Origin: Phytoamicus setariae
Lineage (GTDB): Bacteria > Pseudomonadota > Alphaproteobacteria > Rhizobiales > Rhizobiaceae
DNA: 64,000 nt
NCBI RefSeq assembly: GCF_016722925.1
Contig: NZ_JAEQNC010000009.1
Coordinates: 124,001 to 188,000, forward strand
Direction: 5' to 3'
The notes below the pieces were generated by a model. The model was not told the origin of the DNA. It ran no database searches and worked only from the letters and a program-made list of their open reading frames with translations. A program made the position numbers and the translations under genes. This document shows positions 1 to 64,000 of this stretch, in pieces (position 1 is the first letter of the stretch; the number at the start of each line of letters is the position of its first letter).

Positions 1-2
1 CG

Positions 3-134
3 AAAGAAGTTGTGAAGGAGTTAATCCATCACACTGCGTTAGATGTGAATCCGAGCCAGTATTTCGAGCCGAAATACGCCGATTTCAGTCTAACGACGAT
101 TCACGACGGTCGCCATTTGGAAATGAGCCATTGA
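3..134 (+). CDS. possible C-terminal fragment of an unidentified protein
   Basis: A reading frame is open from the left edge and ends at a TGA at 132-134, giving 43 residues of mixed hydrophilic sequence ending in EMSH. It overlaps the 3' end of the minus-strand small gene at 101-301 and shows only a moderate bias for G/C at third codon positions. It could be the tail of a gene cut by the window edge or chance. I recognise no family. Confidence 0.22.
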   Translation, partial: KEVVKELIHHTALDVNPSQYFEPKYADFSLTTIHDGRHLEMSH

Positions 135-301
135 AAAGCGTGCGAAATCCCTTGGGAAAGTTGCAACATCGAACGCATATCGCTTTGCGCTGCCAGCTCT
201 TCTGACCGTTTGATTGCCGCCCTTACCGCCTCCCGGTCCCCCCGCGCGGCAGCGGCAGCGGCATTCAAAATCGGTTCATCACATCTTCTTGTACCGAGCA
301 T
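101..301 (-). CDS. small hypothetical protein (66 aa)
   Basis: This is a 66-residue soluble protein with an alanine-rich, probably helical stretch from about residue 12 to 40 and no membrane segment or signal peptide. It starts 15 nt after the stop of the J-domain-like gene at 317-562 on the same strand, so the two are probably co-transcribed. I do not recognise the family. Its 3' end overlaps a weak plus-strand frame, and only one of the two need be real. Confidence 0.45.
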   Translation of the reverse strand: MLGTRRCDEPILNAAAAAARGDREAVRAAIKRSEELAAQSDMRSMLQLSQGISHAFQWLISKWRPS

Positions 302-316
302 GCTTGATCCCCAATG

Positions 317-562
317 TTAGATGACAATTGACACGAGATGAAACTCCAGAAAGTCATCCGGAGACCTGTCGTAGTCCTGGCGACGTTGCGCGTCGGAGAG
401 TACGAAGTAAGCGTAGTCGACGTCTGCGGTCATCTGGAGGGACTCGATTGCCCGGCCGAGCAGGCCAGCGTGGCCAGACGCCGAACGCCTTGACCAATAG
501 GCATTTTCAATCTCGGCTGCGGCGCAATCAGCAGACACGTCGAGGACTTCATAAAGGGTCAT
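317..562 (-). CDS. J-domain-like protein lacking the HPD motif (81 aa)
   Basis: The opening LYEVLDVS and the later VLSD followed by RRQDYD (about residues 55-65) match helices I and IV of a DnaJ J-domain at the expected spacing. The loop that should carry the invariant His-Pro-Asp needed to stimulate Hsp70 ATPase reads SGHAGLL, so HPD is absent. The protein is essentially just a J-domain of 81 residues. It therefore probably does not activate DnaK in the usual way and may act as a J-like binding module. A small hairpin covers its Shine-Dalgarno sequence (570-587). It is followed 15 nt later by a small hypothetical gene. Confidence 0.6.
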   Translation of the reverse strand: MTLYEVLDVSADCAAAEIENAYWSRRSASGHAGLLGRAIESLQMTADVDYAYFVLSDAQRRQDYDRSPDDFLEFHLVSIVI

Positions 563-569
563 GAGACCA

Positions 570-587
570 CCTCTAGATAATTAGAGG
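570..587 (-). promoter_or_regulatory. hairpin over the Shine-Dalgarno of the J-like gene
   Basis: On the minus strand CCTCTA, a 6-nt loop (ATTATC) and TAGAGG form a 6-bp stem whose downstream arm contains the GAGG of the probable ribosome site, about 7 nt before the ATG at 562. Such a weak stem could modulate translation, for example by temperature, but chance occurrence is possible. Confidence 0.3.
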
Positions 588-851
588 CGAGGATAAGCGC
601 GCTTCCACGAAAGGGAACGACGATTTCCTGATCCTAGGGTTCAGAATTTCGGATCTTGATGTCGCAGGAAGATTTGCCCGTCGGGATTCGCCAGCGAGAA
701 CGAAGGCTTTTTGCGTCAGCCAGCGAACAAGCGGGCTGTGACCCGCATATGGAGGTGACAAGGATTTCCCTATGCAAAGCCACGAAACATCGGATTTTCT
801 CTCATTGATGCCGCACTCTAGTGTGGGCCATCTCAATCGGAGCGATCTTAG
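588..851. other. intergenic region, no gene recognised
   Basis: This stretch separates the minus-strand J-like gene from the plus-strand FAD-synthetase-like gene, so it must hold divergent promoters. The short frames in it have no recognisable domains. I see no repeat or RNA element. Confidence 0.5.
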
Positions 852-1745
852 ATGGCCTCAACGTCACACGCCTATCCGCTGTTCGGCGGGACGACCGATT
901 TGCCCGACGTGGTCACGGATGACCTCGCTTCGGATCATCCGCTCAGAAACGCTGTCCTCGCTCTCGGCAATTTCGACGGATTTCATCTGGGCCATCAGGC
1001 TCTGGCTGGAATGGCGCATCGACTTGCCGCCGGGCGTCCGGTGGCGGTGATGTCGTGCGAACCCCATCCGCGCAGCTTTTTTTGTAAAGAAAATGCTCCG
1101 TTTCGACTTGCAACGCCTGCGACCAAGCGCTGGCAGTTGGGTCAATACGGAGTGGACTTCATCTATTCGCCATTGTTTGATCATGCCTTTGCCGGTCTCA
1201 GTCCAATAGAGTTCGTCGACCGGATCCTTGTCGATGCGCTTGGCGTCCGAGGGGTAATTGCCGGCCCGGACTTCCGGTTCGGCAACCGGCGCGCGGGCGA
1301 CATGAGCCTGTTGTCGGAACTCGGGGCAGCGCGAGGCTTCAGCGTCAGCATCGCACCGGACATCACGCACGCGGGCGTCCGCGTCTCCTCCACACTAATC
1401 CGCGCAGCGATTCAGGCAGGTGACCTGCATGGGGCAAGCCGGCTTCTGGGGCACGGCTGGCTCGTTGAAACCCGGCAAACGCCGAACGGCGGCCTCAAGC
1501 TTCATCATGATCTCTGCAAGCCTCGGGCGGGGCGCTATGTCGGTTTTGTTGATGGGCCGGATGGGCGGGGCGAGCGCCGCTGCATCGATATTACATCTGC
1601 CGGCGAGTTCCTGCCGCTCGGGCCGCAGGCAGTTCGGGCCACACCGACAATGTGGCGGCTGGAAGCACAGGTCGTGCGAAAAAGGCCGGACGTGCGCCAG
1701 GTGCCTTTTAGGCCTGCTGATAATGCGCAGAAGCCAATTCGATAG
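852..1745 (+). CDS. FAD synthetase-like protein (RibF adenylyltransferase domain without riboflavin kinase domain)
   Basis: The 297-residue protein carries the nucleotidyltransferase motifs of bacterial RibF: GNFDGFHLGH (HLGH at residues 45-48), GPDFRFG near residue 138 and SSTLIR near 180. These form the site that adenylates FMN to FAD. The C-terminal third lacks the glycine-rich and PTAN-type motifs of the riboflavin kinase domain, so it looks like an FMN adenylyltransferase only. The housekeeping RibF is normally bifunctional, so this is probably a second, pathway-dedicated copy. It lies next to a flavin reductase and an HpaB-type monooxygenase, which suggests a role in flavin supply. The ATG at 852 has a weak GGAG about 9 nt upstream. 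Confidence 0.72.
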   Translation: MASTSHAYPLFGGTTDLPDVVTDDLASDHPLRNAVLALGNFDGFHLGHQALAGMAHRLAAGRPVAVMSCEPHPRSFFCKENAPFRLATPATKRWQLGQYGVDFIYSPLFDHAFAGLSPIEFVDRILVDALGVRGVIAGPDFRFGNRRAGDMSLLSELGAARGFSVSIAPDITHAGVRVSSTLIRAAIQAGDLHGASRLLGHGWLVETRQTPNGGLKLHHDLCKPRAGRYVGFVDGPDGRGERRCIDITSAGEFLPLGPQAVRATPTMWRLEAQVVRKRPDVRQVPFRPADNAQKPIR

Positions 1746-1802
1746 GTTTCATCACCCAGGACAAGGCAGCTATCGCTTTGCCGCCGCTTGAAAGGAATAT
1801 GC

Positions 1803-2381
1803 ATGACAATAAGCTACTTGCCGTCAACAGGATATGTCACGATGCCCTGGAAGAATGGCACTGGATCCACTGACGAAATCTGCCTGCTCCCCACCAGCGC
1901 GTCACGCGAGCAGTTCGACCTGCGCGTAAGTCGAGCAACCATATCCGTCCCAGGCGTTTTCTCATCGTTTCTCGGCGTGGAAAGGACCATTACCCTTATC
2001 GAGGGCGCGGGCCTCGCTCTGGAATTTGCTGACCATACCGTGGTGCTTGGACTTGGACAGCCTCATACATTTGACTCGGGCCTGACTCCGGTCGGCGCTC
2101 CAACCGCGGGGGCCGTGCGCGTCGTCAATGTCATGGCCGCGCGGGATGTATGGCAGCTCGCTCCGGCAAATGTCCTGACGGAAGAGATGGTCTTGCGGCC
2201 GGAACCAGGGGGATTGAATGTTGTCTTTGCGCTCCGTGGTGTCTCCAGTCTGTCGGATTCGGAGCAAACCATCTCTCTCGGCCAGGGCGACAGCGCATTG
2301 GTGAACGCTGCTGCCCACCTGACACTGGCCGAAGGAGCTGCAGTTCTCACCGTTCCATTAAGACCCACCACAGCGGTTTGA
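1803..2381 (+). CDS. HutD/Ves family cupin-like protein
   Basis: The opening, with MPWKNGTGSTDEICLLP, is the signature start of the HutD/Ves family: small double-cupin proteins linked to histidine utilisation in pseudomonads and of unclear biochemical role. The protein has 192 residues. The ATG at 1803 is preferred because GAAAGGA lies just upstream; a TTG at 1788 is possible. It follows the FAD-synthetase-like gene on the same strand after a 57-nt gap and converges on the reductase-LysR fusion. No hut genes are visible nearby, so its role here is unknown. Confidence 0.7.
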   Translation: MTISYLPSTGYVTMPWKNGTGSTDEICLLPTSASREQFDLRVSRATISVPGVFSSFLGVERTITLIEGAGLALEFADHTVVLGLGQPHTFDSGLTPVGAPTAGAVRVVNVMAARDVWQLAPANVLTEEMVLRPEPGGLNVVFALRGVSSLSDSEQTISLGQGDSALVNAAAHLTLAEGAAVLTVPLRPTTAV

Positions 2382-2427
2382 CAGTCTTGCGCCGCGAGGC
2401 AGGCACGATGGCCTGCCTCGTTGCTGC

Positions 2428-3594
2428 TCAGCCTTTGAAGACTTCAAGGCAACATTCAATGAAGCGCCGCGCTGGAGCGGACAGAATTTCATGTTTTCGG
2501 TGGGCGATAACGATCGAGGACGGTGCCTGCTGCCTCACCAACGGCCGCACCACCAGCTTCATACCGTCATAAGTCATGTCCGACGCGGGCTTGGTGACGA
2601 GAAGGGCATATCCTAGCCCGTGTCCGACCATACCGCGCACCATTTCAAAGGAGATGGTGCGATGGGCAATCAGCGGTTCAACGCCTGCCGCACGCATTAC
2701 ACCGACGAAATAATCCGCGCTAGGAGGCGCGTCGAGCAGCACCATCGGCTCTTCCGCCAATTCCGTCGCCTCGATCTCGGATTGCGCCGCAAGGCGATGG
2801 CCGTCAGGTAGCAGTACATATGGCTGCAACTGGTCGAGCGGAATTTTCACAAGATCGTCGTCCAGATCGATGTCGTACAACAAGGCAAGTTCGCTTTCGC
2901 CGGCGCGGATGCTTTCGCGCAACCGTCTTTGGTCGCCTTCGACCAACCTGATACCGATACCCTCCATCCGCTGGATGAGCCTCGGCATGATGAAAGGCCC
3001 AAAAGTGTGGAAGCAGGCGACAGACAACCGGGTTCCGGCATTCGCTCGGGCTGCGGCCAGCGATCGGGCGCCATCAATCCGCATCGAAGCGCCATATGCT
3101 CTGTTTGCGTAGATGAGTGGCGAGCCTGAACGGGAAATGTATAGATCCCGCACTTCGCAAAGGAAGATGTAGTGGGTTCCGACCTTCTCCGAAGAGACCA
3201 GTCGACAATCGAACGCAACGAGCGGGTCGTCGATGCGTGGAGCCGCTGACGGCATGGATACCCATTCCGCGCATTCGAACTTGTCGCTGACCTCATCCTT
3301 AAACCGGCCGGCAAAAGTGTCGGAGATGTAGGACTGATCGTCCCGGAGCACGTTCACGCAAAGAACGCCGTTCTCCACGATTCTTGCGGCGGCCGGGCTG
3401 AGATGATGTACGCAGACAAGCATGGTCGGCCACTCGCTGTCGGCTGACACCGAGGCCATCGCAGAAACTGTAACACCTGCGCGACCTGCTGGCCCGTCGG
3501 TGGTAACGATGTTCACCGTGCAGGCAGCATGGCTCATCCCCTCGAGAAACCTGTTGCGAACGGTCTGTTCAATCTTCGCGTCCAAGCCCAGCAC
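2428..3594 (-). CDS. flavin reductase fused to a LysR-type effector-binding domain
   Basis: Residues 1 to about 172 match the short-chain flavin reductase (HpaC/FMN-binding split barrel) family: MSHAACTVNIVTTDGPAG, then VSAMASVS and VCVNVL. Residues from about 185 to the end match the periplasmic-binding-like effector domain of LysR regulators, and no helix-turn-helix is present. The second half aligns with the adjacent LysR protein (3701-4672), sharing patterns such as LLD.P and YF....AG. It should supply reduced flavin to the HpaB-type oxygenase at 7403-8935. The fused effector domain may make that activity substrate-dependent, as the C-terminal MarR-like domain does in Acinetobacter p-hydroxyphenylacetate hydroxylase reductase. 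The apparent start is GTG at 3594; a TTG at 3585 is an alternative. Domains are clear, the role is inferred. Confidence 0.8.
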   Translation of the reverse strand: MLGLDAKIEQTVRNRFLEGMSHAACTVNIVTTDGPAGRAGVTVSAMASVSADSEWPTMLVCVHHLSPAAARIVENGVLCVNVLRDDQSYISDTFAGRFKDEVSDKFECAEWVSMPSAAPRIDDPLVAFDCRLVSSEKVGTHYIFLCEVRDLYISRSGSPLIYANRAYGASMRIDGARSLAAARANAGTRLSVACFHTFGPFIMPRLIQRMEGIGIRLVEGDQRRLRESIRAGESELALLYDIDLDDDLVKIPLDQLQPYVLLPDGHRLAAQSEIEATELAEEPMVLLDAPPSADYFVGVMRAAGVEPLIAHRTISFEMVRGMVGHGLGYALLVTKPASDMTYDGMKLVVRPLVRQQAPSSIVIAHRKHEILSAPARRFIECCLEVFKG

Positions 3595-3700
3595 TCCGTC
3601 TTTCTAACTGGTTGAATGAGACCGCCCGGAGGCGGAAACTACGCATGCATTGTTCCAGCGTAGCGACCAGTGGAAAAGAATGCTTTTCTGGCGTTTTGCC

Positions 3701-4672
3701 TCAAGAAAAACTTAGGAGGGAGGACTTGTCAGTCTGCTGGAGGGATGGCGGAATCGGTACCATGCCCGGCAGGCTTCCATCGCAGATCAGTTCGCGACAG
3801 AATTCCTCCAGCGCCTCCGCCACCCGCGATCGCTTCAGCTCTTTGAGGCTGGCAAGGCCGAGCTTCATGGGAGGATAATCGTCCTCCAACTCGACATAAG
3901 CGAGCGGATAACCGTTCTCCGCGCTCATATTACGTGGCCGGACGGTCATCATCGAGAAACCAATCCCGGCACCTACGTAGGATCTGATTGCTGCAGGTAG
4001 GCTGGTCTCGGCGACAACTCTCGGCGCTATTCCGGCCCGCTCGAACAACGACAGGAAATATTGCCGGGTCAGCGGAAGATCGAGCAGAATAAACGGCTCT
4101 TTCTCCAAATCCGTCAGTTTCAACCTGGGGCGTGTCGCCAAGGGATGGTCCGCGGCGAGCAGAATGTAGGTCGGCAGTTCAGCCAGCGGCACAAAATTCA
4201 TGTCAGCTGTCAGGCTAATTTCGTAGGTCAGCGCGACGTCGAGCCGCGCATTTCGGAGGCCTTCCAGAAGCTCCGCTTCGCTCCCCTCGGTGATATGCAA
4301 TTGCACGTCGGGAAAACGCGTAACGAAGCCCTTCCAGAGTTCCGGAACAATCAACGGCGTGAAAGTTCGAAAGGTACCGAGATTGATTGGTCCAGCAACC
4401 ACTCCCATCGCTGAATTTACGACTTCATAGAGACCTTGGGTGGTGCGCAACGCATCTTTTGCGGCGACGAGCAACCTTTGCCCGGCAGGTGTCAGCGACA
4501 AACCTTGTGCATGATGGCGGACAAAGAGTTGAGCACCAAATTCAATCTCGAGATGAGAGATCGCTGCGGAAATCGATGGTTGGGAGATGTTGACCTGTTC
4601 GGCGGCACGCGTGACACTTCCGGTCTCTGCTGCAGCAATGAAGTAACTCAACTGTCGAAGTGTAAAGCGCAT
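3701..4672 (-). CDS. LysR-family transcriptional regulator
   Basis: The 323-residue protein starts MRFTLRQLSYF, followed by a typical LysR winged helix-turn-helix (residues about 1-60, with SQPSISAAISHLE) and an effector-binding domain from about residue 90. I chose the ATG at 4672 because this is the canonical LysR N-terminus; upstream in-frame sequence is not LysR-like. Its effector domain is paralogous to the C-terminal half of the reductase fusion encoded next (gap 106 nt), so both may bind the same ligand. It probably controls the divergent binding-protein/monooxygenase and livHMGF operons. Confidence 0.9.
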   Translation of the reverse strand: MRFTLRQLSYFIAAAETGSVTRAAEQVNISQPSISAAISHLEIEFGAQLFVRHHAQGLSLTPAGQRLLVAAKDALRTTQGLYEVVNSAMGVVAGPINLGTFRTFTPLIVPELWKGFVTRFPDVQLHITEGSEAELLEGLRNARLDVALTYEISLTADMNFVPLAELPTYILLAADHPLATRPRLKLTDLEKEPFILLDLPLTRQYFLSLFERAGIAPRVVAETSLPAAIRSYVGAGIGFSMMTVRPRNMSAENGYPLAYVELEDDYPPMKLGLASLKELKRSRVAEALEEFCRELICDGSLPGMVPIPPSLQQTDKSSLLSFS

Positions 4673-4969
4673 GCTATCTCCGTATTGGCGGCGACCAGTA
4701 GAATGCCCGCACCGAACGGGATTCACCGTGTCTGCCGCTATGGCCAGTCGCGGATAGTCCGTTGTATTCAGGTGAATGTCCACGTCCTCGGGATTGCGAA
4801 TAACCGTACCCGAAACCAAGGGGCCAAAGCAGGTTCCTGCCAATCGCAGGCAACTATTCGCGCCCGGCGTATAGGTGGATCGATCGACATCGCAATTGGC
4901 GCGCTCTGCATCGACAGACGCAAAGTATGCTGGATTTCAGGTGAGCAGCGCTCGTCGTTTCAACGCAAG
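4673..4969. other. intergenic region upstream of the LysR gene
   Basis: About 300 nt separate the M20 deacylase stop from the LysR start, both on the minus strand. The region should contain the LysR promoter and perhaps the end of the upstream transcript. I find no convincing terminator, repeat or small gene. Confidence 0.4.
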
Positions 4970-6130
4970 TCACAACCCGGATGCGAGCTTGTCGACCAGG
5001 CGATCAAGCATGGTATCGCAGGCCGCCAGTTGATCGATCTCAATGTATTCGTCGGGCTTGTGTCCCTGTGCCATATCCCCCGGTCCACAGATAGCCGCGG
5101 GGATGCCGAGTTGATCATGGAAAAGCCCTGCCTCGGTACCGAAGGCGACCTTGCATGTTGGGCCGTTATCTTCAGTGATATGGCGGAGAAGCCTGACGAT
5201 GTCAGCCTCTTCGGGGGTCTCCAGACCAGGGTAGGCGTTCACTTCATCGATGATGATCGCCGCCTTGGGGAACCGCGCGCGCAGCGGAGCGACAATCCCT
5301 TCGGCTCCGTCGAAGATTCGAGCGAGGATCGCCTGCGGGTTATCGGCGGCTACATTCCGGATTTCGAAATCAATCTCGCAGCGATCGGGGACGATGTTGA
5401 GGGCTTGTCCCCCGTGCATGCAACCCGCGTGGATGGTGCTGAATGGAACGTCATAGGCGTTGTCCTTGGCACCATTTTCCGCAAGACGTTGTTGTTCACG
5501 ACGCAGCACGCTGAGGAAATCCGCACCGAGATGCAGTGCATTCAGCGCTTTCGGGGCAAGGGCAGAATGAGCAGCATGGCCCATACAGCAGGCGCGGAGG
5601 GCGAGCTTGCCCTTGTGGCCCGTTGCGATCCGCATCCCGGTGGGCTCTCCGACAATGCAGGCCATCGGGCGTATTGTCCGTGTCGCCAGGTCCCGCAAAA
5701 GGTCTCGCACGCCGACACAGCCGATCTCTTCATCATAGGAAAAGGCCAGGTGGAGCGGAACCTGCAGGGATCGGTTAGCCGCCCTTAGCGCCACGGCGAT
5801 TGCCGAAGCGACGAACCCTTTCATGTCGGCGGTGCCGCGGCCATAGGCTCGGCCATCTGCGATTGAAAGGCGAAACGGATCACGTGTCCAATCCTGTCCT
5901 TCGACAGGGACGACATCCGTGTGGCCGGAAAGCACGACGCCGGCACTGTCGCCAGGGCCGATGATGGCAAACAGGTTCGCCCGCGTGCCATCGGGGCTTT
6001 CCACAAGCATTGACGGGATACCCACACCGTCGAGCAGGCTTCGAATGAAATCGATCAGCGCCCGGTTGGATGTCCGGCTGACGGTGGGGAAGGCAATCAG
6101 CCTCTCTAGGATATCGAGCGTGTTCATCAT
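4970..6130 (-). CDS. M20 family deacylase, acetylornithine deacetylase (ArgE)-like
   Basis: The 386-residue protein has the M20 di-zinc peptidase pattern: SGHTDVVPV (H70, D72), GTADMKG (D102) and YDEEIGC (E134 as general base, E135 as ligand). It has the length and domain order of ArgE. It would hydrolyse an N-acyl amino acid or related amide. Its place between the LysR gene and the DUF1028-RidA-monooxygenase genes argues for a catabolic N-deacylase rather than arginine biosynthesis. The start is one of two adjacent ATG codons (6130 or 6127); sequence upstream is not family-like. Confidence 0.8.
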   Translation of the reverse strand: MMNTLDILERLIAFPTVSRTSNRALIDFIRSLLDGVGIPSMLVESPDGTRANLFAIIGPGDSAGVVLSGHTDVVPVEGQDWTRDPFRLSIADGRAYGRGTADMKGFVASAIAVALRAANRSLQVPLHLAFSYDEEIGCVGVRDLLRDLATRTIRPMACIVGEPTGMRIATGHKGKLALRACCMGHAAHSALAPKALNALHLGADFLSVLRREQQRLAENGAKDNAYDVPFSTIHAGCMHGGQALNIVPDRCEIDFEIRNVAADNPQAILARIFDGAEGIVAPLRARFPKAAIIIDEVNAYPGLETPEEADIVRLLRHITEDNGPTCKVAFGTEAGLFHDQLGIPAAICGPGDMAQGHKPDEYIEIDQLAACDTMLDRLVDKLASGL

Positions 6131-6207
6131 TTCAGGTCCGGAAATGGCGGGACGCCTTTTGGCGCCCCGTTTGTAGTCATGTCTGGGAGGACATTTCAAT
6201 CATCGGC

Positions 6208-6885
6208 CTACATGTCACCCGGCACGCCATAGCTCGGCGCCTCGGACGGGTTCAGGGCGCGCGAGACATAGGCTTCCATTTCGCCCTTCCAGCGTTCCCA
6301 TAAGATCGCCAGCTGGCCGATTGGATCGTTGTCAGCCCAGTCGACGCGGAGATCCGCGATCGGCCAGGCCTCCTTTCGCACGAGGATCATCCCGACCGAA
6401 TGGACCGGACCTTCCTCGCCACCGGCTGCTTCGGCGGCACGCATGGCAGTCAGCAACCTGTCCCCCAGGCTTTGGCCCGCGGATTCGGCAAAAGCTTTTA
6501 CCATCGCCTCCGGAACGCCCGGATTCGCAAGGAGATTGCCGGCGGCTACTACGCCTGCGCCAGTTGCAACGCGATGGGTCCCGAGCGTTTGCGCCCCCGA
6601 AAAGGAAGCCGTGCGGCCCTGGGAATCGACCAGTGCCAGTTGACGATATTCCAGGTACGGAGCGTCGCGCTTCAACACCTCGAGTGCATCACCGGCCGAC
6701 AGGCCCGAGGCCATAAGGTCGAGCCCTTTTGGACCGAGCCGCGGGTCCGTGATGTTCTGTGTCGCGACCGCGCCCACGCCAGCCCTGGCATGGGCGCAGC
6801 GAGCGGCCACGCAAGGCGAGGAAGACGAGACGGCAACGCCAAACATGCCGGTCTCAGGGCAGTGTGCGGAAATCGAGAAGGTCAT
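6208..6885 (-). CDS. DUF1028 family Ntn-hydrolase-like protein
   Basis: The 225-residue protein begins MTFSISAHCPETG, then has GVAVSSSSPCVAARC and GVGAVATQN, the conserved start of DUF1028, a family with an Ntn-hydrolase-type fold and no settled activity. The ATG at 6885 has GAGGGG just upstream and lies 11 nt after the RidA stop, so the genes are coupled. DUF1028 genes often sit beside RidA and M20 genes in amine or amide catabolic clusters, and the arrangement here is the same. The substrate is unknown. Confidence 0.78.
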   Translation of the reverse strand: MTFSISAHCPETGMFGVAVSSSSPCVAARCAHARAGVGAVATQNITDPRLGPKGLDLMASGLSAGDALEVLKRDAPYLEYRQLALVDSQGRTASFSGAQTLGTHRVATGAGVVAAGNLLANPGVPEAMVKAFAESAGQSLGDRLLTAMRAAEAAGGEEGPVHSVGMILVRKEAWPIADLRVDWADNDPIGQLAILWERWKGEMEAYVSRALNPSEAPSYGVPGDM

Positions 6886-6896
6886 CGTGGCGCCCC

Positions 6897-7316
6897 TCAA
6901 GCCGCGTCGGGAATGACAGCGGTCACTTCAATTTCGACCACCCATTCCGGTCGCGCGAGCGCCGGGACCACGATGCCGGTTGAGCAGGGATGCACACCTT
7001 TCATCCATTTTCCCATCTCCTGATAAACCGCTTCACGGTAGCGGATGTCGGTCAGATAGACGACGATCCGGCAAATATGCGCCATCTCGCTGCCGGCCTC
7101 TTCGAGCAACATCTTGATGTTTTCCATCGTCTTGGCAGTCTGCTTGCCGGGATCTCCGGCATGCAAGCATTCCCGGGTATCCAGATCCTGGCTGACCTGG
7201 CCACGCAGGAAGACCATGGCACCGCGAGCGACCACGCCCTGGCTCAGATCGTTGTCGAGGTTTTGCTCAGGATAGGTCTGCTTGGTGTTGAAGGGACGAA
7301 GCCGTTTATGAATCAT
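6897..7316 (-). CDS. RidA/YjgF/UK114 family protein, non-canonical active site
   Basis: The 139-residue protein has the Rid fold pattern, including QTAKTMENIKMLLEEAG and the terminal VVEIEVTAV. RidA proteins hydrolyse reactive enamine/imine intermediates using a conserved arginine in a PARST-type motif. Here the matching stretch reads HPCST, so Cys111 appears to replace the arginine. It therefore probably belongs to one of the arginine-less Rid subgroups rather than true RidA. It lies between the DUF1028 gene and the HpaB-type monooxygenase on the same strand, so it may act on a pathway intermediate. Confidence 0.8.
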   Translation of the reverse strand: MIHKRLRPFNTKQTYPEQNLDNDLSQGVVARGAMVFLRGQVSQDLDTRECLHAGDPGKQTAKTMENIKMLLEEAGSEMAHICRIVVYLTDIRYREAVYQEMGKWMKGVHPCSTGIVVPALARPEWVVEIEVTAVIPDAA

Positions 7317-7402
7317 TTCTGGGTTCCGTTTATTGAGCCGACCAATTCGGCCGATGGGAGGTTATGGATTTGGCGGCAGCCAACGAGGCTGCCCCCTGAG
7401 GC

Positions 7403-8935
7403 TCATTCAGCAGCAACGCGTTTTGCCTGTGTGCTGATGTCGTTCGAGAACCAGCTGGAGATTGCGCTGTCGGCTGCGGAGAAAGTCTGCCCACCCAAAA
7501 CGCGATCCGACAATCCGGCGGAATTCTTGACGAATGCCAGCGGGCTATCCCAGTTGAAATTGCGATAGACTGCGGCAAGATGTGCGAACGGTGGAGACTG
7601 AGCGAAGAGCTGGAAAGTCAGCCGGTGACCGGCATAATCCGAGTTCAAAAGATCGCGAGCAAATGCCAGCAGCTTCCGGCGGTCGTCTGCGACCCATTCA
7701 TCGTTAATGCTGTAGTACTTGTCGAGCCATGGCTTGGTTTCCGGGTTTTCGAACGAAGCCGCATCCGGCGTTACGCAAATCTGGCCGCCGCAGAGTTCCC
7801 GGGCGATGTGCATCATCTCGTGAAGCTGCGAGCAAGCCAGAACGCGACCCGTGTAAAGCAGGGACTGGTTCGGCATCATCAGGCCGGCGGGCGAGCGCTC
7901 AGCCAAGGCGATTGCGGCGGTAAGGTGCGCGTTGATGCCTTCACGATAGACAGCAAGCTGGGCAAGCTTTTCCTGCACTGCCTGCTGCTTGTCGAGGCCC
8001 GTCTGGCGCGCATTGAACAACGCCGCACCGATCATCATGTCGGCGACCTTGAGGTTGCGCTGGACAAATGCGAACGCCGAATAGCGGTGAAGAGTTGCAC
8101 GGATAAACGTCGCGGCCTTGGTATGCCGATAGAACAGAACGTTTTCCCACGGGATCAGCACGTCGTCGAAGATCACGATCGTGTCGACCTCGTCAAACCC
8201 GTTGGCCAACGGATAGTCCTTTTTAGAAGCTCGGCCGGCGAAGCCTGTCCGGCAAATGAATTTCAGGTTCGGGCTGCCGAGATCGCAAATAAAGCCTACG
8301 GCATAATCGCTCAACGCATTGTTGCCCCAGTTGGCGATGGTTGGCTTGGTAAAGGCCTGATTGGCATAGGCAGCAGCGGTTTCATATTTCGCACCACGGA
8401 CTACGATGCCGGCATCAGTTTCCTTCACAACATGCAACAGCATATCGGGATCTTGATCCTGGGGCGCTTTCGATCGATCGCCCTTCGGGTCGGTATTTGC
8501 CGAAACATGGAAGGGATCCTCCCTCAGCACCCGATGGATGTGATGCTTGATGTTCTTCGAGAACTGCGGATCGACCTCGTTGAGAACGTCCTGCCCGTCG
8601 AAGAGCGACCACATTTCACCCACGGTCTCGTCGCCGACACGAGTGACCACACCGCCCACCTCGTTGAGCAAATGGTCCGTCGCGCGCCGCTTGGCCCACC
8701 AGTCGTCTTGCGTGTATGGAAGGGCGCTGCCAAGTGCGTTGCACTCGCCATCCTGTACGACAGTCATGATGTCGCGGTGTGCTTCCTCATGCTGCATGTC
8801 GAAGATGCGAGCTCGGATATCCACGATCGGCTTAAACTGGGGATGGGTGGTGACGTCGCTTACGCGTTCTCCATTTACCCATATGCGCCGGCCATCGCGG
8901 ATCGAATCCCTATACTGTTGACCTGTCCTGATCAT
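7403..8935 (-). CDS. HpaB-type FADH2-dependent aromatic monooxygenase
   Basis: The 510-residue protein matches the 4-hydroxyphenylacetate 3-monooxygenase oxygenase component in length and pattern. It begins MIRTGQQYRDSIRDGR, followed by DGECNALG, NLKFICRTGFAGRASK, FDDVLIPWENV and HEMMHIARELCGGQ. This family takes reduced flavin from a separate reductase and hydroxylates phenolic or heteroaromatic substrates; it also includes pyrrole-2-carboxylate monooxygenase. The likely partner is the reductase-LysR fusion at 2428-3594. The ATG at 8935 gives the canonical family N-terminus. The binding-protein gene lies upstream and RidA 86 nt downstream. The substrate is not determined; the amide/imine-processing neighbours favour an N-containing compound. 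Confidence 0.82.
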   Translation of the reverse strand: MIRTGQQYRDSIRDGRRIWVNGERVSDVTTHPQFKPIVDIRARIFDMQHEEAHRDIMTVVQDGECNALGSALPYTQDDWWAKRRATDHLLNEVGGVVTRVGDETVGEMWSLFDGQDVLNEVDPQFSKNIKHHIHRVLREDPFHVSANTDPKGDRSKAPQDQDPDMLLHVVKETDAGIVVRGAKYETAAAYANQAFTKPTIANWGNNALSDYAVGFICDLGSPNLKFICRTGFAGRASKKDYPLANGFDEVDTIVIFDDVLIPWENVLFYRHTKAATFIRATLHRYSAFAFVQRNLKVADMMIGAALFNARQTGLDKQQAVQEKLAQLAVYREGINAHLTAAIALAERSPAGLMMPNQSLLYTGRVLACSQLHEMMHIARELCGGQICVTPDAASFENPETKPWLDKYYSINDEWVADDRRKLLAFARDLLNSDYAGHRLTFQLFAQSPPFAHLAAVYRNFNWDSPLAFVKNSAGLSDRVLGGQTFSAADSAISSWFSNDISTQAKRVAAE

Positions 8936-9060
8936 CGGTGATCCTCTTGTTTTTATGAATATTTTGGCTTTCGCCATCGAGCCGCGGGGGCTCCTGTCTG
9001 TGTTAACAAGCCGCAGCGCAGACGGAAAATATGGGTTTCTGTGGCTATGCAGCAGTTTTT

Positions 9061-9086
9061 CCGATGCCGGACGTTTCCGGCATCGG
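9061..9086. other. intercistronic stem-loop after the binding-protein gene
   Basis: CCGATGCCGGA and its perfect reverse complement form an 11-bp stem around a 4-nt loop, 10 nt past the binding-protein stop and 126 nt before the monooxygenase ATG. Neither strand has a U-run after the stem. It is better read as an mRNA-processing or 3'-end-protecting element that raises binding-protein expression than as a full terminator. Confidence 0.7.
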
Positions 9087-9096
9087 AGGGGCGTGC

Positions 9097-10230
9097 TTAC
9101 TGGGAGTGGGTTTCCCACGTGCCGTTGCGCACCTCTTTGATTTCAATCGCGACCGGTATCTGGGTTTGTCCGTTCGTATCGAAAGTCGTCTCGCCGAGCG
9201 CACCGTCGTACTTGATCGCGCGAATAGCCTTGGCCAGCGCTTCCTTGTCTTCGATCCCCGTTTCCTTGATTGCGGCCAGGAGGATGTTCGTCGCGTCGAA
9301 TGCGTACTTGGTGTATGGACTGGTCTCCTCGACAAAAGCGCGCGCCTTATAGTCGGCGTTCATCTTTTCGAGCCGGGGATTTGATTGCGAGGCCGGGTAG
9401 CTGACCATGGTGCCATCGGCAGCCGCGCCGGCAAGTGTAATGAATTCAGGATCGTAGAAGCCCGATATGCCAATCATCGGGATTTTTAGCCCGATCTCCA
9501 CCATCTGCTTGCGCAGGATCCCGGCTTCGGCGATCACGCCTCCGAAATATATGGCGTCCGGAGCGGTCTCCCGCAGCTTGGTGAGGGTCGTGCGGAAATC
9601 GACCGTACCAACCGGGAAGAGATCTTTGCCGACGATTTTGCCGCCCGCGTCTGTGAAAAACTTGTCGAAAGCCTCCGTATTGGAGGTCCCGTAATCGCTG
9701 GTGTCTGCGATGATTGCTATTTTCTTGGCGCCGAGTTTTGTAGCTGCCCAATCCGCCAATGGCTTGTTCTCAGTGACGAGAGTCGGTGTGACGCGGGTAA
9801 TCTCCGGCAGGTTCTGTTCGGTGATCTTGGGGCTGATGGCGCCCCAAACGATCATTGGAACCTGGAAGCGGTTGAAGACCGGCATGGTTGCCAGGGCCAC
9901 CGGGCTGTTCCAATGTCCAATCGCCGCAACGACGCCGGGATCGTTGACGAGCTTCAATGCCGCCGCAACGCCCGTTTGGGGATCTGAGGCGTCATCGAGT
10001 GCTGTTGACTCCACCTGGTAGGGATAGCCCGAGGCGTTCGCCTGTTCGATCGCCAAGAGGAAACCGTTTCGAGCTCCGAGACCCTGTTGGGCATTGCCGC
10101 CGCTGATAGGGCCAATGAAGCCTAGCTTGATATGAGGCTTTTCCTGAGCTGCCGCCGGCATTGCGGTCATCGTCGCTGACAGCATCAGCCCGGCCAAAAT
10201 AGTCCGACGGCGCATAATCAGTTCTTTCAT
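9097..10230 (-). CDS. ABC transporter substrate-binding protein, branched-chain amino acid (LivJ/K) type
   Basis: The 377-residue protein has a signal peptide (MKELIMRRRTILAGL, then a hydrophobic core ending in PAAAQ) and a type I periplasmic binding fold with KLGFIGPISGGNAQQG. It should capture a ligand in the periplasm for the livHMGF components encoded divergently at 10500-14093. Family members bind amino acids, amides and aromatic acids. The ATG at 10230 has GAGAGGG upstream. It is first in the minus-strand operon leading to the monooxygenase, so its ligand is probably that pathway's substrate. Confidence 0.87.
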   Translation of the reverse strand: MKELIMRRRTILAGLMLSATMTAMPAAAQEKPHIKLGFIGPISGGNAQQGLGARNGFLLAIEQANASGYPYQVESTALDDASDPQTGVAAALKLVNDPGVVAAIGHWNSPVALATMPVFNRFQVPMIVWGAISPKITEQNLPEITRVTPTLVTENKPLADWAATKLGAKKIAIIADTSDYGTSNTEAFDKFFTDAGGKIVGKDLFPVGTVDFRTTLTKLRETAPDAIYFGGVIAEAGILRKQMVEIGLKIPMIGISGFYDPEFITLAGAAADGTMVSYPASQSNPRLEKMNADYKARAFVEETSPYTKYAFDATNILLAAIKETGIEDKEALAKAIRAIKYDGALGETTFDTNGQTQIPVAIEIKEVRNGTWETHSQ

Positions 10231-10337
10231 TTTGTTCACCCTCTCGTTTCTGTTTTTGGCCGTGACGATCTGGTGGAAGCATTCCGAAATCGCCCTATGC
10301 GTCAGCCACGCATGAAAGCTGCTGGATGAGAGCGGAG

Positions 10338-10375
10338 TCAGAAAGTCGTAATTTCTGATGGGCTGGATCAGAAAA
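10338..10375. promoter_or_regulatory. dyad in the divergent liv promoter region
   Basis: TCAGAAA, 7 nt and TTTCTGA form a 21-bp interrupted palindrome (10338-10358). A third half-site, TCAGAAAA, follows at 10368-10375. It lies between the divergent binding-protein and livH genes (10231-10499). The size and symmetry suit a LysR-family operator, plausibly that of the cluster's own LysR. No site has been demonstrated. Confidence 0.4.
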
Positions 10376-10499
10376 CCCTTGCCATTGGCCACGAGCTTTC
10401 ACTTGCGTCGGCTCGGATGAGGCCAATAATCCCCCAGAACAGCGCCAGGTCACGAGGAAGACTTGAAAAGCCGCTGCACAATAATGAGGGAGAATTCAT

Positions 10500-11417
10500 A
10501 TGGACGCTCTGGTTGCGCAGCATTTGCTCAACTGGCTGGTGCTCGCCAGCATCTATACCTTACTTGCGCTGGGCTTCAGTCTGCTATTCGGCGTCCTGGA
10601 CGTCATCCATTTTTCCCATGGCGACGTCGCGATGGTCGCGCCATTCGTGGCGCTTGCGGCCGTGCAAGCCGTTACGACTGTCGCCGCGCCGCTGGGCGCG
10701 CCTGTCGCGCTTTTGCTGGCTATTCTGGCCTCGATGGTCGCGATCGGCCTGTTGGGCGTTCTGCTTGACTGGCTGGTGATCCGGCGGTTCCGGAGTGCGC
10801 CGGCTATGATGGCGCTGGTAGCAACCGTGGCGCTCGGAACCGTGATCCGCGAAATGATCCGCACTTTCTATCCCCAGGGTTCGAACCCCAAGCCCTTCCC
10901 CGCGATCTCAACCGGGGCGTTTCAAATCGGGGAATTCGTCATACCGACCTTCAGCCTGATCGTAATTGGCGTCAGTGTCGCCATGGTCGTGGCACTCTTC
11001 GCCCTGCTCACTCACACGTCTGTCGGGATGCGGATCCGCGCCGTCGCCGAAGATCGCAACATTGCGCGCCTGATGGCTATCAGGCCGAACCAGATCTTTG
11101 CCATCACCTTCTTCATCGCCTCGGCAGTGGGCGCGATCGGCGCTGTGTTTTTCGTCAGCCACGCCGGGGTGGTGCGTTTCGATTTTGGCGTTCAGCTTGG
11201 CCTGATCGGCTTCTCCGCGGCTGTGATCGGAGGGCTCGGCTCGATGCAGGGCGCCATCCTCGGCAGTCTGTTGATTGCTGGCGTCGATGTACTCGTCCAG
11301 ATCGCAGTTCCTGACGGGGCATCCTACCGGCTCGTGTTCATGTTCGTACTGACCATTCTGGTCCTTGTGCTGAAACCCGCAGGCCTATTGGGCAAGCCCG
11401 TCTTCGAGAAAGTCTGA
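10500..11417 (+). CDS. livH: branched-chain amino acid-type ABC permease (LivH)
   Basis: A 305-residue hydrophobic protein of the LivH family with about eight membrane segments and the loop GLIGFSAAVIGGLGSMQGAI near residue 240, which contacts the ATPases. It starts MDALVAQHLLNWLV after a GAGGGAGAATTCAT-like upstream region. It forms the inner-membrane pore with LivM, 3 nt downstream. The ligand is given by the divergently encoded binding protein and is probably not an ordinary branched-chain amino acid, given the monooxygenase neighbours. Confidence 0.88.
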   Translation: MDALVAQHLLNWLVLASIYTLLALGFSLLFGVLDVIHFSHGDVAMVAPFVALAAVQAVTTVAAPLGAPVALLLAILASMVAIGLLGVLLDWLVIRRFRSAPAMMALVATVALGTVIREMIRTFYPQGSNPKPFPAISTGAFQIGEFVIPTFSLIVIGVSVAMVVALFALLTHTSVGMRIRAVAEDRNIARLMAIRPNQIFAITFFIASAVGAIGAVFFVSHAGVVRFDFGVQLGLIGFSAAVIGGLGSMQGAILGSLLIAGVDVLVQIAVPDGASYRLVFMFVLTILVLVLKPAGLLGKPVFEKV

Positions 11418-11420
11418 TCC

Positions 11421-12611
11421 ATGTCACAAACCAGAATTGACACCGACGTCTTGGTTGATCGCCAGGGTGTTGTAACAAATGCTGCAATCGTTACTGCGGT
11501 AGAGATAGGAGGAGCGGCCCTTCTGGGTGCTTTCCTGCTCACGGACATAACCGCAATCGTCGTCCTGTTGCTCGCGGTGATGGGCGCCATCTTTGGCCTG
11601 CTTCAAATGCGCCCACAGATCGAGGAGCGGATCGTCGCCGCTTTCCATGACCAACGGCGCCTCGCTGTCGTGCTGGGATCAATCCTTGTCGTTGCATATC
11701 CCTTCTTCATGCAGGGAAATAGCTACGTGCTTCACCTTCTTATCGTGTCGCAACTTTACGCCGTTCTGGCTCTGGCGCTGAATTTCCAGCTTGGAAGTGC
11801 CAACATTCCGAATTTCGCTACGGGTGCTTCGTATGGGATCGGGGCTTACACTTCAGCCCTTCTGGCGGTCAACTTCGGTGTCTCTTTCTGGCTTACCCTC
11901 CCCGTATCGGCAGTCGTGGCTACGCTATTTGGCTTTATGCTCGGCTTTCCGTCGATGCGCACCAAGGACAGCTATCTTGCGCTCGTCACAATCGCGTTTG
12001 CCATCGTCGTCCATCAGCTCCTGAACAATTTCACCTGGACTGGCGGTCCGAATGGCGTGGTGGGCATCCCGGCCCCGACCCTATTCGGACATTCCTTTGC
12101 CCGGCCGATTGAGATCTTCGGATTCCGCCTGCCCAGCCAAGCCAACTTCTACTACCTGTCGGCGGCCCTGGTTGGCCTGTCGATTGTCGCAGCTCGACGG
12201 CTCCACGAAAGCCGCGTGGGACTGGCGTGGAACGCCTTGCGCGCCGACCCGCTTGCCGCGCGTTGCCAAGGCATCGACATCGTGCGGTACAAGATGCTTG
12301 CATTTGGCGTTGACGCCTTCCTCGCAGCATTCGCCGGCACAATTTATGCATTTTACGTCAGCTACATCTCTCCCGACAACTTCACCTTCCTGGTCTCGGT
12401 GACGATCATGACGATGGTTATCGTCGGCGGCATGGACAACACGCTCGGCGTTATCATCGGCGCATTTCTTTTGACGATGCTGCCGGAGAAGCTTCGTATC
12501 TTCTCGGACTATCGGCTTCTTTTCGTTGGTGTTGTCGTCATTCTGTTCCTCATCTTGCGCCCGCAGGGACTTTTCCCGCAGCGCGCCAGAAACTACGGAG
12601 CCAACCAATGA
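11421..12611 (+). CDS. livM: branched-chain amino acid-type ABC permease (LivM)
   Basis: A 396-residue LivM-family permease. It has a long N-terminal hydrophobic region, the ANFATGASYGIGAYTSAL-like LivM motif (here NFATGASYGIGAYTSALL near residue 135) and a C-terminal IVGGMDNTLGVIIGAFLL loop. It pairs with LivH in the membrane. It starts 3 nt after livH and overlaps livG by 4 nt, so the four genes are translationally coupled. Confidence 0.88.
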   Translation: MSQTRIDTDVLVDRQGVVTNAAIVTAVEIGGAALLGAFLLTDITAIVVLLLAVMGAIFGLLQMRPQIEERIVAAFHDQRRLAVVLGSILVVAYPFFMQGNSYVLHLLIVSQLYAVLALALNFQLGSANIPNFATGASYGIGAYTSALLAVNFGVSFWLTLPVSAVVATLFGFMLGFPSMRTKDSYLALVTIAFAIVVHQLLNNFTWTGGPNGVVGIPAPTLFGHSFARPIEIFGFRLPSQANFYYLSAALVGLSIVAARRLHESRVGLAWNALRADPLAARCQGIDIVRYKMLAFGVDAFLAAFAGTIYAFYVSYISPDNFTFLVSVTIMTMVIVGGMDNTLGVIIGAFLLTMLPEKLRIFSDYRLLFVGVVVILFLILRPQGLFPQRARNYGANQ

Positions 12612-13399
12612 ACCGCCCGCTCCTGGATGTTCGCGATCTATCGATCTGCTTTGGCGGCCTTGTCGCGGTAGCGGAGGTCAATCTCGCCCTCAACGCTTCC
12701 GAGATCGTCTGCATCATCGGCCCGAATGGCGCCGGGAAATCCACGCTGCTAAACCTGATCTCGGGCATCTATCGCCCGACCCAGGGAAGTGTGAAGCTGG
12801 AGGGACAGGACATCACAGGATGGCCCGTCCACCGTATCGCTGCGGCGGGCATTGCTCGGACCTTCCAGTCCAGCCGGCTTTTCAACGACTTGACCTTGCT
12901 TGATAACGTGCTGATAGGAATGCACACGCGCACCAGTTCCGGGGTATTGGACGCCCTGCTTCGCCCTGCCAAGGCGAGGGCTGAACTAGAGGCCGCAGCC
13001 GAGCGAGCGGGCGAACTGATCCGCGCGGTCTCACCACACCTCTACGCACGTCGACATACGCTTGCGGGTGCATTGCCGCAAGCCGACCGTCGTCGATTGG
13101 AAATCGCCCGCGCCCTCGCCTCCGAGCCTAAGGTCATCATGCTGGACGAACCGTCCTCCGGCATGGATGACCGCGATACCGATGCGCTCATCGCTGACGT
13201 GCGCCGGCTCATGGTCGAACGGCCGGGCCTTTCGTTCCTGATCATCGAACACGACATGCGGTTGGTCGCCACGTTGCCCGACCGGGTTGCCGTGATCGAT
13301 TACGGCCGGAAGATTGCCGACGGCGACTTCAGCGAAGTGCGGCTGATGCCGCGCGTACAGGAAGCCTATCTTGGACAAAAGGCCGCAAAACATGCTTGA
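12608..13399 (+). CDS. livG: branched-chain amino acid-type ABC ATPase (LivG), degenerate signature motif
   Basis: The 263-residue ATPase has Walker A GPNGAGKST and Walker B VIMLDEPSSGMD, and ends in the usual LivG tail. The signature region reads LPQADRRRLEIARAL, where relatives have LSYGQQRRLEIARAL, so the expected serine/glycine of the C-loop is not obvious. LivF (next gene) keeps MSGGEQ, so the pair may have one degenerate ATP site. It overlaps livM by 4 nt and livF by 8 nt. Confidence 0.85.
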   Translation: MNRPLLDVRDLSICFGGLVAVAEVNLALNASEIVCIIGPNGAGKSTLLNLISGIYRPTQGSVKLEGQDITGWPVHRIAAAGIARTFQSSRLFNDLTLLDNVLIGMHTRTSSGVLDALLRPAKARAELEAAAERAGELIRAVSPHLYARRHTLAGALPQADRRRLEIARALASEPKVIMLDEPSSGMDDRDTDALIADVRRLMVERPGLSFLIIEHDMRLVATLPDRVAVIDYGRKIADGDFSEVRLMPRVQEAYLGQKAAKHA

Positions 13400-14093
13400 G
13401 ATGAACTCTGTCAGTACCAATTACGGCCCAGTGCCGATGCTCCGCGATGTATCCCTGCACGTTGGGCCAGGCGAGATGGTGTGTCTGCTCGGGCCCAATG
13501 GCGCAGGGAAAAGCACGACTTTCAACGCCATTTGCGGCCTCTTGCGCAGCGACACCGGCACAATTCGCATTGCCGGAAGGGACGTAAAGGAGCGTGGCAC
13601 CGAGCGGCTTGCGAGTCTCGGCGCAGGTTTCGTCCCCGAGGGGCGGCGTCTCTTTCCCACGTTGACAGTGCGCGAAAACTTGCGTCTTGCGTTCGATGCC
13701 GCGCGCAACCCGGCGCTTGATTTCAAATCTCAGATCGATCGCATGGCGGATCTGTTCCCTCGTATTCGCGAGAGATTGGGGCAAAAGGCGGGAACAATGT
13801 CCGGGGGCGAGCAGGCTATGGTGGCGTTAGCCCGCGCGCTGATTGCCGATCCCTCCCTTGTCGTGATGGATGAACCGTCACTTGGCCTCTCGCCCAAATT
13901 GATCGACGAATACTTCCAGATCGTCGCCCGAATTCGCGACGAGGGCAAAGCCGTGCTGCTGATCGAACAGAATGCAGAGACCGCATTGTCAATCGCCGAG
14001 CGCGGCTATCTCCTGATCCGGGGACGGATCGTTCTCAGCGGGCTGAGCGCTGATCTTCTAAAGGATGACACGATCCGTCATCTTTATCTCTAG
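13392..14093 (+). CDS. livF: branched-chain amino acid-type ABC ATPase (LivF)
   Basis: The 233-residue LivF ATPase starts MLEMNSVSTNYGPVPML, has Walker A GPNGAGKST, signature MSGGEQAMVALARAL and Walker B LVVMDEPSLGLSP. I chose the ATG at 13392, which overlaps the livG stop by 8 nt; the longer in-frame start would add seven non-family residues. It completes the HMGF operon, which ends convergently with the aspartase gene. Confidence 0.88.
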   Translation: MLEMNSVSTNYGPVPMLRDVSLHVGPGEMVCLLGPNGAGKSTTFNAICGLLRSDTGTIRIAGRDVKERGTERLASLGAGFVPEGRRLFPTLTVRENLRLAFDAARNPALDFKSQIDRMADLFPRIRERLGQKAGTMSGGEQAMVALARALIADPSLVVMDEPSLGLSPKLIDEYFQIVARIRDEGKAVLLIEQNAETALSIAERGYLLIRGRIVLSGLSADLLKDDTIRHLYL

Positions 14094-14203
14094 CGGCAGC
14101 TGGCTGCAAAACCTCGCTCGAAGTCTGCCTCCAATAGCCGACTTCTTGGGTTTTTGACCTGCTCATCGTACTTCGACTTGGAATGATGCCGAAGGATGTC
14201 GTG

Positions 14204-14234
14204 GAAAAGCTCGGCGTTTCAAAAAACGCCGAGC
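14204..14234 (-). terminator. rho-independent terminator for the aspartase gene
   Basis: GCTCGGCGTTT and its perfect reverse complement form an 11-bp stem (14209-14219 with 14224-14234) around a 4-nt loop. On the minus strand a TTTT run follows directly. It lies 50 nt past the aspartase stop, and may also dampen read-through from livF. Confidence 0.7.
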
Positions 14235-14283
14235 AGTTGGCAGGGCTTAGGTTGTGGCCTGCTGGGAACGAAAGTAGGAAATG

Positions 14284-15708
14284 TTATGACGCTATCTTGG
14301 ACGGCGTCGGTCGTACCAACATGTGCAAATCCGCAGTTTGGGCGATAAGATCCTCGGACAGGTCATCTTGTTCCGAAAGGATTTCGCGGATCGTTTTTCC
14401 GGTGACCAGTACCTGCTTGGCCAGGTCGGCCGCACGCTCATAGCCGATTGCTGGTGTAAGCGCTGTGGCTACGGCGGTACTGGCTTCAAGATGTTTCCTG
14501 CAGGTCTCGGGGTTTGCGGAAATTCCCATGACGCACTTCGTGCGCAGTGTGTTGACCGCATTCGTGAGGAGCTCGATCGAATGCAACACGTTGTATGCGA
14601 TAACCGGCTCCATCACGTTCAGCTGGAGTTGCCCGGCCTCCGAGGCAAGAGTGATCGTCAGGTCATAGCCGATGATCTGAAACGCGACCTGGTTGACCAC
14701 CTCGGGCACAACCGGATTAACCTTGCCAGGCATGATCGATGAACCGGGCTGCAGAGCCGGCAGGTTTATTTCATTCAGACCACCGCGCGGCCCGCTTGAA
14801 AGAAGTCTAAGGTCGTTGCAGATTTTCGACAGCTTCGTGGCAGTCCTCTTCAACATGCCCGAAAACAGGACGAAGGCACCCGTGTCCCAGCAGGCTTCGA
14901 TCAAATTACCTGCCAACACGACGGGCAGTCCCGTGACTTTGCGTAATTCATCGACGGCTGCGGCTTGGTAGTCGGAACTCGTGTTGATTCCGGTTCCAAT
15001 CGCGGTTCCCCCAAGATTTACCTCGCGAAAGAGCGATGTGATTTCTCCAAGTCTGGCGACGTCCTCGCGCAACGTTATGGCGTACGCCCCGAACTCCTGT
15101 CCCAGCGTCATCGGCACCGCATCCTGCAGCTGTGTGCGACCGAGTTTGAGTATGTCGGCAAAGCTGCTTGCCTTCGCCTCGAACGCGCCTGCGAGGAGCT
15201 CAAGTGCTTCGCCAAGCTGTTCATGTGACAAAAGGATCGCGAGGCGAATGGCGGTGGGGTATACGTCGTTAGTCGACTGCGAGAGATTCACGTCGTTGTT
15301 CGGGTGCAAGGCCGCATAGTCGCCACGGGGTAACCCAAGAATCTCGAGACCTCGATTGGCGATAACCTCGTTGATGTTCATGTTCGTTGAAGTCCCAGCA
15401 CCTCCCTGGAAAACATCGAGAGGAAACGCACCAAGATGCTGACCGGATATGATCTCCTCGCAGGCGCGGCAAATCACATCACCTTTGCCTGGATCTAGAC
15501 CGCCTAGTCTGACGTTGGCGCGGGCTGCGGCCATTTTCACGTATGCAAGCGACTTTATGAAGCGCGGAAAATGACTTATCGGAATGCCCGATATAGGGAA
15601 ATTGACGATGCCGCGGGCAGTCTGTGGCCCATAGTATGCATCAACTGGGATCGCCACGGGACCAATTGAGTCCACTTCTATGCGTTCTGGTTCCGTCATC
15701 GCTGTCAA
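14284..15708 (-). CDS. aspA: aspartate ammonia-lyase
   Basis: The 474-residue protein is a member of the aspartase/fumarase superfamily. The signature loop GSSIMPGKVNPVVPEVVNQ, the following AGQLQLNVMEPVI and the N-terminal IPVDAYYGPQTARGI pattern fit AspA better than FumC. It would convert L-aspartate to fumarate and ammonia. A TTG at 15708 has GGGAG about 6 nt upstream and is taken as the start; an ATG at 15699 is the alternative. It converges on livF and is divergent from the peptide-binding-protein operon. It may channel amino-nitrogen or C4 products of the neighbouring pathways into central metabolism. Confidence 0.82.
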   Translation of the reverse strand: MTAMTEPERIEVDSIGPVAIPVDAYYGPQTARGIVNFPISGIPISHFPRFIKSLAYVKMAAARANVRLGGLDPGKGDVICRACEEIISGQHLGAFPLDVFQGGAGTSTNMNINEVIANRGLEILGLPRGDYAALHPNNDVNLSQSTNDVYPTAIRLAILLSHEQLGEALELLAGAFEAKASSFADILKLGRTQLQDAVPMTLGQEFGAYAITLREDVARLGEITSLFREVNLGGTAIGTGINTSSDYQAAAVDELRKVTGLPVVLAGNLIEACWDTGAFVLFSGMLKRTATKLSKICNDLRLLSSGPRGGLNEINLPALQPGSSIMPGKVNPVVPEVVNQVAFQIIGYDLTITLASEAGQLQLNVMEPVIAYNVLHSIELLTNAVNTLRTKCVMGISANPETCRKHLEASTAVATALTPAIGYERAADLAKQVLVTGKTIREILSEQDDLSEDLIAQTADLHMLVRPTPSKIAS

Positions 15709-16187
15709 GGAAGTCTCCCGTGCTCTGTTGAATCATCGCATGGCGCTGCAACCGGCACCTGAGTAGACCTTGATGGTCATGCTCGCCCGCCCCATCCGTG
15801 ATGACGGTCTATCGTGTGACTTCGCTCCAGCGAAATAGTCTTTGCTGGGCCAATGATTAGGAAAAAACTGATCTGTCACAAATCTTCGCGCTTAACGGAC
15901 TGCTGACCTTAAGTATGGATTTTCCCGCCCTGTTTGACGTCGAGCGGAACCAGACGCTGGGCATTTCGCGTTTTGCGGCGCCATGGGACCGGAGCTTGTC
16001 AGTCGATCATCATACGGGGCGAACGGCCTTGCCCTCTCAGATGTTTTCTCACGAACCGGTTTGCAAACAGGATCCAAGCGCTGTTAGTTTTTCATCTTTT
16101 ATGTTGACTCATGTTGAAAAAATAACATAGCTTGAACTCGTAGGCGTCATAACGTTGATGCCACACAGCGCCGGGAGGAACGCGACC
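15709..16187. other. divergent intergenic region, aspA / peptide transporter
   Basis: About 480 nt without a convincing gene. An AT-rich stretch at 16090-16130 carries a direct repeat ATGTTGA (16101-16107 and 16111-16117, 10 nt apart) followed by TAACAT. The TTGACT at 16104-16109 could serve as a -35 element, but no strong -10 follows at the ideal spacing. This is the most likely place for the RpiR regulator of the downstream operon to bind. Confidence 0.4.
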
Positions 16188-17708
16188 ATGAAGATTTTAA
16201 GGTTGATTGCGACGAGTCTAGCAGTTGGCGTTGCCGCGTTCGCGGTGCTGCCGGCTACCGCTGCCGAGGTTATCCGGATCGTTTCACCTTTTCCGACGAC
16301 AACGCTCGACCCGATGCGCTCCGCCGGAGCGGGAAACATCGAGACCTATGGCCAGCTTTATGCCCGTCTCTTGCAGCGAAACCCAACCACCGGGGCGCTG
16401 GAGCCTGGGCTTGCAGAGAGCTGGGATGTTTCTGCCGATGGACGCACCTACACGTTCCATTTGCGTGACGCGCAATTTTCTGACGGTTCGCCGATAACTG
16501 CCGGCGACGTCGCCTTCAGCCTCGAGCGCATCCGCAGCGACAAGAAGTCGGCCTATCCGGCGCCTTTGGGTGCGGTCGAGGCTGTGTCTGCAGCCGATCC
16601 GAAGACGGTTGTGATCACGTTGAAGTCGGCCTTTGCGCCATTCCTCGGCAATCTCGAAATCTGGAACATGGGCATCGTGTCCAAGGCCGACGTCGAAAAG
16701 CAGGGAGCAGAAAAGGCATTCGCAACCGCCCCGATCACCTCTGGACCCTATACGGTGAAGGAATGGAAGCCCAACGAAAAGCTGGTGCTGCAACCGAATG
16801 CGCACTATTGGCGCAAGGGTTACCCGAAATCGGATGCAACGGTCGAGCTTCGCGAGGTGGCCTCGCCGGAGACCCGTGTCGCCATGCTGAAAGCCGGCGA
16901 GGCTGACGTCATGCGCTCGGTGCAGTGGGCACAGATCGACGATCTAAAGGCGACCGACAGCGTCGATATGCGGCTCGAACCGTCGACCACGATCTACATG
17001 ACCCTGCTTAACAACAAACGCGAACCCTTCTCCAACATGAAGGCCAGGCAGGCCGCGGCCTATGCAATCGACAACAAGGCCATGGCGAAGGCGATTACAC
17101 GGGGCTATGCCCAGCCCGCCAACACGACCCTTCCGGGCAGCATCGATTTCCATGACAAGGACAATCCAGGCATTCCCGTCGATATTGCGAAGGCAAAACA
17201 GTTGCTGGCCGAGTCCGGCATGGAGGGCCGTGAAGTCAAGATCCTTGCGACCTCGGGCGCTACCGAACAGCAAATGGCTCTCCTCCTTCAGGCACAGTGG
17301 CAGGCGATTGGCCTGAAGCCGGTGATCGTGAACGTCGATTCCGGCGCGTGGTGGGATGCGACCGGCAAGGGCGACTACGATGCGGCGGCCAACTGGTGGT
17401 ACAACGAAACGCCTGACCCGGATCTCGCCGTTCGCTGGGCGGTTTGCGGCTCCTGTGGCTCGAATTCCTACAACACCTTCTACAACAATCCCAAGGTGGA
17501 TGAACTGGTGGAGCAGGGAACCAAGGAAGGCGACCCGGTGAAGCGCGCTGAGATCTACAAGGAAATCCAGAGGATCACGACCGAAGAGGTGGCGCAGATT
17601 CCGCTCTACTACGCTCCAAACGCGGTCGCCTACTCCAAGCGCCTTGAGGGGATCAAACTCACCCCGACACTGCAGTGGACGCTCGAAGATACGACCTTCA
17701 CCAAGTAA
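16188..17708 (+). CDS. ABC transporter substrate-binding protein, dipeptide/oligopeptide (family 5)
   Basis: The 506-residue protein has a signal peptide (MKILRLIATSLAVGVAAF, cleaved near ATAAE) and the family 5 solute-binding pattern: YGQLYARLLQRNPTTGALEP, AESWDVSADGRTYTFHLR and TSGPYTVKEW. It binds peptides or peptide-like amides in the periplasm. The ATG at 16188 has GGGAGGAA upstream. It heads an operon with two permeases, a fused double ATPase, a NylA-like amidase, an RpiR regulator and a NylB-like hydrolase, so its ligand may be a non-standard amide oligomer. Confidence 0.88.
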   Translation: MKILRLIATSLAVGVAAFAVLPATAAEVIRIVSPFPTTTLDPMRSAGAGNIETYGQLYARLLQRNPTTGALEPGLAESWDVSADGRTYTFHLRDAQFSDGSPITAGDVAFSLERIRSDKKSAYPAPLGAVEAVSAADPKTVVITLKSAFAPFLGNLEIWNMGIVSKADVEKQGAEKAFATAPITSGPYTVKEWKPNEKLVLQPNAHYWRKGYPKSDATVELREVASPETRVAMLKAGEADVMRSVQWAQIDDLKATDSVDMRLEPSTTIYMTLLNNKREPFSNMKARQAAAYAIDNKAMAKAITRGYAQPANTTLPGSIDFHDKDNPGIPVDIAKAKQLLAESGMEGREVKILATSGATEQQMALLLQAQWQAIGLKPVIVNVDSGAWWDATGKGDYDAAANWWYNETPDPDLAVRWAVCGSCGSNSYNTFYNNPKVDELVEQGTKEGDPVKRAEIYKEIQRITTEEVAQIPLYYAPNAVAYSKRLEGIKLTPTLQWTLEDTTFTK

Positions 17709-17718
17709 GCGGAAACAA

Positions 17719-17755
17719 AACGGCGGTGTGCAGATCCAGAAAGCACACCGCCGTT
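17719..17755. other. intercistronic stem-loop after the peptide-binding-protein gene
   Basis: A perfect 13-bp inverted repeat (17719-17731 with 17743-17755, core CGGCGGTGTGC) encloses an 11-nt loop, starting 10 nt after the stop. No U-run follows and the permease begins 15 nt later. It probably stabilises the binding-protein mRNA and sets unequal expression within the operon. Confidence 0.75.
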
Positions 17756-17770
17756 CCCCCTCATTGGAGA

Positions 17771-18715
17771 ATGAGATTGAACCTCCTGCTACTCATGATG
17801 CGGCGGCTGCTGCAGCTATTCGGCGTGTTGATCGGGATCAGCGCCGTAACATTCCTGCTGTTGCATCTTGCCCCAGGCGATCCGGCGCGCTTGCTCGCTG
17901 GCGACCGGGCGAGCGCTGAGACAATCGCTGCTATCCGCTCGGAATACGGGCTGGATCAGTCCCTCTGGCGGCAATATGCGACCTATTTTTTCAACCTGCT
18001 CAGTGGTGATATCGGGCTGTCATTGCGCTTCCAGCGGCCTGTCAGCGAACTGATCTCGCGGTTCATGTGGCCGACATTGTTTCTCACTGGATACGTAGTG
18101 GTCCTTGCCGTCCCTCCGACCGTGGCGCTTGCCATCGCCAGCGCCCGCAAACCCGGAGGTACGGTTGACCAGGTGGTGCGTGTCATCGGTATCGTCGGCC
18201 TTACCATCCCGGTTTTCTGGCTCGGCATCATGATGTCGCGGTTCTTCGGGGTGGGTCTCGGCTGGTTTCCAGTCTCAGGCTACGGCGATGGATTCACCGA
18301 GCATCTGCATCACCTGTTCCTGCCGGCTCTTTCCACGGCGATTTGGCTAGTTCCGGTGCTAATTCAAAGTCTTCGCGCCGCCCTGATCGAAAAGGCGACC
18401 GCCGATTTCGTCACCACCGCCCGCGCGCAAGGAGCAAGTGAACGGGAGATATTCTGGAACACGATCCTGCCGAACTCCGTTCTGCCGACATTGAACCTGC
18501 TCGGGGTCATGATCGCCTTCATGATCGGCGGGGCAATCATCGTCGAGACCGTTTATGCGATCCCCGGCCTTGGTTCGCTGATGGTCAGCGCGCTTCTCGG
18601 CCGGGACTACTATGTCGTCCAAGGGCTAACTCTAGTCTTTGCCTGTTCGACGGTTCTGGTCACGTTGGCAGTCGACCTGATGTCGGCCGTCATCGATCCG
18701 CGCATAAGACTGTGA
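17771..18715 (+). CDS. peptide-type ABC permease (DppB-like)
   Basis: The 314-residue permease has the typical N-terminus MMRRLLQLFGVLIGISAVTF with LLHLAPGDPAR, six predicted membrane helices, and the EAA-type loop RAQGASEREIFWNTILPN. The ATG at 17771 is used; another ATG pair lies at 17795. It pairs with the DppC-like permease 11 nt downstream. Confidence 0.87.
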   Translation: MRLNLLLLMMRRLLQLFGVLIGISAVTFLLLHLAPGDPARLLAGDRASAETIAAIRSEYGLDQSLWRQYATYFFNLLSGDIGLSLRFQRPVSELISRFMWPTLFLTGYVVVLAVPPTVALAIASARKPGGTVDQVVRVIGIVGLTIPVFWLGIMMSRFFGVGLGWFPVSGYGDGFTEHLHHLFLPALSTAIWLVPVLIQSLRAALIEKATADFVTTARAQGASEREIFWNTILPNSVLPTLNLLGVMIAFMIGGAIIVETVYAIPGLGSLMVSALLGRDYYVVQGLTLVFACSTVLVTLAVDLMSAVIDPRIRL

Positions 18716-18726
18716 GGAAAACCACC

Positions 18727-19578
18727 ATGTCATACGTTTCCACGTCAACCGCAGCAACTCGGCGCGCCATCCATCTGAGCCCGACGATGATGATCGCGAT
18801 TGCGATACTCGGTGGATGGCTCCTTGTTGCGCTGGCGGCGCCCTTGATCGCCCCCTACGATCCCGACGCGATCGATTTTGGCAGCATGCTGGCAGCACCG
18901 AGTACAGCACATTGGTTCGGCACCGATCAAGTCGGGCGCGATGTCTTTTCAAGGGTCATATACGCCGCTCGCGTCGATCTCTTCCTTTGTGTAATCGGCG
19001 TTCTGCCGCCGCTTCTTATCGGTACGTTTGTCGGATTGTTGAGCGGCTATTTCGGCGGCCTGATCGATAGCCTTTTCATGCGGCTATATGATTTGACCGT
19101 GGCCTTCCCATTCTTCGTACTTGTTCTCGCAATCGTCGGCGTTCTTGGGCCTGGCCTGATAAACTTCGTGATAGCCCTCACCCTTGTCGGTTGGGTCAGT
19201 TATGCGCGTCTGGTCCGGGCGGAAGTTCTGACCGTTCGCCAGAGCGAATACATACGGGCGACGGAGTGCCTCGGCTACCCAAAGCGAGCGATCCTCTTTC
19301 GCCATGTGCTGCCGAACGCCTTCGGGCCGATTATCGCCTACGCTGTCAGCGACGCGGTGCTCGTGATGCTCGCCGGTGCGAGTTTCGGATTTCTCGGCAT
19401 GGGTGCCCAGCCGCCACTTGCCGAATGGGGAGTGATCATCGCGGACGGGCAAGCTTTTGTGCAGCAGGCCTGGTGGATCTGCCTGTTTCCGGGCCTGGCC
19501 GCCATTTCACTTGGGCTTGGCTTTGCCTTCCTCGGAGATGGCTTGGGGCAAATGCAACGCCGTGAGGTAGCCATATGA
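18727..19578 (+). CDS. peptide-type ABC permease (DppC-like)
   Basis: The 283-residue DppC-like permease has HWFGTDQVGRDVFSRVIYAA, the hallmark of the family, and the ATPase-contacting loop RATECLGYPKRAILFRHVLPN. I chose the ATG at 18727 because GAGGAAAA precedes it. It overlaps the double-ATPase gene by 4 nt. It forms the inner-membrane channel with the preceding permease. Confidence 0.88.
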   Translation: MSYVSTSTAATRRAIHLSPTMMIAIAILGGWLLVALAAPLIAPYDPDAIDFGSMLAAPSTAHWFGTDQVGRDVFSRVIYAARVDLFLCVIGVLPPLLIGTFVGLLSGYFGGLIDSLFMRLYDLTVAFPFFVLVLAIVGVLGPGLINFVIALTLVGWVSYARLVRAEVLTVRQSEYIRATECLGYPKRAILFRHVLPNAFGPIIAYAVSDAVLVMLAGASFGFLGMGAQPPLAEWGVIIADGQAFVQQAWWICLFPGLAAISLGLGFAFLGDGLGQMQRREVAI

Positions 19579-21239
19579 ACATGACGAACAACGCGCCACC
19601 TCTCCTGCAAGTAGAAAACCTCACTGTCGCTTTCGGGTCGCTTGCCGCCGTGAAAGGGGTTTCGTTCGACGTAAGGGCCGGGGAAATTCTCGGTATTGTC
19701 GGGGAAAGCGGTTCCGGAAAGTCGATCACCTGTCGCGCCCTGATGGGTCTTCTGCCCGGATCTGCAACAGCGGAGGGACGGGTAAAGTTCCAGGGCGGCG
19801 AGCTACTTGGCCTGGCGGAGGAACAGTTGTGCTCCATTCGCGGCCGCGAGCTCGGAATGATCTTCCAGAATCCCGCTTCCCATCTCGACCCATTGCGCCG
19901 CATAGGAAAACAGATCGCTGCCCCCATGGTTCGCCATCTGGGGCTTTCCAAGCGCGAAGCTATGCACCGGGCAATCGGTCTGCTCGAGGATGTGGGCATC
20001 CCGGATCCCGAAAAGCGTGCCCGGTCCTATCCGCACGAATTCTCCGGTGGAATGAAGCAGCGGGCGATGATCGCGGCCGCAATCGGATGCGGCCCGAAAT
20101 TGCTTATTGCCGACGAACCGACCACGGCCCTCGATGTCACCGTTCAGGCACGCATCCTCAAGCTTTTGAAGGATCTGAACCGGGAACGTGGGTTGGCGAT
20201 TATCCTGATTTCCCACGATCTCGCCGCAGTTTCGAAAATCTGCTCGCGTGTCGTGGTGATGCGCCATGGCGAGATTGTCGAACAGGGCCCGACTGAGGAG
20301 ATCATCAATCGGCCGACGCACGCCTATACCCAGCTTTTGATCGCTTCCCAACCTGGGCGTTGGAGAAGTTCCGTTGACAAGGCCGCCATTTCGGAGGCAG
20401 CCGCGCCGTTGCTTAGTGTCGAAAAGCTCTCAGTATCCTTCTCTGCCGCGCGCGGCCTTCTTGGGCCCCCTGCGGCCAAGGGTGCATCTTCGTTCTTGGC
20501 CTTGGATGGGATTGATCTGCAGATTACCGCTGGCGAAACGATCGGTATCGTCGGAGAAAGCGGATCAGGAAAAAGTACGCTGGCTCGGGCGATCGTGCTG
20601 CAAAACAGACCGAGTGCTGGCGTCATCCGTGTCGAAGGACAGGACGTTCATGCACTAAAAGGCAACGATCTGCTTCGCTTCAGGCAGCGGGTTCAGATGG
20701 TTTTTCAGAACCCTTACGACTCGCTCAATCCACGGATGACCGTTTGCGAAGCGGTCGCCGAACCACTCTGGAGGCATGGTCTTGCAGATCGTCGTTCCGC
20801 GCTTGTTCGCGCAAATGAACTGCTGGACATGGTCGAGCTGCCAAGCGCGCTGCGAGGGCGCAAGCCGCGCCAGCTCTCAGGTGGCCAATGCCAGCGTGTT
20901 GGTCTTGCAAGAGCGCTTGCCTTGCAGCCACGTTTGCTGATCGCTGACGAAATCACCTCAGCACTGGACGTGACCACACAAGCCCAAATTCTTGAACTCC
21001 TGGGCCGCCTGCAACGCGAGCAGAAGCTGACGCTTCTCTACATTTCCCATGACCTTGCGGTCGTCAACAACATCTGCCAGCGAGTCTATGTCTTCAAAGG
21101 AGGCCGGATTGTCGAAAACGGGCCGACACAGCAGGTTCTAAACCGGCCGCAAGATCCCTATACGCGCGAACTCGTGGGTTCGGTGACGCACATTTCTTCC
21201 AATAGCCATGCACGACAAGGAATAGGCCATGCACCTTGA
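19575..21239 (+). CDS. fused peptide ABC ATPase (DppD-DppF in one chain)
   Basis: The 554-residue protein holds two complete ATPase domains. Domain 1 (about 10-260) has GESGSGKSIT, FSGGMKQRAM and LLIADEPTTALD. Domain 2 (about 280-540) has GESGSGKSTL, LSGGQCQRVGLARAL and LLIADEITSALD. It is the GsiA/DdpDF-like arrangement that energises the two permeases upstream. It overlaps the preceding gene by 4 nt and the amidase gene by 11 nt. Confidence 0.88.
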   Translation: MNMTNNAPPLLQVENLTVAFGSLAAVKGVSFDVRAGEILGIVGESGSGKSITCRALMGLLPGSATAEGRVKFQGGELLGLAEEQLCSIRGRELGMIFQNPASHLDPLRRIGKQIAAPMVRHLGLSKREAMHRAIGLLEDVGIPDPEKRARSYPHEFSGGMKQRAMIAAAIGCGPKLLIADEPTTALDVTVQARILKLLKDLNRERGLAIILISHDLAAVSKICSRVVVMRHGEIVEQGPTEEIINRPTHAYTQLLIASQPGRWRSSVDKAAISEAAAPLLSVEKLSVSFSAARGLLGPPAAKGASSFLALDGIDLQITAGETIGIVGESGSGKSTLARAIVLQNRPSAGVIRVEGQDVHALKGNDLLRFRQRVQMVFQNPYDSLNPRMTVCEAVAEPLWRHGLADRRSALVRANELLDMVELPSALRGRKPRQLSGGQCQRVGLARALALQPRLLIADEITSALDVTTQAQILELLGRLQREQKLTLLYISHDLAVVNNICQRVYVFKGGRIVENGPTQQVLNRPQDPYTRELVGSVTHISSNSHARQGIGHAP

Positions 21240-22704
21240 TGAATATGTTACCTATGACGGAGTTGGCCTGGCTCAATTGTTGGCAAAAGGCGACGTCACG
21301 CCGAGAGAGCTTGGCGTCTGTGTCGCGGGGGCGGTTTCAGCCGTCAACCCGACGATAAACGCCGTTGTTGAGCTCTATGGAGACGCAATCGACAGTCTTC
21401 CTGAAACACCCCGGGCCGGGCCCTTTTGCGGCATTCCGACATTGACGAAGGATTTCCCTATTGAAGCCGGCCGCCCTGCCGAATTCGGCAGCCGGCTTGC
21501 AAAGGGAAACCGTGCCGCCCACGATGCTGTGTATTGGCAACGCCTGCGGGACGGCGGAATTGTTAATGTCGGCCGCACCACGAGCTCGGAGTTCGGTGTG
21601 CCTGCCACCACAGAAACTTTGCTCTATGGTGCGACACGCAATCCATGGGATCCCACGCGTGGCGTTGCCGGGTCGAGTGGCGGCGCTGCGGCGGCAGTTG
21701 CCGCCGGTATTGTCCCCTTCGCGCAGGGAAGCGATGGTGGTGGATCGATCCGCAACCCGGCCGCCTTCTGCGGTCTCATCGGTCTGAAGCCCTCACGCGG
21801 GCGCGTGACAGGCTCGCCGCGCGCCAATGCGCCGCTGCTTGGCCTTTCATCGGCATTCATGCTGACGCGATCGGTGCGCGACACTGCCCTTCTGCTGGAT
21901 CTGTGCCATGGCCCCGATGCTGGCGATGGGTATGAGATCGTCCAGCCAACGGAAACCTACAGCAACGCCATGAAACACGCACCGAAGGGCCAGCGCATCG
22001 CGCTTTGCACGGCGTCCTGGTCAGGGAGCCGAGTCGCGCCGGAAATTGCTGCCGCGGTGAGAGCCACCGGCGCCAGGCTGGAATCCCTCGGCCACCATGT
22101 CGAAGAAGCCGTGCCGCAATTTGACTATGCAGAATTTCTCTGGGCGCAAAAGACGATCTGGGCCGCAGATAGCGCCGCCGGTATGCCAGCGATGGCTGCG
22201 CATATGAGGCGAGAAATCAATGCGGACACCTTGGGAGCGAGCGTGCTCGCCCTTTATAGGTACGGCCTCACGGTAACCGGCGCCGATCTGGTCAACGCTT
22301 TTGCGATCTATGATCGGGTGACGCGGCAGTTGGGCAGGTTCCTCGGCAACTATGACCTGCTGTTGACCCCGACGAGCGCGATCCTTCCCGAGCCGACCGG
22401 CACCTATGATCCGGCCCGACCGGGCATCGATGCCGATGGTGTTTTCGCCGATCTCGAACCGAAGGAGACGTTTACAGCACTTTTCAATGCCACCGGACAA
22501 CCGGCCATTTCACTACCGATCAGTCAATCGGTAGCCGGCTTGCCGATTGGTGGTCAGTTGATCGCCCGGTATGGTCGCGAAGATTTGCTGCTTGCAGTTG
22601 CCAGGCAACTTGAGGAAATTCTAGAGCAAGGTCAGGGCATCTGGGGACAGGGAGTGCCTGCCGTGCATGCAGGTAAGGTCCAGGAGCAATCAACGTGGCA
22701 ATGA
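21229..22704 (+). CDS. amidase-signature hydrolase, NylA (6-aminohexanoate-cyclic-dimer hydrolase)-like
   Basis: The 491-residue protein belongs to the amidase-signature family: Lys74 in TLTKDF, cis-Ser about 150 in AGSSGG and the nucleophile Ser173 in GGGSIRNPA. NylA, from memory, has Lys72, Ser150 and Ser174 in 493 residues, an almost exact match in spacing. The C-terminal GQPAISLPI and AYGREDLLL-type segments (here ARYGREDLLLAVARQLE) also recall NylA. It would open a cyclic or linear amide. The NylB-like hydrolase two genes downstream and the peptide-type transporter upstream support an amide-oligomer role. The true substrate is unknown; general amidases share the same triad. Confidence 0.75.
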   Translation: MHLDEYVTYDGVGLAQLLAKGDVTPRELGVCVAGAVSAVNPTINAVVELYGDAIDSLPETPRAGPFCGIPTLTKDFPIEAGRPAEFGSRLAKGNRAAHDAVYWQRLRDGGIVNVGRTTSSEFGVPATTETLLYGATRNPWDPTRGVAGSSGGAAAAVAAGIVPFAQGSDGGGSIRNPAAFCGLIGLKPSRGRVTGSPRANAPLLGLSSAFMLTRSVRDTALLLDLCHGPDAGDGYEIVQPTETYSNAMKHAPKGQRIALCTASWSGSRVAPEIAAAVRATGARLESLGHHVEEAVPQFDYAEFLWAQKTIWAADSAAGMPAMAAHMRREINADTLGASVLALYRYGLTVTGADLVNAFAIYDRVTRQLGRFLGNYDLLLTPTSAILPEPTGTYDPARPGIDADGVFADLEPKETFTALFNATGQPAISLPISQSVAGLPIGGQLIARYGREDLLLAVARQLEEILEQGQGIWGQGVPAVHAGKVQEQSTWQ

Positions 22705-23624
22705 CGAATGGTGATAAGCCGACTGACGGCCAAGAGCTGAGCGGAGACAAAATCGATCTCGAGGCGATATTGCGCGCTCGCATGAACGAATTGTCGCCGT
22801 CGGAGCAGAGCCTTTGCGCCTACATGATCGACAACATCCAGATTCTGCCTTTCGAAACCGGAAGCAGTATCGCGCGCGCCGTCGGCGTCAGCGAGATGAC
22901 CGTGACCCGATTTGTGCGCGGCCTTGGCTTCGAGAGCCTTCGTGATCTGAAGAACCGGATGCGTGATTCAGTCGCCGAGAAGGACGGAGAAATAGACGAC
23001 TACATGGCGCGCTTCCAAGTGCGCAACAGTCGTCAGCAGGAACTGCAGGAAAGCCTGCGGCTGGAGCTGGATGCGATCGTGAAGACCTATGCGCTCGCCA
23101 CCACAGATCTCTGGGACGAGGCAGCCACGGCACTCGCCAAGACGCGAACCATTTACGTGGTGGGGTTCCAGGCTTCCAAAGGGTTGGCAATGGATTTCGC
23201 CAGCCGTTTGCTTTGGGCGCGCCCCAACGTCATCTTCGTGGAAAATGCGACCGGGACTTTTGGCGAGATTATCGCAGCCGACACCAAGCAGAGCCTTGTC
23301 GTGTTGGTGGATACCGCCGCCTACGCGACACGCGGCGTGAAACTGGCAGAAAAGCTCAAGGCTTTGGAAATGCCGCTGATTATCGTGACCGACAAGTACA
23401 GTCATTGGGGCTTCACCTATACGCCACTCGTCTTCGAGGGCCACACGCATGTGAAAACATTCTGGGATTCGACGGCCAGCCTCGGCGTCATCCTCAACCT
23501 GATGATCGACTCGGTCGCCATAAAGCTCGGGCCAAAGGCCAAGCGCAATTTTGCGACGATGAGCGAGCTTGGGACCCTCTTCGGCGAGTTCGTCGGTGGA
23601 AGCTACCTGCGGCGCAAGGATTGA
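22695..23624 (+). CDS. RpiR/MurR-family transcriptional regulator
   Basis: The 309-residue protein has an N-terminal RpiR helix-turn-helix (about 25-100, with GVSEMTVTRFVRGLGF) and a C-terminal SIS sugar-phosphate-type binding domain (VVGFQASKGLAMDFASRL and later TDKYSHWG). GTG at 22695 is chosen since AGGAG lies 8 nt upstream; an ATG at 22701 is possible. It overlaps the amidase gene by 10 nt and is followed by the NylB-like gene, so it probably regulates this operon. SIS domains usually sense phosphosugars, which is unusual for amide catabolism. Confidence 0.85.
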   Translation: MAMTNGDKPTDGQELSGDKIDLEAILRARMNELSPSEQSLCAYMIDNIQILPFETGSSIARAVGVSEMTVTRFVRGLGFESLRDLKNRMRDSVAEKDGEIDDYMARFQVRNSRQQELQESLRLELDAIVKTYALATTDLWDEAATALAKTRTIYVVGFQASKGLAMDFASRLLWARPNVIFVENATGTFGEIIAADTKQSLVVLVDTAAYATRGVKLAEKLKALEMPLIIVTDKYSHWGFTYTPLVFEGHTHVKTFWDSTASLGVILNLMIDSVAIKLGPKAKRNFATMSELGTLFGEFVGGSYLRRKD

Positions 23625-23654
23625 CGCGACCCAATATAATGAAAGCACTATAAT

Positions 23655-24848
23655 ATGAAGTTTGATGGTGATTTGGCATTCCGTGATCCGAATGCTCCGG
23701 GCGCCCCCCTCATTCCACGGGAAGATTGGGATCGCGCGCCCTGGAACCGCTGGTCCTTTCAGAATGTACGCGACATCCTTCCCACGACCCAGGTCTGGCG
23801 TGGCCCGGGTCCGGCAAGCCCGCTGCCGACAGCGCTTCAGGACGTCGACAGCATCGCGTTTGACATCGACGGTCGAACGGAGACCATCTCGGGATTCCTG
23901 CAGACGAACTATGCCGACGGCTTCCTCGTCTTGCATCGCGGCAAGGTGGTTGCCGAGCGATACCTCAATGGAATGGCCGCCAGAACCCCGCATTTATCGC
24001 AATCTGTGGCAAAGTCCGTTGTCGGCACTGTCGCCGGGATCCTTATCGGACGTGGTCAGGTCGATCCGGGCGCTCCGATTACCCAGTATCTACCGGAACT
24101 GGAGACCTCAGCCTATCGCGGCGCAACGGTGCAGCACGTGTTAGACATGACCAGTGGCGTGCTGTTTGATGAAACCTACGTCGCGCTCGATTCCCACATG
24201 GCGCAGCTGGACGTTGCCAGCGGCTGGAAAAAAGGTCGCCAACCGGCCTGGCCCAAAACGGTATGGGAATTGATTCTGACGCTCAAGCAGGCCGAATGCG
24301 CACATGGCGCTTCGTTCCGCTATCGCTCGATCGAGACCGATGTCCTGGCCTTTGTATTGCAGCGTGCCAGCGGGATGTCACTTGCCGACCTGGTGAGCCA
24401 TGAGCTTTGGGCTCCGATTGGCGCGGAGGAGGATGCCTATTTTACCGTCGATCCCGCAGGTTACGCCCTGGGAGACGGTGGCTTCAATGCGACCTTGCGC
24501 GACTACGGGCGCTTTGCACTCATGCATCTCGGACAAGGCGAGATCAATGGGCGGCGCGTGGTGCCAGCCTCCTGGATCGAGAAAATTCGCGATGGCAAGC
24601 CCGAAATGTTTGGAGACATCTACAGGGAGACGCTGCCGCAAGGGGCTTACTCCAATCAGTTCTGGATCGAGGACCCGCACCGTCGGGCCTACATGGCGCG
24701 GGGCGTCTTTGGTCAATTGATCTACATCGATCCAAGTTCTGACTTCGCTGTCGTGATACTATCGAGCTGGCCGGAGTTCCTGAATACGCAACGCACGCGC
24801 ACTGCGCTCACAGCGGTGCATGCCATTCGGACCGCACTGGGTGGGTAA
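23655..24848 (+). CDS. beta-lactamase-fold serine hydrolase, NylB (6-aminohexanoate-dimer hydrolase)-like
   Basis: The 397-residue protein has the class C beta-lactamase/esterase catalytic pattern: S117-V-A-K120 and Tyr223 in FRYRS. NylB, from memory, uses Ser112, Lys115 and Tyr215 in 392 residues. Segments such as NRWSF near residue 31, YADGFLVLHRGKVVAERY near 86 and ITQYLPELE also follow NylB closely. There is no signal peptide, so it should act in the cytoplasm on imported amides. It lies 30 nt after the RpiR gene and ends the operon. It could instead be an esterase or peptidase of the same fold. Confidence 0.75.
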   Translation: MKFDGDLAFRDPNAPGAPLIPREDWDRAPWNRWSFQNVRDILPTTQVWRGPGPASPLPTALQDVDSIAFDIDGRTETISGFLQTNYADGFLVLHRGKVVAERYLNGMAARTPHLSQSVAKSVVGTVAGILIGRGQVDPGAPITQYLPELETSAYRGATVQHVLDMTSGVLFDETYVALDSHMAQLDVASGWKKGRQPAWPKTVWELILTLKQAECAHGASFRYRSIETDVLAFVLQRASGMSLADLVSHELWAPIGAEEDAYFTVDPAGYALGDGGFNATLRDYGRFALMHLGQGEINGRRVVPASWIEKIRDGKPEMFGDIYRETLPQGAYSNQFWIEDPHRRAYMARGVFGQLIYIDPSSDFAVVILSSWPEFLNTQRTRTALTAVHAIRTALGG

Positions 24849-24861
24849 TCGCCGGACGGAC

Positions 24862-24893
24862 CCAAAAAATGCCGCAAGCGAAAGAGCTTGCGG
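24862..24893 (-). terminator. terminator downstream of nadC
   Basis: CCGCAAGC and GCTTGCGG form an 8-bp stem around a 6-nt loop (24872-24893). On the minus strand it is followed by CATTTTTTGG, a good U-run. It lies about 170 nt past the nadC stop and 24 nt past the NylB-like stop, so it may also slow transcripts arriving from the plus strand. Confidence 0.6.
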
Positions 24894-25065
24894 ATATCGC
24901 GAAGGAGGCATCGCGCTTTGCACAGCATGCTGACAGCTGGTGTACCCACGTCCCGCTGACTGTCATTAACCGACAAACAATGTGACAACGCCGGCAATAC
25001 TCCTATGCTGCGCAATACTTTAATTCGTCGCCTTGAGTAGATTCGAACTGGCGGCCGGCCCAATC

Positions 25066-25923
25066 CTATCGGTCCAGGTTGACATCCAACCCCAAATCCA
25101 AGGTCGGGGCGCTGTGCGTCAGCCAACCGATCGAAATCAAGTCGACCCCCGTCGCGGCGATTGTGGCCGCTGTTTGTGGCGTGATGCCGCCGGATGCCTC
25201 GGTGATTGCGCGCCGGGACACCATCAAAACCGCGCGTCGCAAATCATCCGTCGTCATGTTGTCGAGCAGCACCGCGTCGATGCCTTCGCTCAACGCCATT
25301 TCGAGCTGTTCCAGCGTATCAACCTCGACCTCGATCTTGACCATATGGCCGACACCGGCCTTTGCGCGGCGGATCGCCTCTGCCACGCCGCCGGCAAAAG
25401 CGATGTGATTGTCCTTGATCAGCACCGCGTCGGAAAGCGAAAAACGGTGGTTCATGCCGCCGCCGGCACGCACCGCATATTTCTCCAGCGCGCGCAGGCC
25501 AGGCGTCGTCTTCCTTGTGCAAGCAATCGCAGCGCCCATCCCCTTGACCGCGTCGACAATTCCGGCGGTGACCGTGGCGACACCGGAAAGGTGGCCGAGG
25601 AAATTGAGTGCGGTGCGCTCCCCGGTCAGCATGCCACGCGTCGGCCCACGGATTTCGGCGATCAGATCGCCGGCAGCAACGGATGCACCATCTTCCACGC
25701 GACGCTCCAACACCAAAGCAGGATCGACCATCTCGAAGGCCAGTTCGGCGACATCGAGACCGGCAACGACGCCGGGTTTGCGCGCGACGATGAATGCGGA
25801 GGACCGATGCTCCCGTGCGATGACGGCGTTCGACGTGATGTCACCGGCCACGCCGAGATCCTCCAGAAGTGCTGTCCGCACGATGGGTTCGATGATTAGG
25901 CGAGAAGGGGAAACGAGTGTCAT
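25066..25923 (-). CDS. nadC: nicotinate-nucleotide diphosphorylase (quinolinate phosphoribosyltransferase)
   Basis: The 285-residue protein has the NadC core: EDLGVAGDITSNAVI, LNFLGHLSGVAT, ACTRKTTPGLRALEKYAV, GGGMNHRFSLSDAVLIKDNH and the terminal SGGIT. It condenses quinolinate with PRPP to give nicotinate mononucleotide. The ATG at 25923 follows the nadB stop after 1 nt. It is last in nadABC. Confidence 0.95.
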   Translation of the reverse strand: MTLVSPSRLIIEPIVRTALLEDLGVAGDITSNAVIAREHRSSAFIVARKPGVVAGLDVAELAFEMVDPALVLERRVEDGASVAAGDLIAEIRGPTRGMLTGERTALNFLGHLSGVATVTAGIVDAVKGMGAAIACTRKTTPGLRALEKYAVRAGGGMNHRFSLSDAVLIKDNHIAFAGGVAEAIRRAKAGVGHMVKIEVEVDTLEQLEMALSEGIDAVLLDNMTTDDLRRAVLMVSRRAITEASGGITPQTAATIAATGVDLISIGWLTHSAPTLDLGLDVNLDR

Positions 25924-25924
25924 G

Positions 25925-27478
25925 TCAGGCGCTCCTGGCGTAATCTTGCGGAACGATCGACCAGGCAAGGTCGAGCACTTCAGATAGGGTCAGCATGGTA
26001 CGATCGCCTACCGGCTGTTTGTTTGGGAAATCGCTCCTCGCATGGGCACCGCGCGACTCTTGGCGCAAATGCGCGAAGACGGCGATCAGCAGGCCGACGG
26101 TTGCGGGGTCTGTCGCCGGAGAGAACCCTTCGGCCCATGGCAGCAGGGTTGCGATCGCCTCTTCTATCCCAGAACCTTGCCGCACGATGCCGAGATGTCT
26201 GGATGCGACGCGACGCACTTTTTGACTTTCGGGCGTCAGGAGTATCCTTCCCGCAAGCAATGATTTGGCAAGCGACGGCCTGCCAGGCTCAATCGGCGAG
26301 GATAGGAGATCTCGCGCCACTCTCAATCCCATCACCGTGGCTTCAAGCAGGGAGTTGCTGGCAAGCCGGTTGGCGCCATGCAACCCGGTGCAAGCCACCT
26401 CGCCCACCGCCCAAAGTCCAGTGACGGAACTGCGTCCGCTGAGGTCGGTCGCGACCCCGCCCATATGATAATGGGCAGCCGGGCAAACTGGAATCGGCTC
26501 CGTTGTCGGATCGATGGCATTCTGTCGGCAGATCTTGGATATCGCCGGAAACCGCGCATCAAAGGGGACACCACAGTTTCGAGCGTCAAGGAACACGCGT
26601 CCTCCGCGCTCAATCTGTGCTCCGATGGCGCGGGCCACCACATCTCTTGGCGCGAGTTCCAGACCCGGAGTGTCAGCCATGAAGCGATCGCCGCGCTCAT
26701 TGACCAGCAAGGCCCCCTCGCCGCGGACGGCTTCGCTGATCAGCGGCAGAGGCTGTTTTGCCAGGGCAAGCGCGGTCGGATGGAACTGCACGAACTCCAT
26801 GTCGGCCAGCACCGCACCCGCACGAGCGGCAAGCGCTATCCCTTGCCCGAAATTCTCAGGCGGGTTTGTCGTCGCATCGTAGAGCCCGCCGACACCGCCG
26901 GTTGCGAGAACCACCCGCGTTGTTCGAAGCGAGAACGCCTGTCCGTCTTGTTTACCGACAAGACCGGCAATCCTGCCCCCGGATGTGAGGAGTCGACGAA
27001 CGTCTGCTCCTTCCAATACCGTGATCGATGGCGTAGCGGCAACGGCTCTTGCCAGTGCACGGACGATAGCGACGCCCGTACCGTCGCCAGCAGCGTGCAC
27101 GATTCTCCTGTGGCTGTGCGCCGCTTCCAGCCCCAGAGCAAAGTTCCCATCCGTATTGCGATCGAAGGCAACACCCCAACTCTCAAGTGCATCGATCGCT
27201 GCCTGCGCCTCCCCGATGATCGTGGCCGCAGCGCGCTCGTCGCAGTGCCCGCCACCTGCCGCGCGCGTATCAGCCAAATGAAACCCGACGCTATCATCAG
27301 ACCCAAGGCTTGCCGCAATGCCGCCTTGCGCCCAGGCGCTCGACGTCCCCAGGCCAAGTCCATATTTTGTCAGGAGGACGACGGGCTCCGGCGCGAGCTC
27401 GAGCGCCGTCATAAGCCCCGCAATGCCGCTACCGACAATCGCAATACGGCCCTCGAATGCTGCAAGCTCTCCAGTCAT
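25925..27478 (-). CDS. nadB: L-aspartate oxidase
   Basis: The 517-residue flavoprotein begins near [17 protein letters not shown], the FAD-binding Rossmann motif, and has [12 protein letters not shown] and the succinate-dehydrogenase-like [10 protein letters not shown]. It oxidises L-aspartate to iminoaspartate for NadA. I chose the ATG at 27478, which overlaps the nadA stop by 4 nt; the long upstream extension is nadA read in another frame. Confidence 0.95.
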
Positions 27479-28446
27479 ACCGCCAGCATCCTTTCGATCG
27501 CATGCCTGGCCCCAACAGCCGTCGCAGGGTCCAGCGTCACTTCGTGCCGGTTCTCCTCGAGCGCCTTGCGAATACTGGGAAGTGTGATGCGCTTCATATG
27601 CGGGCAAAGATTGCAGGGGCGGATGAACTCGATATCGGGATAGTGCACCGCGATATTGTCGCTCATCGAGCATTCCGTCAGCAGCACCACGCGCGGCGGC
27701 CTGTTCGTTGCGACAAATTCGGAAAGGCCAGCCGTGGAGCCCGAGAAATCTGCCGCAGCCGCGACCTCGGGTGGGCATTCGGGATGGGCGAGCACCGTGA
27801 TGCCGGGATGGCTCTCCCTCAGTTCCTTGATGTCCTCGACGGAGAACCGTTCGTGCACCTCGCAATGGCCGTGCCAGGCGATGATTTCGACATCGGTTTC
27901 CAGTGCCACGTTGCGTGCCAGATACTCATCCGGGATCATCAGCACGCGCTGAACGCCGAGCGATTCCACCACTTGCTTGGCATTGCCCGAAGTGCAGCAG
28001 ATGTCGGATGCAGCCTTCACCGCTGCCGAGGTATTGACGTAGGTAATGACCGGCACACCGGGGTGCGCCCGTCGCAGCAGCGCCACATCTTCAGGCGTGA
28101 TGGATTCGGCGAGTGAACAGCCTGCGTCCGTGTCGGGGATCAGCACGGTCTTGCCGGGGTTGAGGAGTTTTGCTGTCTCGGCCATGAAGTGGACGCCAGC
28201 CAGCACGATCACATCCGCCTCCACGTCTATCGCCTTGCGTGCCAGCGCCAGGCTGTCTCCGACGATATCGGCCACGCAGTGGAATATTTCCGGCGTCTGA
28301 TAGTTGTGGGCGAGGATGACCGCGTTTCGCTGCCGCTTGAGTTCGATGATTGCGGCAATGTCATCTTCGAAGGTCAGCCATTCCGCTATGGGAATGACGC
28401 GGCGAACGCGTTCATAGAGCGCAGACGTTGAAAACGGGGCATTCAT
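27475..28446 (-). CDS. nadA: quinolinate synthase
   Basis: The 323-residue protein has [13 protein letters not shown], the triad cysteines in [16 protein letters not shown] and CNLCPHMK that bind the [4Fe-4S] cluster, and HPECPPEV. It condenses iminoaspartate with dihydroxyacetone phosphate to quinolinate. It has a strong GGGAGGTGAAGC ribosome site before the ATG at 28446. Its promoter carries two palindromes (28462-28480 and 28495-28513) that are likely NrtR operators. Confidence 0.95.
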
Positions 28447-28461
28447 GCTTCACCTCCCATT

Positions 28462-28480
28462 TATACTCGAATCGAGTATT
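28462..28480. promoter_or_regulatory. probable NrtR operator 1, nadA leader
   Basis: TATACTC, 5 nt and GAGTATT. The central 17 nt (28463-28479) are a perfect palindrome. It lies between the presumed transcription start and the nadA ribosome site. It has the same half-site layout and 5-nt spacer as the second site, 33 bp (three helical turns) away. Confidence 0.65.
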
Positions 28481-28490
28481 ATGAGGGCGT

Positions 28491-28519
28491 TATTTATTCT
28501 CGCTTTGAGAATATGTCAA
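28491..28519 (-). promoter_or_regulatory. nadABC promoter with probable NrtR operator 2
   Basis: On the minus strand TTGACA (28519-28514), a 17-nt spacer and TAAATA (28496-28491) form a plausible sigma-70 promoter. The palindrome TATTCTC-N5-GAGAATA (28513-28495) fills the spacer and reaches into the -10 element. The -35 box overlaps the stop codon of the nrtR gene. Binding there would block RNA polymerase. Confidence 0.6.
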
Positions 28520-29427
28520 TTGCGTGAAATCGGCAGCTTTGATCCCGACAGAGCCCGCTCTTCAAGAACAGCGTGACGGAAGCGGAAGAGCTTGGCTGGC
28601 CGGCCGGCGTTTTCACTCTCCGTTTCGCCGGTTTCCTCGACGAGATCCTGCTGTTCGATAAGGCGCCGGAAGTTGGGTTTATGCAGCGTCAGCCCCGCCA
28701 AGGCCTCGACGGTGCGCTGCAGCCTGAGAAGTGTAAAGCTTTCCGGCATCAGTTCGAAGACCACTGGCCGATATTTGATCTTGGCCCGCAGGCGCGCGAT
28801 GCCGGTCGCCAGAATCCGCCGGTGATCGGCGAACATCGCGCAGCCGAGGCCCATGTGCTCGGAGTTTCCGGATTCGGCCAATAGGCCGGCTTCGTAGAGG
28901 AGTTCATAGCGCTGCAGGACCAGATCCTCGTTCCAGTGGTTGCCATCCGTCCCGAATGTCAGGGCGATCCGTCGCCGCAGTTCGTCTCCGTGCTGCCGGT
29001 TCGGCGCTGCCCAGTCATTCAGCAGCGCGCAAATTTCTCCGATCAACGCGGGCCGCCCCAGGCGATGATCCTCCCAGGGGAAATACTCGTACCAGCCGTG
29101 CCATCCCGTCTGGGTCTCGGCTGTCGCAGGCTGCTCCCGGACGAGGCCGAGATAGCTGATGGAGATTGTCCGACGGCCATTGGCGCCAGCCACGCGATCG
29201 CGATCGGCGAATGTGTAGAGCTGCTCGAGATAGCCGATCGGATAGGCAGTTTTCTCGCGGATCCATTCACGCAGGCCAGATTGCAAGGTACGATGCCCCA
29301 TCTCGAAGGGACCGGAAGGCAGCACCTCCCCATTGCGCAATGTCATCACCCGCGGCTGATCACCCGTAACCGCGACGAGCACCGCAATCAGTTCGGCGTG
29401 GGCGAAATAGCCTGTAACGGAGTTCAT
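28516..29427 (-). CDS. nrtR: NrtR-type Nudix-related regulator of NAD biosynthesis
   Basis: The 303-residue protein has an N-terminal Nudix-like domain (VLVAVTGDQPRVMTLR, GHRTLQSGLREWIREKT, YLEQLYTFADRDR) without a full catalytic Nudix box. A C-terminal winged-helix region (PESFTLLRLQRTVEALAG near residue 225) follows. This is the NrtR architecture, a repressor that usually senses ADP-ribose or related NAD metabolites. The ATG at 29427 is chosen; an in-frame start 48 nt upstream is possible. Its stop overlaps the nadA promoter. Confidence 0.85.
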   Translation of the reverse strand: MNSVTGYFAHAELIAVLVAVTGDQPRVMTLRNGEVLPSGPFEMGHRTLQSGLREWIREKTAYPIGYLEQLYTFADRDRVAGANGRRTISISYLGLVREQPATAETQTGWHGWYEYFPWEDHRLGRPALIGEICALLNDWAAPNRQHGDELRRRIALTFGTDGNHWNEDLVLQRYELLYEAGLLAESGNSEHMGLGCAMFADHRRILATGIARLRAKIKYRPVVFELMPESFTLLRLQRTVEALAGLTLHKPNFRRLIEQQDLVEETGETESENAGRPAKLFRFRHAVLEERALSGSKLPISRN

Positions 29428-29886
29428 CAATCTTGCCTTGCACGTTGCTCTTGTGCGCTTTTCGCATAGGGCCAAGACAAAGCCAAGAATGCCGCCTCAA
29501 TGGAAGCGGGAGAACCACCGTCCAATAGTCCGCGTTGTCAGATTCAGATTGCCCGCACGGGCAGATCGTCCGCCTCGCGATAGTGCCCGGCGAAGGAGGC
29601 CGTCCATCTCAGCAGGCCCGTCCTGTTTCTGCAAAGCAAGAATGTCACACTCCGCGCATTTATTATGCGGCATTGCTCAGCATAGGTGGATGGCGATGGG
29701 CGAGCGCATGCCCGGGAAGACCAACCCGAATGACCGGAGGATCACCGGTTGAAGCCCTTTGGCAAAGCGGCCGCCAAGCTTGCCCGAGACGTTCTTCGGA
29801 CGCGATCCAGCCTCAGGCAGGCATGGAATATTAAGGATTTGTTAACCATCCCGATTTAGACCTCGGGTAACACAAAATTCACGAAG
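29428..29886. other. divergent intergenic region, nrtR / minC
   Basis: About 460 nt hold the promoters of nrtR (minus) and minC (plus). The short frames in it are not convincing genes. The only clear element is the CtrA-like box at 29831-29846, listed separately. Confidence 0.4.
29831..29846. promoter_or_regulatory. CtrA-type binding box upstream of minC
   Basis: TTAA, 7 nt and TTAAC is an exact match to the alphaproteobacterial CtrA consensus TTAA-N7-TTAAC. It lies about 41 nt upstream of the proposed minC start. CtrA control of min genes has been described in Sinorhizobium meliloti (from memory). The motif is short, so position is the main support. Confidence 0.55.
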
Positions 29887-30675
29887 ATTACCAAAGTGCT
29901 AACAGATTCTCGCTCCATACGTATCAAAGGTCGCTCGTTTCTGGCGATGGTGCTGTCGCCTGACATGCCGCTCGGCCAGTGGCTCGTCAAACTTGACGAC
30001 CTGGCTGCCCGATCGGCAGGCTTCTTCCTCGAGCGTCCGATCGTGTTGGATGTGACCGACCTCGCAATAGACCGCTCAGAGCTGAAAGGCCTGCTGGCGG
30101 AACTTGCCCAGCGCAATGTCCGCATCATGGGTATCGAAGGTGCGAGGCCGTCGCTGTTCGAACCTGGCATGCCGCCAGCGATGAAAGGCGGCAGGCCAGC
30201 GGCGGATTTCGAGGCCACGCAGCAGGAATCAGTTGCGCAGCCGGAGCCGGTTGCGCACCAGAAGCCAGCCGCGCAGCAAGAGAAGGTCACCGAGGAGGCA
30301 AAACCGGCTCCAGTTGAGAAGACGATGCCGGAACCTCTACCGATGATGCAATCGATCATCATCCGGGAGCCCGTGCGGTCTGGCCAGTCGATAATTTTCC
30401 CGGAAGGTGACGTCACCATTGTGGGCTCGGTAGCGTCAGGCGCCGAGGTCATCGCTGGCGGCTCGGTTCATATCTATGGGGCGCTGCGCGGACGCGCACT
30501 GGCCGGATCGTTGGGAAACTCTTCCGCGCGCATCTTCTGCCGCAAGCTCGAAGCGGAACTGCTTGCCATCGACGGCATCTACACGACAGCTGACGAAATG
30601 CCCACCGACCTGCAAGGGCAGGCCGTCCAGCTCTGGCTGGAAGGCGACGAGATCAAGGCGCAAAAACTTGTTTGA
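29887..30675 (+). CDS. minC: septum site-determining protein MinC, possible ATT start
   Basis: The protein has an N-terminal MinC domain (SIRIKGRSFLAMVLSPDMPL, about residues 8-27), a proline/alanine/glutamine-rich linker and a C-terminal MinC beta-helix domain (SGQSIIFPEGDVTIVGSVASGAEVIAGGSVHIYGALRGRA). It inhibits FtsZ assembly away from midcell. Rhizobial MinC proteins begin MTKVLTD (from memory). Here the same codons read ATT-ACC-AAA-GTG, so ATT at 29887 may be the start, giving 262 residues; the first conventional start is GTG at 29896 (259 residues). It heads minCDE. Confidence 0.9.
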   Translation: MTKVLTDSRSIRIKGRSFLAMVLSPDMPLGQWLVKLDDLAARSAGFFLERPIVLDVTDLAIDRSELKGLLAELAQRNVRIMGIEGARPSLFEPGMPPAMKGGRPAADFEATQQESVAQPEPVAHQKPAAQQEKVTEEAKPAPVEKTMPEPLPMMQSIIIREPVRSGQSIIFPEGDVTIVGSVASGAEVIAGGSVHIYGALRGRALAGSLGNSSARIFCRKLEAELLAIDGIYTTADEMPTDLQGQAVQLWLEGDEIKAQKLV

Positions 30676-30706
30676 AGATCAACAGAAGCAAAGGGGCGAA
30701 GGCAAG

Positions 30707-31522
30707 ATGGGGAAAGTGATAGTCGTTACATCTGGCAAAGGGGGCGTTGGCAAGACGACGTCTACCGCCGCACTAGGCGCAGCCCTTGCCATGCGAAATG
30801 AAAAGGTCGTCCTCGTCGACTTCGACGTCGGTCTGCGCAACCTGGACCTCATCATGGGCGCGGAGCGCCGGGTCGTCTATGACATTGTCAACGTCATTCA
30901 GGGCGACGCCAAGTTGCCGCAAGCGTTGATCCGGGACAAAAGGCTGGAAACGTTGTTCCTGTTGCCAGCATCCCAGACCCGCGACAAGGACAGCCTCACC
31001 CCTGAAGGCGTCGAATGGGTGATCAATGAACTGAAGCGCTATTTCGACTGGATCATCTGCGACAGCCCCGCCGGTATCGAGCGCGGCGCGACCCTGGCGA
31101 TGCGCCATGCGGACATGGCCGTCATCGTGACCAATCCGGAAGTATCCTCCGTGCGCGATTCTGATCGCATCATCGGCCTGCTGGACTCCAAGACCCTCAA
31201 GGCCGAGCGGGGCGAGCGCATGGAAAAGCACCTGCTGCTGACCCGCTACGACGCCAACCGTGCCGACCGGGGCGACATGCTGAAGGTCGACGACGTGCTT
31301 GAGATTCTCTCGATCCCGCTGCTCGGCATCGTTCCGGAAAGCATGGACGTTTTGCGCGCCTCCAATATCGGCGCACCCGTAACCCTGGCTGACAACCGCA
31401 GCGTGCCTGCTATGGCCTATTTCGACGCCGCCCGCCGGCTCGCGGGAGAGGAAGTGCCCATGGCTATTCCCGGCGAAAAGAAAGGCTTGTTCGGGAAGAT
31501 ATTCGGTCGGAGGGCTGCATGA
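30707..31522 (+). CDS. minD: septum site-determining ATPase MinD
   Basis: The 271-residue protein has the deviant Walker A motif GKGGVGKTT (residues 10-18), [15 protein letters not shown] and DSPAGIERG, and ends in an amphipathic membrane-targeting helix ([12 protein letters not shown]). It recruits MinC and MinE to the membrane in an ATP-dependent cycle. The ATG at 30707 lies 31 nt after minC and follows GGGGCGAAGG. It overlaps minE by 4 nt. Confidence 0.96.
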
Positions 31523-31782
31523 ACATTTTCGGTATATTCAACAAGCAGCGGTCCGCGCCAACCGCGCGCGAGCGACTTCAGGTACTTCTCGCTCATGAAC
31601 GATCATCGCTCGGCCAATCGGATCTGGTTGCCATCCTGCGGGAAGAAATCCTCGCCGTGATCGCCAAGCACGTCCAGCTCGATGCGGACAGTGTCAGCAT
31701 CAAGTTGGATCGCACCCAGCACGTCTCCATCCTGGAGATCGATGTCGAAATTCCGTTGGACGCTGAATTGCACGCGGCTTGA
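31519..31782 (+). CDS. minE: cell division topological specificity factor MinE
   Basis: The 87-residue protein has the N-terminal anti-MinCD helix ([14 protein letters not shown]) and the C-terminal topological specificity domain ([15 protein letters not shown], then ILEIDVEIP). It stimulates MinD ATPase and drives pole-to-pole oscillation. It overlaps minD by an ATGA. Confidence 0.95.
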
Positions 31783-31807
31783 CGCCCGCGTGCCTCACGA
31801 CAAGATT

Positions 31808-31835
31808 GCAATCGATCCAGCATTGGGTCGATTGC
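31808..31835 (+). terminator. stem-loop downstream of minE
   Basis: A 12-bp stem with one G-U pair (GCAATCGATCCA with TGGGTCGATTGC) and a 4-nt loop begins 26 nt after the minE stop. No U-run follows, so it may be a weak or factor-dependent terminator. The rest of 31836-32077 shows nothing recognisable. Confidence 0.45.
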
Positions 31836-32077
31836 CTTGAATGCGGCTTCACCTTTGCCTGCAGCCCGCGCAAGGTCGGATTGCCGCCCTCTCCTTCTCT
31901 CCGATGCACAGATCCTGAATGAACATGGCTGACCGCTGCTAAGCGCTTCAGGATTTGCGTTACCCGCCCTTTCTCAGGCCAAGGGCATATGAAAATCCGC
32001 GACATTGTCGGCAGGAATGATACGCTGGCTCACCAGCAGAAGGCGTTGCTGCAAAGCTAGACCAGGAGGTCGATCCG

Positions 32078-33262
32078 ATGAGAGAAGATCCGATCGTCAT
32101 AGCCGGATACGCCCGCACCCCGATCGGCGGGTTCATGGGCGACTTCCGTGACGTGCGCGCGGCCGGGCTTGGCGCAGCCGCCATTACAGCTTCCCTGAAG
32201 CAGGCAGACCTTCCGCCCACGGCAGTCGATGAGGTCGTATTCGGCTGCGTCCTGCCTGCGGGCCAGGGCCAGGCGCCTGCCCGACAGACCGCCCTGGCAG
32301 CCGGCCTACCATATTCCGCCGGCGCAACCACCGTCAACAAGATGTGCGGATCGGGCATGAAGGCTGTGATGATCGGCCATGACATGCTGGCATCGGGAAG
32401 CGTCGATGTGGTCATCGCTGGCGGTATGGAGAGCATGTCCAATGCCCCATACCTGCTGGACCGGGCCCGCGGCGGCTATCGCATGGGCCACGGCCAGATG
32501 ATGGACCATATGTTCCTCGATGGGCTGGAGGATGCCTACGACAAGGGTCGCCTGATGGGCACATTCGCCGAGGACTGCGCGCAGGAACTGGGTTTTACCC
32601 GTGAGGACCAGGATGCATTTGCAATCCGCTCGCTGACACGCGCACAACAGGCAATGGCCGGTGGCTGGTTTGCTGCCGAAATCACCCCTGTCACAGTCAT
32701 CGCCGGCAAGGTCGAACGGGTCGTCGATGCCGATGAACAGCCCCCGAAAGCGAAAATCGAGAAGATCCCGACGCTACGCCCCGCCTTCCGCGAAGGCGGC
32801 ACAGTCACTGCGGCGAATTCCAGCTCGATTTCAGACGGCGCGGCGGCCCTGCTACTATTGCGCAGATCCGAGGCTGAACGACGCGGGGTGACGCCGCTCG
32901 CGATCATCGTCGGGCATGCCACGCATGCGCAGGCGCCGAACCTGTTTCCCACCGCGCCCATAGGCGCCATCGAACGGTTGCTCACCCGGATTGGCTGGAC
33001 CGTGGACAATGTCGATCTTTGGGAGATCAACGAAGCCTTTGCCGTCGTCACCATGGCGGCCATAAAGTCCCTGAAGTTGCCGGAAGTCCGTGTAAACATT
33101 CATGGCGGCGCCTGTGCGCTCGGCCATCCCATCGGCGCATCAGGTGCACGCGTGATCGTCACCCTGCTATCGGCATTGCGGGCGCATGGCCTCTCTCGGG
33201 GAGTAGCCTCGCTTTGCATCGGCGGAGGCGAAGCTACGGCATTGGCTGTCGAGCTTGTTTGA
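32078..33262 (+). CDS. acetyl-CoA acetyltransferase (thiolase)
   Basis: The 394-residue thiolase has the nucleophile Cys90 in TTVNKMCGSGMKA, the NEAFA motif, GGACALGHPIGASGAR and the final active-site CIGGGEA. It condenses two acetyl-CoA or cleaves acetoacetyl-CoA; its length and motifs fit PhaA/AtoB-type biosynthetic thiolases. There is GACCAGGAGG upstream of the ATG at 32078. No PHB or beta-oxidation genes lie beside it, so its pathway cannot be set from context. Confidence 0.88.
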   Translation: MREDPIVIAGYARTPIGGFMGDFRDVRAAGLGAAAITASLKQADLPPTAVDEVVFGCVLPAGQGQAPARQTALAAGLPYSAGATTVNKMCGSGMKAVMIGHDMLASGSVDVVIAGGMESMSNAPYLLDRARGGYRMGHGQMMDHMFLDGLEDAYDKGRLMGTFAEDCAQELGFTREDQDAFAIRSLTRAQQAMAGGWFAAEITPVTVIAGKVERVVDADEQPPKAKIEKIPTLRPAFREGGTVTAANSSSISDGAAALLLLRRSEAERRGVTPLAIIVGHATHAQAPNLFPTAPIGAIERLLTRIGWTVDNVDLWEINEAFAVVTMAAIKSLKLPEVRVNIHGGACALGHPIGASGARVIVTLLSALRAHGLSRGVASLCIGGGEATALAVELV

Positions 33263-33289
33263 CAGACCCAGTGAGGTAGCTGCCCCGGG

Positions 33290-33520
33290 CTAACCGCACG
33301 GCGGGTGAACGATGATGATTCCAACGAGCTTGGCGCGACCATTTTCTCCCCGCGAAAACAGCATGAGATATTTTGGATCGCGGCTATCAGTACAATTGGT
33401 GGGTATGCGCGGCGCCTCGATGGCGGGGAACGGGCGCATACTGGCAATATCGTTGATCACAGGGTCTACGGACGCCAGTGCCGAAGATGCTGTGAGCCAG
33501 AGTAACGCGATCGCTTTCAT
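33290..33520 (-). CDS. small exported hypothetical protein (76 aa)
   Basis: It begins MKAIALLWLTASSALASVDP, a plausible Sec signal peptide cleaved after ALA, leaving a mature chain of about 60 residues with two cysteines that could form a disulfide. Codon use looks like that of the neighbours. There is a weak GGGAAG site upstream. It converges on the thiolase gene. I do not recognise the family. Confidence 0.5.
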   Translation of the reverse strand: MKAIALLWLTASSALASVDPVINDIASMRPFPAIEAPRIPTNCTDSRDPKYLMLFSRGENGRAKLVGIIIVHPPCG

Positions 33521-33763
33521 CGTCGCATTTCCACTTCCCGATCTTCACTGAACTCGGGCGCAAACAAGCCGGTATTTCGGACGAAAACGCCCTATCCAGA
33601 AGTGTTTATATCGGCGCTTTGTTCCACGTCTGCATAATAATTCGCAGTCATCGTCAAAAGCCCGGCAGCAATTATACGCTTTTGCGGAGCGTCCGGTGCT
33701 ATTGCCCTGAAATAAATATTCGAGACAATCCTGGTCGGCGAGGGCTACGAATCCCCCTCACCG

Positions 33764-34930
33764 CTACCCCAGAATGTCGCTGACAACGCGCATGAACACG
33801 CGCGCACCGATCGGGATCAGGGCATCGGGAAAATCGTAGTCCGGATTGTGCAGGCTCGCGACACCCTCGCCTGCGCCGAGAAAAAACATAGCGGCCGGCG
33901 CGTGCTTGCCGAAGCGGCCAAAATCCTCCGAACCGCGCATCGGCAGATCGCCGGCGTCATGCATGATGCCTTCGGCATCCAGCGCGCGCTTCAAATGGGC
34001 AACGGCATCGGGTGCATTTTCACAATGCAGGAACACGTCGTCATAGGTGATGGAGAGAGCGAGTCCGGCCTCGGAAGCGACCCTTTGCACCAGCGCTTCC
34101 GCCATCGCACACAGACGCCCCATCCTATCATCCGTCAGCGTCCGTAGCGTAGCCCAGATCTCGCCGTGCCCCGGGGCGATGCCGAAAGCCGCTTCGCCCA
34201 GGCGCGCATGCGTGACCGTCACCAGCGAAAAATCGGGATCGGGCGGCGCACCAGCGGCCAGTTCGGCAAGCGCCGGCATCAGGGCGGCCATCGCCTGCAT
34301 CGGCGAATTGCCCTGATGCGGCATCGAAGCATGAGCTGTCCGGCCGGTCAGGACGATGCGCATGCCGCGAGAGGCGCAATTGACCACCCCTTCGACCAGC
34401 GCGACCTGGCCCAGCGGCATGCCGGGCATGTTGTGCAGCGAAAAAGAAATGTCCGGCGCAATTTCTGTAAACCGCGGATCGGCGATCACGGCTGCAGCCC
34501 CCGCCCCATTCTCCTCGGCCGGTTGGAACAACAGCACGACGCGGCCCCTGGCCGGTCGTTGCCTGGAAAGGCCAAGCCCGACCGCAGCCAGAATTGTGGA
34601 ATGCCCGTCATGGCCGCAAAGATGGCCTCGTCCCGGAACCGTGGAGCGGTAGGGTACCTCGGTGAGTTCCTCGATCGGCAGTGCATCCAGCTCGGACCGG
34701 ATAAGGATTGTTGGGCCCGGCCGCGCGCCTTCGAAAACCGCCGCCACGCCATGACCTCCCAGACCGGTCAACACACGATCGGGGTCCATCGGCGCGACAA
34801 ACGCCTGCACGCGCGCGGCGGTTTGTCCCTCTTCACCGGAAACCTCCGGAAAGCGATGCAACTCGTGCCGAAAACCGATGAGCCGGGACATATCGTGATC
34901 TGTAAGAAACATAGGCATTTCACCATTCAT
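33764..34930 (-). CDS. M20D amidohydrolase (hippurate hydrolase/HipO-like)
   Basis: The 388-residue protein has RHELHRFPEVSGEE, GHLCGHDGHSTI (the metal-binding CGHDGH), QPAEENGAGA and MRGSEDFGRF, the pattern of M20D amidohydrolases such as HipO and IAA-amino acid hydrolases. It hydrolyses N-acyl amino acids in the cytoplasm. It lies 70 nt after the FAD oxidoreductase gene on the same strand, so the pair may deacylate and then oxidise, or the reverse, an acylated amino acid or opine-like compound. The substrate is unknown. The downstream region to 33521 shows nothing clear. Confidence 0.83.
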   Translation of the reverse strand: MNGEMPMFLTDHDMSRLIGFRHELHRFPEVSGEEGQTAARVQAFVAPMDPDRVLTGLGGHGVAAVFEGARPGPTILIRSELDALPIEELTEVPYRSTVPGRGHLCGHDGHSTILAAVGLGLSRQRPARGRVVLLFQPAEENGAGAAAVIADPRFTEIAPDISFSLHNMPGMPLGQVALVEGVVNCASRGMRIVLTGRTAHASMPHQGNSPMQAMAALMPALAELAAGAPPDPDFSLVTVTHARLGEAAFGIAPGHGEIWATLRTLTDDRMGRLCAMAEALVQRVASEAGLALSITYDDVFLHCENAPDAVAHLKRALDAEGIMHDAGDLPMRGSEDFGRFGKHAPAAMFFLGAGEGVASLHNPDYDFPDALIPIGARVFMRVVSDILG

Positions 34931-35000
34931 CGAAGGGTATTACTCAGTCAGAGCTGGCCAAACGCCCATTTGCGTCAAGCGCAGGACCCGCCTGCCTTGC

Positions 35001-36314
35001 TCAGACGCCGGTGCTCGGCCGATGTCTGGTTCCGTCGATAAACCTTTCATAACGGAAGGGTGTGGGATCCACGAGTGGCGTGTCACCAGTGACGATGTCA
35101 GCCGTCAGCCTGCCCGCTGCCGGGCCGATACCGAAGCCATGGCCGGAGAAACCCGTGGCAATGACCAGACCGGGCTGGGACTTGACCGTCGAAATCACCG
35201 GCACTGCGTCGGGTGTCGCATCGATATAGCCAGCCCAGCGCTGAACGATCGGCGCACCCTGGAAAACCGGAAACGCCCTTTCGATGCGCGACTGCGCTCT
35301 TCTCAACAGGGCGAGATCAGGGGCGGGATCGAGCACCCTGTGCCGTTCGTAGAGGAGTCCGTCTTGGTTTCCACCCAGCAGGCCAACGAAATCAGGACTG
35401 ATGCGGAGGCTGAAAGACTGCCACTCCTGCAGCATCATCGGCACGAAATCACGAAAATATCTGAAACTGTCGGGCACGATCTCGTGGCGACTGCTCGATC
35501 CCTCGGCAATCGTATAGCCACCGTCGAGACGCTTGCGATAGGCATAGCCATCCGCCCAGGCAGCACCTTCCGGCCCACCCTCCACCGGTCCTGTCCGCAT
35601 CACGGAGGATCGGACCGCAAGCTGCGGTAACCGGATGCCAAGCCCGTGGCAAAGCGTGCTGGACCATGCGCCCCCGGCAATCACGACAGTGCTGGCGCGG
35701 ATAGGGCCTCGCTCGGTCACAACACCCGAGACCCGCCCGCCCTCGGTCTCGATTGTCCGGACGGAGCACTGCTGGAGCACCGACGCACCCGCACGGATGG
35801 CTGCCCGTACAATCGCGGGGCCGGCTTTCTGCGGTTCGGCGCGGCCATCGCTGCCGGTATAGAGTGCAGCATGGCTTGGTTTCGCTGCGCCGGGCCGCAG
35901 TCCGGCAAGTTCAGGACCGGTGACGATCCTCGAGTCCAGCGCATAGTCGTCGGCCTTGCGCAGCCAGTCTTGATGGTGGGCCACGTCCTTGTCATTGTCA
36001 CACATGTACAGAATGCCGGTGCGCCGGAAGCCGACATCTTCACCGACCAGTGCTTCCATGCCGTCCCAGATCTTGAAGGCTTCAACGATCAGCGGCAATT
36101 CGCGCGGATCGCGCCCCATCCGCCGTACCCAGCCCCAGTTGCGGCTGGATTGCTCGCCGGCGATATGCCCCTTTTCCAGAAGAACGACCGACACGCCGCG
36201 AAGGGCAAGAAAGAGGGCGGTACTGACCCCGATGATGCCGCCACCAATAATCACAACATCGGTCGATGCCGGCATCTCCGTCGATGTCGGCACCACGTCC
36301 ACCACTGGCCCCAT
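35001..36314 (-). CDS. FAD-dependent amine/amino-acid oxidoreductase (DAO family)
   Basis: The 437-residue flavoprotein has the dinucleotide-binding motif VVIIGGGIIGVSTALFLA near residue 18, then LLEKGHIAGEQSSRNWGWVR and a C-terminal GFSGHGFGIGPAAGRLTAD. This is the glycine/D-amino-acid oxidase (DadA/SoxB-like) fold. The SSRNWGW motif is typical of a rhizobial subgroup near amino-acid and opine catabolic genes. The ATG at 36314 has GAGGGGG upstream. It forms an operon with the M20D gene. Confidence 0.85.
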   Translation of the reverse strand: MGPVVDVVPTSTEMPASTDVVIIGGGIIGVSTALFLALRGVSVVLLEKGHIAGEQSSRNWGWVRRMGRDPRELPLIVEAFKIWDGMEALVGEDVGFRRTGILYMCDNDKDVAHHQDWLRKADDYALDSRIVTGPELAGLRPGAAKPSHAALYTGSDGRAEPQKAGPAIVRAAIRAGASVLQQCSVRTIETEGGRVSGVVTERGPIRASTVVIAGGAWSSTLCHGLGIRLPQLAVRSSVMRTGPVEGGPEGAAWADGYAYRKRLDGGYTIAEGSSSRHEIVPDSFRYFRDFVPMMLQEWQSFSLRISPDFVGLLGGNQDGLLYERHRVLDPAPDLALLRRAQSRIERAFPVFQGAPIVQRWAGYIDATPDAVPVISTVKSQPGLVIATGFSGHGFGIGPAAGRLTADIVTGDTPLVDPTPFRYERFIDGTRHRPSTGV

Positions 36315-36394
36315 GAAAACCCCCTCATCAATCGAGAGCATGTTTTCGCGGCAATGACTGGCCCTGTCAATGCCGGCCGGGAACCAACATCGGT

Positions 36395-36835
36395 TCAGCC
36401 GATTTTCAGCAGATCGAGCGTCCTCTGGTCCATCTCGCCTTCCCAGAAGCGATCGAGCGCCCGCTTGTAAGGCGCGTTCCCATCGGCAGACGCAAGCGCA
36501 AACAGCGTCATCGACGACCGGAATTTCATATCGTCGGGCGCGCCGAAAATCTGATGTAGCGTAAGGCCCTGTGTGTGCAGGACCGCCATCGTGCACCGTT
36601 CCAAACGCGGCCCGAGCAGCGGATGCGCGAGGTAGGCGCGCGCTTCGACGATCGATACCAGACCGTAACGCTGAGCTGTGGGGGACGATCCCAACCCGTG
36701 AAGCTGCGGGAAGATGAACCACATCCAGTGGCTCCGTTTTTGACCAGCTTCAAGTTCGGCAAGCGCTCGCTCGAAGGTTGTCTCTTGAGCAGCGACAAAC
36801 CGATGAAGATCGAAACTGCTGGATTGTTCGGTCAT
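36395..36835 (-). CDS. DUF1810 family protein
   Basis: The 146-residue protein matches DUF1810: FVAAQETTFERALAELEAGQKRSHWMWFIFPQLHGLG, then EARAYLAHPLLGPRL and DDMKFRSSMTLFA. The family is widespread, small and soluble, with no assigned function. The ATG at 36835 is used since upstream frame is not conserved. It follows the ParB-like gene on the same strand after 80 nt. Confidence 0.85.
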   Translation of the reverse strand: MTEQSSSFDLHRFVAAQETTFERALAELEAGQKRSHWMWFIFPQLHGLGSSPTAQRYGLVSIVEARAYLAHPLLGPRLERCTMAVLHTQGLTLHQIFGAPDDMKFRSSMTLFALASADGNAPYKRALDRFWEGEMDQRTLDLLKIG

Positions 36836-36915
36836 GAGCGCACCCTGTTGCAGCGACAAAGATAGAAGACTCAGCCGCCAGATTTCGCTGGCCAGCTGGA
36901 ATACGAACTCTCCGG

Positions 36916-37557
36916 TCAGGACAAGGCCGAATGCCGCGCCCCATCCGCCGGACCACACCAGCCAGGAAGATGACTTGCCGTCTCGCCCCGTGCAAGTTCC
37001 ATGGCTTTTGCCAGCGCCGCGTCGAAGTCGCGCTCCACCAGCTTGCTTGCCACCCGGTTGCGAAGATAATCCGCCCATTGGAACTCACTGAATGGCAGCG
37101 TGTCCTTTGCGTAGCCCCCAGTTTGCCTGAGCGCACCTGCCAGCGAGCGATAGGGATCATCGGCAAGCTCGGAAATGCTTCGGGGAATGTCGGCGAACTC
37201 CCGTCGCCTGCCTTCGGCGTCAAAAGGATAGGCCCAACCTCGATGATCGACGAAACGCCAGAACTCCTGCTTGCTGAGGTAGCTGATGTCGCAAACCTCA
37301 CTGGTCAGAACGTGATTGACGCCCTCGTCGTGCAGCGCCCGGACCAAATGATGATGATCGATCAGATAGTACCTGTTCTTGGGGCCGACGATGACGGGCA
37401 CCATGTGCCGCCCGATAAACTCGGGGCCGTCTATGTCCATCCGCTTTCGCCACTCGGCTCTTTTGGCCCCAACCTCACGCATGCCAACCGTCATTTGAGT
37501 TGGGCGCAATTCTGAGATGTCCACGGGCTCGAGTTTTGGTTCGTAGGAGTGGATCAT
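36916..37557 (-). CDS. ParB-like nuclease-domain protein (ParBc_2 type)
   Basis: The 213-residue protein has LRPTQMTVGMREVGAKR and then VPVIVGPKNRYYLIDHHHLVRALHDEG, the pattern of the ParB-like family with a DHHH motif. It is not the chromosome-partitioning ParB, since the helix-turn-helix and C-terminal dimer domain are absent. A GGAGG site lies 5 nt before the ATG at 37557, within the end of the SulP gene; the gap to the SulP stop is 1 nt. This tight coupling to a SulP transporter is unexplained. Confidence 0.78.
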   Translation of the reverse strand: MIHSYEPKLEPVDISELRPTQMTVGMREVGAKRAEWRKRMDIDGPEFIGRHMVPVIVGPKNRYYLIDHHHLVRALHDEGVNHVLTSEVCDISYLSKQEFWRFVDHRGWAYPFDAEGRRREFADIPRSISELADDPYRSLAGALRQTGGYAKDTLPFSEFQWADYLRNRVASKLVERDFDAALAKAMELARGETASHLPGWCGPADGARHSALS

Positions 37558-37558
37558 A

Positions 37559-39223
37559 TCAACCTCCGGCTTGTTTGCTCTGCTGCAACACCGCATTCAC
37601 GGCATCCTCGACGCTGAAGCTGCTGCGAGCGACGGCATCGCCGCACGCGGCAGCCAGCAACAGGTCCTTCACCTGGTCGTGCATGCGCGCATACTGCACC
37701 GTCAAACCCGCCTTGCGCATCCGCTCGTCGAATTCGAGCAGGGCATCGAGAGCGGTGGTGTCGAAGTCTATGCTCTCCTCGAGACTGACGACGACAGCCT
37801 TCAGATCCCGGCTGCCCAGAGCCCGGGCGGAGACCCGGCCGAGCACTGACTCTGCATTGCCGAAGAACAATGCTTCGGTGGGTCGCCAGATTCCAATTCC
37901 CGGAACCTCGCTTGCATCTTCATGACGCGCGATATCAACGAAATCATGGCTGTCGCCCAGCCGACCCAATTGCGCGACGCCCGAAAATGCAACACGACGG
38001 ATAAAAATCGCAAAAGACAGCGCCACGGCAACCAGCAGTCCGTCCAAAACCCCCAGCACCAGCACGCTCGCGGCCGCAGCCAGCGCGACCAGCCAATCGC
38101 GCCGCAGCCGCCACAACCGTAGCAACGGCGCTGGATTGAGCGCGTGAAACAGCGCCGATATCACCACTGCGGCCAGCACCGGGTGGGGCAGCTTAGCCAC
38201 ATACCCTCCGGCGATTGCAATCAACACAGCCACGCCGATTGCCGCAACGACTGCGCTCCAGCGGCTCGTCGCGCCCGCCGCTTCGTTTGCAACGCCAGCA
38301 GAAAAGCCCGCGCCGACGGGCATCCCCTGCACGAGCGCACTGGCGAAATTAGCAGCGCCAAGTGCGCCAAGTTCCCTGTTGGCATCGATCGTATCGCCGT
38401 TGCGCAGCGCCAGGGAACGGATGGTTCCCCAGGATTCGGCGAGCAGAATAAATGCAAGCGGGAACGCGAACGGGACAAGGCGCAAGATCTGCGTCCGATC
38501 GATGCCCTGCAGAAACGCCCAGTTCAGAGCGATGTCGATAGGCCCTACCACAGCAACACCGCGTGACGAGAGATCCAGTAGATACGATGCCGCCACGCCA
38601 CCGACCAGAACCAGGAAAGCGCCTGGCAAAGCGGGAATACGTCTTAGTGCTGACAGTGCCGCAAGGGCGGCCAACCCGATTGCAACGCTTGGCAGATGCC
38701 ACCCCGAATAGGCCGAGAAAAAAGCATACAGCAGATGAAAGATATCCCGGCCATCGACCGGGATCCCGGCAAGCACCGGCAACTGGCGAACAACGATCGT
38801 AATCGCAAGCCCGAAGGCAAACCCGCCAAGCACGGGCCGCGACACGAATGCGGCAAGTGCGCCGAGCCTCATCAGCGAGGCGACGAGGAACAGGCATGCG
38901 ACCAGACCGATCAGCACGGTGACAAACAGCATCTTCTCCGCACCCGTGCCGGGCAGCGTGCCGATGCTGGCCGCAAGAATGGCGGCGGACGACGAGGTCG
39001 GACTGACAATGGCAAACCGGCTGCGCCCCGTGGCGGCATAAGCCAGGCAGCCGGCAATCGCGGCCAGGATCGCCCTCTCGGGCGGCAGTCCCGCGATGCC
39101 GGAATAGGCAACGGCTTCAGGGAGCATAAGTCCAGCGACGGAAAGTCCGGCAATGAAGTCACGCGTGCGCAAATCGGCATCTCCAGATGCGCAAGCATTA
39201 CGCGCGACAGCCGGGATCGGCAA
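37559..39223 (-). CDS. SulP-family anion transporter with STAS domain
   Basis: The protein of up to 554 residues has a SulP membrane domain (DFIAGLSVAGLMLPEAVAYS, then IVSPTSSSAAILAAS) with about ten helices and a C-terminal STAS domain (about 430-545, EESIDFDTTALDALLEFDER). It probably moves sulfate, bicarbonate or an organic anion. The start is uncertain: TTG at 39223 lies inside a stem-loop, and TTG at 39172 has GGAGA six nt upstream and would remove 17 residues. It follows the RND gene by 27 nt. Confidence 0.85.
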   Translation of the reverse strand: MPIPAVARNACASGDADLRTRDFIAGLSVAGLMLPEAVAYSGIAGLPPERAILAAIAGCLAYAATGRSRFAIVSPTSSSAAILAASIGTLPGTGAEKMLFVTVLIGLVACLFLVASLMRLGALAAFVSRPVLGGFAFGLAITIVVRQLPVLAGIPVDGRDIFHLLYAFFSAYSGWHLPSVAIGLAALAALSALRRIPALPGAFLVLVGGVAASYLLDLSSRGVAVVGPIDIALNWAFLQGIDRTQILRLVPFAFPLAFILLAESWGTIRSLALRNGDTIDANRELGALGAANFASALVQGMPVGAGFSAGVANEAAGATSRWSAVVAAIGVAVLIAIAGGYVAKLPHPVLAAVVISALFHALNPAPLLRLWRLRRDWLVALAAAASVLVLGVLDGLLVAVALSFAIFIRRVAFSGVAQLGRLGDSHDFVDIARHEDASEVPGIGIWRPTEALFFGNAESVLGRVSARALGSRDLKAVVVSLEESIDFDTTALDALLEFDERMRKAGLTVQYARMHDQVKDLLLAAACGDAVARSSFSVEDAVNAVLQQSKQAGG

Positions 39224-39243
39224 GCCATCCGCGGCTTGCCGAT
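39216..39243 (-). other. stem-loop between the RND gene and the SulP gene
   Basis: A perfect 11-bp inverted repeat (39216-39226 with 39233-39243, core CGGCAAGCC) and 6-nt loop begins 7 nt after the RND stop. No U-run follows. It covers the TTG at 39223, so it may either end the efflux operon weakly or limit SulP translation from read-through mRNA. Confidence 0.6.
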
Positions 39244-39250
39244 ACTTAAC

Positions 39251-42200
39251 CTACTCGGCTGCGATCGAAAGCGGGCGTGCGGGCGCAGCCAACTCGGTGT
39301 CCGGTTCCTCCACCGGCTGAGAATCCTCGCTATTCCACTTTGGCTCCCGGCCGAAGAACAGGGCATAGGCTGCTGGCAGGACGAGGATCGTCAGGATCGT
39401 CGCGACCAGAATGCCACCCATCATCGAGTAGGCGAGCGGCCCCCAGAAGACGCCGCGCGAGATCGGGATCAGCGCGAGTACCGCCGTCAATGCCGTCAGC
39501 ATGATGGGACGGAAGCGCCGGACGGCAGCCCCGATGATCGCTTCGGAACGGTCCATGCCCGCCGCGATGTCCTGGTCGATCTGGTCGACGAGGATGATCG
39601 AGTTGCGCATGATGATGCCAAGCAGCGCGATGACGCCAAGGATAGCCACGAAGCCGAACGGAGCGCCACTGATCAGCAGGGCTGCGGCCGCACCGATGAT
39701 GCCGAGCGGCCCGGTCGCCAATACCAGCATCGCCTTGCCGAAGTGCTGCAGCTGTATCATCAACAGGATTACGATCACCGCCAGCATGATCGGCGCCTTG
39801 GCTGCGATCGAAGCCTGACTTTCGGCAGAATCCTCTGCTCCGCCCTGGATCTCGACCTGGTAGCCTGGCGCCAGACTGTCGCGCAGCGGCTGGAGTTCTT
39901 TGAAGAGCTTCAGCGCCACATCGTTGGACTGCACGCCGTCCGGCAAGGTTGCCCGCACCGAGATCGTCGGCAGGCGATTGCGGCGCCATTCGATACCCTG
40001 TGCAAGCACCGGCTCGACCTTGGCGACTTGCGACAACGGCACGAACGTCCCCAAATCAGTCGGGATATAGACCGAATCCACCGCCGTCAGCAGGTTGCGG
40101 CTGCCATCAGGCTCGCGGGCCACGATGGAGATCGTCTCCTCGCCGTCACGGAAGCCGTCGAGTGGTGCGCCGGACATCGAGGCCTGCAGCATCTGCCTTA
40201 TGCGCTGGGAAGTGACCCCGAGCGCACGGGCACGATCCTGGTCGATCACCAGCTTCATGGCGGGAACCGGCTCCAGCCAATCGTCATGGATCGCGCCGAG
40301 CTGCGGATTTTCCGCAAACTTCGCCTTCACCTGATCGGCAATGCGGCGTACCTCGGCGCGATCGGGGCCTGTGACGCGCATCTGTACCGGCCAGCCGGTC
40401 GGCGGTCCGAGAAACAGCCGGTCGACCTTGCCGCGAATGTCAGGGAAATCTTCGGCAAGGATGGTTCTGAGCTTGACGATCAGGCGCTCGCGGGCCGGCT
40501 CGTCCTTGGCCATGACCAGCAGCTGGGCAAAATTCGGATTTCGAAGTTGCTGGTCAAGCGGCAGGAAGAAGCGCGGCGCGCCTTCGCCTATGTAGGTGGC
40601 GATGAACTTCTTGTCCGGGTCCGGCATCATCCTGGTTTCCAGCGCCTTGGCCTGGTTCTCGACTTCCTTGATGCTGGTGCCTTCAGGCAGCCAGAGATCG
40701 ACGAGAATTTCAGGGCGCGAGGACTGCGGGAAGAAGTTCTGCGGGATGAACTGGAACGCCCAGAGACTTCCGGCAAAGGTGAAGATTGTCATCGCGAGCA
40801 CGATGATCCGGTGGCGCACCGCCCAGCCCACCGTCGAACGGAGCGTACGATAGAAGCGCGTGTCGAACACATCGTGGTGGTCGCCCGCATGGGCACGCTG
40901 CTTGAGGATCATGTTGCCGAGCCACGGCGTGAAATAGACAGCCACGAACCACGAGACGACAAGTGCGATGCCGACGACATAAAACAGTGAACGGACATAT
41001 TCACCGGCGGTCGAGGCGGCGAAACCGACCGGAATGAAGCCGGCCGTGGTGATCAGCGTGCCCGTCAGCATCGGAAAGGCTGTCGACGTATAGGCGAAGC
41101 TTGCCGCATCGACCTTGTGCAGCCCTTCCTCCAGCTTGCGCTCCATCAGTTCGACGACAATCATCGCGTCATCGACCAGCAACCCCAGCGCAATGATCAA
41201 TGCGCCAAGCGAAATGCGCTGCAGATCGATGCCGAGTTCGTACATGATGGCGAAAGTCGCGGCCAGCACCAGCGGAATGGTGATGGCGATGACCAGACCC
41301 GAACGCCAGCCGATCGACAGGAAGGACACGATCAGCACGATCGCCAGCGCTTCGGCGAGTGCGCGCATGAACTCACTGACTGCCTCGGTGACAACTTCCG
41401 GCTGGTTGGAGATCTGCTGGACTTCGACGCCATAGGGCAGAGATGCCTGGAAGCGCTGATAGGTTTCTTCGACGGCATGGCCGACATCGGTAACCTTGTA
41501 GCCCTTGGCCATCACCACGCCGATCTGAACGCTGTCGGCGCCATTGAAACGGAACTTGCGCTGATAAGGATCCTCGAGGCCGGCAGAGACGGTCGCGATG
41601 TCGCCAAGCCGCGTTACCTGGTCTCCCGCCTTGAGGCGAAGATTGCGGATGTCGTCGATCCTGTCGACAGCACCTTCGACCGAGATGCGCACCGAACGGG
41701 TGCCTGTATCGACCGAACCTGCGGGATCGACGGCATTCTGGCCCTTGATCGCATTCTGCAGGTCGTTCAGCGTCAACCCGCGCTCGGCCAGCGCTTTGGA
41801 GGACACATCGATGTAAATCTTCTCCGGCTGGTCGCCGATGATGACAGCTTTCTCCACGCCAGGCGTGGTCAGCAGCATGTCGCGCGCCTGGATGGCGAAT
41901 TTCTTCAGCTCCGGATAGCTATACCCAGCACCGGAGAGCGAATGCAGGGTAATGAAGGTGTCGCCGAATTCATCGTTGAAATAGGGACCAAGCAGCCCCT
42001 CGGGCAACTCGCCGGCGATATCGCCGACCTTCTTGCGGACCTGATAGAACGCGTCGGCGACTTCGGCTGCGTCAGTATCGCCCTTGACCTGAAGCGTGAT
42101 GATCGCGCTGCCCGCACGGGTGTAGGAACGGACGAAATCGAGATGCGGCGTTTCCTGCAGCTTGCGCTCGATCTTGTTGACCACCTGGTCTTCCATTTCC

Positions 42201-42400
42201 TGGATCGATGCGCCCGGCCAAACGGCCTGCACCACCATGACGCGGAAGGTGAAATCCGGGTCTTCCTTCTGGCCCATGTTCATCAGGCCGAAAACACCGG
42301 TCAGGATGATCAACCCGAACAGAAAGCGGGCAATGCTGGGGTGACCGATCGCCCAGCGCGACAGGTTGAAGGATTGCTTGCCTTCATCGGAGGTTTTCAT
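39251..42400 (-). CDS. RND-family efflux transporter (AcrB-like inner-membrane pump)
   Basis: The 1049-residue protein has the twelve-helix RND layout with two large periplasmic loops. Residues diagnostic of proton-driven pumps are present in GLLVDDAMIVVE (paired aspartates of TM4). The C-terminal region has FVAILGVIALLGIIMRNSI and ends in a charged tail. The N-terminal GQKEDPDFTFRVMVV pattern marks the VexF/YegN-like subgroup. It would extrude lipophilic compounds using the adjacent adaptor and an outer-membrane channel not encoded here. It lies 29 nt after the adaptor gene in an operon led by tetR. Confidence 0.92.
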   Translation of the reverse strand: MKTSDEGKQSFNLSRWAIGHPSIARFLFGLIILTGVFGLMNMGQKEDPDFTFRVMVVQAVWPGASIQEMEDQVVNKIERKLQETPHLDFVRSYTRAGSAIITLQVKGDTDAAEVADAFYQVRKKVGDIAGELPEGLLGPYFNDEFGDTFITLHSLSGAGYSYPELKKFAIQARDMLLTTPGVEKAVIIGDQPEKIYIDVSSKALAERGLTLNDLQNAIKGQNAVDPAGSVDTGTRSVRISVEGAVDRIDDIRNLRLKAGDQVTRLGDIATVSAGLEDPYQRKFRFNGADSVQIGVVMAKGYKVTDVGHAVEETYQRFQASLPYGVEVQQISNQPEVVTEAVSEFMRALAEALAIVLIVSFLSIGWRSGLVIAITIPLVLAATFAIMYELGIDLQRISLGALIIALGLLVDDAMIVVELMERKLEEGLHKVDAASFAYTSTAFPMLTGTLITTAGFIPVGFAASTAGEYVRSLFYVVGIALVVSWFVAVYFTPWLGNMILKQRAHAGDHHDVFDTRFYRTLRSTVGWAVRHRIIVLAMTIFTFAGSLWAFQFIPQNFFPQSSRPEILVDLWLPEGTSIKEVENQAKALETRMMPDPDKKFIATYIGEGAPRFFLPLDQQLRNPNFAQLLVMAKDEPARERLIVKLRTILAEDFPDIRGKVDRLFLGPPTGWPVQMRVTGPDRAEVRRIADQVKAKFAENPQLGAIHDDWLEPVPAMKLVIDQDRARALGVTSQRIRQMLQASMSGAPLDGFRDGEETISIVAREPDGSRNLLTAVDSVYIPTDLGTFVPLSQVAKVEPVLAQGIEWRRNRLPTISVRATLPDGVQSNDVALKLFKELQPLRDSLAPGYQVEIQGGAEDSAESQASIAAKAPIMLAVIVILLMIQLQHFGKAMLVLATGPLGIIGAAAALLISGAPFGFVAILGVIALLGIIMRNSIILVDQIDQDIAAGMDRSEAIIGAAVRRFRPIMLTALTAVLALIPISRGVFWGPLAYSMMGGILVATILTILVLPAAYALFFGREPKWNSEDSQPVEEPDTELAAPARPLSIAAE

Positions 42401-42429
42401 CGACGTGGTTCCGCTTTGATGGATCGGGT

Positions 42430-43560
42430 TTACGGCAGCAGTTCGGCGGCAACCTGAGCGATGAAGTCGCCAGGCAGCTTGACCTTGAGGTTTTCCGTCA
42501 TGAACTGAGTTCCGGCCGCGACCACTACGTCTCCGGGTTTCAGGCCTTCAGCAACCCGGACTCCGTGATCGGTAAAATCGGCGAGCCTGACGGCGCGCGA
42601 ATGCACGGTTTCGCCCCGGCGATCGACGGTCCAGACAATCTGACTGCCATCCTTCTTGGCGAGCGCGGACAGCGGAATCGTGACCCCGCTATCAGGCGAC
42701 ACAACATCGGCTTCGACCGTGGCGGTCATCCCGAGCAACACCCGAGGATCGTTCGGCAGGCTGACGCGAACCGAGAAGGTTCTGGATCTGGCGTCAGCAC
42801 TACCGGAAACTTCCCGGACCTTGCCGTCGAGAACCACTTCCTGATCGGACCAGAAGCGCGCCTTGACGGTCTTTCCGGGTTTGAACAGGGCAATGTCGTT
42901 TTCCGGAACGGCGATTTCGGCTTCCTTTTCGTTCTCCGTCACCACGGTAAGCACCGGCGTGCCGGCACTGACCACCTGCCCGGTGTCGGCGCTTATTGCC
43001 GTGACAATGCCTTCGCGATCAGACTTCAGGTCCGCATAGTCGAGCTGGTTTTTCGCCTGATCGAGTGTGGACGCCGCCGCGATACGGACCGAGACAGCCT
43101 GCTCATAGCTCAGCGCCGCCTGTTCAGCCTGCGCCTTCGACATCACGCTGCTCTTGAACAGGGACTTCGCGCGCTTGTTGACGATATCAGCGGTCTCGAC
43201 TGCCTTTTCCGCCGCGGCAAGATTAGCCTCGGCCGTTTTGACGGCCAGTTCGTAGTCTGTCGTATCGATCCGCGACAGCACATCGCCCGGGTTGACCCGG
43301 TCGCCGATATTGACGAGCCTTTCGGTTATCTTGCCTGCTACCCGGAACCCGAGATTCATCTCGGTGCGGGATTTGACGGCCCCGGAGAACTGCAGGCGGC
43401 GAACCTCGCCGGTCTGTGCAATTTCGACCACCTTGACCGGCCGAACGACCTGCTTGGCCTCGACCTTTTCCTCGGAGCATGAGGCAAGGACAGCGAGCCC
43501 CAAAAAAGCGGCGGTGAGCGCGGATGCGCGCCTGACAATAAGAGTTTCTGGCGAAAACAT
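42430..43560 (-). CDS. RND efflux periplasmic adaptor lipoprotein (membrane fusion protein)
   Basis: The 376-residue protein has a lipoprotein signal with lipobox VLASC, followed by an adaptor of the AcrA/MexA family: FSGAVKSRTEMNLGFRVAG, VNIGDRVNPGDVLSRID and a coiled-coil hairpin (about 95-160). It bridges the RND pump and an outer-membrane channel. ATG at 43560 is preferred since AGGAG lies 7 nt upstream; the GTG at 43578 is an alternative. The operon order is tetR-adaptor-pump. Confidence 0.9.
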   Translation of the reverse strand: MFSPETLIVRRASALTAAFLGLAVLASCSEEKVEAKQVVRPVKVVEIAQTGEVRRLQFSGAVKSRTEMNLGFRVAGKITERLVNIGDRVNPGDVLSRIDTTDYELAVKTAEANLAAAEKAVETADIVNKRAKSLFKSSVMSKAQAEQAALSYEQAVSVRIAAASTLDQAKNQLDYADLKSDREGIVTAISADTGQVVSAGTPVLTVVTENEKEAEIAVPENDIALFKPGKTVKARFWSDQEVVLDGKVREVSGSADARSRTFSVRVSLPNDPRVLLGMTATVEADVVSPDSGVTIPLSALAKKDGSQIVWTVDRRGETVHSRAVRLADFTDHGVRVAEGLKPGDVVVAAGTQFMTENLKVKLPGDFIAQVAAELLP

Positions 43561-43606
43561 TTTCGCACTCCTGAACACAAGGGTTTCGTTACGGCAGCCG
43601 CGGCGC

Positions 43607-44215
43607 TTATTTCTTGAGGGCCCGGAGCGCGAATTCGATCAATTCGTCTGGCGTCGCCCGATTGGTCTTGGCGAGACACTGGGCGACCATCTGTGGATGG
43701 CAGAGGATAACTGTCGCTGCGCCGAAACATCGTGAGGCAGCGTCCGCGTCCTGCTCGGCGAATTCTCCCGAAGCAATGCCTTCGCGGATCACGTCGGCGG
43801 CGAGATCGTGGATACGATTGATATGCTTGTCGATGACATGCCAATCACGCTCCAGCGCCACGACCACCATTTCATGAACTTTCTCATGGTCGAGCATCGT
43901 CTCGAGGGTCGTCTTGTGCTGTGCGTGGACCCATTGCCTCAGGCGCTCGGTCGCACTGATCGGCTGACTGAGGATCATACGCGACTGCTCATAGACAGCC
44001 GTCAGCATCCGAGCGCAGATGGCTTGATGGATTTCGGTTTTGGACGCGAAGAACCGGTAGATATTGGCCGGCGACATCCCCAGATCCTTGGCAATGTCGG
44101 CGACATTGGTCTTGGCGTAGCCATAGTGCCGGAACAGCCGCTCGGCGCTGTCGAGAATGCGGGTGACATTCTCGCTACGCAGGGAGTCCATCTGATTTTC
44201 CAGTGCGTCGACCAT
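43607..44215 (-). CDS. TetR-family repressor
   Basis: The 202-residue protein has the TetR helix-turn-helix at about 15-60 (RILDSAERLFRHYGYAKTNVADIAKDLGMSP within this stretch) and a ligand-binding C-terminal domain (about 80-190). It is first in the tetR-adaptor-RND operon and is preceded by a perfect 15-bp inverted repeat at 44230-44269, its probable operator. It should repress its own operon until a pump substrate binds. Confidence 0.9.
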   Translation of the reverse strand: MVDALENQMDSLRSENVTRILDSAERLFRHYGYAKTNVADIAKDLGMSPANIYRFFASKTEIHQAICARMLTAVYEQSRMILSQPISATERLRQWVHAQHKTTLETMLDHEKVHEMVVVALERDWHVIDKHINRIHDLAADVIREGIASGEFAEQDADAASRCFGAATVILCHPQMVAQCLAKTNRATPDELIEFALRALKK

Positions 44216-44229
44216 GTGTTCTTGTCCAA

Positions 44230-44269
44230 AATTACGACTGACGATTTTTCATTTTCGTCAGTCGTAATT
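44230..44269. promoter_or_regulatory. perfect inverted repeat, probable TetR operator
   Basis: Two 15-nt arms (AATTACGACTGACGA and its exact reverse complement) flank a 10-nt AT-rich spacer. The repeat ends 15 nt before the tetR ATG at 44215 and lies in the divergent region toward the RidA gene at 44447. Size and position fit a double TetR operator; the repeat can also fold as an mRNA hairpin before tetR. Confidence 0.75.
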
Positions 44270-44446
44270 CATAAATCGAAAATAGTCAATCCACTTGCCA
44301 CCACATTCCGGGCAACTTTTGGCACCAATGAGGTCGCCAATACGCGTTCTTCCATGTATGGAGCACATGCAAACGAATTCCGAGCCGGCAAACAGAGCTC
44401 CTTGGAGCGGCCAGCGGGACAGTTCAGTTAAGGGAAAGGAAATACC

Positions 44447-44797
44447 ATGACGATTACACGCAAGGGCTTGGGCGTCCGTTTTCACCAGGTCGTCGAGGCC
44501 GGCGGCTTCGTATTCCTGGCAGGTATCGTAGCCAACGACACCTCTGGCGATACCGCAGCACAGACCAAGGACATTCTCGACCAGATCGATGCACTCCTGG
44601 TAAGCGTCGGCTCCTCCAAGGCGCAGATCGTGACCGCCAATATCTGGCTCTCGGACATCAAGACGATCGGCGCCATGAACACCGTGTGGGACGTCTGGCT
44701 CGACAAGGAAAACGCGCCGGTTCGCGCTACCGTCGAGTCCAAGCTTGCTGCCCCGGAATACCTGGTCGAAATTCAGGTCAAGGCATTCAAGGGCTGA
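44447..44797 (+). CDS. RidA/YjgF family protein with conserved active-site arginine
   Basis: The 116-residue protein has FVFLAGIVANDTSGDTAAQTKDILDQIDALL and NAPVRATVESKLAAPEYLVEIQVKA in the Rid fold pattern. Arg93 in the APVRATV segment matches the RidA catalytic arginine, unlike the homologue at 6897-7316. It would hydrolyse 2-iminobutyrate-like enamines. It has GGGAAAGGAAA before the ATG and its own downstream terminator, so it is probably monocistronic. It is divergent from tetR. Confidence 0.85.
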   Translation: MTITRKGLGVRFHQVVEAGGFVFLAGIVANDTSGDTAAQTKDILDQIDALLVSVGSSKAQIVTANIWLSDIKTIGAMNTVWDVWLDKENAPVRATVESKLAAPEYLVEIQVKAFKG

Positions 44798-44843
44798 TTG
44801 CATCCACCGGTGCAAACACCCAAAGCGTTTTTAGCTTTTCATG

Positions 44844-44880
44844 AAAAATGCGGGCGCCTGACCCCGGACGCCCGCATTTC
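44844..44880. terminator. bidirectional terminator between the RidA and response-regulator genes
   Basis: AAATGCGGGCG and its perfect reverse complement (44846-44856 with 44869-44879) form an 11-bp stem with a 12-nt loop. On the minus strand the stem runs into TTTTTC, a good U-run for the response regulator that ends at 44994. On the plus strand it ends TTTCC, weaker but workable for the RidA gene. Confidence 0.75.
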
Positions 44881-44993
44881 CATGCTCCCCGCCTAACAGC
44901 TGCCCGTGCGGCAGTAGGCGCTGATTCGGCTGATATTTCAATATTAGCGCTAGGCAATACACTTCTATTCACAGGCGGATCGGGCAAGCCGGT

Positions 44994-45680
44994 TCAAATT
45001 CTAGAAACGCCTTTGTAAATATAGCCATTGCCACGCGCCGTCTCGATAAGATCGCCGTTCTGGCCGTTCTGCTCCAGCTTGCGTCGCAGCCTCTTGATAC
45101 GGGAATCGATACTCCGGTCGATGGGATCTGTACCATGGGCGGGCGCGAGACTAAGGATCTCATCCCTTGTGAGAAGCTTGCCGGGTCGCGTTGCAAAGGC
45201 CGCGATCAGGTCGATTTCGGTCGGAAACAACGGCACTTCGTCGCCATTGGGTTCGAACAGCTTCCATTGCTTCAGGTCGAGGGAAAAGGCCCCGAACGGG
45301 ATCATATCCTCGGCCCTGAACCGCCGACGGCGCAGCACCGCCTCGATACGGGCGTTGAGTTCGTTAAGCGAGAACGGCTTGGTCACATAATCGTCTGCGC
45401 CGATTTCCAGACCCACCACACGATCGACCAGATCGATGGCACCGGTCAGCATGATGATTCCGAGGTCGTGATGCTCCCGCATTCGCCGCGCGATGCTTAA
45501 GCCATCCTCGCCGGGCAGGTTGAGATCGAGAAGTATAAGGTCTACCGCCCCCTCCCCGACCAGTACATCCAGACTCTCTCCGCTGGTCGCACATCGCACG
45601 ACGTGCCCCTGCGTCGTGAGGAAGTCTTCAATCATGCCGCAGAGCGACTGGTCGTCATCGACAACAATCAGCTGCGCCAT
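44994..45680 (-). CDS. OmpR-family response regulator
   Basis: The 228-residue protein has a receiver domain (acidic pocket VVDDD near residue 7-10, phospho-acceptor Asp52 in LLDLNLPGEDG, KPF near residue 102) and a C-terminal OmpR winged helix (about 130-225, ending GNGYIYKG). It is divergent from the hybrid kinase gene at 45927, and resembles the second regulator at 49499-50206 in its receiver (GMIEDFL..QG, LNLPGEDG). It is probably a partner of that kinase. Confidence 0.9.
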   Translation of the reverse strand: MAQLIVVDDDQSLCGMIEDFLTTQGHVVRCATSGESLDVLVGEGAVDLILLDLNLPGEDGLSIARRMREHHDLGIIMLTGAIDLVDRVVGLEIGADDYVTKPFSLNELNARIEAVLRRRRFRAEDMIPFGAFSLDLKQWKLFEPNGDEVPLFPTEIDLIAAFATRPGKLLTRDEILSLAPAHGTDPIDRSIDSRIKRLRRKLEQNGQNGDLIETARGNGYIYKGVSRI

Positions 45681-45822
45681 GGCTGTTTAACCCCTTCTCG
45701 CCCCATTTTTCTCATGCTCCGAGGATATTTCGTCAAGCAGTCTCAATGCAACGAAAAAAGAGACGCCAGGCGGTGGTTGCCGGCTCGTCCGGCGGACCGC
45801 AAAACGACCAGCGACATCGGCG

Positions 45823-45896
45823 TGAAACAAAGCACTCCCATTTTGCCCCGCAGAAGCATTGCATTATCTTGGGGCGACAGGCTTGATACGAAACAA
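45823..45896. promoter_or_regulatory. TGAAACAA-type motifs in the kinase/regulator divergent promoter
   Basis: TGAAACAA at 45823-45830 and CGAAACAA at 45889-45896 lie between the divergent response-regulator and hybrid-kinase genes (45681-45926). The same 8-mer is repeated four times at 50671-50758, upstream of the small exported protein gene. They may be binding sites of one of the OmpR-family regulators. Confidence 0.4.
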
Positions 45897-45926
45897 CAGC
45901 AGGCTCCAGGATGAGGTTGAGAGAGC

Positions 45927-48900
45927 ATGACACGCGCAAAGGCGGGCGGCAACGAGGTAGTACGGCATGGCCGCATCGGGCCGTCGCCGCGATTGCTGCT
46001 GCTTTGTGCCCTGCCGCTTTCCCTCATGATCGTTGCCATCGTCGTCGATCAGTTCTGGCGACAGCAAAAGACGCTGCTGACCGAGCTCGAGCGGGTGATG
46101 AACGAACAACATCACGCGCTGGGCACGCTCGTTGCGGAAAACGACCAGCAACTGGCGCGCATGCGACTGACGATGGTAGACGGGATAGCAGGCATGGAAG
46201 GCCTGTCCAGAATGCGTGCGGGCGAATTCAATCCCGTTTCCGTGAAGCTTCCTTCTGCAGAGGTAAACGGCCTTGAATGGGCCCCCGGCGCCCACAATGC
46301 GGCGCTGGGAAGCATCTTTACGATCCCGGATATTGCGACAAAGCCGCCTGACGCCATCGGCCCGATGGACGCCGCCATAAATCTGCTCTCTTCCCTGCAC
46401 ATCGACCGGAAGGCGGGATCGAGCTCGCATTCCAGCTATTTCCTCTCGGCACAGGCGGATTTCGTCGCCGTCTATCCCGGCCTGAGCCTGCGAGCGATCG
46501 CCTGGGCCAGCGGCGTGGAGCACTCGATCCGCAGTCTCGGCGATCTATTCGCATCCCTGCTCGGCTCCGATGTCTACAAGCTTGGCCTTCCCCAGAACAA
46601 TACTAACCGTCAACCGTATTGGACCAAGCCATATGTGGATGCGGCCGGCTTCGGCATGCTGATAAGCCATGCCGCGCCCGTCTATCTCGGAGACCGCTTC
46701 TACGGCGTTGTCGGCACCGATCTACGGCTGGAATCTTTCGACGCCGTCATTGCACGCATGCCGCAACCCCTCGGGCTTCTGGCCGTTGCGACCGATAAGG
46801 GCGACATTCTCAGCATCAACGGCCGGGCGTTCAATGGCGACCGCGCCAAAATGACCGATTACCTCAGGAAAACCGGAGCGCTGGGTCCCAAACCCCTTGG
46901 CAACATCAGGGTTGGCTTCGAGGAAACTGCCAGCGACTGGGTTCGTATCCAGGCGTCGTCAGCCTCACCCTTCCGCCTCGTCTACGTGTTGCCGAAAACC
47001 GATCTCAATGCCTACCTGTTGCCGCGTTTCGCGCCGTATGCACTGATCCTGCTCGGGTTGGGCGCGACATTGCTCGGCATTTTCTATCTGCTGCATCGCA
47101 CCTATATCGCGCCGAGCTTCAAGCTCGCGGAATATCTGACGCTGCAGGCCGCCGGGGTCGAAACGACAATCCCACCCCTGCCAGCGGGTTGGCGCAAACA
47201 TTTCCTAACCATCGCCGGCATTGTTTCGACGATGCACCGCTATCAGGCCCGCCTGGAGCAGAGCGAGGCGCGGCTGCTGGCTGCCACGTCCAGTCTCAGC
47301 GACGGTTTTGCCATTGCCGACGCGGAGGGCAAACTCGTCTTCTTCAACGATGCGTTTGCCGGCCACCTGGCTGGCGACAAGCAGGCGGATGTCGCGGCGG
47401 GCGTCGACATCGCTTCTCTCATCGATCTCGAAAAATTCAATGTCGACGGCACCGAGGTCGAGTACGAACTGGCCGATGGCCGCTGGATCGACGGATGGCT
47501 CAACGCCATGCCGGATGGCGGCAAGGTCATCCTACTGCATGACATCACCGACACCAAACGCACCGAGCTGCAGATCCGTGAGAGCGAGGCACGCTACCGA
47601 CTGGTGATCAACACCCAGACCGAAATGGTGGCGCGTCATGATCCGAGCGGGCATACGACTTTCGCCAACGACGCCTATTGCCGCTACCTTAGCCTGTCGC
47701 TCGACGAGCTGCTGAACCGCGAGATCAGCGACTTCGACACGATTTTTCCTGATGACCGCGAGATGCACGAAGCGCATCTCGCATCGCTAACGCCGGAGTC
47801 CCCCACTGCGACCATCGTCATCCGCAACGTGCTGATGCCATCAGGCGATATTCGCTGGGAGGAGTGGACGGATACCGGCATCTTCGACGGCGACGGCAGA
47901 TTGATCGAAATTCAGGCGATCGGGCGCGATATCACGGAAAAAGTGCGCGCAGAAGAAGCCCTGAGCGTCAGCGAAGCCAGAATGGCCGCCTTTCTCGAGC
48001 ATGCGCCAGTTGCCATGCTGGCCAAGGACCGCAACGGTATCTTCACGCTCGTCAATCCCGAGACGGTCAAGCGCCTGGGACGTCCCGCGCACGAGATCAT
48101 CGGCAAGCGGACCATCGATATCCTGCCGGCTGCCGAGGCGGCGATGATGGACCGCTCGATCGAGCAGGTGATGGAAACCGGCGAGGTGCAGATCGAGGAA
48201 CAATACCACCCGTCGCTCGACCCGTTTCTCTACAGCATGTTCATCCGCTTTCCCGTACGCGCGGAAAACGGTGAGATTACCGGCACCGGTGTGTTTGCTG
48301 TTGATCAGACCAGTCAAAGACTGGTTGAACTGGAGCTGGAGAAGCAACGCGGCGCACTGCACCAGAGCGAGAAGATGGCCGCGCTCGGTTCGCTGCTTGC
48401 GGGCGTCGCCCACGAGCTCAACAACCCGCTTTCGATCGTCGTCGGCTACTCCGGAATGCTGCATGAAATGGCCAAGGACGAGGCGACGAAGCGGCGGACG
48501 AAGGAGCTTCATGCCGCCGCCGAACGTTGCGCGCGCATTGTCAAGACCTTCCTTTCGATGGCCCGCTCGAAGCCGATTGAAAAGCGCAATGTCTCTGTCG
48601 ATACCGTCATGGACGACGTGCTGGAACTGGCCGCCTATGGGCTGCGCAGCAACGGGATCAATGTGATACGCGAGCGGCTTGTGACCCTGCCGGAATTCTT
48701 CGCCGATCCGGACCAGTTGCATCAGGTGTTCATGAATGTGGTTCTCAACGCCCAGCAGGCGATGTCCGGGATCGACGGCGAGCGCAAGCTCAATGTCAAG
48801 AGCTATCGTGGACGCGGTCACATCGTCGTCGATATCCTCGACACGGGTCCGGGCATTGACGACGCCACGCGGGCGCGGGCATTCGAGCCCTTTTTCACTA

Positions 48901-49499
48901 CCAAACCACAGGGCGTGGGAACCGGTATAGGCTTGTCCGTCTGCCTTCGGATCGTAGAAGCGCATGGCGGCCTCATATCGCTCGATGCCGCACCCGGTGG
49001 TGGCACACTCTGCCGTATCAAGTTCCCGATGAGCCTCGACGTGCCCAAGTTCGGAGATGCCGAGACCGTCACTGATTTCCGCCTGTCGGGAAAGCTGCTC
49101 GTGGTTGACGACGAAGCCGCGATTGGCGAGTTCCTGGTCGACGCACTCGGGGCGGAAGGCGTTGAAGTCACCGCCGCTACCAGCGGCCGCGAAGCACAGC
49201 AAATGGTGATGAGGCAGGATTTCGACGCCATTTTGACAGACCTCAGGATGCCGGGCATCGATGGCGGCAAGCTGGTCGATTTCATCCTCAAGAAACGCCC
49301 GCACCTGGAGGGGCGTATTGTCGTGATGACCGGCGACGCACTGAATGCCCAGAACCGCCCCGAACGCGTCGACCTGCCACTGGTCACCAAACCGATCGAC
49401 CTTGCCTTGCTGCGCGCAGCGCTGCGGCCATTGCTGAACCAAGAGACGACTGCCGCCGAAGAGGCAGCCACCCGCATTGCGCATGGAGGAGTGAACTGA
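45927..49499 (+). CDS. membrane hybrid sensor histidine kinase with dCache-like sensor, three PAS domains and receiver
   Basis: The 1190-residue protein has a first membrane helix (about 23-42), a large periplasmic region of dCache type (about 43-368), a second helix (about 370-390) and three PAS domains (about 448-545, 551-670, 680-795). A HisKA domain follows with His829 in GVAHELNNPL, then an HATPase domain (VLNAQQAM, DTGPGID, GTGIGLSV) and a C-terminal receiver with Asp1105 in LTDLRMPG. Its stop overlaps the start of the second response regulator by 1 nt. It should sense an extracytoplasmic small ligand and phosphorylate one or both OmpR-type regulators. The ligand is unknown. Confidence 0.9.
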   Translation: MTRAKAGGNEVVRHGRIGPSPRLLLLCALPLSLMIVAIVVDQFWRQQKTLLTELERVMNEQHHALGTLVAENDQQLARMRLTMVDGIAGMEGLSRMRAGEFNPVSVKLPSAEVNGLEWAPGAHNAALGSIFTIPDIATKPPDAIGPMDAAINLLSSLHIDRKAGSSSHSSYFLSAQADFVAVYPGLSLRAIAWASGVEHSIRSLGDLFASLLGSDVYKLGLPQNNTNRQPYWTKPYVDAAGFGMLISHAAPVYLGDRFYGVVGTDLRLESFDAVIARMPQPLGLLAVATDKGDILSINGRAFNGDRAKMTDYLRKTGALGPKPLGNIRVGFEETASDWVRIQASSASPFRLVYVLPKTDLNAYLLPRFAPYALILLGLGATLLGIFYLLHRTYIAPSFKLAEYLTLQAAGVETTIPPLPAGWRKHFLTIAGIVSTMHRYQARLEQSEARLLAATSSLSDGFAIADAEGKLVFFNDAFAGHLAGDKQADVAAGVDIASLIDLEKFNVDGTEVEYELADGRWIDGWLNAMPDGGKVILLHDITDTKRTELQIRESEARYRLVINTQTEMVARHDPSGHTTFANDAYCRYLSLSLDELLNREISDFDTIFPDDREMHEAHLASLTPESPTATIVIRNVLMPSGDIRWEEWTDTGIFDGDGRLIEIQAIGRDITEKVRAEEALSVSEARMAAFLEHAPVAMLAKDRNGIFTLVNPETVKRLGRPAHEIIGKRTIDILPAAEAAMMDRSIEQVMETGEVQIEEQYHPSLDPFLYSMFIRFPVRAENGEITGTGVFAVDQTSQRLVELELEKQRGALHQSEKMAALGSLLAGVAHELNNPLSIVVGYSGMLHEMAKDEATKRRTKELHAAAERCARIVKTFLSMARSKPIEKRNVSVDTVMDDVLELAAYGLRSNGINVIRERLVTLPEFFADPDQLHQVFMNVVLNAQQAMSGIDGERKLNVKSYRGRGHIVVDILDTGPGIDDATRARAFEPFFTTKPQGVGTGIGLSVCLRIVEAHGGLISLDAAPGGGTLCRIKFPMSLDVPKFGDAETVTDFRLSGKLLVVDDEAAIGEFLVDALGAEGVEVTAATSGREAQQMVMRQDFDAILTDLRMPGIDGGKLVDFILKKRPHLEGRIVVMTGDALNAQNRPERVDLPLVTKPIDLALLRAALRPLLNQETTAAEEAATRIAHGGVN

Positions 49500-50206
49500 T
49501 GTCCGAAGCCAACATCGTTGTGGTCGATGACGAACCGGGCCTCAGGGGCATGATAGAAGATTACCTGTCGATGCAGGGCTATGCGGTGCAGCCCGCCGAA
49601 AATGGCGCGGCACTCGACCGGCTTTTGGCATCCAGGTCTCCCGACCTTATTTTGCTTGATGTCAATTTGCCGGGCGAGGATGGGTTCTCCATCGTCCGGC
49701 GCCTGCGGAATGCCGGCGAACGGATGGGCATCATCATGCTTACCGGCAATGCCGACGAGGACAGCAAGGTGACGGGACTGCTGAATGGCGCAGACGACTA
49801 CCTCGCCAAGCCTTTCGAAGTCCGCGAGTTGCTGGCGCGGGTGCGCAGCGTGCTCCGAAGACTACCGCCAGCCGCCGAGAAACCTGCCGAAGCTCGCCAG
49901 AAGCTGGCGCTTGGCACCTTTGTCCTCGATGTGGCGGGGCGGCGCCTGTTCGATGGCGGCGGTCTGGAAATCGAAGTCAGCAGCATGGATTACGATCTGC
50001 TTGAGGCATTCGCTCGCCATCCGCGTCAGGTGCTTTCCAGAGACCGTCTGTGCGAACTTGCACATGGCCGTACCCTGGGCGCGGCCGACCGCAGCCTTGA
50101 TATCCGTATCGCCCGGTTGCGCAAGAAGCTGGAGAAGGATCCGACGGAGCCGGCAATCCTGAAGACCGTGCGCGGAGAAGGCTACGTTTTCGAACCCGAA
50201 GGGTGA
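49499..50206 (+). CDS. OmpR-family response regulator, partner of the hybrid kinase
   Basis: The 235-residue protein has a receiver domain (VVVDDEPGLRG, Asp54 in LILLDVNLPGEDG, KPFE near 107) and a C-terminal OmpR winged helix (about 135-233, ending GEGYVFEPEG). It starts 1 nt inside the kinase stop codon, so the two are coupled. It is paralogous to the regulator at 44994-45680. It converges on the small exported gene at 50258, and a 9-bp inverted repeat (50234-50242 with 50256-50264) lies between the two. Confidence 0.92.
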   Translation: MSEANIVVVDDEPGLRGMIEDYLSMQGYAVQPAENGAALDRLLASRSPDLILLDVNLPGEDGFSIVRRLRNAGERMGIIMLTGNADEDSKVTGLLNGADDYLAKPFEVRELLARVRSVLRRLPPAAEKPAEARQKLALGTFVLDVAGRRLFDGGGLEIEVSSMDYDLLEAFARHPRQVLSRDRLCELAHGRTLGAADRSLDIRIARLRKKLEKDPTEPAILKTVRGEGYVFEPEG

Positions 50207-50257
50207 AGTTGATAGAGCACATTGCTCCAAGTGGAACTGAACGGATCCGCTTTCGGT

Positions 50258-50596
50258 TCAGTTCGACGCGATGAGGCAGGCCGATACGATCGAGCGCATT
50301 GCATGCACGGCCACCCGCGTATCGCTCGGTGCCGGGCCGATCGGGTTCGCGACAGCGACGTTCGCCGATGCAACGCCATGTGCAGCAAAATCCAGTGCCA
50401 GGAGGCCCGCGATGGACCGCGTCTTCAAGTTTTCGCGGCTGTTGGACGCGGGAGATGCAATGCCAGGTCCCTTGCTGATTTCGGCACGGGCTACTTCCAT
50501 AGCAGGCAGCATCGCCGCGCCGAGTTCGAAACCGACGACGGCAGAAATAACAATGACAGACACTGCGGCAGCACTGAGGCGCAAGGAAGTGGACAT
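50258..50596 (-). CDS. small exported or membrane-anchored hypothetical protein (112 aa)
   Basis: The 112-residue protein starts MSTSLRLSAAAVSVIVISAVV, a strong signal peptide or membrane anchor, followed by an alanine/serine-rich chain of no known family. Third codon positions are G/C-rich like the neighbours, and GAGAG lies upstream of the ATG at 50596. An array of TGAAACAA motifs occupies the region upstream. Its location next to a sensor kinase recalls FeuN, a small periplasmic modulator of the FeuQ kinase in Sinorhizobium, but that parallel is only positional. Confidence 0.55.
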   Translation of the reverse strand: MSTSLRLSAAAVSVIVISAVVGFELGAAMLPAMEVARAEISKGPGIASPASNSRENLKTRSIAGLLALDFAAHGVASANVAVANPIGPAPSDTRVAVHAMRSIVSACLIASN

Positions 50597-50670
50597 TGAT
50601 CTGCTCTCTGAATCTCGGAGCGCGACGACAACACGTCGGCTACATCGATGGATGCAGATCTAAAGTTCGT

Positions 50671-50758
50671 TTGTTTCATCTGAATGTCGTTGTTTCAAAT
50701 TTGAGCGACCCAAGTGAAACAAATGAAACGAAACGAACAAATTTGAAAGTTGAAACAA
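50671..50758. promoter_or_regulatory. array of TGAAACAA motifs upstream of the small exported gene
   Basis: TTGTTTCA occurs at 50671-50678 and 50690-50697, and its reverse complement TGAAACAA at 50715-50722 and 50751-50758, with the variant TGAAACGA at 50724-50731. An 11-bp perfect inverted repeat, TTTCAAATTTG (50693-50703) and CAAATTTGAAA (50738-50748), is nested in it. The stretch is AT-rich for this genome. It looks like a multi-site regulator-binding region 75-160 nt upstream of the small gene at 50596. Confidence 0.55.
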
Positions 50759-50781
50759 TCTACCGCCTGAGGAGTTCCGCA

Positions 50782-50814
50782 AGCCATCTTGTAGCGCGAT
50801 AGGCCTAGATGGCT
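50782..50814 (-). terminator. possible stem-loop at the end of tenA
   Basis: AGCCATCT and AGATGGCT (50782-50789 with 50807-50814) form an 8-bp repeat with a 17-nt loop overlapping the stop codon of tenA. There is no U-run, so this is a weak terminator candidate. Confidence 0.25.
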
Positions 50815-51520
50815 ATTCCGCGGCGATGGGCTCTTTCGAGTGTCCGGCGTTCAGACCCATTTGCCAAAAAGCGGCTTCCAGCCGGGTCGCTGTGTTGAAA
50901 ATCTTCGATAATTCGGCAAAACGCGCGTCTGCGCCGCGGCGCTTGCCCAGTGAATCGAGATTTTCGATGGCCGCCTGCGCGCTGGCGAGAAAGTGCTCGC
51001 CCTCGTAGTTGCGGATCCAGTCCGCATACATGTTGCCTTCGATGACGGTGGCCTTGTCGGAAATCAGCAATTGGCCGATCTCGGCATAGCCGGCAACGCA
51101 AGGCATCAGCGCCACCCACAAATCCAGCATATCACCGGAATGCCCCACATCCAGCACGAAGCGCGTGTAGGTCATTGTCTCGGGCGCTTCGGGCTCAGCC
51201 TCGATCATCGCCTCGGTCAGGCCCCAGCCAGCGCAATATTTCAGGTGCAAAGGCAGTTCCTGCACGATCGCATCAAGCGTAGCGGTCGCCATTCGGATGT
51301 CGGCAAGCGTCGTGGACTTGTGGGCGAGCAGTGCATAGGCCCGCGCGTAGTGGATGAGGAAGAGGTAATCCTGCGTCAGGAAACGTCGAAAGCAGGCTTG
51401 GGGCAGCGTGCCGCGTCCCAACTGCCCGACGAAGGGATGATTGACATAATCAGTCCAGTCAGCACCTGCCGCAGCCCTGAGCCTGCCGAACAATCCGAAA
51501 TCAAAATTCGCAGTGATCAT
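50813..51520 (-). CDS. tenA: TenA/thiaminase II family aminopyrimidine aminohydrolase
   Basis: The 235-residue all-helical protein has HPFVGQLGRGTLPQACFRRFLTQDY and the catalytic Cys141 in LMPCVAGYAEIG, as in TenA, plus a C-terminal glutamate in the TRLEAAFWQMG region. TenA hydrolyses aminopyrimidines from damaged thiamin for salvage. No TPP riboswitch is recognisable upstream. It is divergent from the GntR gene, with no thiamin genes beside it. Confidence 0.88.
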   Translation of the reverse strand: MITANFDFGLFGRLRAAAGADWTDYVNHPFVGQLGRGTLPQACFRRFLTQDYLFLIHYARAYALLAHKSTTLADIRMATATLDAIVQELPLHLKYCAGWGLTEAMIEAEPEAPETMTYTRFVLDVGHSGDMLDLWVALMPCVAGYAEIGQLLISDKATVIEGNMYADWIRNYEGEHFLASAQAAIENLDSLGKRRGADARFAELSKIFNTATRLEAAFWQMGLNAGHSKEPIAAE

Positions 51521-51628
51521 ATCCGTCCCCCTCGGTTGCTTTTTCTAGCCTTGCAGCAAGACAATTGAAACCTGTCCGCGAGCCCCTCAATAAGAAAATC
51601 TCCGACACGCGTAATTTCAAATTGCTAG

Positions 51629-51640
51629 ATTGTCGACAAT
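51629..51640. promoter_or_regulatory. palindrome upstream of the GntR gene, probable operator
   Basis: ATTGTCGACAAT is a perfect 12-nt palindrome lying 41 nt before the GntR ATG, in the divergent region with tenA. FCD-type GntR regulators often bind TTGT-N2-ACAA-like sites, so this is a likely autoregulatory operator. Confidence 0.5.
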
Positions 51641-51680
51641 GTGATTGATTTCAAGTCCTGATCCTCAAAACGGAATGTAA

Positions 51681-52370
51681 ATGACCAGGACTGAATTCGA
51701 GCCGATTACCGACACGACGCGCCGGGCCGAAATCGTCGGCAAGCTGCGTCGCGCGATCTTGACCGGCCAGTTCCAGCCTGGGCAGAAAGTCAACGAACTC
51801 CGGATTTCCGAACAGATGCGGGTCAGCCGCGCGCCGCTGCGCGAAGCCATCCGGGAGCTCGTACAAGAAGGCCTGCTGACCAACGTTCCCTATGCCGGCG
51901 CTTCTGTGATCGACGTCACTGCCAAGGATATTGCCGATGCCTATTCGCTTCATCACGTGCTGGAGGAATTCGCCATCGAACGCGTCTGGCCGCTTCGCGA
52001 CGAGACCTTTCTGAAGGAACTCGATATGCGGCACGAGGCGGTGAAACAGGCGACGATTGCGGGCGATCTGACCCGCCAGATCGAGACTGCCCTCAAGTTG
52101 CACAGCCTGATCTATGAGTGGGTCGATCACCCCCTGCTGCTCGACACATGGCAAAGGCTGGCGGGGCGGCTGCAGATGTATTTTGCCCTCCACCAGCAAG
52201 CCCGGGATGAAGCCGTGCCCGCGGTGGATATGCATGAGGACTATGTGCGGCTGCTCACCGGTGACGACATCGCTGCCGCAAAATCATACGCACATGAGCA
52301 TATAGACTGGGATTTCGAGGAACTGGTCGCCTACGCGAAAAGCCTCGAAGAAAGTGGTAAGAAGAAATGA
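51681..52370 (+). CDS. GntR-family regulator, FCD subfamily
   Basis: The 229-residue protein has an N-terminal GntR winged helix (about 15-80: LRRAILTGQFQPGQKVNELRISEQMRVSRAPLREAI lies here) and a C-terminal FCD all-helical effector domain. It overlaps the first enolase-superfamily gene by 4 nt, so it is the operon's own regulator. It should respond to a carboxylate intermediate of the pathway. Confidence 0.9.
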   Translation: MTRTEFEPITDTTRRAEIVGKLRRAILTGQFQPGQKVNELRISEQMRVSRAPLREAIRELVQEGLLTNVPYAGASVIDVTAKDIADAYSLHHVLEEFAIERVWPLRDETFLKELDMRHEAVKQATIAGDLTRQIETALKLHSLIYEWVDHPLLLDTWQRLAGRLQMYFALHQQARDEAVPAVDMHEDYVRLLTGDDIAAAKSYAHEHIDWDFEELVAYAKSLEESGKKK

Positions 52371-53473
52371 AAATCAAGGAAATCAAAGCCTACCGCATGC
52401 TGCAGCCCTTCGTGGACGGGCCTTACAAAATGTCGAAAGGCCGCCATGCCGACGCCTTCGATTCGATCATCGTTGCCCTGACGTCTGATGACGGCGTGAC
52501 CGGCTGGGGCGAGATGGCGCCTCTCGGCACGTTTTACTCCGCCGCCTTCGCGGCGGGCGCCGAAGCCGGCGTCAAGGAGATCGCCCCTCACCTCCTCGGC
52601 CTCGACCCTCGCGCGCTGACCCAGTTCAACCGGCGCATGGACATCGTTTTCAAGGGCCATCCCTATATCAAATCGGCCATCGACATGGCCGCCTGGGACC
52701 TGACGGCACGCGCAGCCGACGTACCGCTCGTCACCATGCTGGGCGGCAGCGACGGTGACATGGCCGAGCTCTACAAGGTCGTCACCCATGGCACGCCCGA
52801 CTCCATGGCCGCGCATGCAACACGGATCATGGCCGAGGGCTACAAGCGCATCCAAGTCAAGGTCGGCGGCGACGTGCACGGAGACATCGAGCGGCTGGCC
52901 GCAGTTGCGGGCGTTGTGCCGAAAGGCACTGTGATCTTCTGCGATGCCAATGCCGGCTGGACACCGTTTCAGGCGCGGCAGTTCGCCGACGCATCCCGGG
53001 CGATCGATTATGTCTTCGAACAGCCCTGCGTGACGATCGATGACAACATGTCGGTCCGCCGTTCGCTCGACAAGCCGATGGTGCTCGACGAATCCGTCGA
53101 GACGCTGGAAGCACTGTTGGAGATTCATCGGCGGGGTGCGGCCGATGGCGTCACGCTGAAGATTGCTCGCCTTGGCGGTGTCTCGAAGACCCGCCAGTTG
53201 CGCGATCTCGCCGTCGATCTCGGCCTGCTGGTCACAGTCGAGGACACCGGCGGAGCGGAAATCGACACGGCTGCAATGGCGCATCTGTCGCTTTCGACGC
53301 CGGTAGAGCGCCGTCTGCATGCCATCGCCTTCCATGAATGGGTGACCGTGCGGACCGCCTCCAACATGCCGCCTGTCGTCGGCAGCCAGATGGGCGTTCC
53401 GAAGGGACCGGGACTTGCCATCGACGTGGTGCCGGACCTGATCGGCAAGCCATTCTTGCAGCTGAAGGCCTAA
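52367..53473 (+). CDS. enolase-superfamily enzyme, cis-3-hydroxyproline dehydratase / hydroxyproline-betaine epimerase group
   Basis: The 368-residue protein has an N-terminal capping domain (DGPYKMSKGRHADAFDS, GWGEMAPLG) and a barrel with lysines on both faces: RIQVKVGGD near residue 164 and TLKIARLGG near 264. Metal ligands lie in FCDANAGW, FEQP and LDES. Two opposed lysines and the GPYxMS-type start match cis-3-hydroxy-L-proline dehydratase and hydroxyproline-betaine 2-epimerase (HpbD) groups. A pyrroline-2-carboxylate-reductase-like gene at 60407 supports the dehydratase reading. The exact substrate is inferred. Confidence 0.7.
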   Translation: MKIKEIKAYRMLQPFVDGPYKMSKGRHADAFDSIIVALTSDDGVTGWGEMAPLGTFYSAAFAAGAEAGVKEIAPHLLGLDPRALTQFNRRMDIVFKGHPYIKSAIDMAAWDLTARAADVPLVTMLGGSDGDMAELYKVVTHGTPDSMAAHATRIMAEGYKRIQVKVGGDVHGDIERLAAVAGVVPKGTVIFCDANAGWTPFQARQFADASRAIDYVFEQPCVTIDDNMSVRRSLDKPMVLDESVETLEALLEIHRRGAADGVTLKIARLGGVSKTRQLRDLAVDLGLLVTVEDTGGAEIDTAAMAHLSLSTPVERRLHAIAFHEWVTVRTASNMPPVVGSQMGVPKGPGLAIDVVPDLIGKPFLQLKA

Positions 53474-53476
53474 GAT

Positions 53477-54661
53477 ATGAAAATCCGCAACATCAAGGCC
53501 ACGCCGATCAACCTCAAGCTCGAAGCACCCTATCTCTGGGTGTTCGGCGAACTTGACGGGTTTTCGCCCACCATCGTCGAAGTGGAAACCGAGGATGGCA
53601 TCATCGGGCTGGGCGAGTGCCCTACCCCGGCCGCGGCCCAGATCATCAATGATGTCCTGGCGCCAAGGCTGATTGGCCGGGACGCCTTCGATCTTGCGGG
53701 GGCCGAACATGTCTGTCTGCCCTACTGGACAGGTGTTCAGAGCATCAACGACCGCACCCGGATCATGGCCTTCGGCGCGGTCGAGATGGCGCTCTGGGAC
53801 ATCAGGGGCAAAGCCTGGAACCAGCCGCTCTACCAGTTGTTGGGCGGCGCGGTTCGCAAGGAAATCCCGTTTACCGATTACTTCTCGTTGCGCGGCGACG
53901 GCCCGAATGTCCGGGGCGAAGGCACGCCGGAGGAAGTCGCCGACTATTGCGTGCGGATGCACGAAGAACACGGGACGACCATGTTCGAGGGCAAATTTTC
54001 GACTGAGAACCCACGCACATCGCTGAAGATGATCGAGCTGATCCGCAAGAAACTTGGCGACGATGTGATGATCCGCATCGATTCCAACCAGGCCTACTCC
54101 CTGGCAACCGCGCGCCAGATCGCCCGGCCGCTGGAAGAACTGGGCATCCGCAACTGGGAAGACCCGGTGCCGACGATCGAGGACATGCGCGAGTTGCGGA
54201 AGCATTGCTCGATCCCCTTTTCGACCCATAATCTCGATATCGCTCGCGCCATGGAGCTCAGGGTGCCGGATGCGATTGTCGGCAATCCGACGCCGGTTGG
54301 CGGCATTCGTCGGCTGTTGCGCTTCGTCGGTGCCTGCGAACATGCCGGCATCGATTTCTGGTGCTATAGTGGTGACAGCGGTATCGGCAGTTCTGCCTAT
54401 CTGCAGATCTGCGCTGCAATCGAGTGGATCAGGGAACCGAACCAGTCGCTGTTCCGCATGCAGCCCAGGGACGTGGTCGAAGGCGGACCGTTCCAGCCGA
54501 AGAACAATGTCGTCCGCGTTCCGGAAGGACCGGGCCTCGGGGTTACGCTTTCGAAAGAAATGCTCGCTATCTGCCACCAAGATTTCATCGACAACGGCCC
54601 ATGTAACAAATATCACGACCCATGCAAGCCAGGCACATATAGGCGCTTGCCGCTGAATTAA
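53477..54661 (+). CDS. enolase-superfamily protein, glucarate dehydratase-like, catalytic dyad altered
   Basis: The 394-residue protein has the capping domain (GLGECPTPAAAQ, MALWDIRGKAWNQPLYQLLGG) and barrel ligands in RIDSNQAYS, NWEDPV and FSTHNLD, the last like the Asn ligand of glucarate dehydratases. Where those enzymes have the Asp-His dyad, this protein has IVGNPTPVGG and FWCYSGDSGIG, so neither residue is evident. It may therefore catalyse a different reaction or be inactive. It follows the first enolase-type gene after 3 nt. Confidence 0.68.
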   Translation: MKIRNIKATPINLKLEAPYLWVFGELDGFSPTIVEVETEDGIIGLGECPTPAAAQIINDVLAPRLIGRDAFDLAGAEHVCLPYWTGVQSINDRTRIMAFGAVEMALWDIRGKAWNQPLYQLLGGAVRKEIPFTDYFSLRGDGPNVRGEGTPEEVADYCVRMHEEHGTTMFEGKFSTENPRTSLKMIELIRKKLGDDVMIRIDSNQAYSLATARQIARPLEELGIRNWEDPVPTIEDMRELRKHCSIPFSTHNLDIARAMELRVPDAIVGNPTPVGGIRRLLRFVGACEHAGIDFWCYSGDSGIGSSAYLQICAAIEWIREPNQSLFRMQPRDVVEGGPFQPKNNVVRVPEGPGLGVTLSKEMLAICHQDFIDNGPCNKYHDPCKPGTYRRLPLN

Positions 54662-54674
54662 TTTTGGGTAATTA

Positions 54675-54684
54675 TGTATATACA
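54675..54684. promoter_or_regulatory. TGTATATACA palindrome before the peptide transporter genes
   Basis: A perfect 10-nt palindrome lies 13 nt after the second enolase-type gene, in a 179-nt AT-rich gap (54662-54840) before the binding-protein gene. It may mark an internal promoter or operator. The rest of the gap shows nothing clear. Confidence 0.3.
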
Positions 54685-54840
54685 AGAACAATATTCCAAA
54701 GACCTAAACCGGCGTGGGAAGCGATACTGGTAGAAAAAAAGCTCGAGGCCAACTCGATCAGCAGTGGCGGTAAGGCCACAAGAAGAGTTAAATCTTTCAA
54801 AGAGTTCTATGTCAGAAGACACTAGGGGAAGGACCAGACC

Positions 54841-56502
54841 ATGAAAGACTACCGCTTACTCGACCTGTTGCGGCGTAACCGCAACCCCATCGAAAACCAC
54901 CTGATCGACGGCCTCGTCGACGGCCGTATCAGCCGCCGCGAGTTCCTGCGTCACGGCAGCGTGCTCGGCCTTTCGCTGCCGCTGCTGAGCCAGATCGGCT
55001 TTGCCGCCGGACTCGGCGCCACGCCCTCGCTTGCCCGCGCAGAAGGCGCAGCCGGAGCAACCATCAAGGTCGCCTGCTCGGCGCCGACCGGCGCCATCGA
55101 TCCTGTCACACTGCCGGATGTCGGCGGTCTCGTGATGATCCAGCAGACCGGCGAATTCCTCTGCATGGACGGAGCGGATCTCGTGCTGAAGCCGATGCTG
55201 GCCGAAAGCTGGTCGCCGGACGAAAAGGGCACGGTCTGGACCTTCAAACTGCGCAAAGGCGTGAAATTCCACAACGGCGCGGAAATGAAGGCCGACGACG
55301 TCGCTGCCTCCATCAACCGCCTCGCCGATCCGAAAAACTCCTCGAATGCACTTTCGGTGTTCGCTGGCGTGCTTTCGGCTGGCGGCGCCAAGAAGGTCGA
55401 CGACCACACCGTCGCCTTCCACCTGGACGCGCCCAACGGCAATTTCCCATACCTGCTGTCCTCGGACAATTACAATGCCATCATCCTGCCGGCCAACTAT
55501 GCCGGCGACTTCGAGAAGAATTTCGTCGGCACCGGCCCGTTTAAGCTGGAGAAATACACGCCGAAGGTCGGCGCGACCTTCGTTCGCAATGAAGATTACT
55601 GGGGTGAAAAGGCCCTGCCCGCCAAGCTGGAATTCGTCTTCTTCGCCGACATCCAGCCGCAGATCCTCGCGCTCCAGGGCGGCCAGGTCGACGTCGTCAA
55701 CCAGCTGCCGGCGCTCGGCTCCATCGGCCTCTTCGCCGATCCGAACATCGAGATGCTGAGCATCAAGTCGGCGACCCACTACCAGGTGCACATGCGCTGC
55801 GACATGGATCCCTTCAAGGATGCCCGTGTCCGTCGCGCCATTGCGCTCTCCATCGACCGTGAAAAGCTGGTCAAGGGTCTTCGCCGGGGCGGTGCCGTGC
55901 TGGGCAACGACAGTCCTTTCGCCCCAATCTATCCATCCACCGATACATCGGTGCCGCAGCGCGCGCAGGATATTGCCCAGGCCAAGGAACTGATGGCGGC
56001 GGCAGGCTGGAAGCCGGGCACGAAAGTCACGCTGACCACCCAACGCTACCAGGAAATCCCCGATTACGCCCAGCTCATCCAGAATGCCGTGAAGGAAATC
56101 GGCGTCGACATGGAGCTGAATGTGATGGATTCCGGCGCCTATTACGGTGACGCCGTGTTCGGCAAATCGCAGTGGCTCGATTCCACCATGGGTATTACCG
56201 ACTATGGTCACCGCGGCGTGCCGAACGTCTACCTCACGGCACCGCTGAAGAGCGAAGGCACCTGGAACTCCGCGCACTTCAAGAACAAGGATTACGACAC
56301 GCTCGCCGCCGGCTACATCGCCGCACTCGATCTCGAATCCCAGAAGGCAGAAGCCGGCAAGATCCAGCGTCTGCTGCTTGAAGAGACGCCGGTCATCTTC
56401 GGATACTTCATGGATTACCTCGCGGCGGCTCGCAAGGGCGTCACGGGTGTCCATCCGACAGCCATGTCGCAGATCTTCCTCGACCGCGCCGCCAAGGCGT
56501 GA
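54841..56502 (+). CDS. ABC substrate-binding protein, family 5, Tat-exported
   Basis: The 553-residue protein has a long charged N-terminus followed by the twin-arginine motif SRREFL (about 36-41) and a hydrophobic stretch ending near SLARAEG, so it is probably folded in the cytoplasm and exported by Tat. The mature part is a family 5 peptide-binding-type protein (AESWSPDEKGTVWTFKLRKG, YAGDFEKNFVGTGPFKLEKY). The ligand may be hydroxyproline, its betaine or a related compound given the neighbours. GGGGAAGGA precedes the ATG. Confidence 0.87.
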   Translation: MKDYRLLDLLRRNRNPIENHLIDGLVDGRISRREFLRHGSVLGLSLPLLSQIGFAAGLGATPSLARAEGAAGATIKVACSAPTGAIDPVTLPDVGGLVMIQQTGEFLCMDGADLVLKPMLAESWSPDEKGTVWTFKLRKGVKFHNGAEMKADDVAASINRLADPKNSSNALSVFAGVLSAGGAKKVDDHTVAFHLDAPNGNFPYLLSSDNYNAIILPANYAGDFEKNFVGTGPFKLEKYTPKVGATFVRNEDYWGEKALPAKLEFVFFADIQPQILALQGGQVDVVNQLPALGSIGLFADPNIEMLSIKSATHYQVHMRCDMDPFKDARVRRAIALSIDREKLVKGLRRGGAVLGNDSPFAPIYPSTDTSVPQRAQDIAQAKELMAAAGWKPGTKVTLTTQRYQEIPDYAQLIQNAVKEIGVDMELNVMDSGAYYGDAVFGKSQWLDSTMGITDYGHRGVPNVYLTAPLKSEGTWNSAHFKNKDYDTLAAGYIAALDLESQKAEAGKIQRLLLEETPVIFGYFMDYLAAARKGVTGVHPTAMSQIFLDRAAKA

Positions 56503-56529
56503 TCTGATCTCTGCATCGGCTATGTGCCA

Positions 56530-56553
56530 GCGACCGGGCTTCGACCCGGTCGC
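56530..56553. other. intercistronic stem-loop after the Tat-exported binding-protein gene
   Basis: GCGACCGGG and CCCGGTCGC form a perfect 9-bp stem with a 6-nt loop, 27 nt past the stop and 26 nt before the proposed permease start. CCA and TGG outside it can extend the pairing past a 2-nt bulge. No U-run follows. It is the third such element after a binding-protein gene in this window. Confidence 0.65.
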
Positions 56554-56579
56554 CCTGGCAACAAAGAGGGAATCCGGCC

Positions 56580-57533
56580 ATTTCCAGGTTCATTACGAGG
56601 CGTGTTGCGTTATCGCTGGTAACGCTCGTCCTGCTCAGCATGATGGTTTTCTTCGGCGGCCAGGTGCTGCCGGGCAATGTCGGGCGTTCCATTCTCGGCC
56701 CTTTCGCGGATGAGGCAGCCGTCCAGCTTCTCAACCACCAGCTGGGTGTCGATCGCCCCTATCTCGTCCAGTACTGGGATTGGATAAGCCACTTCGTCAC
56801 CGGAGATATGGGAACGTCCTATGCGTTTCGCGCCCCTGTTGCGCCCTTCGTTATTGACGCGTTGATCAATTCGATGAAGTTGGCAGCGGTCGCTTTCGTC
56901 ATGGTGGTTCCCATTGGAATTCTTGGCGGCGTCATAGCTGCGCTCAATGTCAACCGCCCGCTCGACCGCATCATCAGCCTCGGCGGCCTCTCGGCGACCG
57001 TCCTGCCGGAGTTTGTCACCGGCATCGTGTTGATCCTGATTCTGGGCATCTGGCTGCAATGGCTGCCCATCTCGGCCACCTGGCCGGAAGGTGCCGGCTT
57101 CCTCACCCAGATCCACCACCTGATCCTGCCTGCGCTGCCGCTGTTTTTGGTGCTGTTCGGCTACATCGCGCGCATGGCGCGGGCTGGCATGATCGAGGCG
57201 CTGGATTCCGACTATACGCGCACAGCTGTGCTGAAGGGCCTGCCCTGGCGTACGGTCATCTGGCGGCATGTGCTGCGCAACGCGCTGACGCCCACCATCA
57301 CCGTGATCGCCACCCAGACCGGCTACCTGATCGGCGGACTTGTTGTCGTGGAAATGCTGTTTCGCTACCAGGGTATCGGTTCGCTGATCCTGACGGCCGC
57401 GCGCGGCAAGGACTTTCCGGTGCTTGAGGCCGGCATCCTGACGATCGGCATCATTTACGCAGTCGCCACTCTCGCAGCCGACATCGCCTATTCGCTGCTC
57501 AATCCAAGGATCCGGCTGGGAGGTGAGAAATGA
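56580..57533 (+). CDS. peptide-type ABC permease (DppB-like) with probable ATT start
   Basis: The conventional ATG at 56640 would remove the first membrane helix. In frame upstream, from ATT at 56580, the sequence reads ISRFITRRVALSLVTLVLLS, the usual DppB N-terminal helix, and GAGGG sits 9 nt before that ATT. No ATG, GTG or TTG lies at the right place, so the start is probably ATT (317 residues). The rest is canonical: EMLFRYQGIGSLIL and an ATPase-contacting LKGLPWRTVIWRHVLRN loop. It overlaps the next permease by 4 nt. Confidence 0.82.
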   Translation: MSRFITRRVALSLVTLVLLSMMVFFGGQVLPGNVGRSILGPFADEAAVQLLNHQLGVDRPYLVQYWDWISHFVTGDMGTSYAFRAPVAPFVIDALINSMKLAAVAFVMVVPIGILGGVIAALNVNRPLDRIISLGGLSATVLPEFVTGIVLILILGIWLQWLPISATWPEGAGFLTQIHHLILPALPLFLVLFGYIARMARAGMIEALDSDYTRTAVLKGLPWRTVIWRHVLRNALTPTITVIATQTGYLIGGLVVVEMLFRYQGIGSLILTAARGKDFPVLEAGILTIGIIYAVATLAADIAYSLLNPRIRLGGEK

Positions 57534-58396
57534 GCGCCATCGAGACAACCCCGGCAATCCGCGACCGGACCGGTATTGCAAAGATCCTTGCCGCACTGTT
57601 GCGCTCGAAGACGTTTCTTGCGGGTGCGGTCATTGTGCTTTTCTGGGTTTTTTGCGCGCTGTTCGGCGGTTATTTCGTGCCATACGACCCTCTGGCCGAT
57701 GACATCATCAACGGACTGATGCCGCCGGACAGCGCACACTGGTTCGGCACCGACCAACTCGGTCGCGACATCTTCTCGCGGGTCATCGTCGGCTCGCGCG
57801 ATATTCTGACAGTGGCGCCACTCGCGACCATCGCGGCGACGATTGTCGGCACCGCGCTCGGGCTTCTGACCGGCTACTTTCGCGGCATCGTCGATGATGT
57901 GGTCAGCCGCGTTCTCGAAGCCTTCATGGCGATCCCCTCGGTCATCATTGCGCTTCTGGCCATCGTCGCGCTCGGCACATCGAAATGGACGGTGGTCGGG
58001 GTTATAGGGCTGAGTTTTGCGCCAATCATCGCCCGTACGGTACGCTCGGCAGTGCTTTCCGAACGCGAACTCGATTATGTCGCTGCTGCCAAGCTGCGCC
58101 GCGAGAGTGCGCTGCACATCATGTTCGTGGAAATCCTGCCCAACGTTCTGCCGCCGATCCTGGTCGAGACGACAGTGCGGCTCGGTTACGCGATCTTTGC
58201 GGTGGCAACATTGAGCTTCATGGGCTTCGGCATCCAGCCGCCATCGCCGGACTGGGGCCTCAGCGTTTCGACCAACTACGGCATGATCGCGGGCGGCTTC
58301 TGGTGGACGGTGCTGTTCGATTCACTCGCCATCGCCTCGCTGGTGATCGGCGTGAACATGATTGCAGACGGTTTTCAGGGAGCCCTCGATGACTGA
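57530..58396 (+). CDS. peptide-type ABC permease (DppC-like)
   Basis: The 288-residue permease has HWFGTDQLGRDIFSRVIVGSR and the EAA-type loop AAKLRRESALHIMFVEILPN. It pairs with the preceding permease. It overlaps both neighbours (4 and 8 nt), so the transporter genes are tightly coupled. Confidence 0.88.
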   Translation: MSAIETTPAIRDRTGIAKILAALLRSKTFLAGAVIVLFWVFCALFGGYFVPYDPLADDIINGLMPPDSAHWFGTDQLGRDIFSRVIVGSRDILTVAPLATIAATIVGTALGLLTGYFRGIVDDVVSRVLEAFMAIPSVIIALLAIVALGTSKWTVVGVIGLSFAPIIARTVRSAVLSERELDYVAAAKLRRESALHIMFVEILPNVLPPILVETTVRLGYAIFAVATLSFMGFGIQPPSPDWGLSVSTNYGMIAGGFWWTVLFDSLAIASLVIGVNMIADGFQGALDD

Positions 58397-60407
58397 CGCA
58401 TTGTCGATCGAAAATCTCTCCGTCGCCTACCGCTCTGATGGCAAGGACAAGGCGGTGCTGCGCAATCTCAGCTTCCGGATCGGCCGGGGCGAGGCGTATG
58501 GTCTCGTCGGCGAATCCGGCTGCGGAAAATCGACGGTCGCGCTGACCGCCGTCCGCTACCTGCCGCGCGCCGGCAAGATCACCGCTGGCAAGGTGGAGAT
58601 CGACGGGGCCGACGTCGTCAAGCTCGACCGTGGCGCATTGCGGCAACTGCGCGCCAAAACGGTGTCGATGGTCTATCAGGACCCCGGCAAGGCACTCAAT
58701 CCGACACTGCGGATCGGCCGCCAGATCGCCGAAATCTTCGAACTGGACGGGCTGTCGGCTGAAGAGTCCCGCAAGCGGTCGCTCGACATGCTGGAACGTG
58801 TGCGGATTTCCGATCCCGAACGGGTCATGGATCGCTACCCGCATCAACTGTCGGGCGGAATGCAGCAGCGCGTGGCCATCGCCATGGCGCTCGCCAACGA
58901 TCCGACACTGCTGATCCTCGACGAGCCGACCACCGGGCTGGACGCCACGGTGGAGGCTGAGGTCCTCGACCTGATCGCCCATCTGCGGCGTGAATTCTCG
59001 ACGTCGATCCTGTTCATCAGCCACAACCTCGCCGTCGTTGCCAAGATGTGCGACCGGGTCGGCGTGCTCTATGCCGGCATGCTGGTCGAAGAAGGCACGA
59101 CCGAAAAGCTGTTCAACGATCCACGTCACCCCTATACGGTGGCCCTACTCCGCTGCCTGCCGAAGGCCGGCGAACGCAAGGACCAAACCCGGCTCGACAC
59201 CATCCCCGGATCGCTGCCCGCGCCGGGCGCAGTTATCAAAGGCTGTCCGTTCGTCGATCGTTGCGCACTGGCCGACGAGCGCTGCCACCGGGAATTGCCA
59301 CCTTTGCATGATCTGGGTGGCCGCGTATCGCGCTGCCATTACAGCGATCGGGCTGCCGAACTGCCGCGCGAAACGCCGGCAGAAATCAAGCTGACGGCCC
59401 ACAAGGCCGCTGCCGTGCCAGTGCTGAAGATCGAAAACCTTAACAAGACCTTCCAGCAGGCGGGTCATGCGCTGCGCGCGGTAAAAGACGTTTCGCTGAC
59501 CATCGAAGCCGGAGAAACCCTCGGCCTGGTGGGCGAATCCGGCAGTGGCAAGACAACCTTCGCCCGCCTGCTGCTGGGCCTTCTGCCGCCGGACGAAGGC
59601 GGGGCGATCACGCTGGATGCGATGGCGTTGCCGCCGGTGCTCGAGGACCGCTCGGACAAGCAGGTCAAGGCGATGCAGATCGTCTTCCAGAACCCGGATT
59701 CCGCGCTCAACCGGTCCCACACCATCCGCCACGTCATCGGCCGTGCCCTCAAGCGCTTGGGTGGCCTGAGCGGCGAAGCCCTTAACGCTCGGCTGCTGGA
59801 GCTGATCAAGTCCGTCAGGCTGTCCGAGCGGCACCTTGCGGCGAAACCGCGCCAGCTTTCCGGCGGTCTCAAGCAGCGCGTCGCGATCGCCCGGGCTTTT
59901 GCCGGCGAGCCGAAGCTGGTGGTTTGCGATGAGCCGACCTCGGCGCTCGACGTTTCGGTGCAGGCGGCAATCCTCAACCTGCTGGCCGACCTGCAGGCTG
60001 AACGGCAGGTCAGCTATGTGTTCATCTCGCATGACCTGGGTGTGGTGCGTTACCTCTCCGACAAGATCGCCGTGCTCTATCTCGGCCGGATCATGGAGAT
60101 CGGCCCGTCCGAGCAGGTCTTCAACGGCCCGCACCATCCCTATACCGAGGCGCTGCTTTCCGCCGTGCCCAAACTGGATGAAAGCCATTCGAGCCGTATC
60201 CGTCTCGAAGGCGAAATCCCCAGCGCCAGCAATCCGCCAAGCGGCTGCGTGTTCCAGACCCGCTGTCCGCGGAAAATCGGCCGGATCTGCGAAGAACAGG
60301 AACCGGCCCTTGCCGAAACCGGCCGCGGTCATTCGCTGCGCTGCCACATACCTTTTGCCGAACTCGCCCGGATGCAGGGCAAGCCCGAACTGGAGAATAC
60401 CCCCTGA
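58389..60407 (+). CDS. fused peptide ABC ATPase (DppD-DppF in one chain)
   Basis: The 672-residue protein has two ATPase domains. Domain 1 has GESGCGKSTV, LSGGMQQRVAIAMAL and LLILDEPTTGLD. Domain 2 has GESGSGKTTF, LSGGLKQRVAIARAF and LVVCDEPTSALD. Each half ends with the cysteine-containing oligopeptide-transporter tail (CPFVDRCALADERCHRELP; TRCPRKIGRICEEQ). The ATG at 58389 overlaps the permease by 8 nt. Its stop overlaps the start of the next gene. Confidence 0.88.
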   Translation: MTDALSIENLSVAYRSDGKDKAVLRNLSFRIGRGEAYGLVGESGCGKSTVALTAVRYLPRAGKITAGKVEIDGADVVKLDRGALRQLRAKTVSMVYQDPGKALNPTLRIGRQIAEIFELDGLSAEESRKRSLDMLERVRISDPERVMDRYPHQLSGGMQQRVAIAMALANDPTLLILDEPTTGLDATVEAEVLDLIAHLRREFSTSILFISHNLAVVAKMCDRVGVLYAGMLVEEGTTEKLFNDPRHPYTVALLRCLPKAGERKDQTRLDTIPGSLPAPGAVIKGCPFVDRCALADERCHRELPPLHDLGGRVSRCHYSDRAAELPRETPAEIKLTAHKAAAVPVLKIENLNKTFQQAGHALRAVKDVSLTIEAGETLGLVGESGSGKTTFARLLLGLLPPDEGGAITLDAMALPPVLEDRSDKQVKAMQIVFQNPDSALNRSHTIRHVIGRALKRLGGLSGEALNARLLELIKSVRLSERHLAAKPRQLSGGLKQRVAIARAFAGEPKLVVCDEPTSALDVSVQAAILNLLADLQAERQVSYVFISHDLGVVRYLSDKIAVLYLGRIMEIGPSEQVFNGPHHPYTEALLSAVPKLDESHSSRIRLEGEIPSASNPPSGCVFQTRCPRKIGRICEEQEPALAETGRGHSLRCHIPFAELARMQGKPELENTP

Positions 60408-61414
60408 TGCATGATGAACTGACAATGTCCTTCGAAGAGATCGTGGCGCTCGGCGAAAAAGCGCTGCTGGCTTCGAAGGTTAGCCCAAAGAACGCCAAAT
60501 CCGTGGCCCAATCCATCGCTGCCGCCGAACGTGACGGCCAGAAGATCGTCGGCCTCTCCTATCTGCCTGTCTATTGCGACCACGCCGCCTGCGGCAAGGT
60601 CGATGGCTTTGCCGAACCCAAGCTGGAACAACGCACGCCGTCGCTGATCGCGGTGGATGCCGGCACAGGCTTTGCCCATCCGGCAATTGCGCTCGGTCTG
60701 CCGGCGCTTGCCGAAGCGGCCAAGGCTCAGGGCATAGCAGCGCTGGCGGTCGGCAATTCCTATGCCTGCGGTTCGCTCGGCTATTTCGTCGAGGAACTCG
60801 CCGATCAAGGGCTCGTCGCCTTCATGGTGGCCAATGCCTCGCCCTCCATCGCCCCGTTCGGCGGCAAGACGCCGTTCTTCGGCACCAACCCGATTGCATT
60901 CGCAGCGCCGCGCAAGGACCGCGCCGCCTTCGTCATGGATCAGTCCTCCAGCGTCGTCGCCAAGGTCGCCGTCATCGATGCACAGACACGCGGCATTCCG
61001 CTGCCCGACGGCTGGGCCATCGACAAGGACGGCAAGCCGACCAATGACGCCAACGCCGCCATGGATGGCAGCCTGCTTCCCATCGGTGGCTACAAGGGGT
61101 TCGGTCTTGCACTGATGGTCGACATTCTCGCCGCCGGCCTGACCGGTTCGCACTGGTCGTTCGAGGCGTCGTCGTTCGGAGATTGCGAGGGCGGGCCGCC
61201 ACGCACCGGCCAGTTCATCATCGCGCTTTCGCCGGAAAAATTCGCCGGCCCCTCCTTCGCGGATCGGCTGGAAGTCATGCTCTCAGCCGTGCTCGAAACG
61301 CCAGATGTGCGGTTGCCGGGCGACCGACGCCTTTCGCAACGCGACAGCCACAAGACAGGCATTGTGGTCTCCAAGGCCGCCGTCGAAGTGCTGCAAGCCA
61401 AGGCGGCTGGCTAA
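60407..61414 (+). CDS. malate/L-lactate dehydrogenase-family NAD(P)H oxidoreductase, likely pyrroline/piperideine-2-carboxylate reductase
   Basis: The 335-residue protein belongs to the Ldh2/DpkA family: ERDGQKIVGLSYLPVYCDH, GFAHPAIALGLPAL, PFGGKTPFFGTNPIAFAAP and GGYKGFGLALMVDIL. These enzymes reduce cyclic imines such as delta-1-pyrroline-2-carboxylate to L-proline, or oxidise 2-hydroxy acids. With a likely cis-3-hydroxyproline dehydratase in the same operon, the imine reductase reading fits. It starts within the preceding stop (TGATG) and its stop overlaps that of the convergent LuxR gene. Confidence 0.78.
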   Translation: MHDELTMSFEEIVALGEKALLASKVSPKNAKSVAQSIAAAERDGQKIVGLSYLPVYCDHAACGKVDGFAEPKLEQRTPSLIAVDAGTGFAHPAIALGLPALAEAAKAQGIAALAVGNSYACGSLGYFVEELADQGLVAFMVANASPSIAPFGGKTPFFGTNPIAFAAPRKDRAAFVMDQSSSVVAKVAVIDAQTRGIPLPDGWAIDKDGKPTNDANAAMDGSLLPIGGYKGFGLALMVDILAAGLTGSHWSFEASSFGDCEGGPPRTGQFIIALSPEKFAGPSFADRLEVMLSAVLETPDVRLPGDRRLSQRDSHKTGIVVSKAAVEVLQAKAAG

Positions 61415-62214
61415 GTCGATTTCCGGCGGTTGAGATTGTCGAGATAGAGCGACATCAGCTGTGTTTGCGAGGATATGCCGAGCTTGCGGTAGATGTTACG
61501 ACGGTGGACCTTGACGGTCCCCGTCGTCACCCCCAGCCGGAGCCCGATCGATTCCGAGGAATGCCCCTGCAGCACCAGTTCGATGATCGCCTGCTCACGA
61601 AGGGTGAGCCTGCCATCGTCCCACGGGCGTGCCGCACTGGCTTGCGAGCGCCCCCGCTTGCGCGAAATCCGCGCATCGAAGCGCCTCGACAGATCCTGCC
61701 ACTGACTGCGGATCAACGCATGGACGAACGCGGATGCCTTGCAAAGGAGTTCGTATTCGGCCGACTTGAACGCGCCGGCCTTTTCGCTGCGCATCAGCGA
61801 AAACACCACCGTGATCCCTTCGCCGACAGGAACGAAGTAGCCGAGCTCTTCCGACAGCCCCGTCTGGCCATAATAGCCGCGATAGTACTCGCTGGCGAAA
61901 AACCGGTCGGGCGCAAGTTCGCGCATGCGCCAGATACCAGGCTTTGGAAGGGTCGCTGCACTGTGGAACGGATCGAGCAGGTAGGCGCCTTGCTGATAAA
62001 GCCGGACGAAAACGTGGTAGTCCTGCTCGTTGAAGGTCGAATAGAGATCGATGGGACGTTCGTCCCCGCGATAGGCAAACGTCACCGAGTAATCGAAGTC
62101 GACGAGGGAGCGCAGCATTTCCACACATGACTGGCCGAATGCCTCGTCGGTGGGTTGCTCCTGCCCGACCAGTTTAGCAGCGGCATGAAACAGGCCTTCA
62201 AAATCAACCCGCAA
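61411..62214 (-). CDS. LuxR-type helix-turn-helix regulator
   Basis: The 267-residue protein has an N-terminal sensor-like region (about 1-170, with LLDPFHSAA and ASEYYRGYY) and a C-terminal LuxR/FixJ helix-turn-helix (about 200-262, LTLREQAIIELVLQGHSSESIGLRLGVTTGTVKVHRRNIYRKLG lies here). It is not preceded by a luxI gene, and the classical autoinducer-binding residues are not obvious, so it probably senses a metabolite. It appears to start with TTG at 62214, with GGAGG 9 nt upstream. It is divergent from the polyamine-type transporter genes and shares a large dyad with them. Confidence 0.82.
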   Translation of the reverse strand: MRVDFEGLFHAAAKLVGQEQPTDEAFGQSCVEMLRSLVDFDYSVTFAYRGDERPIDLYSTFNEQDYHVFVRLYQQGAYLLDPFHSAATLPKPGIWRMRELAPDRFFASEYYRGYYGQTGLSEELGYFVPVGEGITVVFSLMRSEKAGAFKSAEYELLCKASAFVHALIRSQWQDLSRRFDARISRKRGRSQASAARPWDDGRLTLREQAIIELVLQGHSSESIGLRLGVTTGTVKVHRRNIYRKLGISSQTQLMSLYLDNLNRRKST

Positions 62215-62271
62215 TGCTCATTCCCTCCGCAACAGATCTCTACTCCCTAAAACTCGCAATTATTAGATCAG

Positions 62272-62305
62272 TACCACCTTCGGGGTATATACCCCAAAGG
62301 CGGTA
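62272..62305. promoter_or_regulatory. 34-bp dyad between LuxR and potA-like genes, probable operator
   Basis: Two 17-nt arms with only two mismatches form an inverted repeat centred on the perfect palindrome GGGGTATATACCCC (62282-62295). The outer parts read TACC-n-CCTT and AAGG-n-GGTA. It sits in the 170-nt region between the divergent genes, so it is probably the operator of the LuxR-type regulator for the transporter and perhaps the upstream operon. Confidence 0.6.
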
Positions 62306-62384
62306 TTTGAGTAATCTGGCTCTAGACGGGGCATAGAATGGCATCGAACGATGCCGATAAAGAACAAGCCACGGGGAACTCTGA

Positions 62385-63485
62385 GTGAACGCAATGTCCG
62401 AATTCGATGTGGAATTCCGGGCAGTTACAAAGCTGTATGGCAATGTGACCGCCGTATCCGATATCGACCTCAAACTTGAACGCGGCGCTTTCGTCGCTCT
62501 TCTCGGCCCATCCGGTTGCGGCAAGACAACCTGCCTGCGGATGATCGGAGGCTTCGAGCAGCCAACATCGGGCGAACTGCTGATCGGCGGCGCACCGATG
62601 CAAGGCGTGCCGGCCTATCGCCGCCCGGTCAACATGGTCTTCCAGCAATATGCGCTGTTTCCGCATTTCGATGTCGAGACCAACGTCGCCTACGGCCTGC
62701 GCCAGATCCGCCCCAAGCTTTCGGATACAGAGGTCATGCGCCGGGTCGGCGAAGTGCTGGAGCAGGTGCACCTGGAGAAATTCAGAAAGCGCCGCATCCA
62801 TGAAATGTCCGGTGGTCAGCAGCAGCGCGTGGCGCTGGCACGCGCCATTGTCAACAAGCCGCGCGTGCTGTTGCTCGACGAGCCATTGGCCGCACTCGAC
62901 AAGAAGCTGCGGACTGCCATGCAGATGGAGCTGCAGAACCTGCACCGCGACCTCGGCATCACCTTCCTGCTCGTCACCCATGACCAGGAGGAAGCGCTGT
63001 CGATGAGCGACCGCGTCTGCGTGATGAATGCCGGCAAGATCGTCCAGTTCGCCAGCCCCCAGGAAATCTACGACAATCCCGCCGATATCTTCGTGGCTGA
63101 TTTCGTCGGCAAGACCAACAAGCTCAACGCCACCATCGACACCGCCGACGGCCGCAAGGGTCTGGCACGTCTCGACAACGGCTCAGTGCTTCCGGTCGTG
63201 AAACATTCAGGCCTTGCCGGCGGCAAGTCCGTGCTTTCGGTCCGACCGGAAGCGATCGCGCTCGGCGCGGTCGGGTCAAACGTCGTCTCCGGCGCCATCG
63301 CCGGCAAGGTAACTCACCGCATATTCCTCGGCTCGTCCGTTGAATATTCCATCGCTGTGCCTGGCGTCGGCGGCATCCTGGTCACCACTGACCGGAATGC
63401 GGGCGGACCCGCCGACCTTTTCGAGCCGGGCACAGCGGTGGAATTACGCATCAAACCCGATGCGCCGCATGTCTTTCAGTCGTGA
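62385..63485 (+). CDS. spermidine/putrescine-type ABC ATPase (PotA-like)
   Basis: The 366-residue protein has Walker A LLGPSGCGKTTCLRMI, signature EMSGGQQQRVALARAI and Walker B VLLLDEPLAALD, and a C-terminal TOBE domain (about 285-365). This is the PotA/OpuA-type layout for polyamine, betaine or similar cations. A GTG at 62385 with GGGGA about 7 nt upstream is used; an ATG at 62394 is possible. It is first in a transporter operon that continues past the window. Confidence 0.88.
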   Translation: MNAMSEFDVEFRAVTKLYGNVTAVSDIDLKLERGAFVALLGPSGCGKTTCLRMIGGFEQPTSGELLIGGAPMQGVPAYRRPVNMVFQQYALFPHFDVETNVAYGLRQIRPKLSDTEVMRRVGEVLEQVHLEKFRKRRIHEMSGGQQQRVALARAIVNKPRVLLLDEPLAALDKKLRTAMQMELQNLHRDLGITFLLVTHDQEEALSMSDRVCVMNAGKIVQFASPQEIYDNPADIFVADFVGKTNKLNATIDTADGRKGLARLDNGSVLPVVKHSGLAGGKSVLSVRPEAIALGAVGSNVVSGAIAGKVTHRIFLGSSVEYSIAVPGVGGILVTTDRNAGGPADLFEPGTAVELRIKPDAPHVFQS

Positions 63486-63516
63486 AGCACCAAAAAATTA
63501 CAAAGGGAACAGAACG

Positions 63517-64000
63517 ATGAACAACGGAAATGACAGCAAGGCTATGACCCAGCGCCAGTTCGCCGACGAACTGATGCGTTTCAAGAAAGGCTCGGTGACA
63601 CGCCGCCACTTCCTCGGCGTGACCGGGCTTGGCCTGGCGGCCGCTGTGCTCGGCGGCAGGACGGGCGTCTTCGGCTCTCCGGCCTATGCCGGCGATCTCG
63701 GCACGCAAATGTCGATCGCCACTTGGCCGAATTATCACGACCCCGCAACCTTCGACGCCTTTACCGCCAAGACCGGCGTTGCCGTCGCGGTCAACGTCTT
63801 CGGCTCGAACGAGGAAATGCTCGCCAAGCTGCAGGCCGGTGCCTCCGGCTGGGACTTGTTCGTTCCGACCAACTACACGATCTCGACCTACCACAAGCTC
63901 GGCCTGATCGATGAACTGGATCTCTCCAAGGTGCCGAATTTTTCGCCGGCAACCCAGAACCAGCGTTTCACCCACGAAGGCGCGATCGACGGCAAGACCT
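63517..64000 (+). CDS. polyamine-type ABC substrate-binding protein (PotD-like), Tat-exported, partial
   Basis: The 3' end lies beyond the window; 161 residues are visible. It has a twin-arginine signal (TRRHFLG, about 29-35, then a hydrophobic region ending SPAYAG) and a PotD/PotF-like start of the mature protein (IATWPNYHDPATFDAF, GSNEEMLAKLQAGASGWDLFVPT). It binds a polyamine, betaine or related cation for the PotA-like ATPase. It follows that gene by 31 nt, with AAAGGGAA upstream of the ATG. Confidence 0.88.
   Translation, partial: MNNGNDSKAMTQRQFADELMRFKKGSVTRRHFLGVTGLGLAAAVLGGRTGVFGSPAYAGDLGTQMSIATWPNYHDPATFDAFTAKTGVAVAVNVFGSNEEMLAKLQAGASGWDLFVPTNYTISTYHKLGLIDELDLSKVPNFSPATQNQRFTHEGAIDGKT

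Follow-up and report, generated by a model that had tools for sequence, protein, structure and literature searches.

The four genes described here, in a 64,000-nucleotide stretch of Phytoamicus setariae DNA (the window), are best read, with a probability of roughly 0.55, as an autoregulated module of a hybrid sensor kinase and the response regulator RR2, whose other exact target is a small protein that may serve as a feedback modulator. The evidence comes from a conserved operator, its rarity in the genome, the synteny of the genes and the coding constraint on the small open reading frame (ORF); binding by RR2, activation and a membrane location of the small protein are what we infer from it, and the feedback step taken by itself falls somewhat short of even odds.

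Table 1. Features of the cassette and its promoters (window coordinates)
Feature	Position	Strand	Remarks
RR1, OmpR-type response regulator	44994..45680	-	Divergent from the kinase; Pfam Response_reg and Trans_reg_C
Operator 1, CGACATCGGCGTGAAACA	45812..45829	+	Kinase/RR1 divergent promoter, points to the kinase; exact genome site 1 of 2
Variant copy CGAAACAA	45889..45896	+	Present; outside the conserved operator
Hybrid sensor kinase	45927..49499	+	Pfam domains; hydrophobic segments and alignment
RR2, OmpR-type response regulator	49499..50206	+	Pfam; proposed binder of both operators
Small ORF, 112 aa	50258..50596	-	Hydrophobic segment at the N-terminus; candidate output or feedback modulator
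Operator 2, CGACATTCAGATGAAACA	50672..50689	-	Exact genome site 2 of 2
Further direct half-site upstream of operator 2	50690..50697	-	One mismatch in G006
11-bp inverted repeat	50693..50748		In G006 the right arm is not conserved
Inverted tandem TGAAACAAATGAAAC, 9-bp step	50715..50729	+	Kept in G006 with an 8-bp step
Fourth exact 8-mer copy	50751..50758	+	Not conserved in G006

The gene calls for both regulators, the kinase and the small ORF agree with those of an earlier sequence-only reading of this DNA, and the RR2 start overlaps the stop of the kinase. By its Pfam matches to HisKA, HATPase and a C-terminal receiver, the kinase is a hybrid sensor histidine kinase, in which two transmembrane segments enclosing a periplasmic sensor are followed by PAS domains, HisKA, HATPase and the receiver; the PDC match of the sensor is weak (25.4 bits, below the Pfam cut-off of 27). 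RR1 and RR2, which are 45% identical, both pass the Pfam cut-offs for the receiver and Trans_reg_C domains of the OmpR family, and the phospho-acceptor Asp54 is invariant in the 16 aligned regulators, RR1 and RR2 included. The four genes are syntenic in all five genus members that have the cassette, and the pairing of two regulators with one kinase, earlier termed a branched design, is kept in 8/8 cassettes, each with its RR1 orthologue. Neighbouring TenA and RND/Rid/enolase genes were rejected as parts of the module, no match being found around the cassettes of G006, G008, G003, G005 and G062, the five to which this comparison was confined. When the kinase was searched against plasmid records (E up to 1e-80), two Skermanella records came back, aligned over 41% of the query. 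Structure predictions, made from two sequences only, were too poor for use both for the kinase sensor (mean pLDDT 37.7) and for the small protein (44.2).

The conserved operator reads CGAC(A/T)T-N5-TGAAACA, its halves standing 11 bp apart. PhoB/OmpR operators are direct repeats with an 11-bp step that can substitute for a -35 element; the half-sites found here, CGACWT and TGAAACA, differ from theirs. Exactly two exact operators occur in the window genome, one in the kinase/RR1 promoter and one before the small ORF, where TGAAACA starts 82 nt upstream of the ATG. Similarly, both cassette promoters carry an exact operator in 5/5 genus genomes with the cassette, the small-gene site lying 68-82 nt upstream of the ATG in each of them. 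Nine genus genomes were searched: the four in which no kinase was found contain no exact operator, and the reversed pattern, used as a control, has no match in any of the nine. Across the eight cassettes operator 1 is exact in seven; the pattern was drawn from the very promoters that it later found, and in the only two unseen cassettes, read after it had been fixed, the kinase-promoter site is exact in G380 and has one mismatch in G224. G003 has one more exact operator, which falls within an ORF of high codon score and was set aside as chance. The one exact site of G224 lies some 20 kb away from the cassette, where no ORF is clearly coding; a further target is therefore possible in that genome, and on this account confidence in the module reading was lowered from 0.6 to 0.55. 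A related three-gene set in G039 (RR2 54% identical), excluded from the eight-cassette counts, has CGACAT-GC-TGAAACA at a shorter step.

The sequence-only reading had set out from an 8-mer, TGAAACAA, which turns out to be merely the 3' half of the conserved site. The repetition is real, with four exact copies before the small ORF (50671-, 50690-, 50715+ and 50751+) and one in the kinase/RR1 promoter (45823+), where the reported close variant was also confirmed. Shuffling, done 100 times, gave 1.30 copies on average and never as many as the five seen in the window; for the 216-bp region 50597-50812, with its four copies, 20,000 dinucleotide shuffles averaged 0.024 and yielded two at most; genome-wide, single 8-mers give 93 matches and are uninformative by themselves. 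The 11-bp inverted repeat is likewise present (arms 50693-50703 and 50738-50748), but the geometry proposed for the array has to be corrected: rather than two inward-facing and then two outward-facing copies, the order is left-left-right-right, all diverging from the centre, and the arms overlap or interleave with the copies instead of being surrounded by them. Compared with the closest relative, G006, the array is conserved in part, the 50671 copy and the 50715/50724 tandem being kept whereas neither the right repeat arm nor the copy at 50751 is conserved. The regulon of one OmpR-type regulator that had been postulated is supported to the extent that the kinase promoter and the small gene share an operator; the dense array is partly unconserved.

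Elsewhere in the genome, a paralogous system is found among RTX and globin genes; it has a TGAAACA operator of its own, which the tandem TGAAACAAATGAAAC resembles. The sequence TGAAACNNNTGAAAC has three exact genome sites, one being the window tandem, while each of the other two precedes by about 92 nt an ORF in which Pfam finds RTX repeats. The RTX/globin operator hints at another regulon under the same clade of regulators.

The small ORF looks translated, as had been assumed, judging from its codon scoring, its third-position excess and its orthologue in G006 (43% identity, no indels). It was found in 5/5 genus cassettes, in all of which it is the best-scoring coding frame among six, and its dN/dS is about 0.42-0.54 in four non-independent pairs. 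The window protein, in a size range of 112-122 aa, has no Pfam or NCBIfam family match, with Pfam tried up to E 10; Pfam holds an MgrB model, and that search gave no match to it for the small ORF. Two types, A and B, share just 18-19% identity and may be non-homologous. A membrane location or export is probable for the small protein, although export is not certain, because type B N-termini are less hydrophobic and have no positive charge ahead of the hydrophobic segment. The length of the kinase sensor shifts together with the small-protein type, in a single event on the tree. In the outgroup genera G062 and G224 a DUF1127 ORF follows RR2, behind a two-mismatch site; such sites are no rarity in G224, whose locus has 10 within 19 kb when both strands are counted. 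PF06568 is matched by these two ORFs only, and by none of the small ORFs of the window and the four other genus cassettes. G380 has neither small gene nor operator after RR2, so that a modulator is not obligatory. Outside the five cassette genomes, weak profile matches of the small family occur in 6/251 genomes (E 1.6e-4 to 0.0086); the two that were inspected, in G192 and G032, by eye overlie chemotaxis-type genes.

In the proposed circuit, the membrane hybrid kinase would sense a periplasmic signal and phosphorylate RR2, and RR2~P would bind the 11-bp direct repeat as a head-to-tail dimer, the operator taking the place of the -35 element. RR2~P would then activate its own kinase-RR2 operon, in a positive autoregulation, as well as the promoter of the small ORF, whose product would reach the membrane or periplasm and, most plausibly, regulate the kinase by feedback. 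RR1 may also partner the kinase, either acting on different DNA or serving as a phosphate sink.

Of the two regulators, RR2 is favoured as binder of the operators on the basis of its recognition helix, which reads DRS(L/V)DIRIARLR(K/R)K in 8/8 cassettes. That RR1 binds them instead, or competes with RR2 for them, is unlikely: RR1 adjoins operator 1 and is present in every cassette, but an exposed position of its recognition helix varies (S, K or T after DRSID) while the operator half-site is constant, and it is RR2 that has DIR(I/V)xRLRKK and TVRG in common with the RTX-system regulator, the neighbour of a TGAAACA operator. Control of the small gene by that paralogous regulator (C12), acting through the 9-bp-step half-sites of the window tandem, is suggested by the exact match of the tandem to the RTX-associated sites; the tandem, however, faces away from the small ORF, has a step of 8 rather than 9 bp in G006 and is absent within 260 nt of the small ATG in three other genus cassettes, which makes this quite improbable. 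An AT-rich coincidence devoid of regulatory meaning would fit the unconserved fourth copy and right repeat arm, but it is already contradicted, because the operator has remained intact while the proteins next to it have fallen to 43% identity or lower, and the reversed control gives 0, and we give it hardly any credence.

A wider regulon, reached through degenerate sites and leaving the module real though not private, is doubtful. With one mismatch allowed, sites outnumber the reversed control in 5/5 genomes (20 against 4 in G000, 13 against 1 in G006, 17 against 3 in G003, 10 against 6 in G062 and 19 against 2 in G224), and the off-cassette site of G224 points the same way. Among these five genomes, G000 is the one in which the sites were located. 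In the window genome, however, 17 of the 18 one-mismatch sites fall within ORFs of positive codon score, whereas the two exact sites lie outside such ORFs, and no exact site occurs outside the cassette. It is possible, if not favoured, that the circuit is as proposed and the small protein is purely its output, an effector in the envelope or a secreted one that leaves the kinase unaffected. Apart from the module's own promoter, the small gene is the sole exact target in the window genome, its rapid divergence (43% identity to the orthologue in G006) fits a surface-exposed product, and G380 does without it; still, a kinase and two regulators devoted to one small effector would presumably be unusual, and the two outgroup genomes have at that place an ORF of the DUF1127 family, which PMC12501420 reports to bind a sensor kinase.

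The feedback module is comparable to several known systems. In enterobacteria, MgrB, a small membrane protein of the PhoQ/PhoP regulon, is reported to inhibit PhoQ (PMC8404706). Likewise, a predicted site of the module's own operator precedes the small gene in 5/5 genus cassettes; MgrB, however, has 47 aa against 112-122 aa here, the small ORF has no Pfam match, and the window system differs by its hybrid kinase, two regulators and two exact target promoters. In Sinorhizobium, FeuQ is bound and kept in check by FeuN, a small protein of the periplasm (PMC12486126). FeuN/FeuQ/FeuP is also a rhizobial two-component system with a small protein, likened here by description, and a FeuN-like role may be envisaged for the small protein; the window kinase differs in being a hybrid with PAS domains, and G380, with the kinase but no small gene after RR2, speaks against a need for viability such as that of FeuN alongside its kinase. 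In Agrobacterium, VirA is a hybrid kinase and the vir box contains a TTGAAAC-like half. VirG binds this 12-bp box and VirA/VirG is autoregulated, as stated in PMC4086400. The likeness lies in a membrane kinase, an OmpR-type regulator and autoregulation, the last being proposed for the window; the targets differ, and RR2 and RR1 score 172.8 and 161.6 bits against the VirG NCBIfam equivalog, whose cut-off is 344. Finally, binding to the kinase PhoR is reported for DUF1127 proteins (PMC12501420), and a DUF1127 ORF follows RR2 in G062 and G224, but the window protein differs in lacking a DUF1127 match and in having an N-terminal hydrophobic segment.

A literature search found no paper on this cassette, which is weak evidence of novelty since the cassette goes by no searchable name. 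In many cases a response regulator governs numerous promoters; an exact operator at just two genome places, one of them a self promoter, offers a compact case for asking why cells retain self-directed sensors, and the same module may be useful for understanding how small proteins tune kinases. An unclassified small-protein family now has a partner hypothesis, the operator defined here is directly checkable by gel shift, and the cassettes, in which the small gene is of type A, type B or DUF1127 or is missing, constitute a natural experiment. More speculatively, and on balance rather improbably, the module may be closed, the kinase and two regulators controlling only themselves and one small kinase-modulating protein, with the modulator at a fixed operator position swapped between lineages (two membrane types, DUF1127, none) alongside changes in the periplasmic sensor; if so, its output would be the phosphorylation state, the small protein itself or the targets of RR1.

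The sequence-only reading had called two OmpR-type regulators (RR1 and RR2), one hybrid kinase and one 112-codon ORF, and these calls were borne out. Pfam assigns the kinase PAS domains, HisKA, HATPase and a receiver; it also carries two hydrophobic segments, and its stop overlaps RR2 by one base. RR1-kinase-RR2 cassettes are found in eight genomes: five of one genus (the window genome G000, G006, G008, G003 and G005), two of a second (G062 and G380) and one of a third (G224). Kinase matches at 1e-150 occur in 5/9 genus genomes, one of the four kinase-less genomes, G001, being just 86% complete. In searches of overlapping genome sets, RR2-like regulators were present in 21 of 151 relatives at E 1e-60 (six with at least 71% identity). 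With the cut-off at 1e-75, the family-level set of 297 genomes had 4, and at 1e-85 the sets from the second and third genera had 1 of 21 and 2 of 7. Eight genes flanking the module in the window (TenA, Rid, RND, MFP, TetR, GntR, two enolases) have no match in the stretches around the G006, G008, G003, G005 and G062 cassettes, the five covered by this comparison; the module itself is therefore the conserved unit. Compared with the window kinase, those on L042, L043 and L044 (the stretches from G003, G005 and G008) are shorter by about 190 residues in the periplasmic sensor and 55-70% identical in the parts behind it.

Alignment of the kinase and small-gene promoters gave an operator, CGAC(A/T)T, five free bases and TGAAACA, with a GAC-to-GAA step of 11 bp. 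Its exact form occurs at 11 places in the nine genus genomes: two per cassette, in the kinase and small-gene promoters, in all five cassette genomes, and one surplus copy within an ORF of G003. None was found in the four genus genomes lacking the cassette, nor did the reversed pattern match in any of the nine. Since the pattern was drawn from the very promoters it matched, the weight lies on its absence elsewhere and on cassettes read after it was set; among these, the G380 kinase promoter has the exact operator and that of G224 has it with one mismatch, in what is likely an over-long start of the kinase ORF. The G062 kinase promoter, seen during pattern drawing, holds the sole exact operator of that genome. 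In the small-gene promoters the TGAAACA half starts 68-82 nt ahead of the ATG, and some 8 bp past this half comes TTAGAT, TTAGAC, TTAATT or TTAATC; this shape would suit an activator standing in for a -35 element.

The 8-mer on which the regulon had originally been proposed, TGAAACAA, lies where claimed, with five copies in the window against 1.3 expected; four are upstream of the small gene, where 20,000 shuffles gave at most two and never four. The proposed arrangement, inward- then outward-facing copies surrounding an inverted repeat, is wrong in its order, observed as left, left, right, right; the repeat exists, but its arms overlap or interleave with the copies. The fourth copy and the right arm are not conserved in G006. 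In G003, G005 and G008 the operator is accompanied, within 260 nt of the small ATG, by a single distant half-site in inverted orientation, which is degenerate in G003 and exact in the other two. Judged from these promoters, the dense array is conserved only in part. On L042-L044 this second, inverted half-site marks the far end of the small-gene promoter, 238-241 nt ahead of the ATG. The window also has an inverted tandem, TGAAACAAATGAAAC, with a 9-bp step, which G006 keeps at a step of 8 bp.

The small ORF lies tail to tail with RR2 in all five genus cassettes (112, 112, 121, 122 and 114 codons), and its annotated frame has the top codon score among the six frames in each. Window and G006 proteins share 43% identity over 112 codons with zero indels; second-type proteins, from three genus members, are 36-49% identical to the L044 member and 18-19% to the window protein. 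Substitutions are highest at third codon positions (43/34/56, 46/39/57, 54/46/76, 48/40/62), and dN/dS is about 0.42-0.54 over non-independent pairs. The window ORF has no Pfam or NCBIfam match; as a query in 151 genomes its protein matched only itself and G006, and a five-member profile had matches in 11 of 251 genomes at E 0.01, five in-sample and six weak (two of them inspected), none convincing elsewhere. The second type coincides with the shorter kinase periplasmic part in G003, G005 and G008, a joint change that amounts to one event on the tree and is only suggestive.

Downstream of RR2, and in its orientation, G062 and G224 have a DUF1127 ORF; the TGAAAC of an operator with two mismatches precedes it by 56-57 nt. 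Across 11 other loci totalling 346,022 strand-bases, 11 such operators were counted, a rate of about 0.004 per 120 bases; counting both strands, there are 3 in the G062 locus and 10 in the 19-kb G224 locus, so that the G224 site, taken alone, is weak. After RR2 of G380 (L081 after 6932) neither small ORF nor operator was found, and a short stretch there resembles by eye the end of the G062 DUF1127 ORF. In Agrobacterium, DUF1127 proteins bind the kinase PhoR, according to PMC12501420.

As to the regulator involved, RR2 is likelier than RR1 to bind the operator, since its recognition helix reads DRS(L/V)DIRIARLR(K/R)K in 8/8 cassettes, the RR1 residue after DRSID is S, K or T with no matching variation in the operator, and a paralogous regulator of the same genome (52% to RR2), which carries DRSIDIRVTRLRKK, adjoins TGAAACA repeats. 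That paralogue lies on contig C12 with a PAS hybrid kinase, surrounded by a globin and by ORFs in which Pfam recognises RTX repeats. In the window genome, TTGAAACAATTGAAACA or a near form stands 37-92 nt before the globin (L040) and RTX ORFs (L040, L060), and on L065 such a site overlaps the possible start of another RTX ORF; G006 and G007 have similar sites ahead of globin and repeat proteins. Of the nine genus genomes, six contain exact GAAACAATTGAAACA, at 21 places in all, while G001, G002 and G003 have none; four of the G005 copies resemble an inverted duplication and are hence non-independent. Allowing one mismatch raises the count to 30, where the control gives 1.

Coordinates of the module, its sites and the paralogous system
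Feature	Location	Remark
RR1	window 44994-45680 (-)	
Hybrid kinase	window 45927-49499 (+)	
RR2	window 49499-50206 (+)	
Small ORF	window 50258-50596 (-)	
Inverted tandem	window 50715-50729	
Off-cassette exact operator	L110 1686-1703 (G224:C14:638185)	
Paralogous PAS hybrid kinase and OmpR-type regulator	L040 5736-10142 (G000:C12)	beside RTX-repeat ORFs and globin
The same system, several of its genes having tandem TTGAAACAATTGAAACA-type sites in front	also L060 8030-9303, L065 5959-7220, L047, L050	
Exact RTX-type tandem site	L061 7477 (G000:C12:110468)	no RTX ORF directly downstream, one ~3.9 kb on

Two results speak against a regulon confined to the module: G224, whose single exact operator lies about 20 kb outside the cassette, with no clearly coding ORF by score around it, and the surplus of one-mismatch operators over the reversed control in five genomes (G000 20/4, G006 13/1, G003 17/3, G062 10/6, G224 19/2). 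A wider regulon acting through such degenerate sites is one main rival. Located in G000 alone, the one-mismatch sites (n=18) fall within an ORF of positive codon score in 17 cases, C34:267457 starting 1 nt into its ORF, and C1:19996 does not; the two exact G000 operators lie outside any ORF with positive score. The other main rival takes the small protein as a plain output of the circuit. MgrB (PMC8404706) and FeuN (PMC12486126) supply the logic proposed for the module, without a family match. The kinase-regulator build is similar to that of VirA/VirG (PMC4086400), although RR2 fails the VirG model.

What the comparisons establish is the operator, how rare it is, the conserved gene order and the coding constraint on the small ORF. 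They are best read as a module that would regulate itself and include a small feedback protein, exported or held in the membrane; in it a regulator would bind the operator and activate the promoters, and the small protein, placed in or beyond the membrane, would feed back on the circuit.
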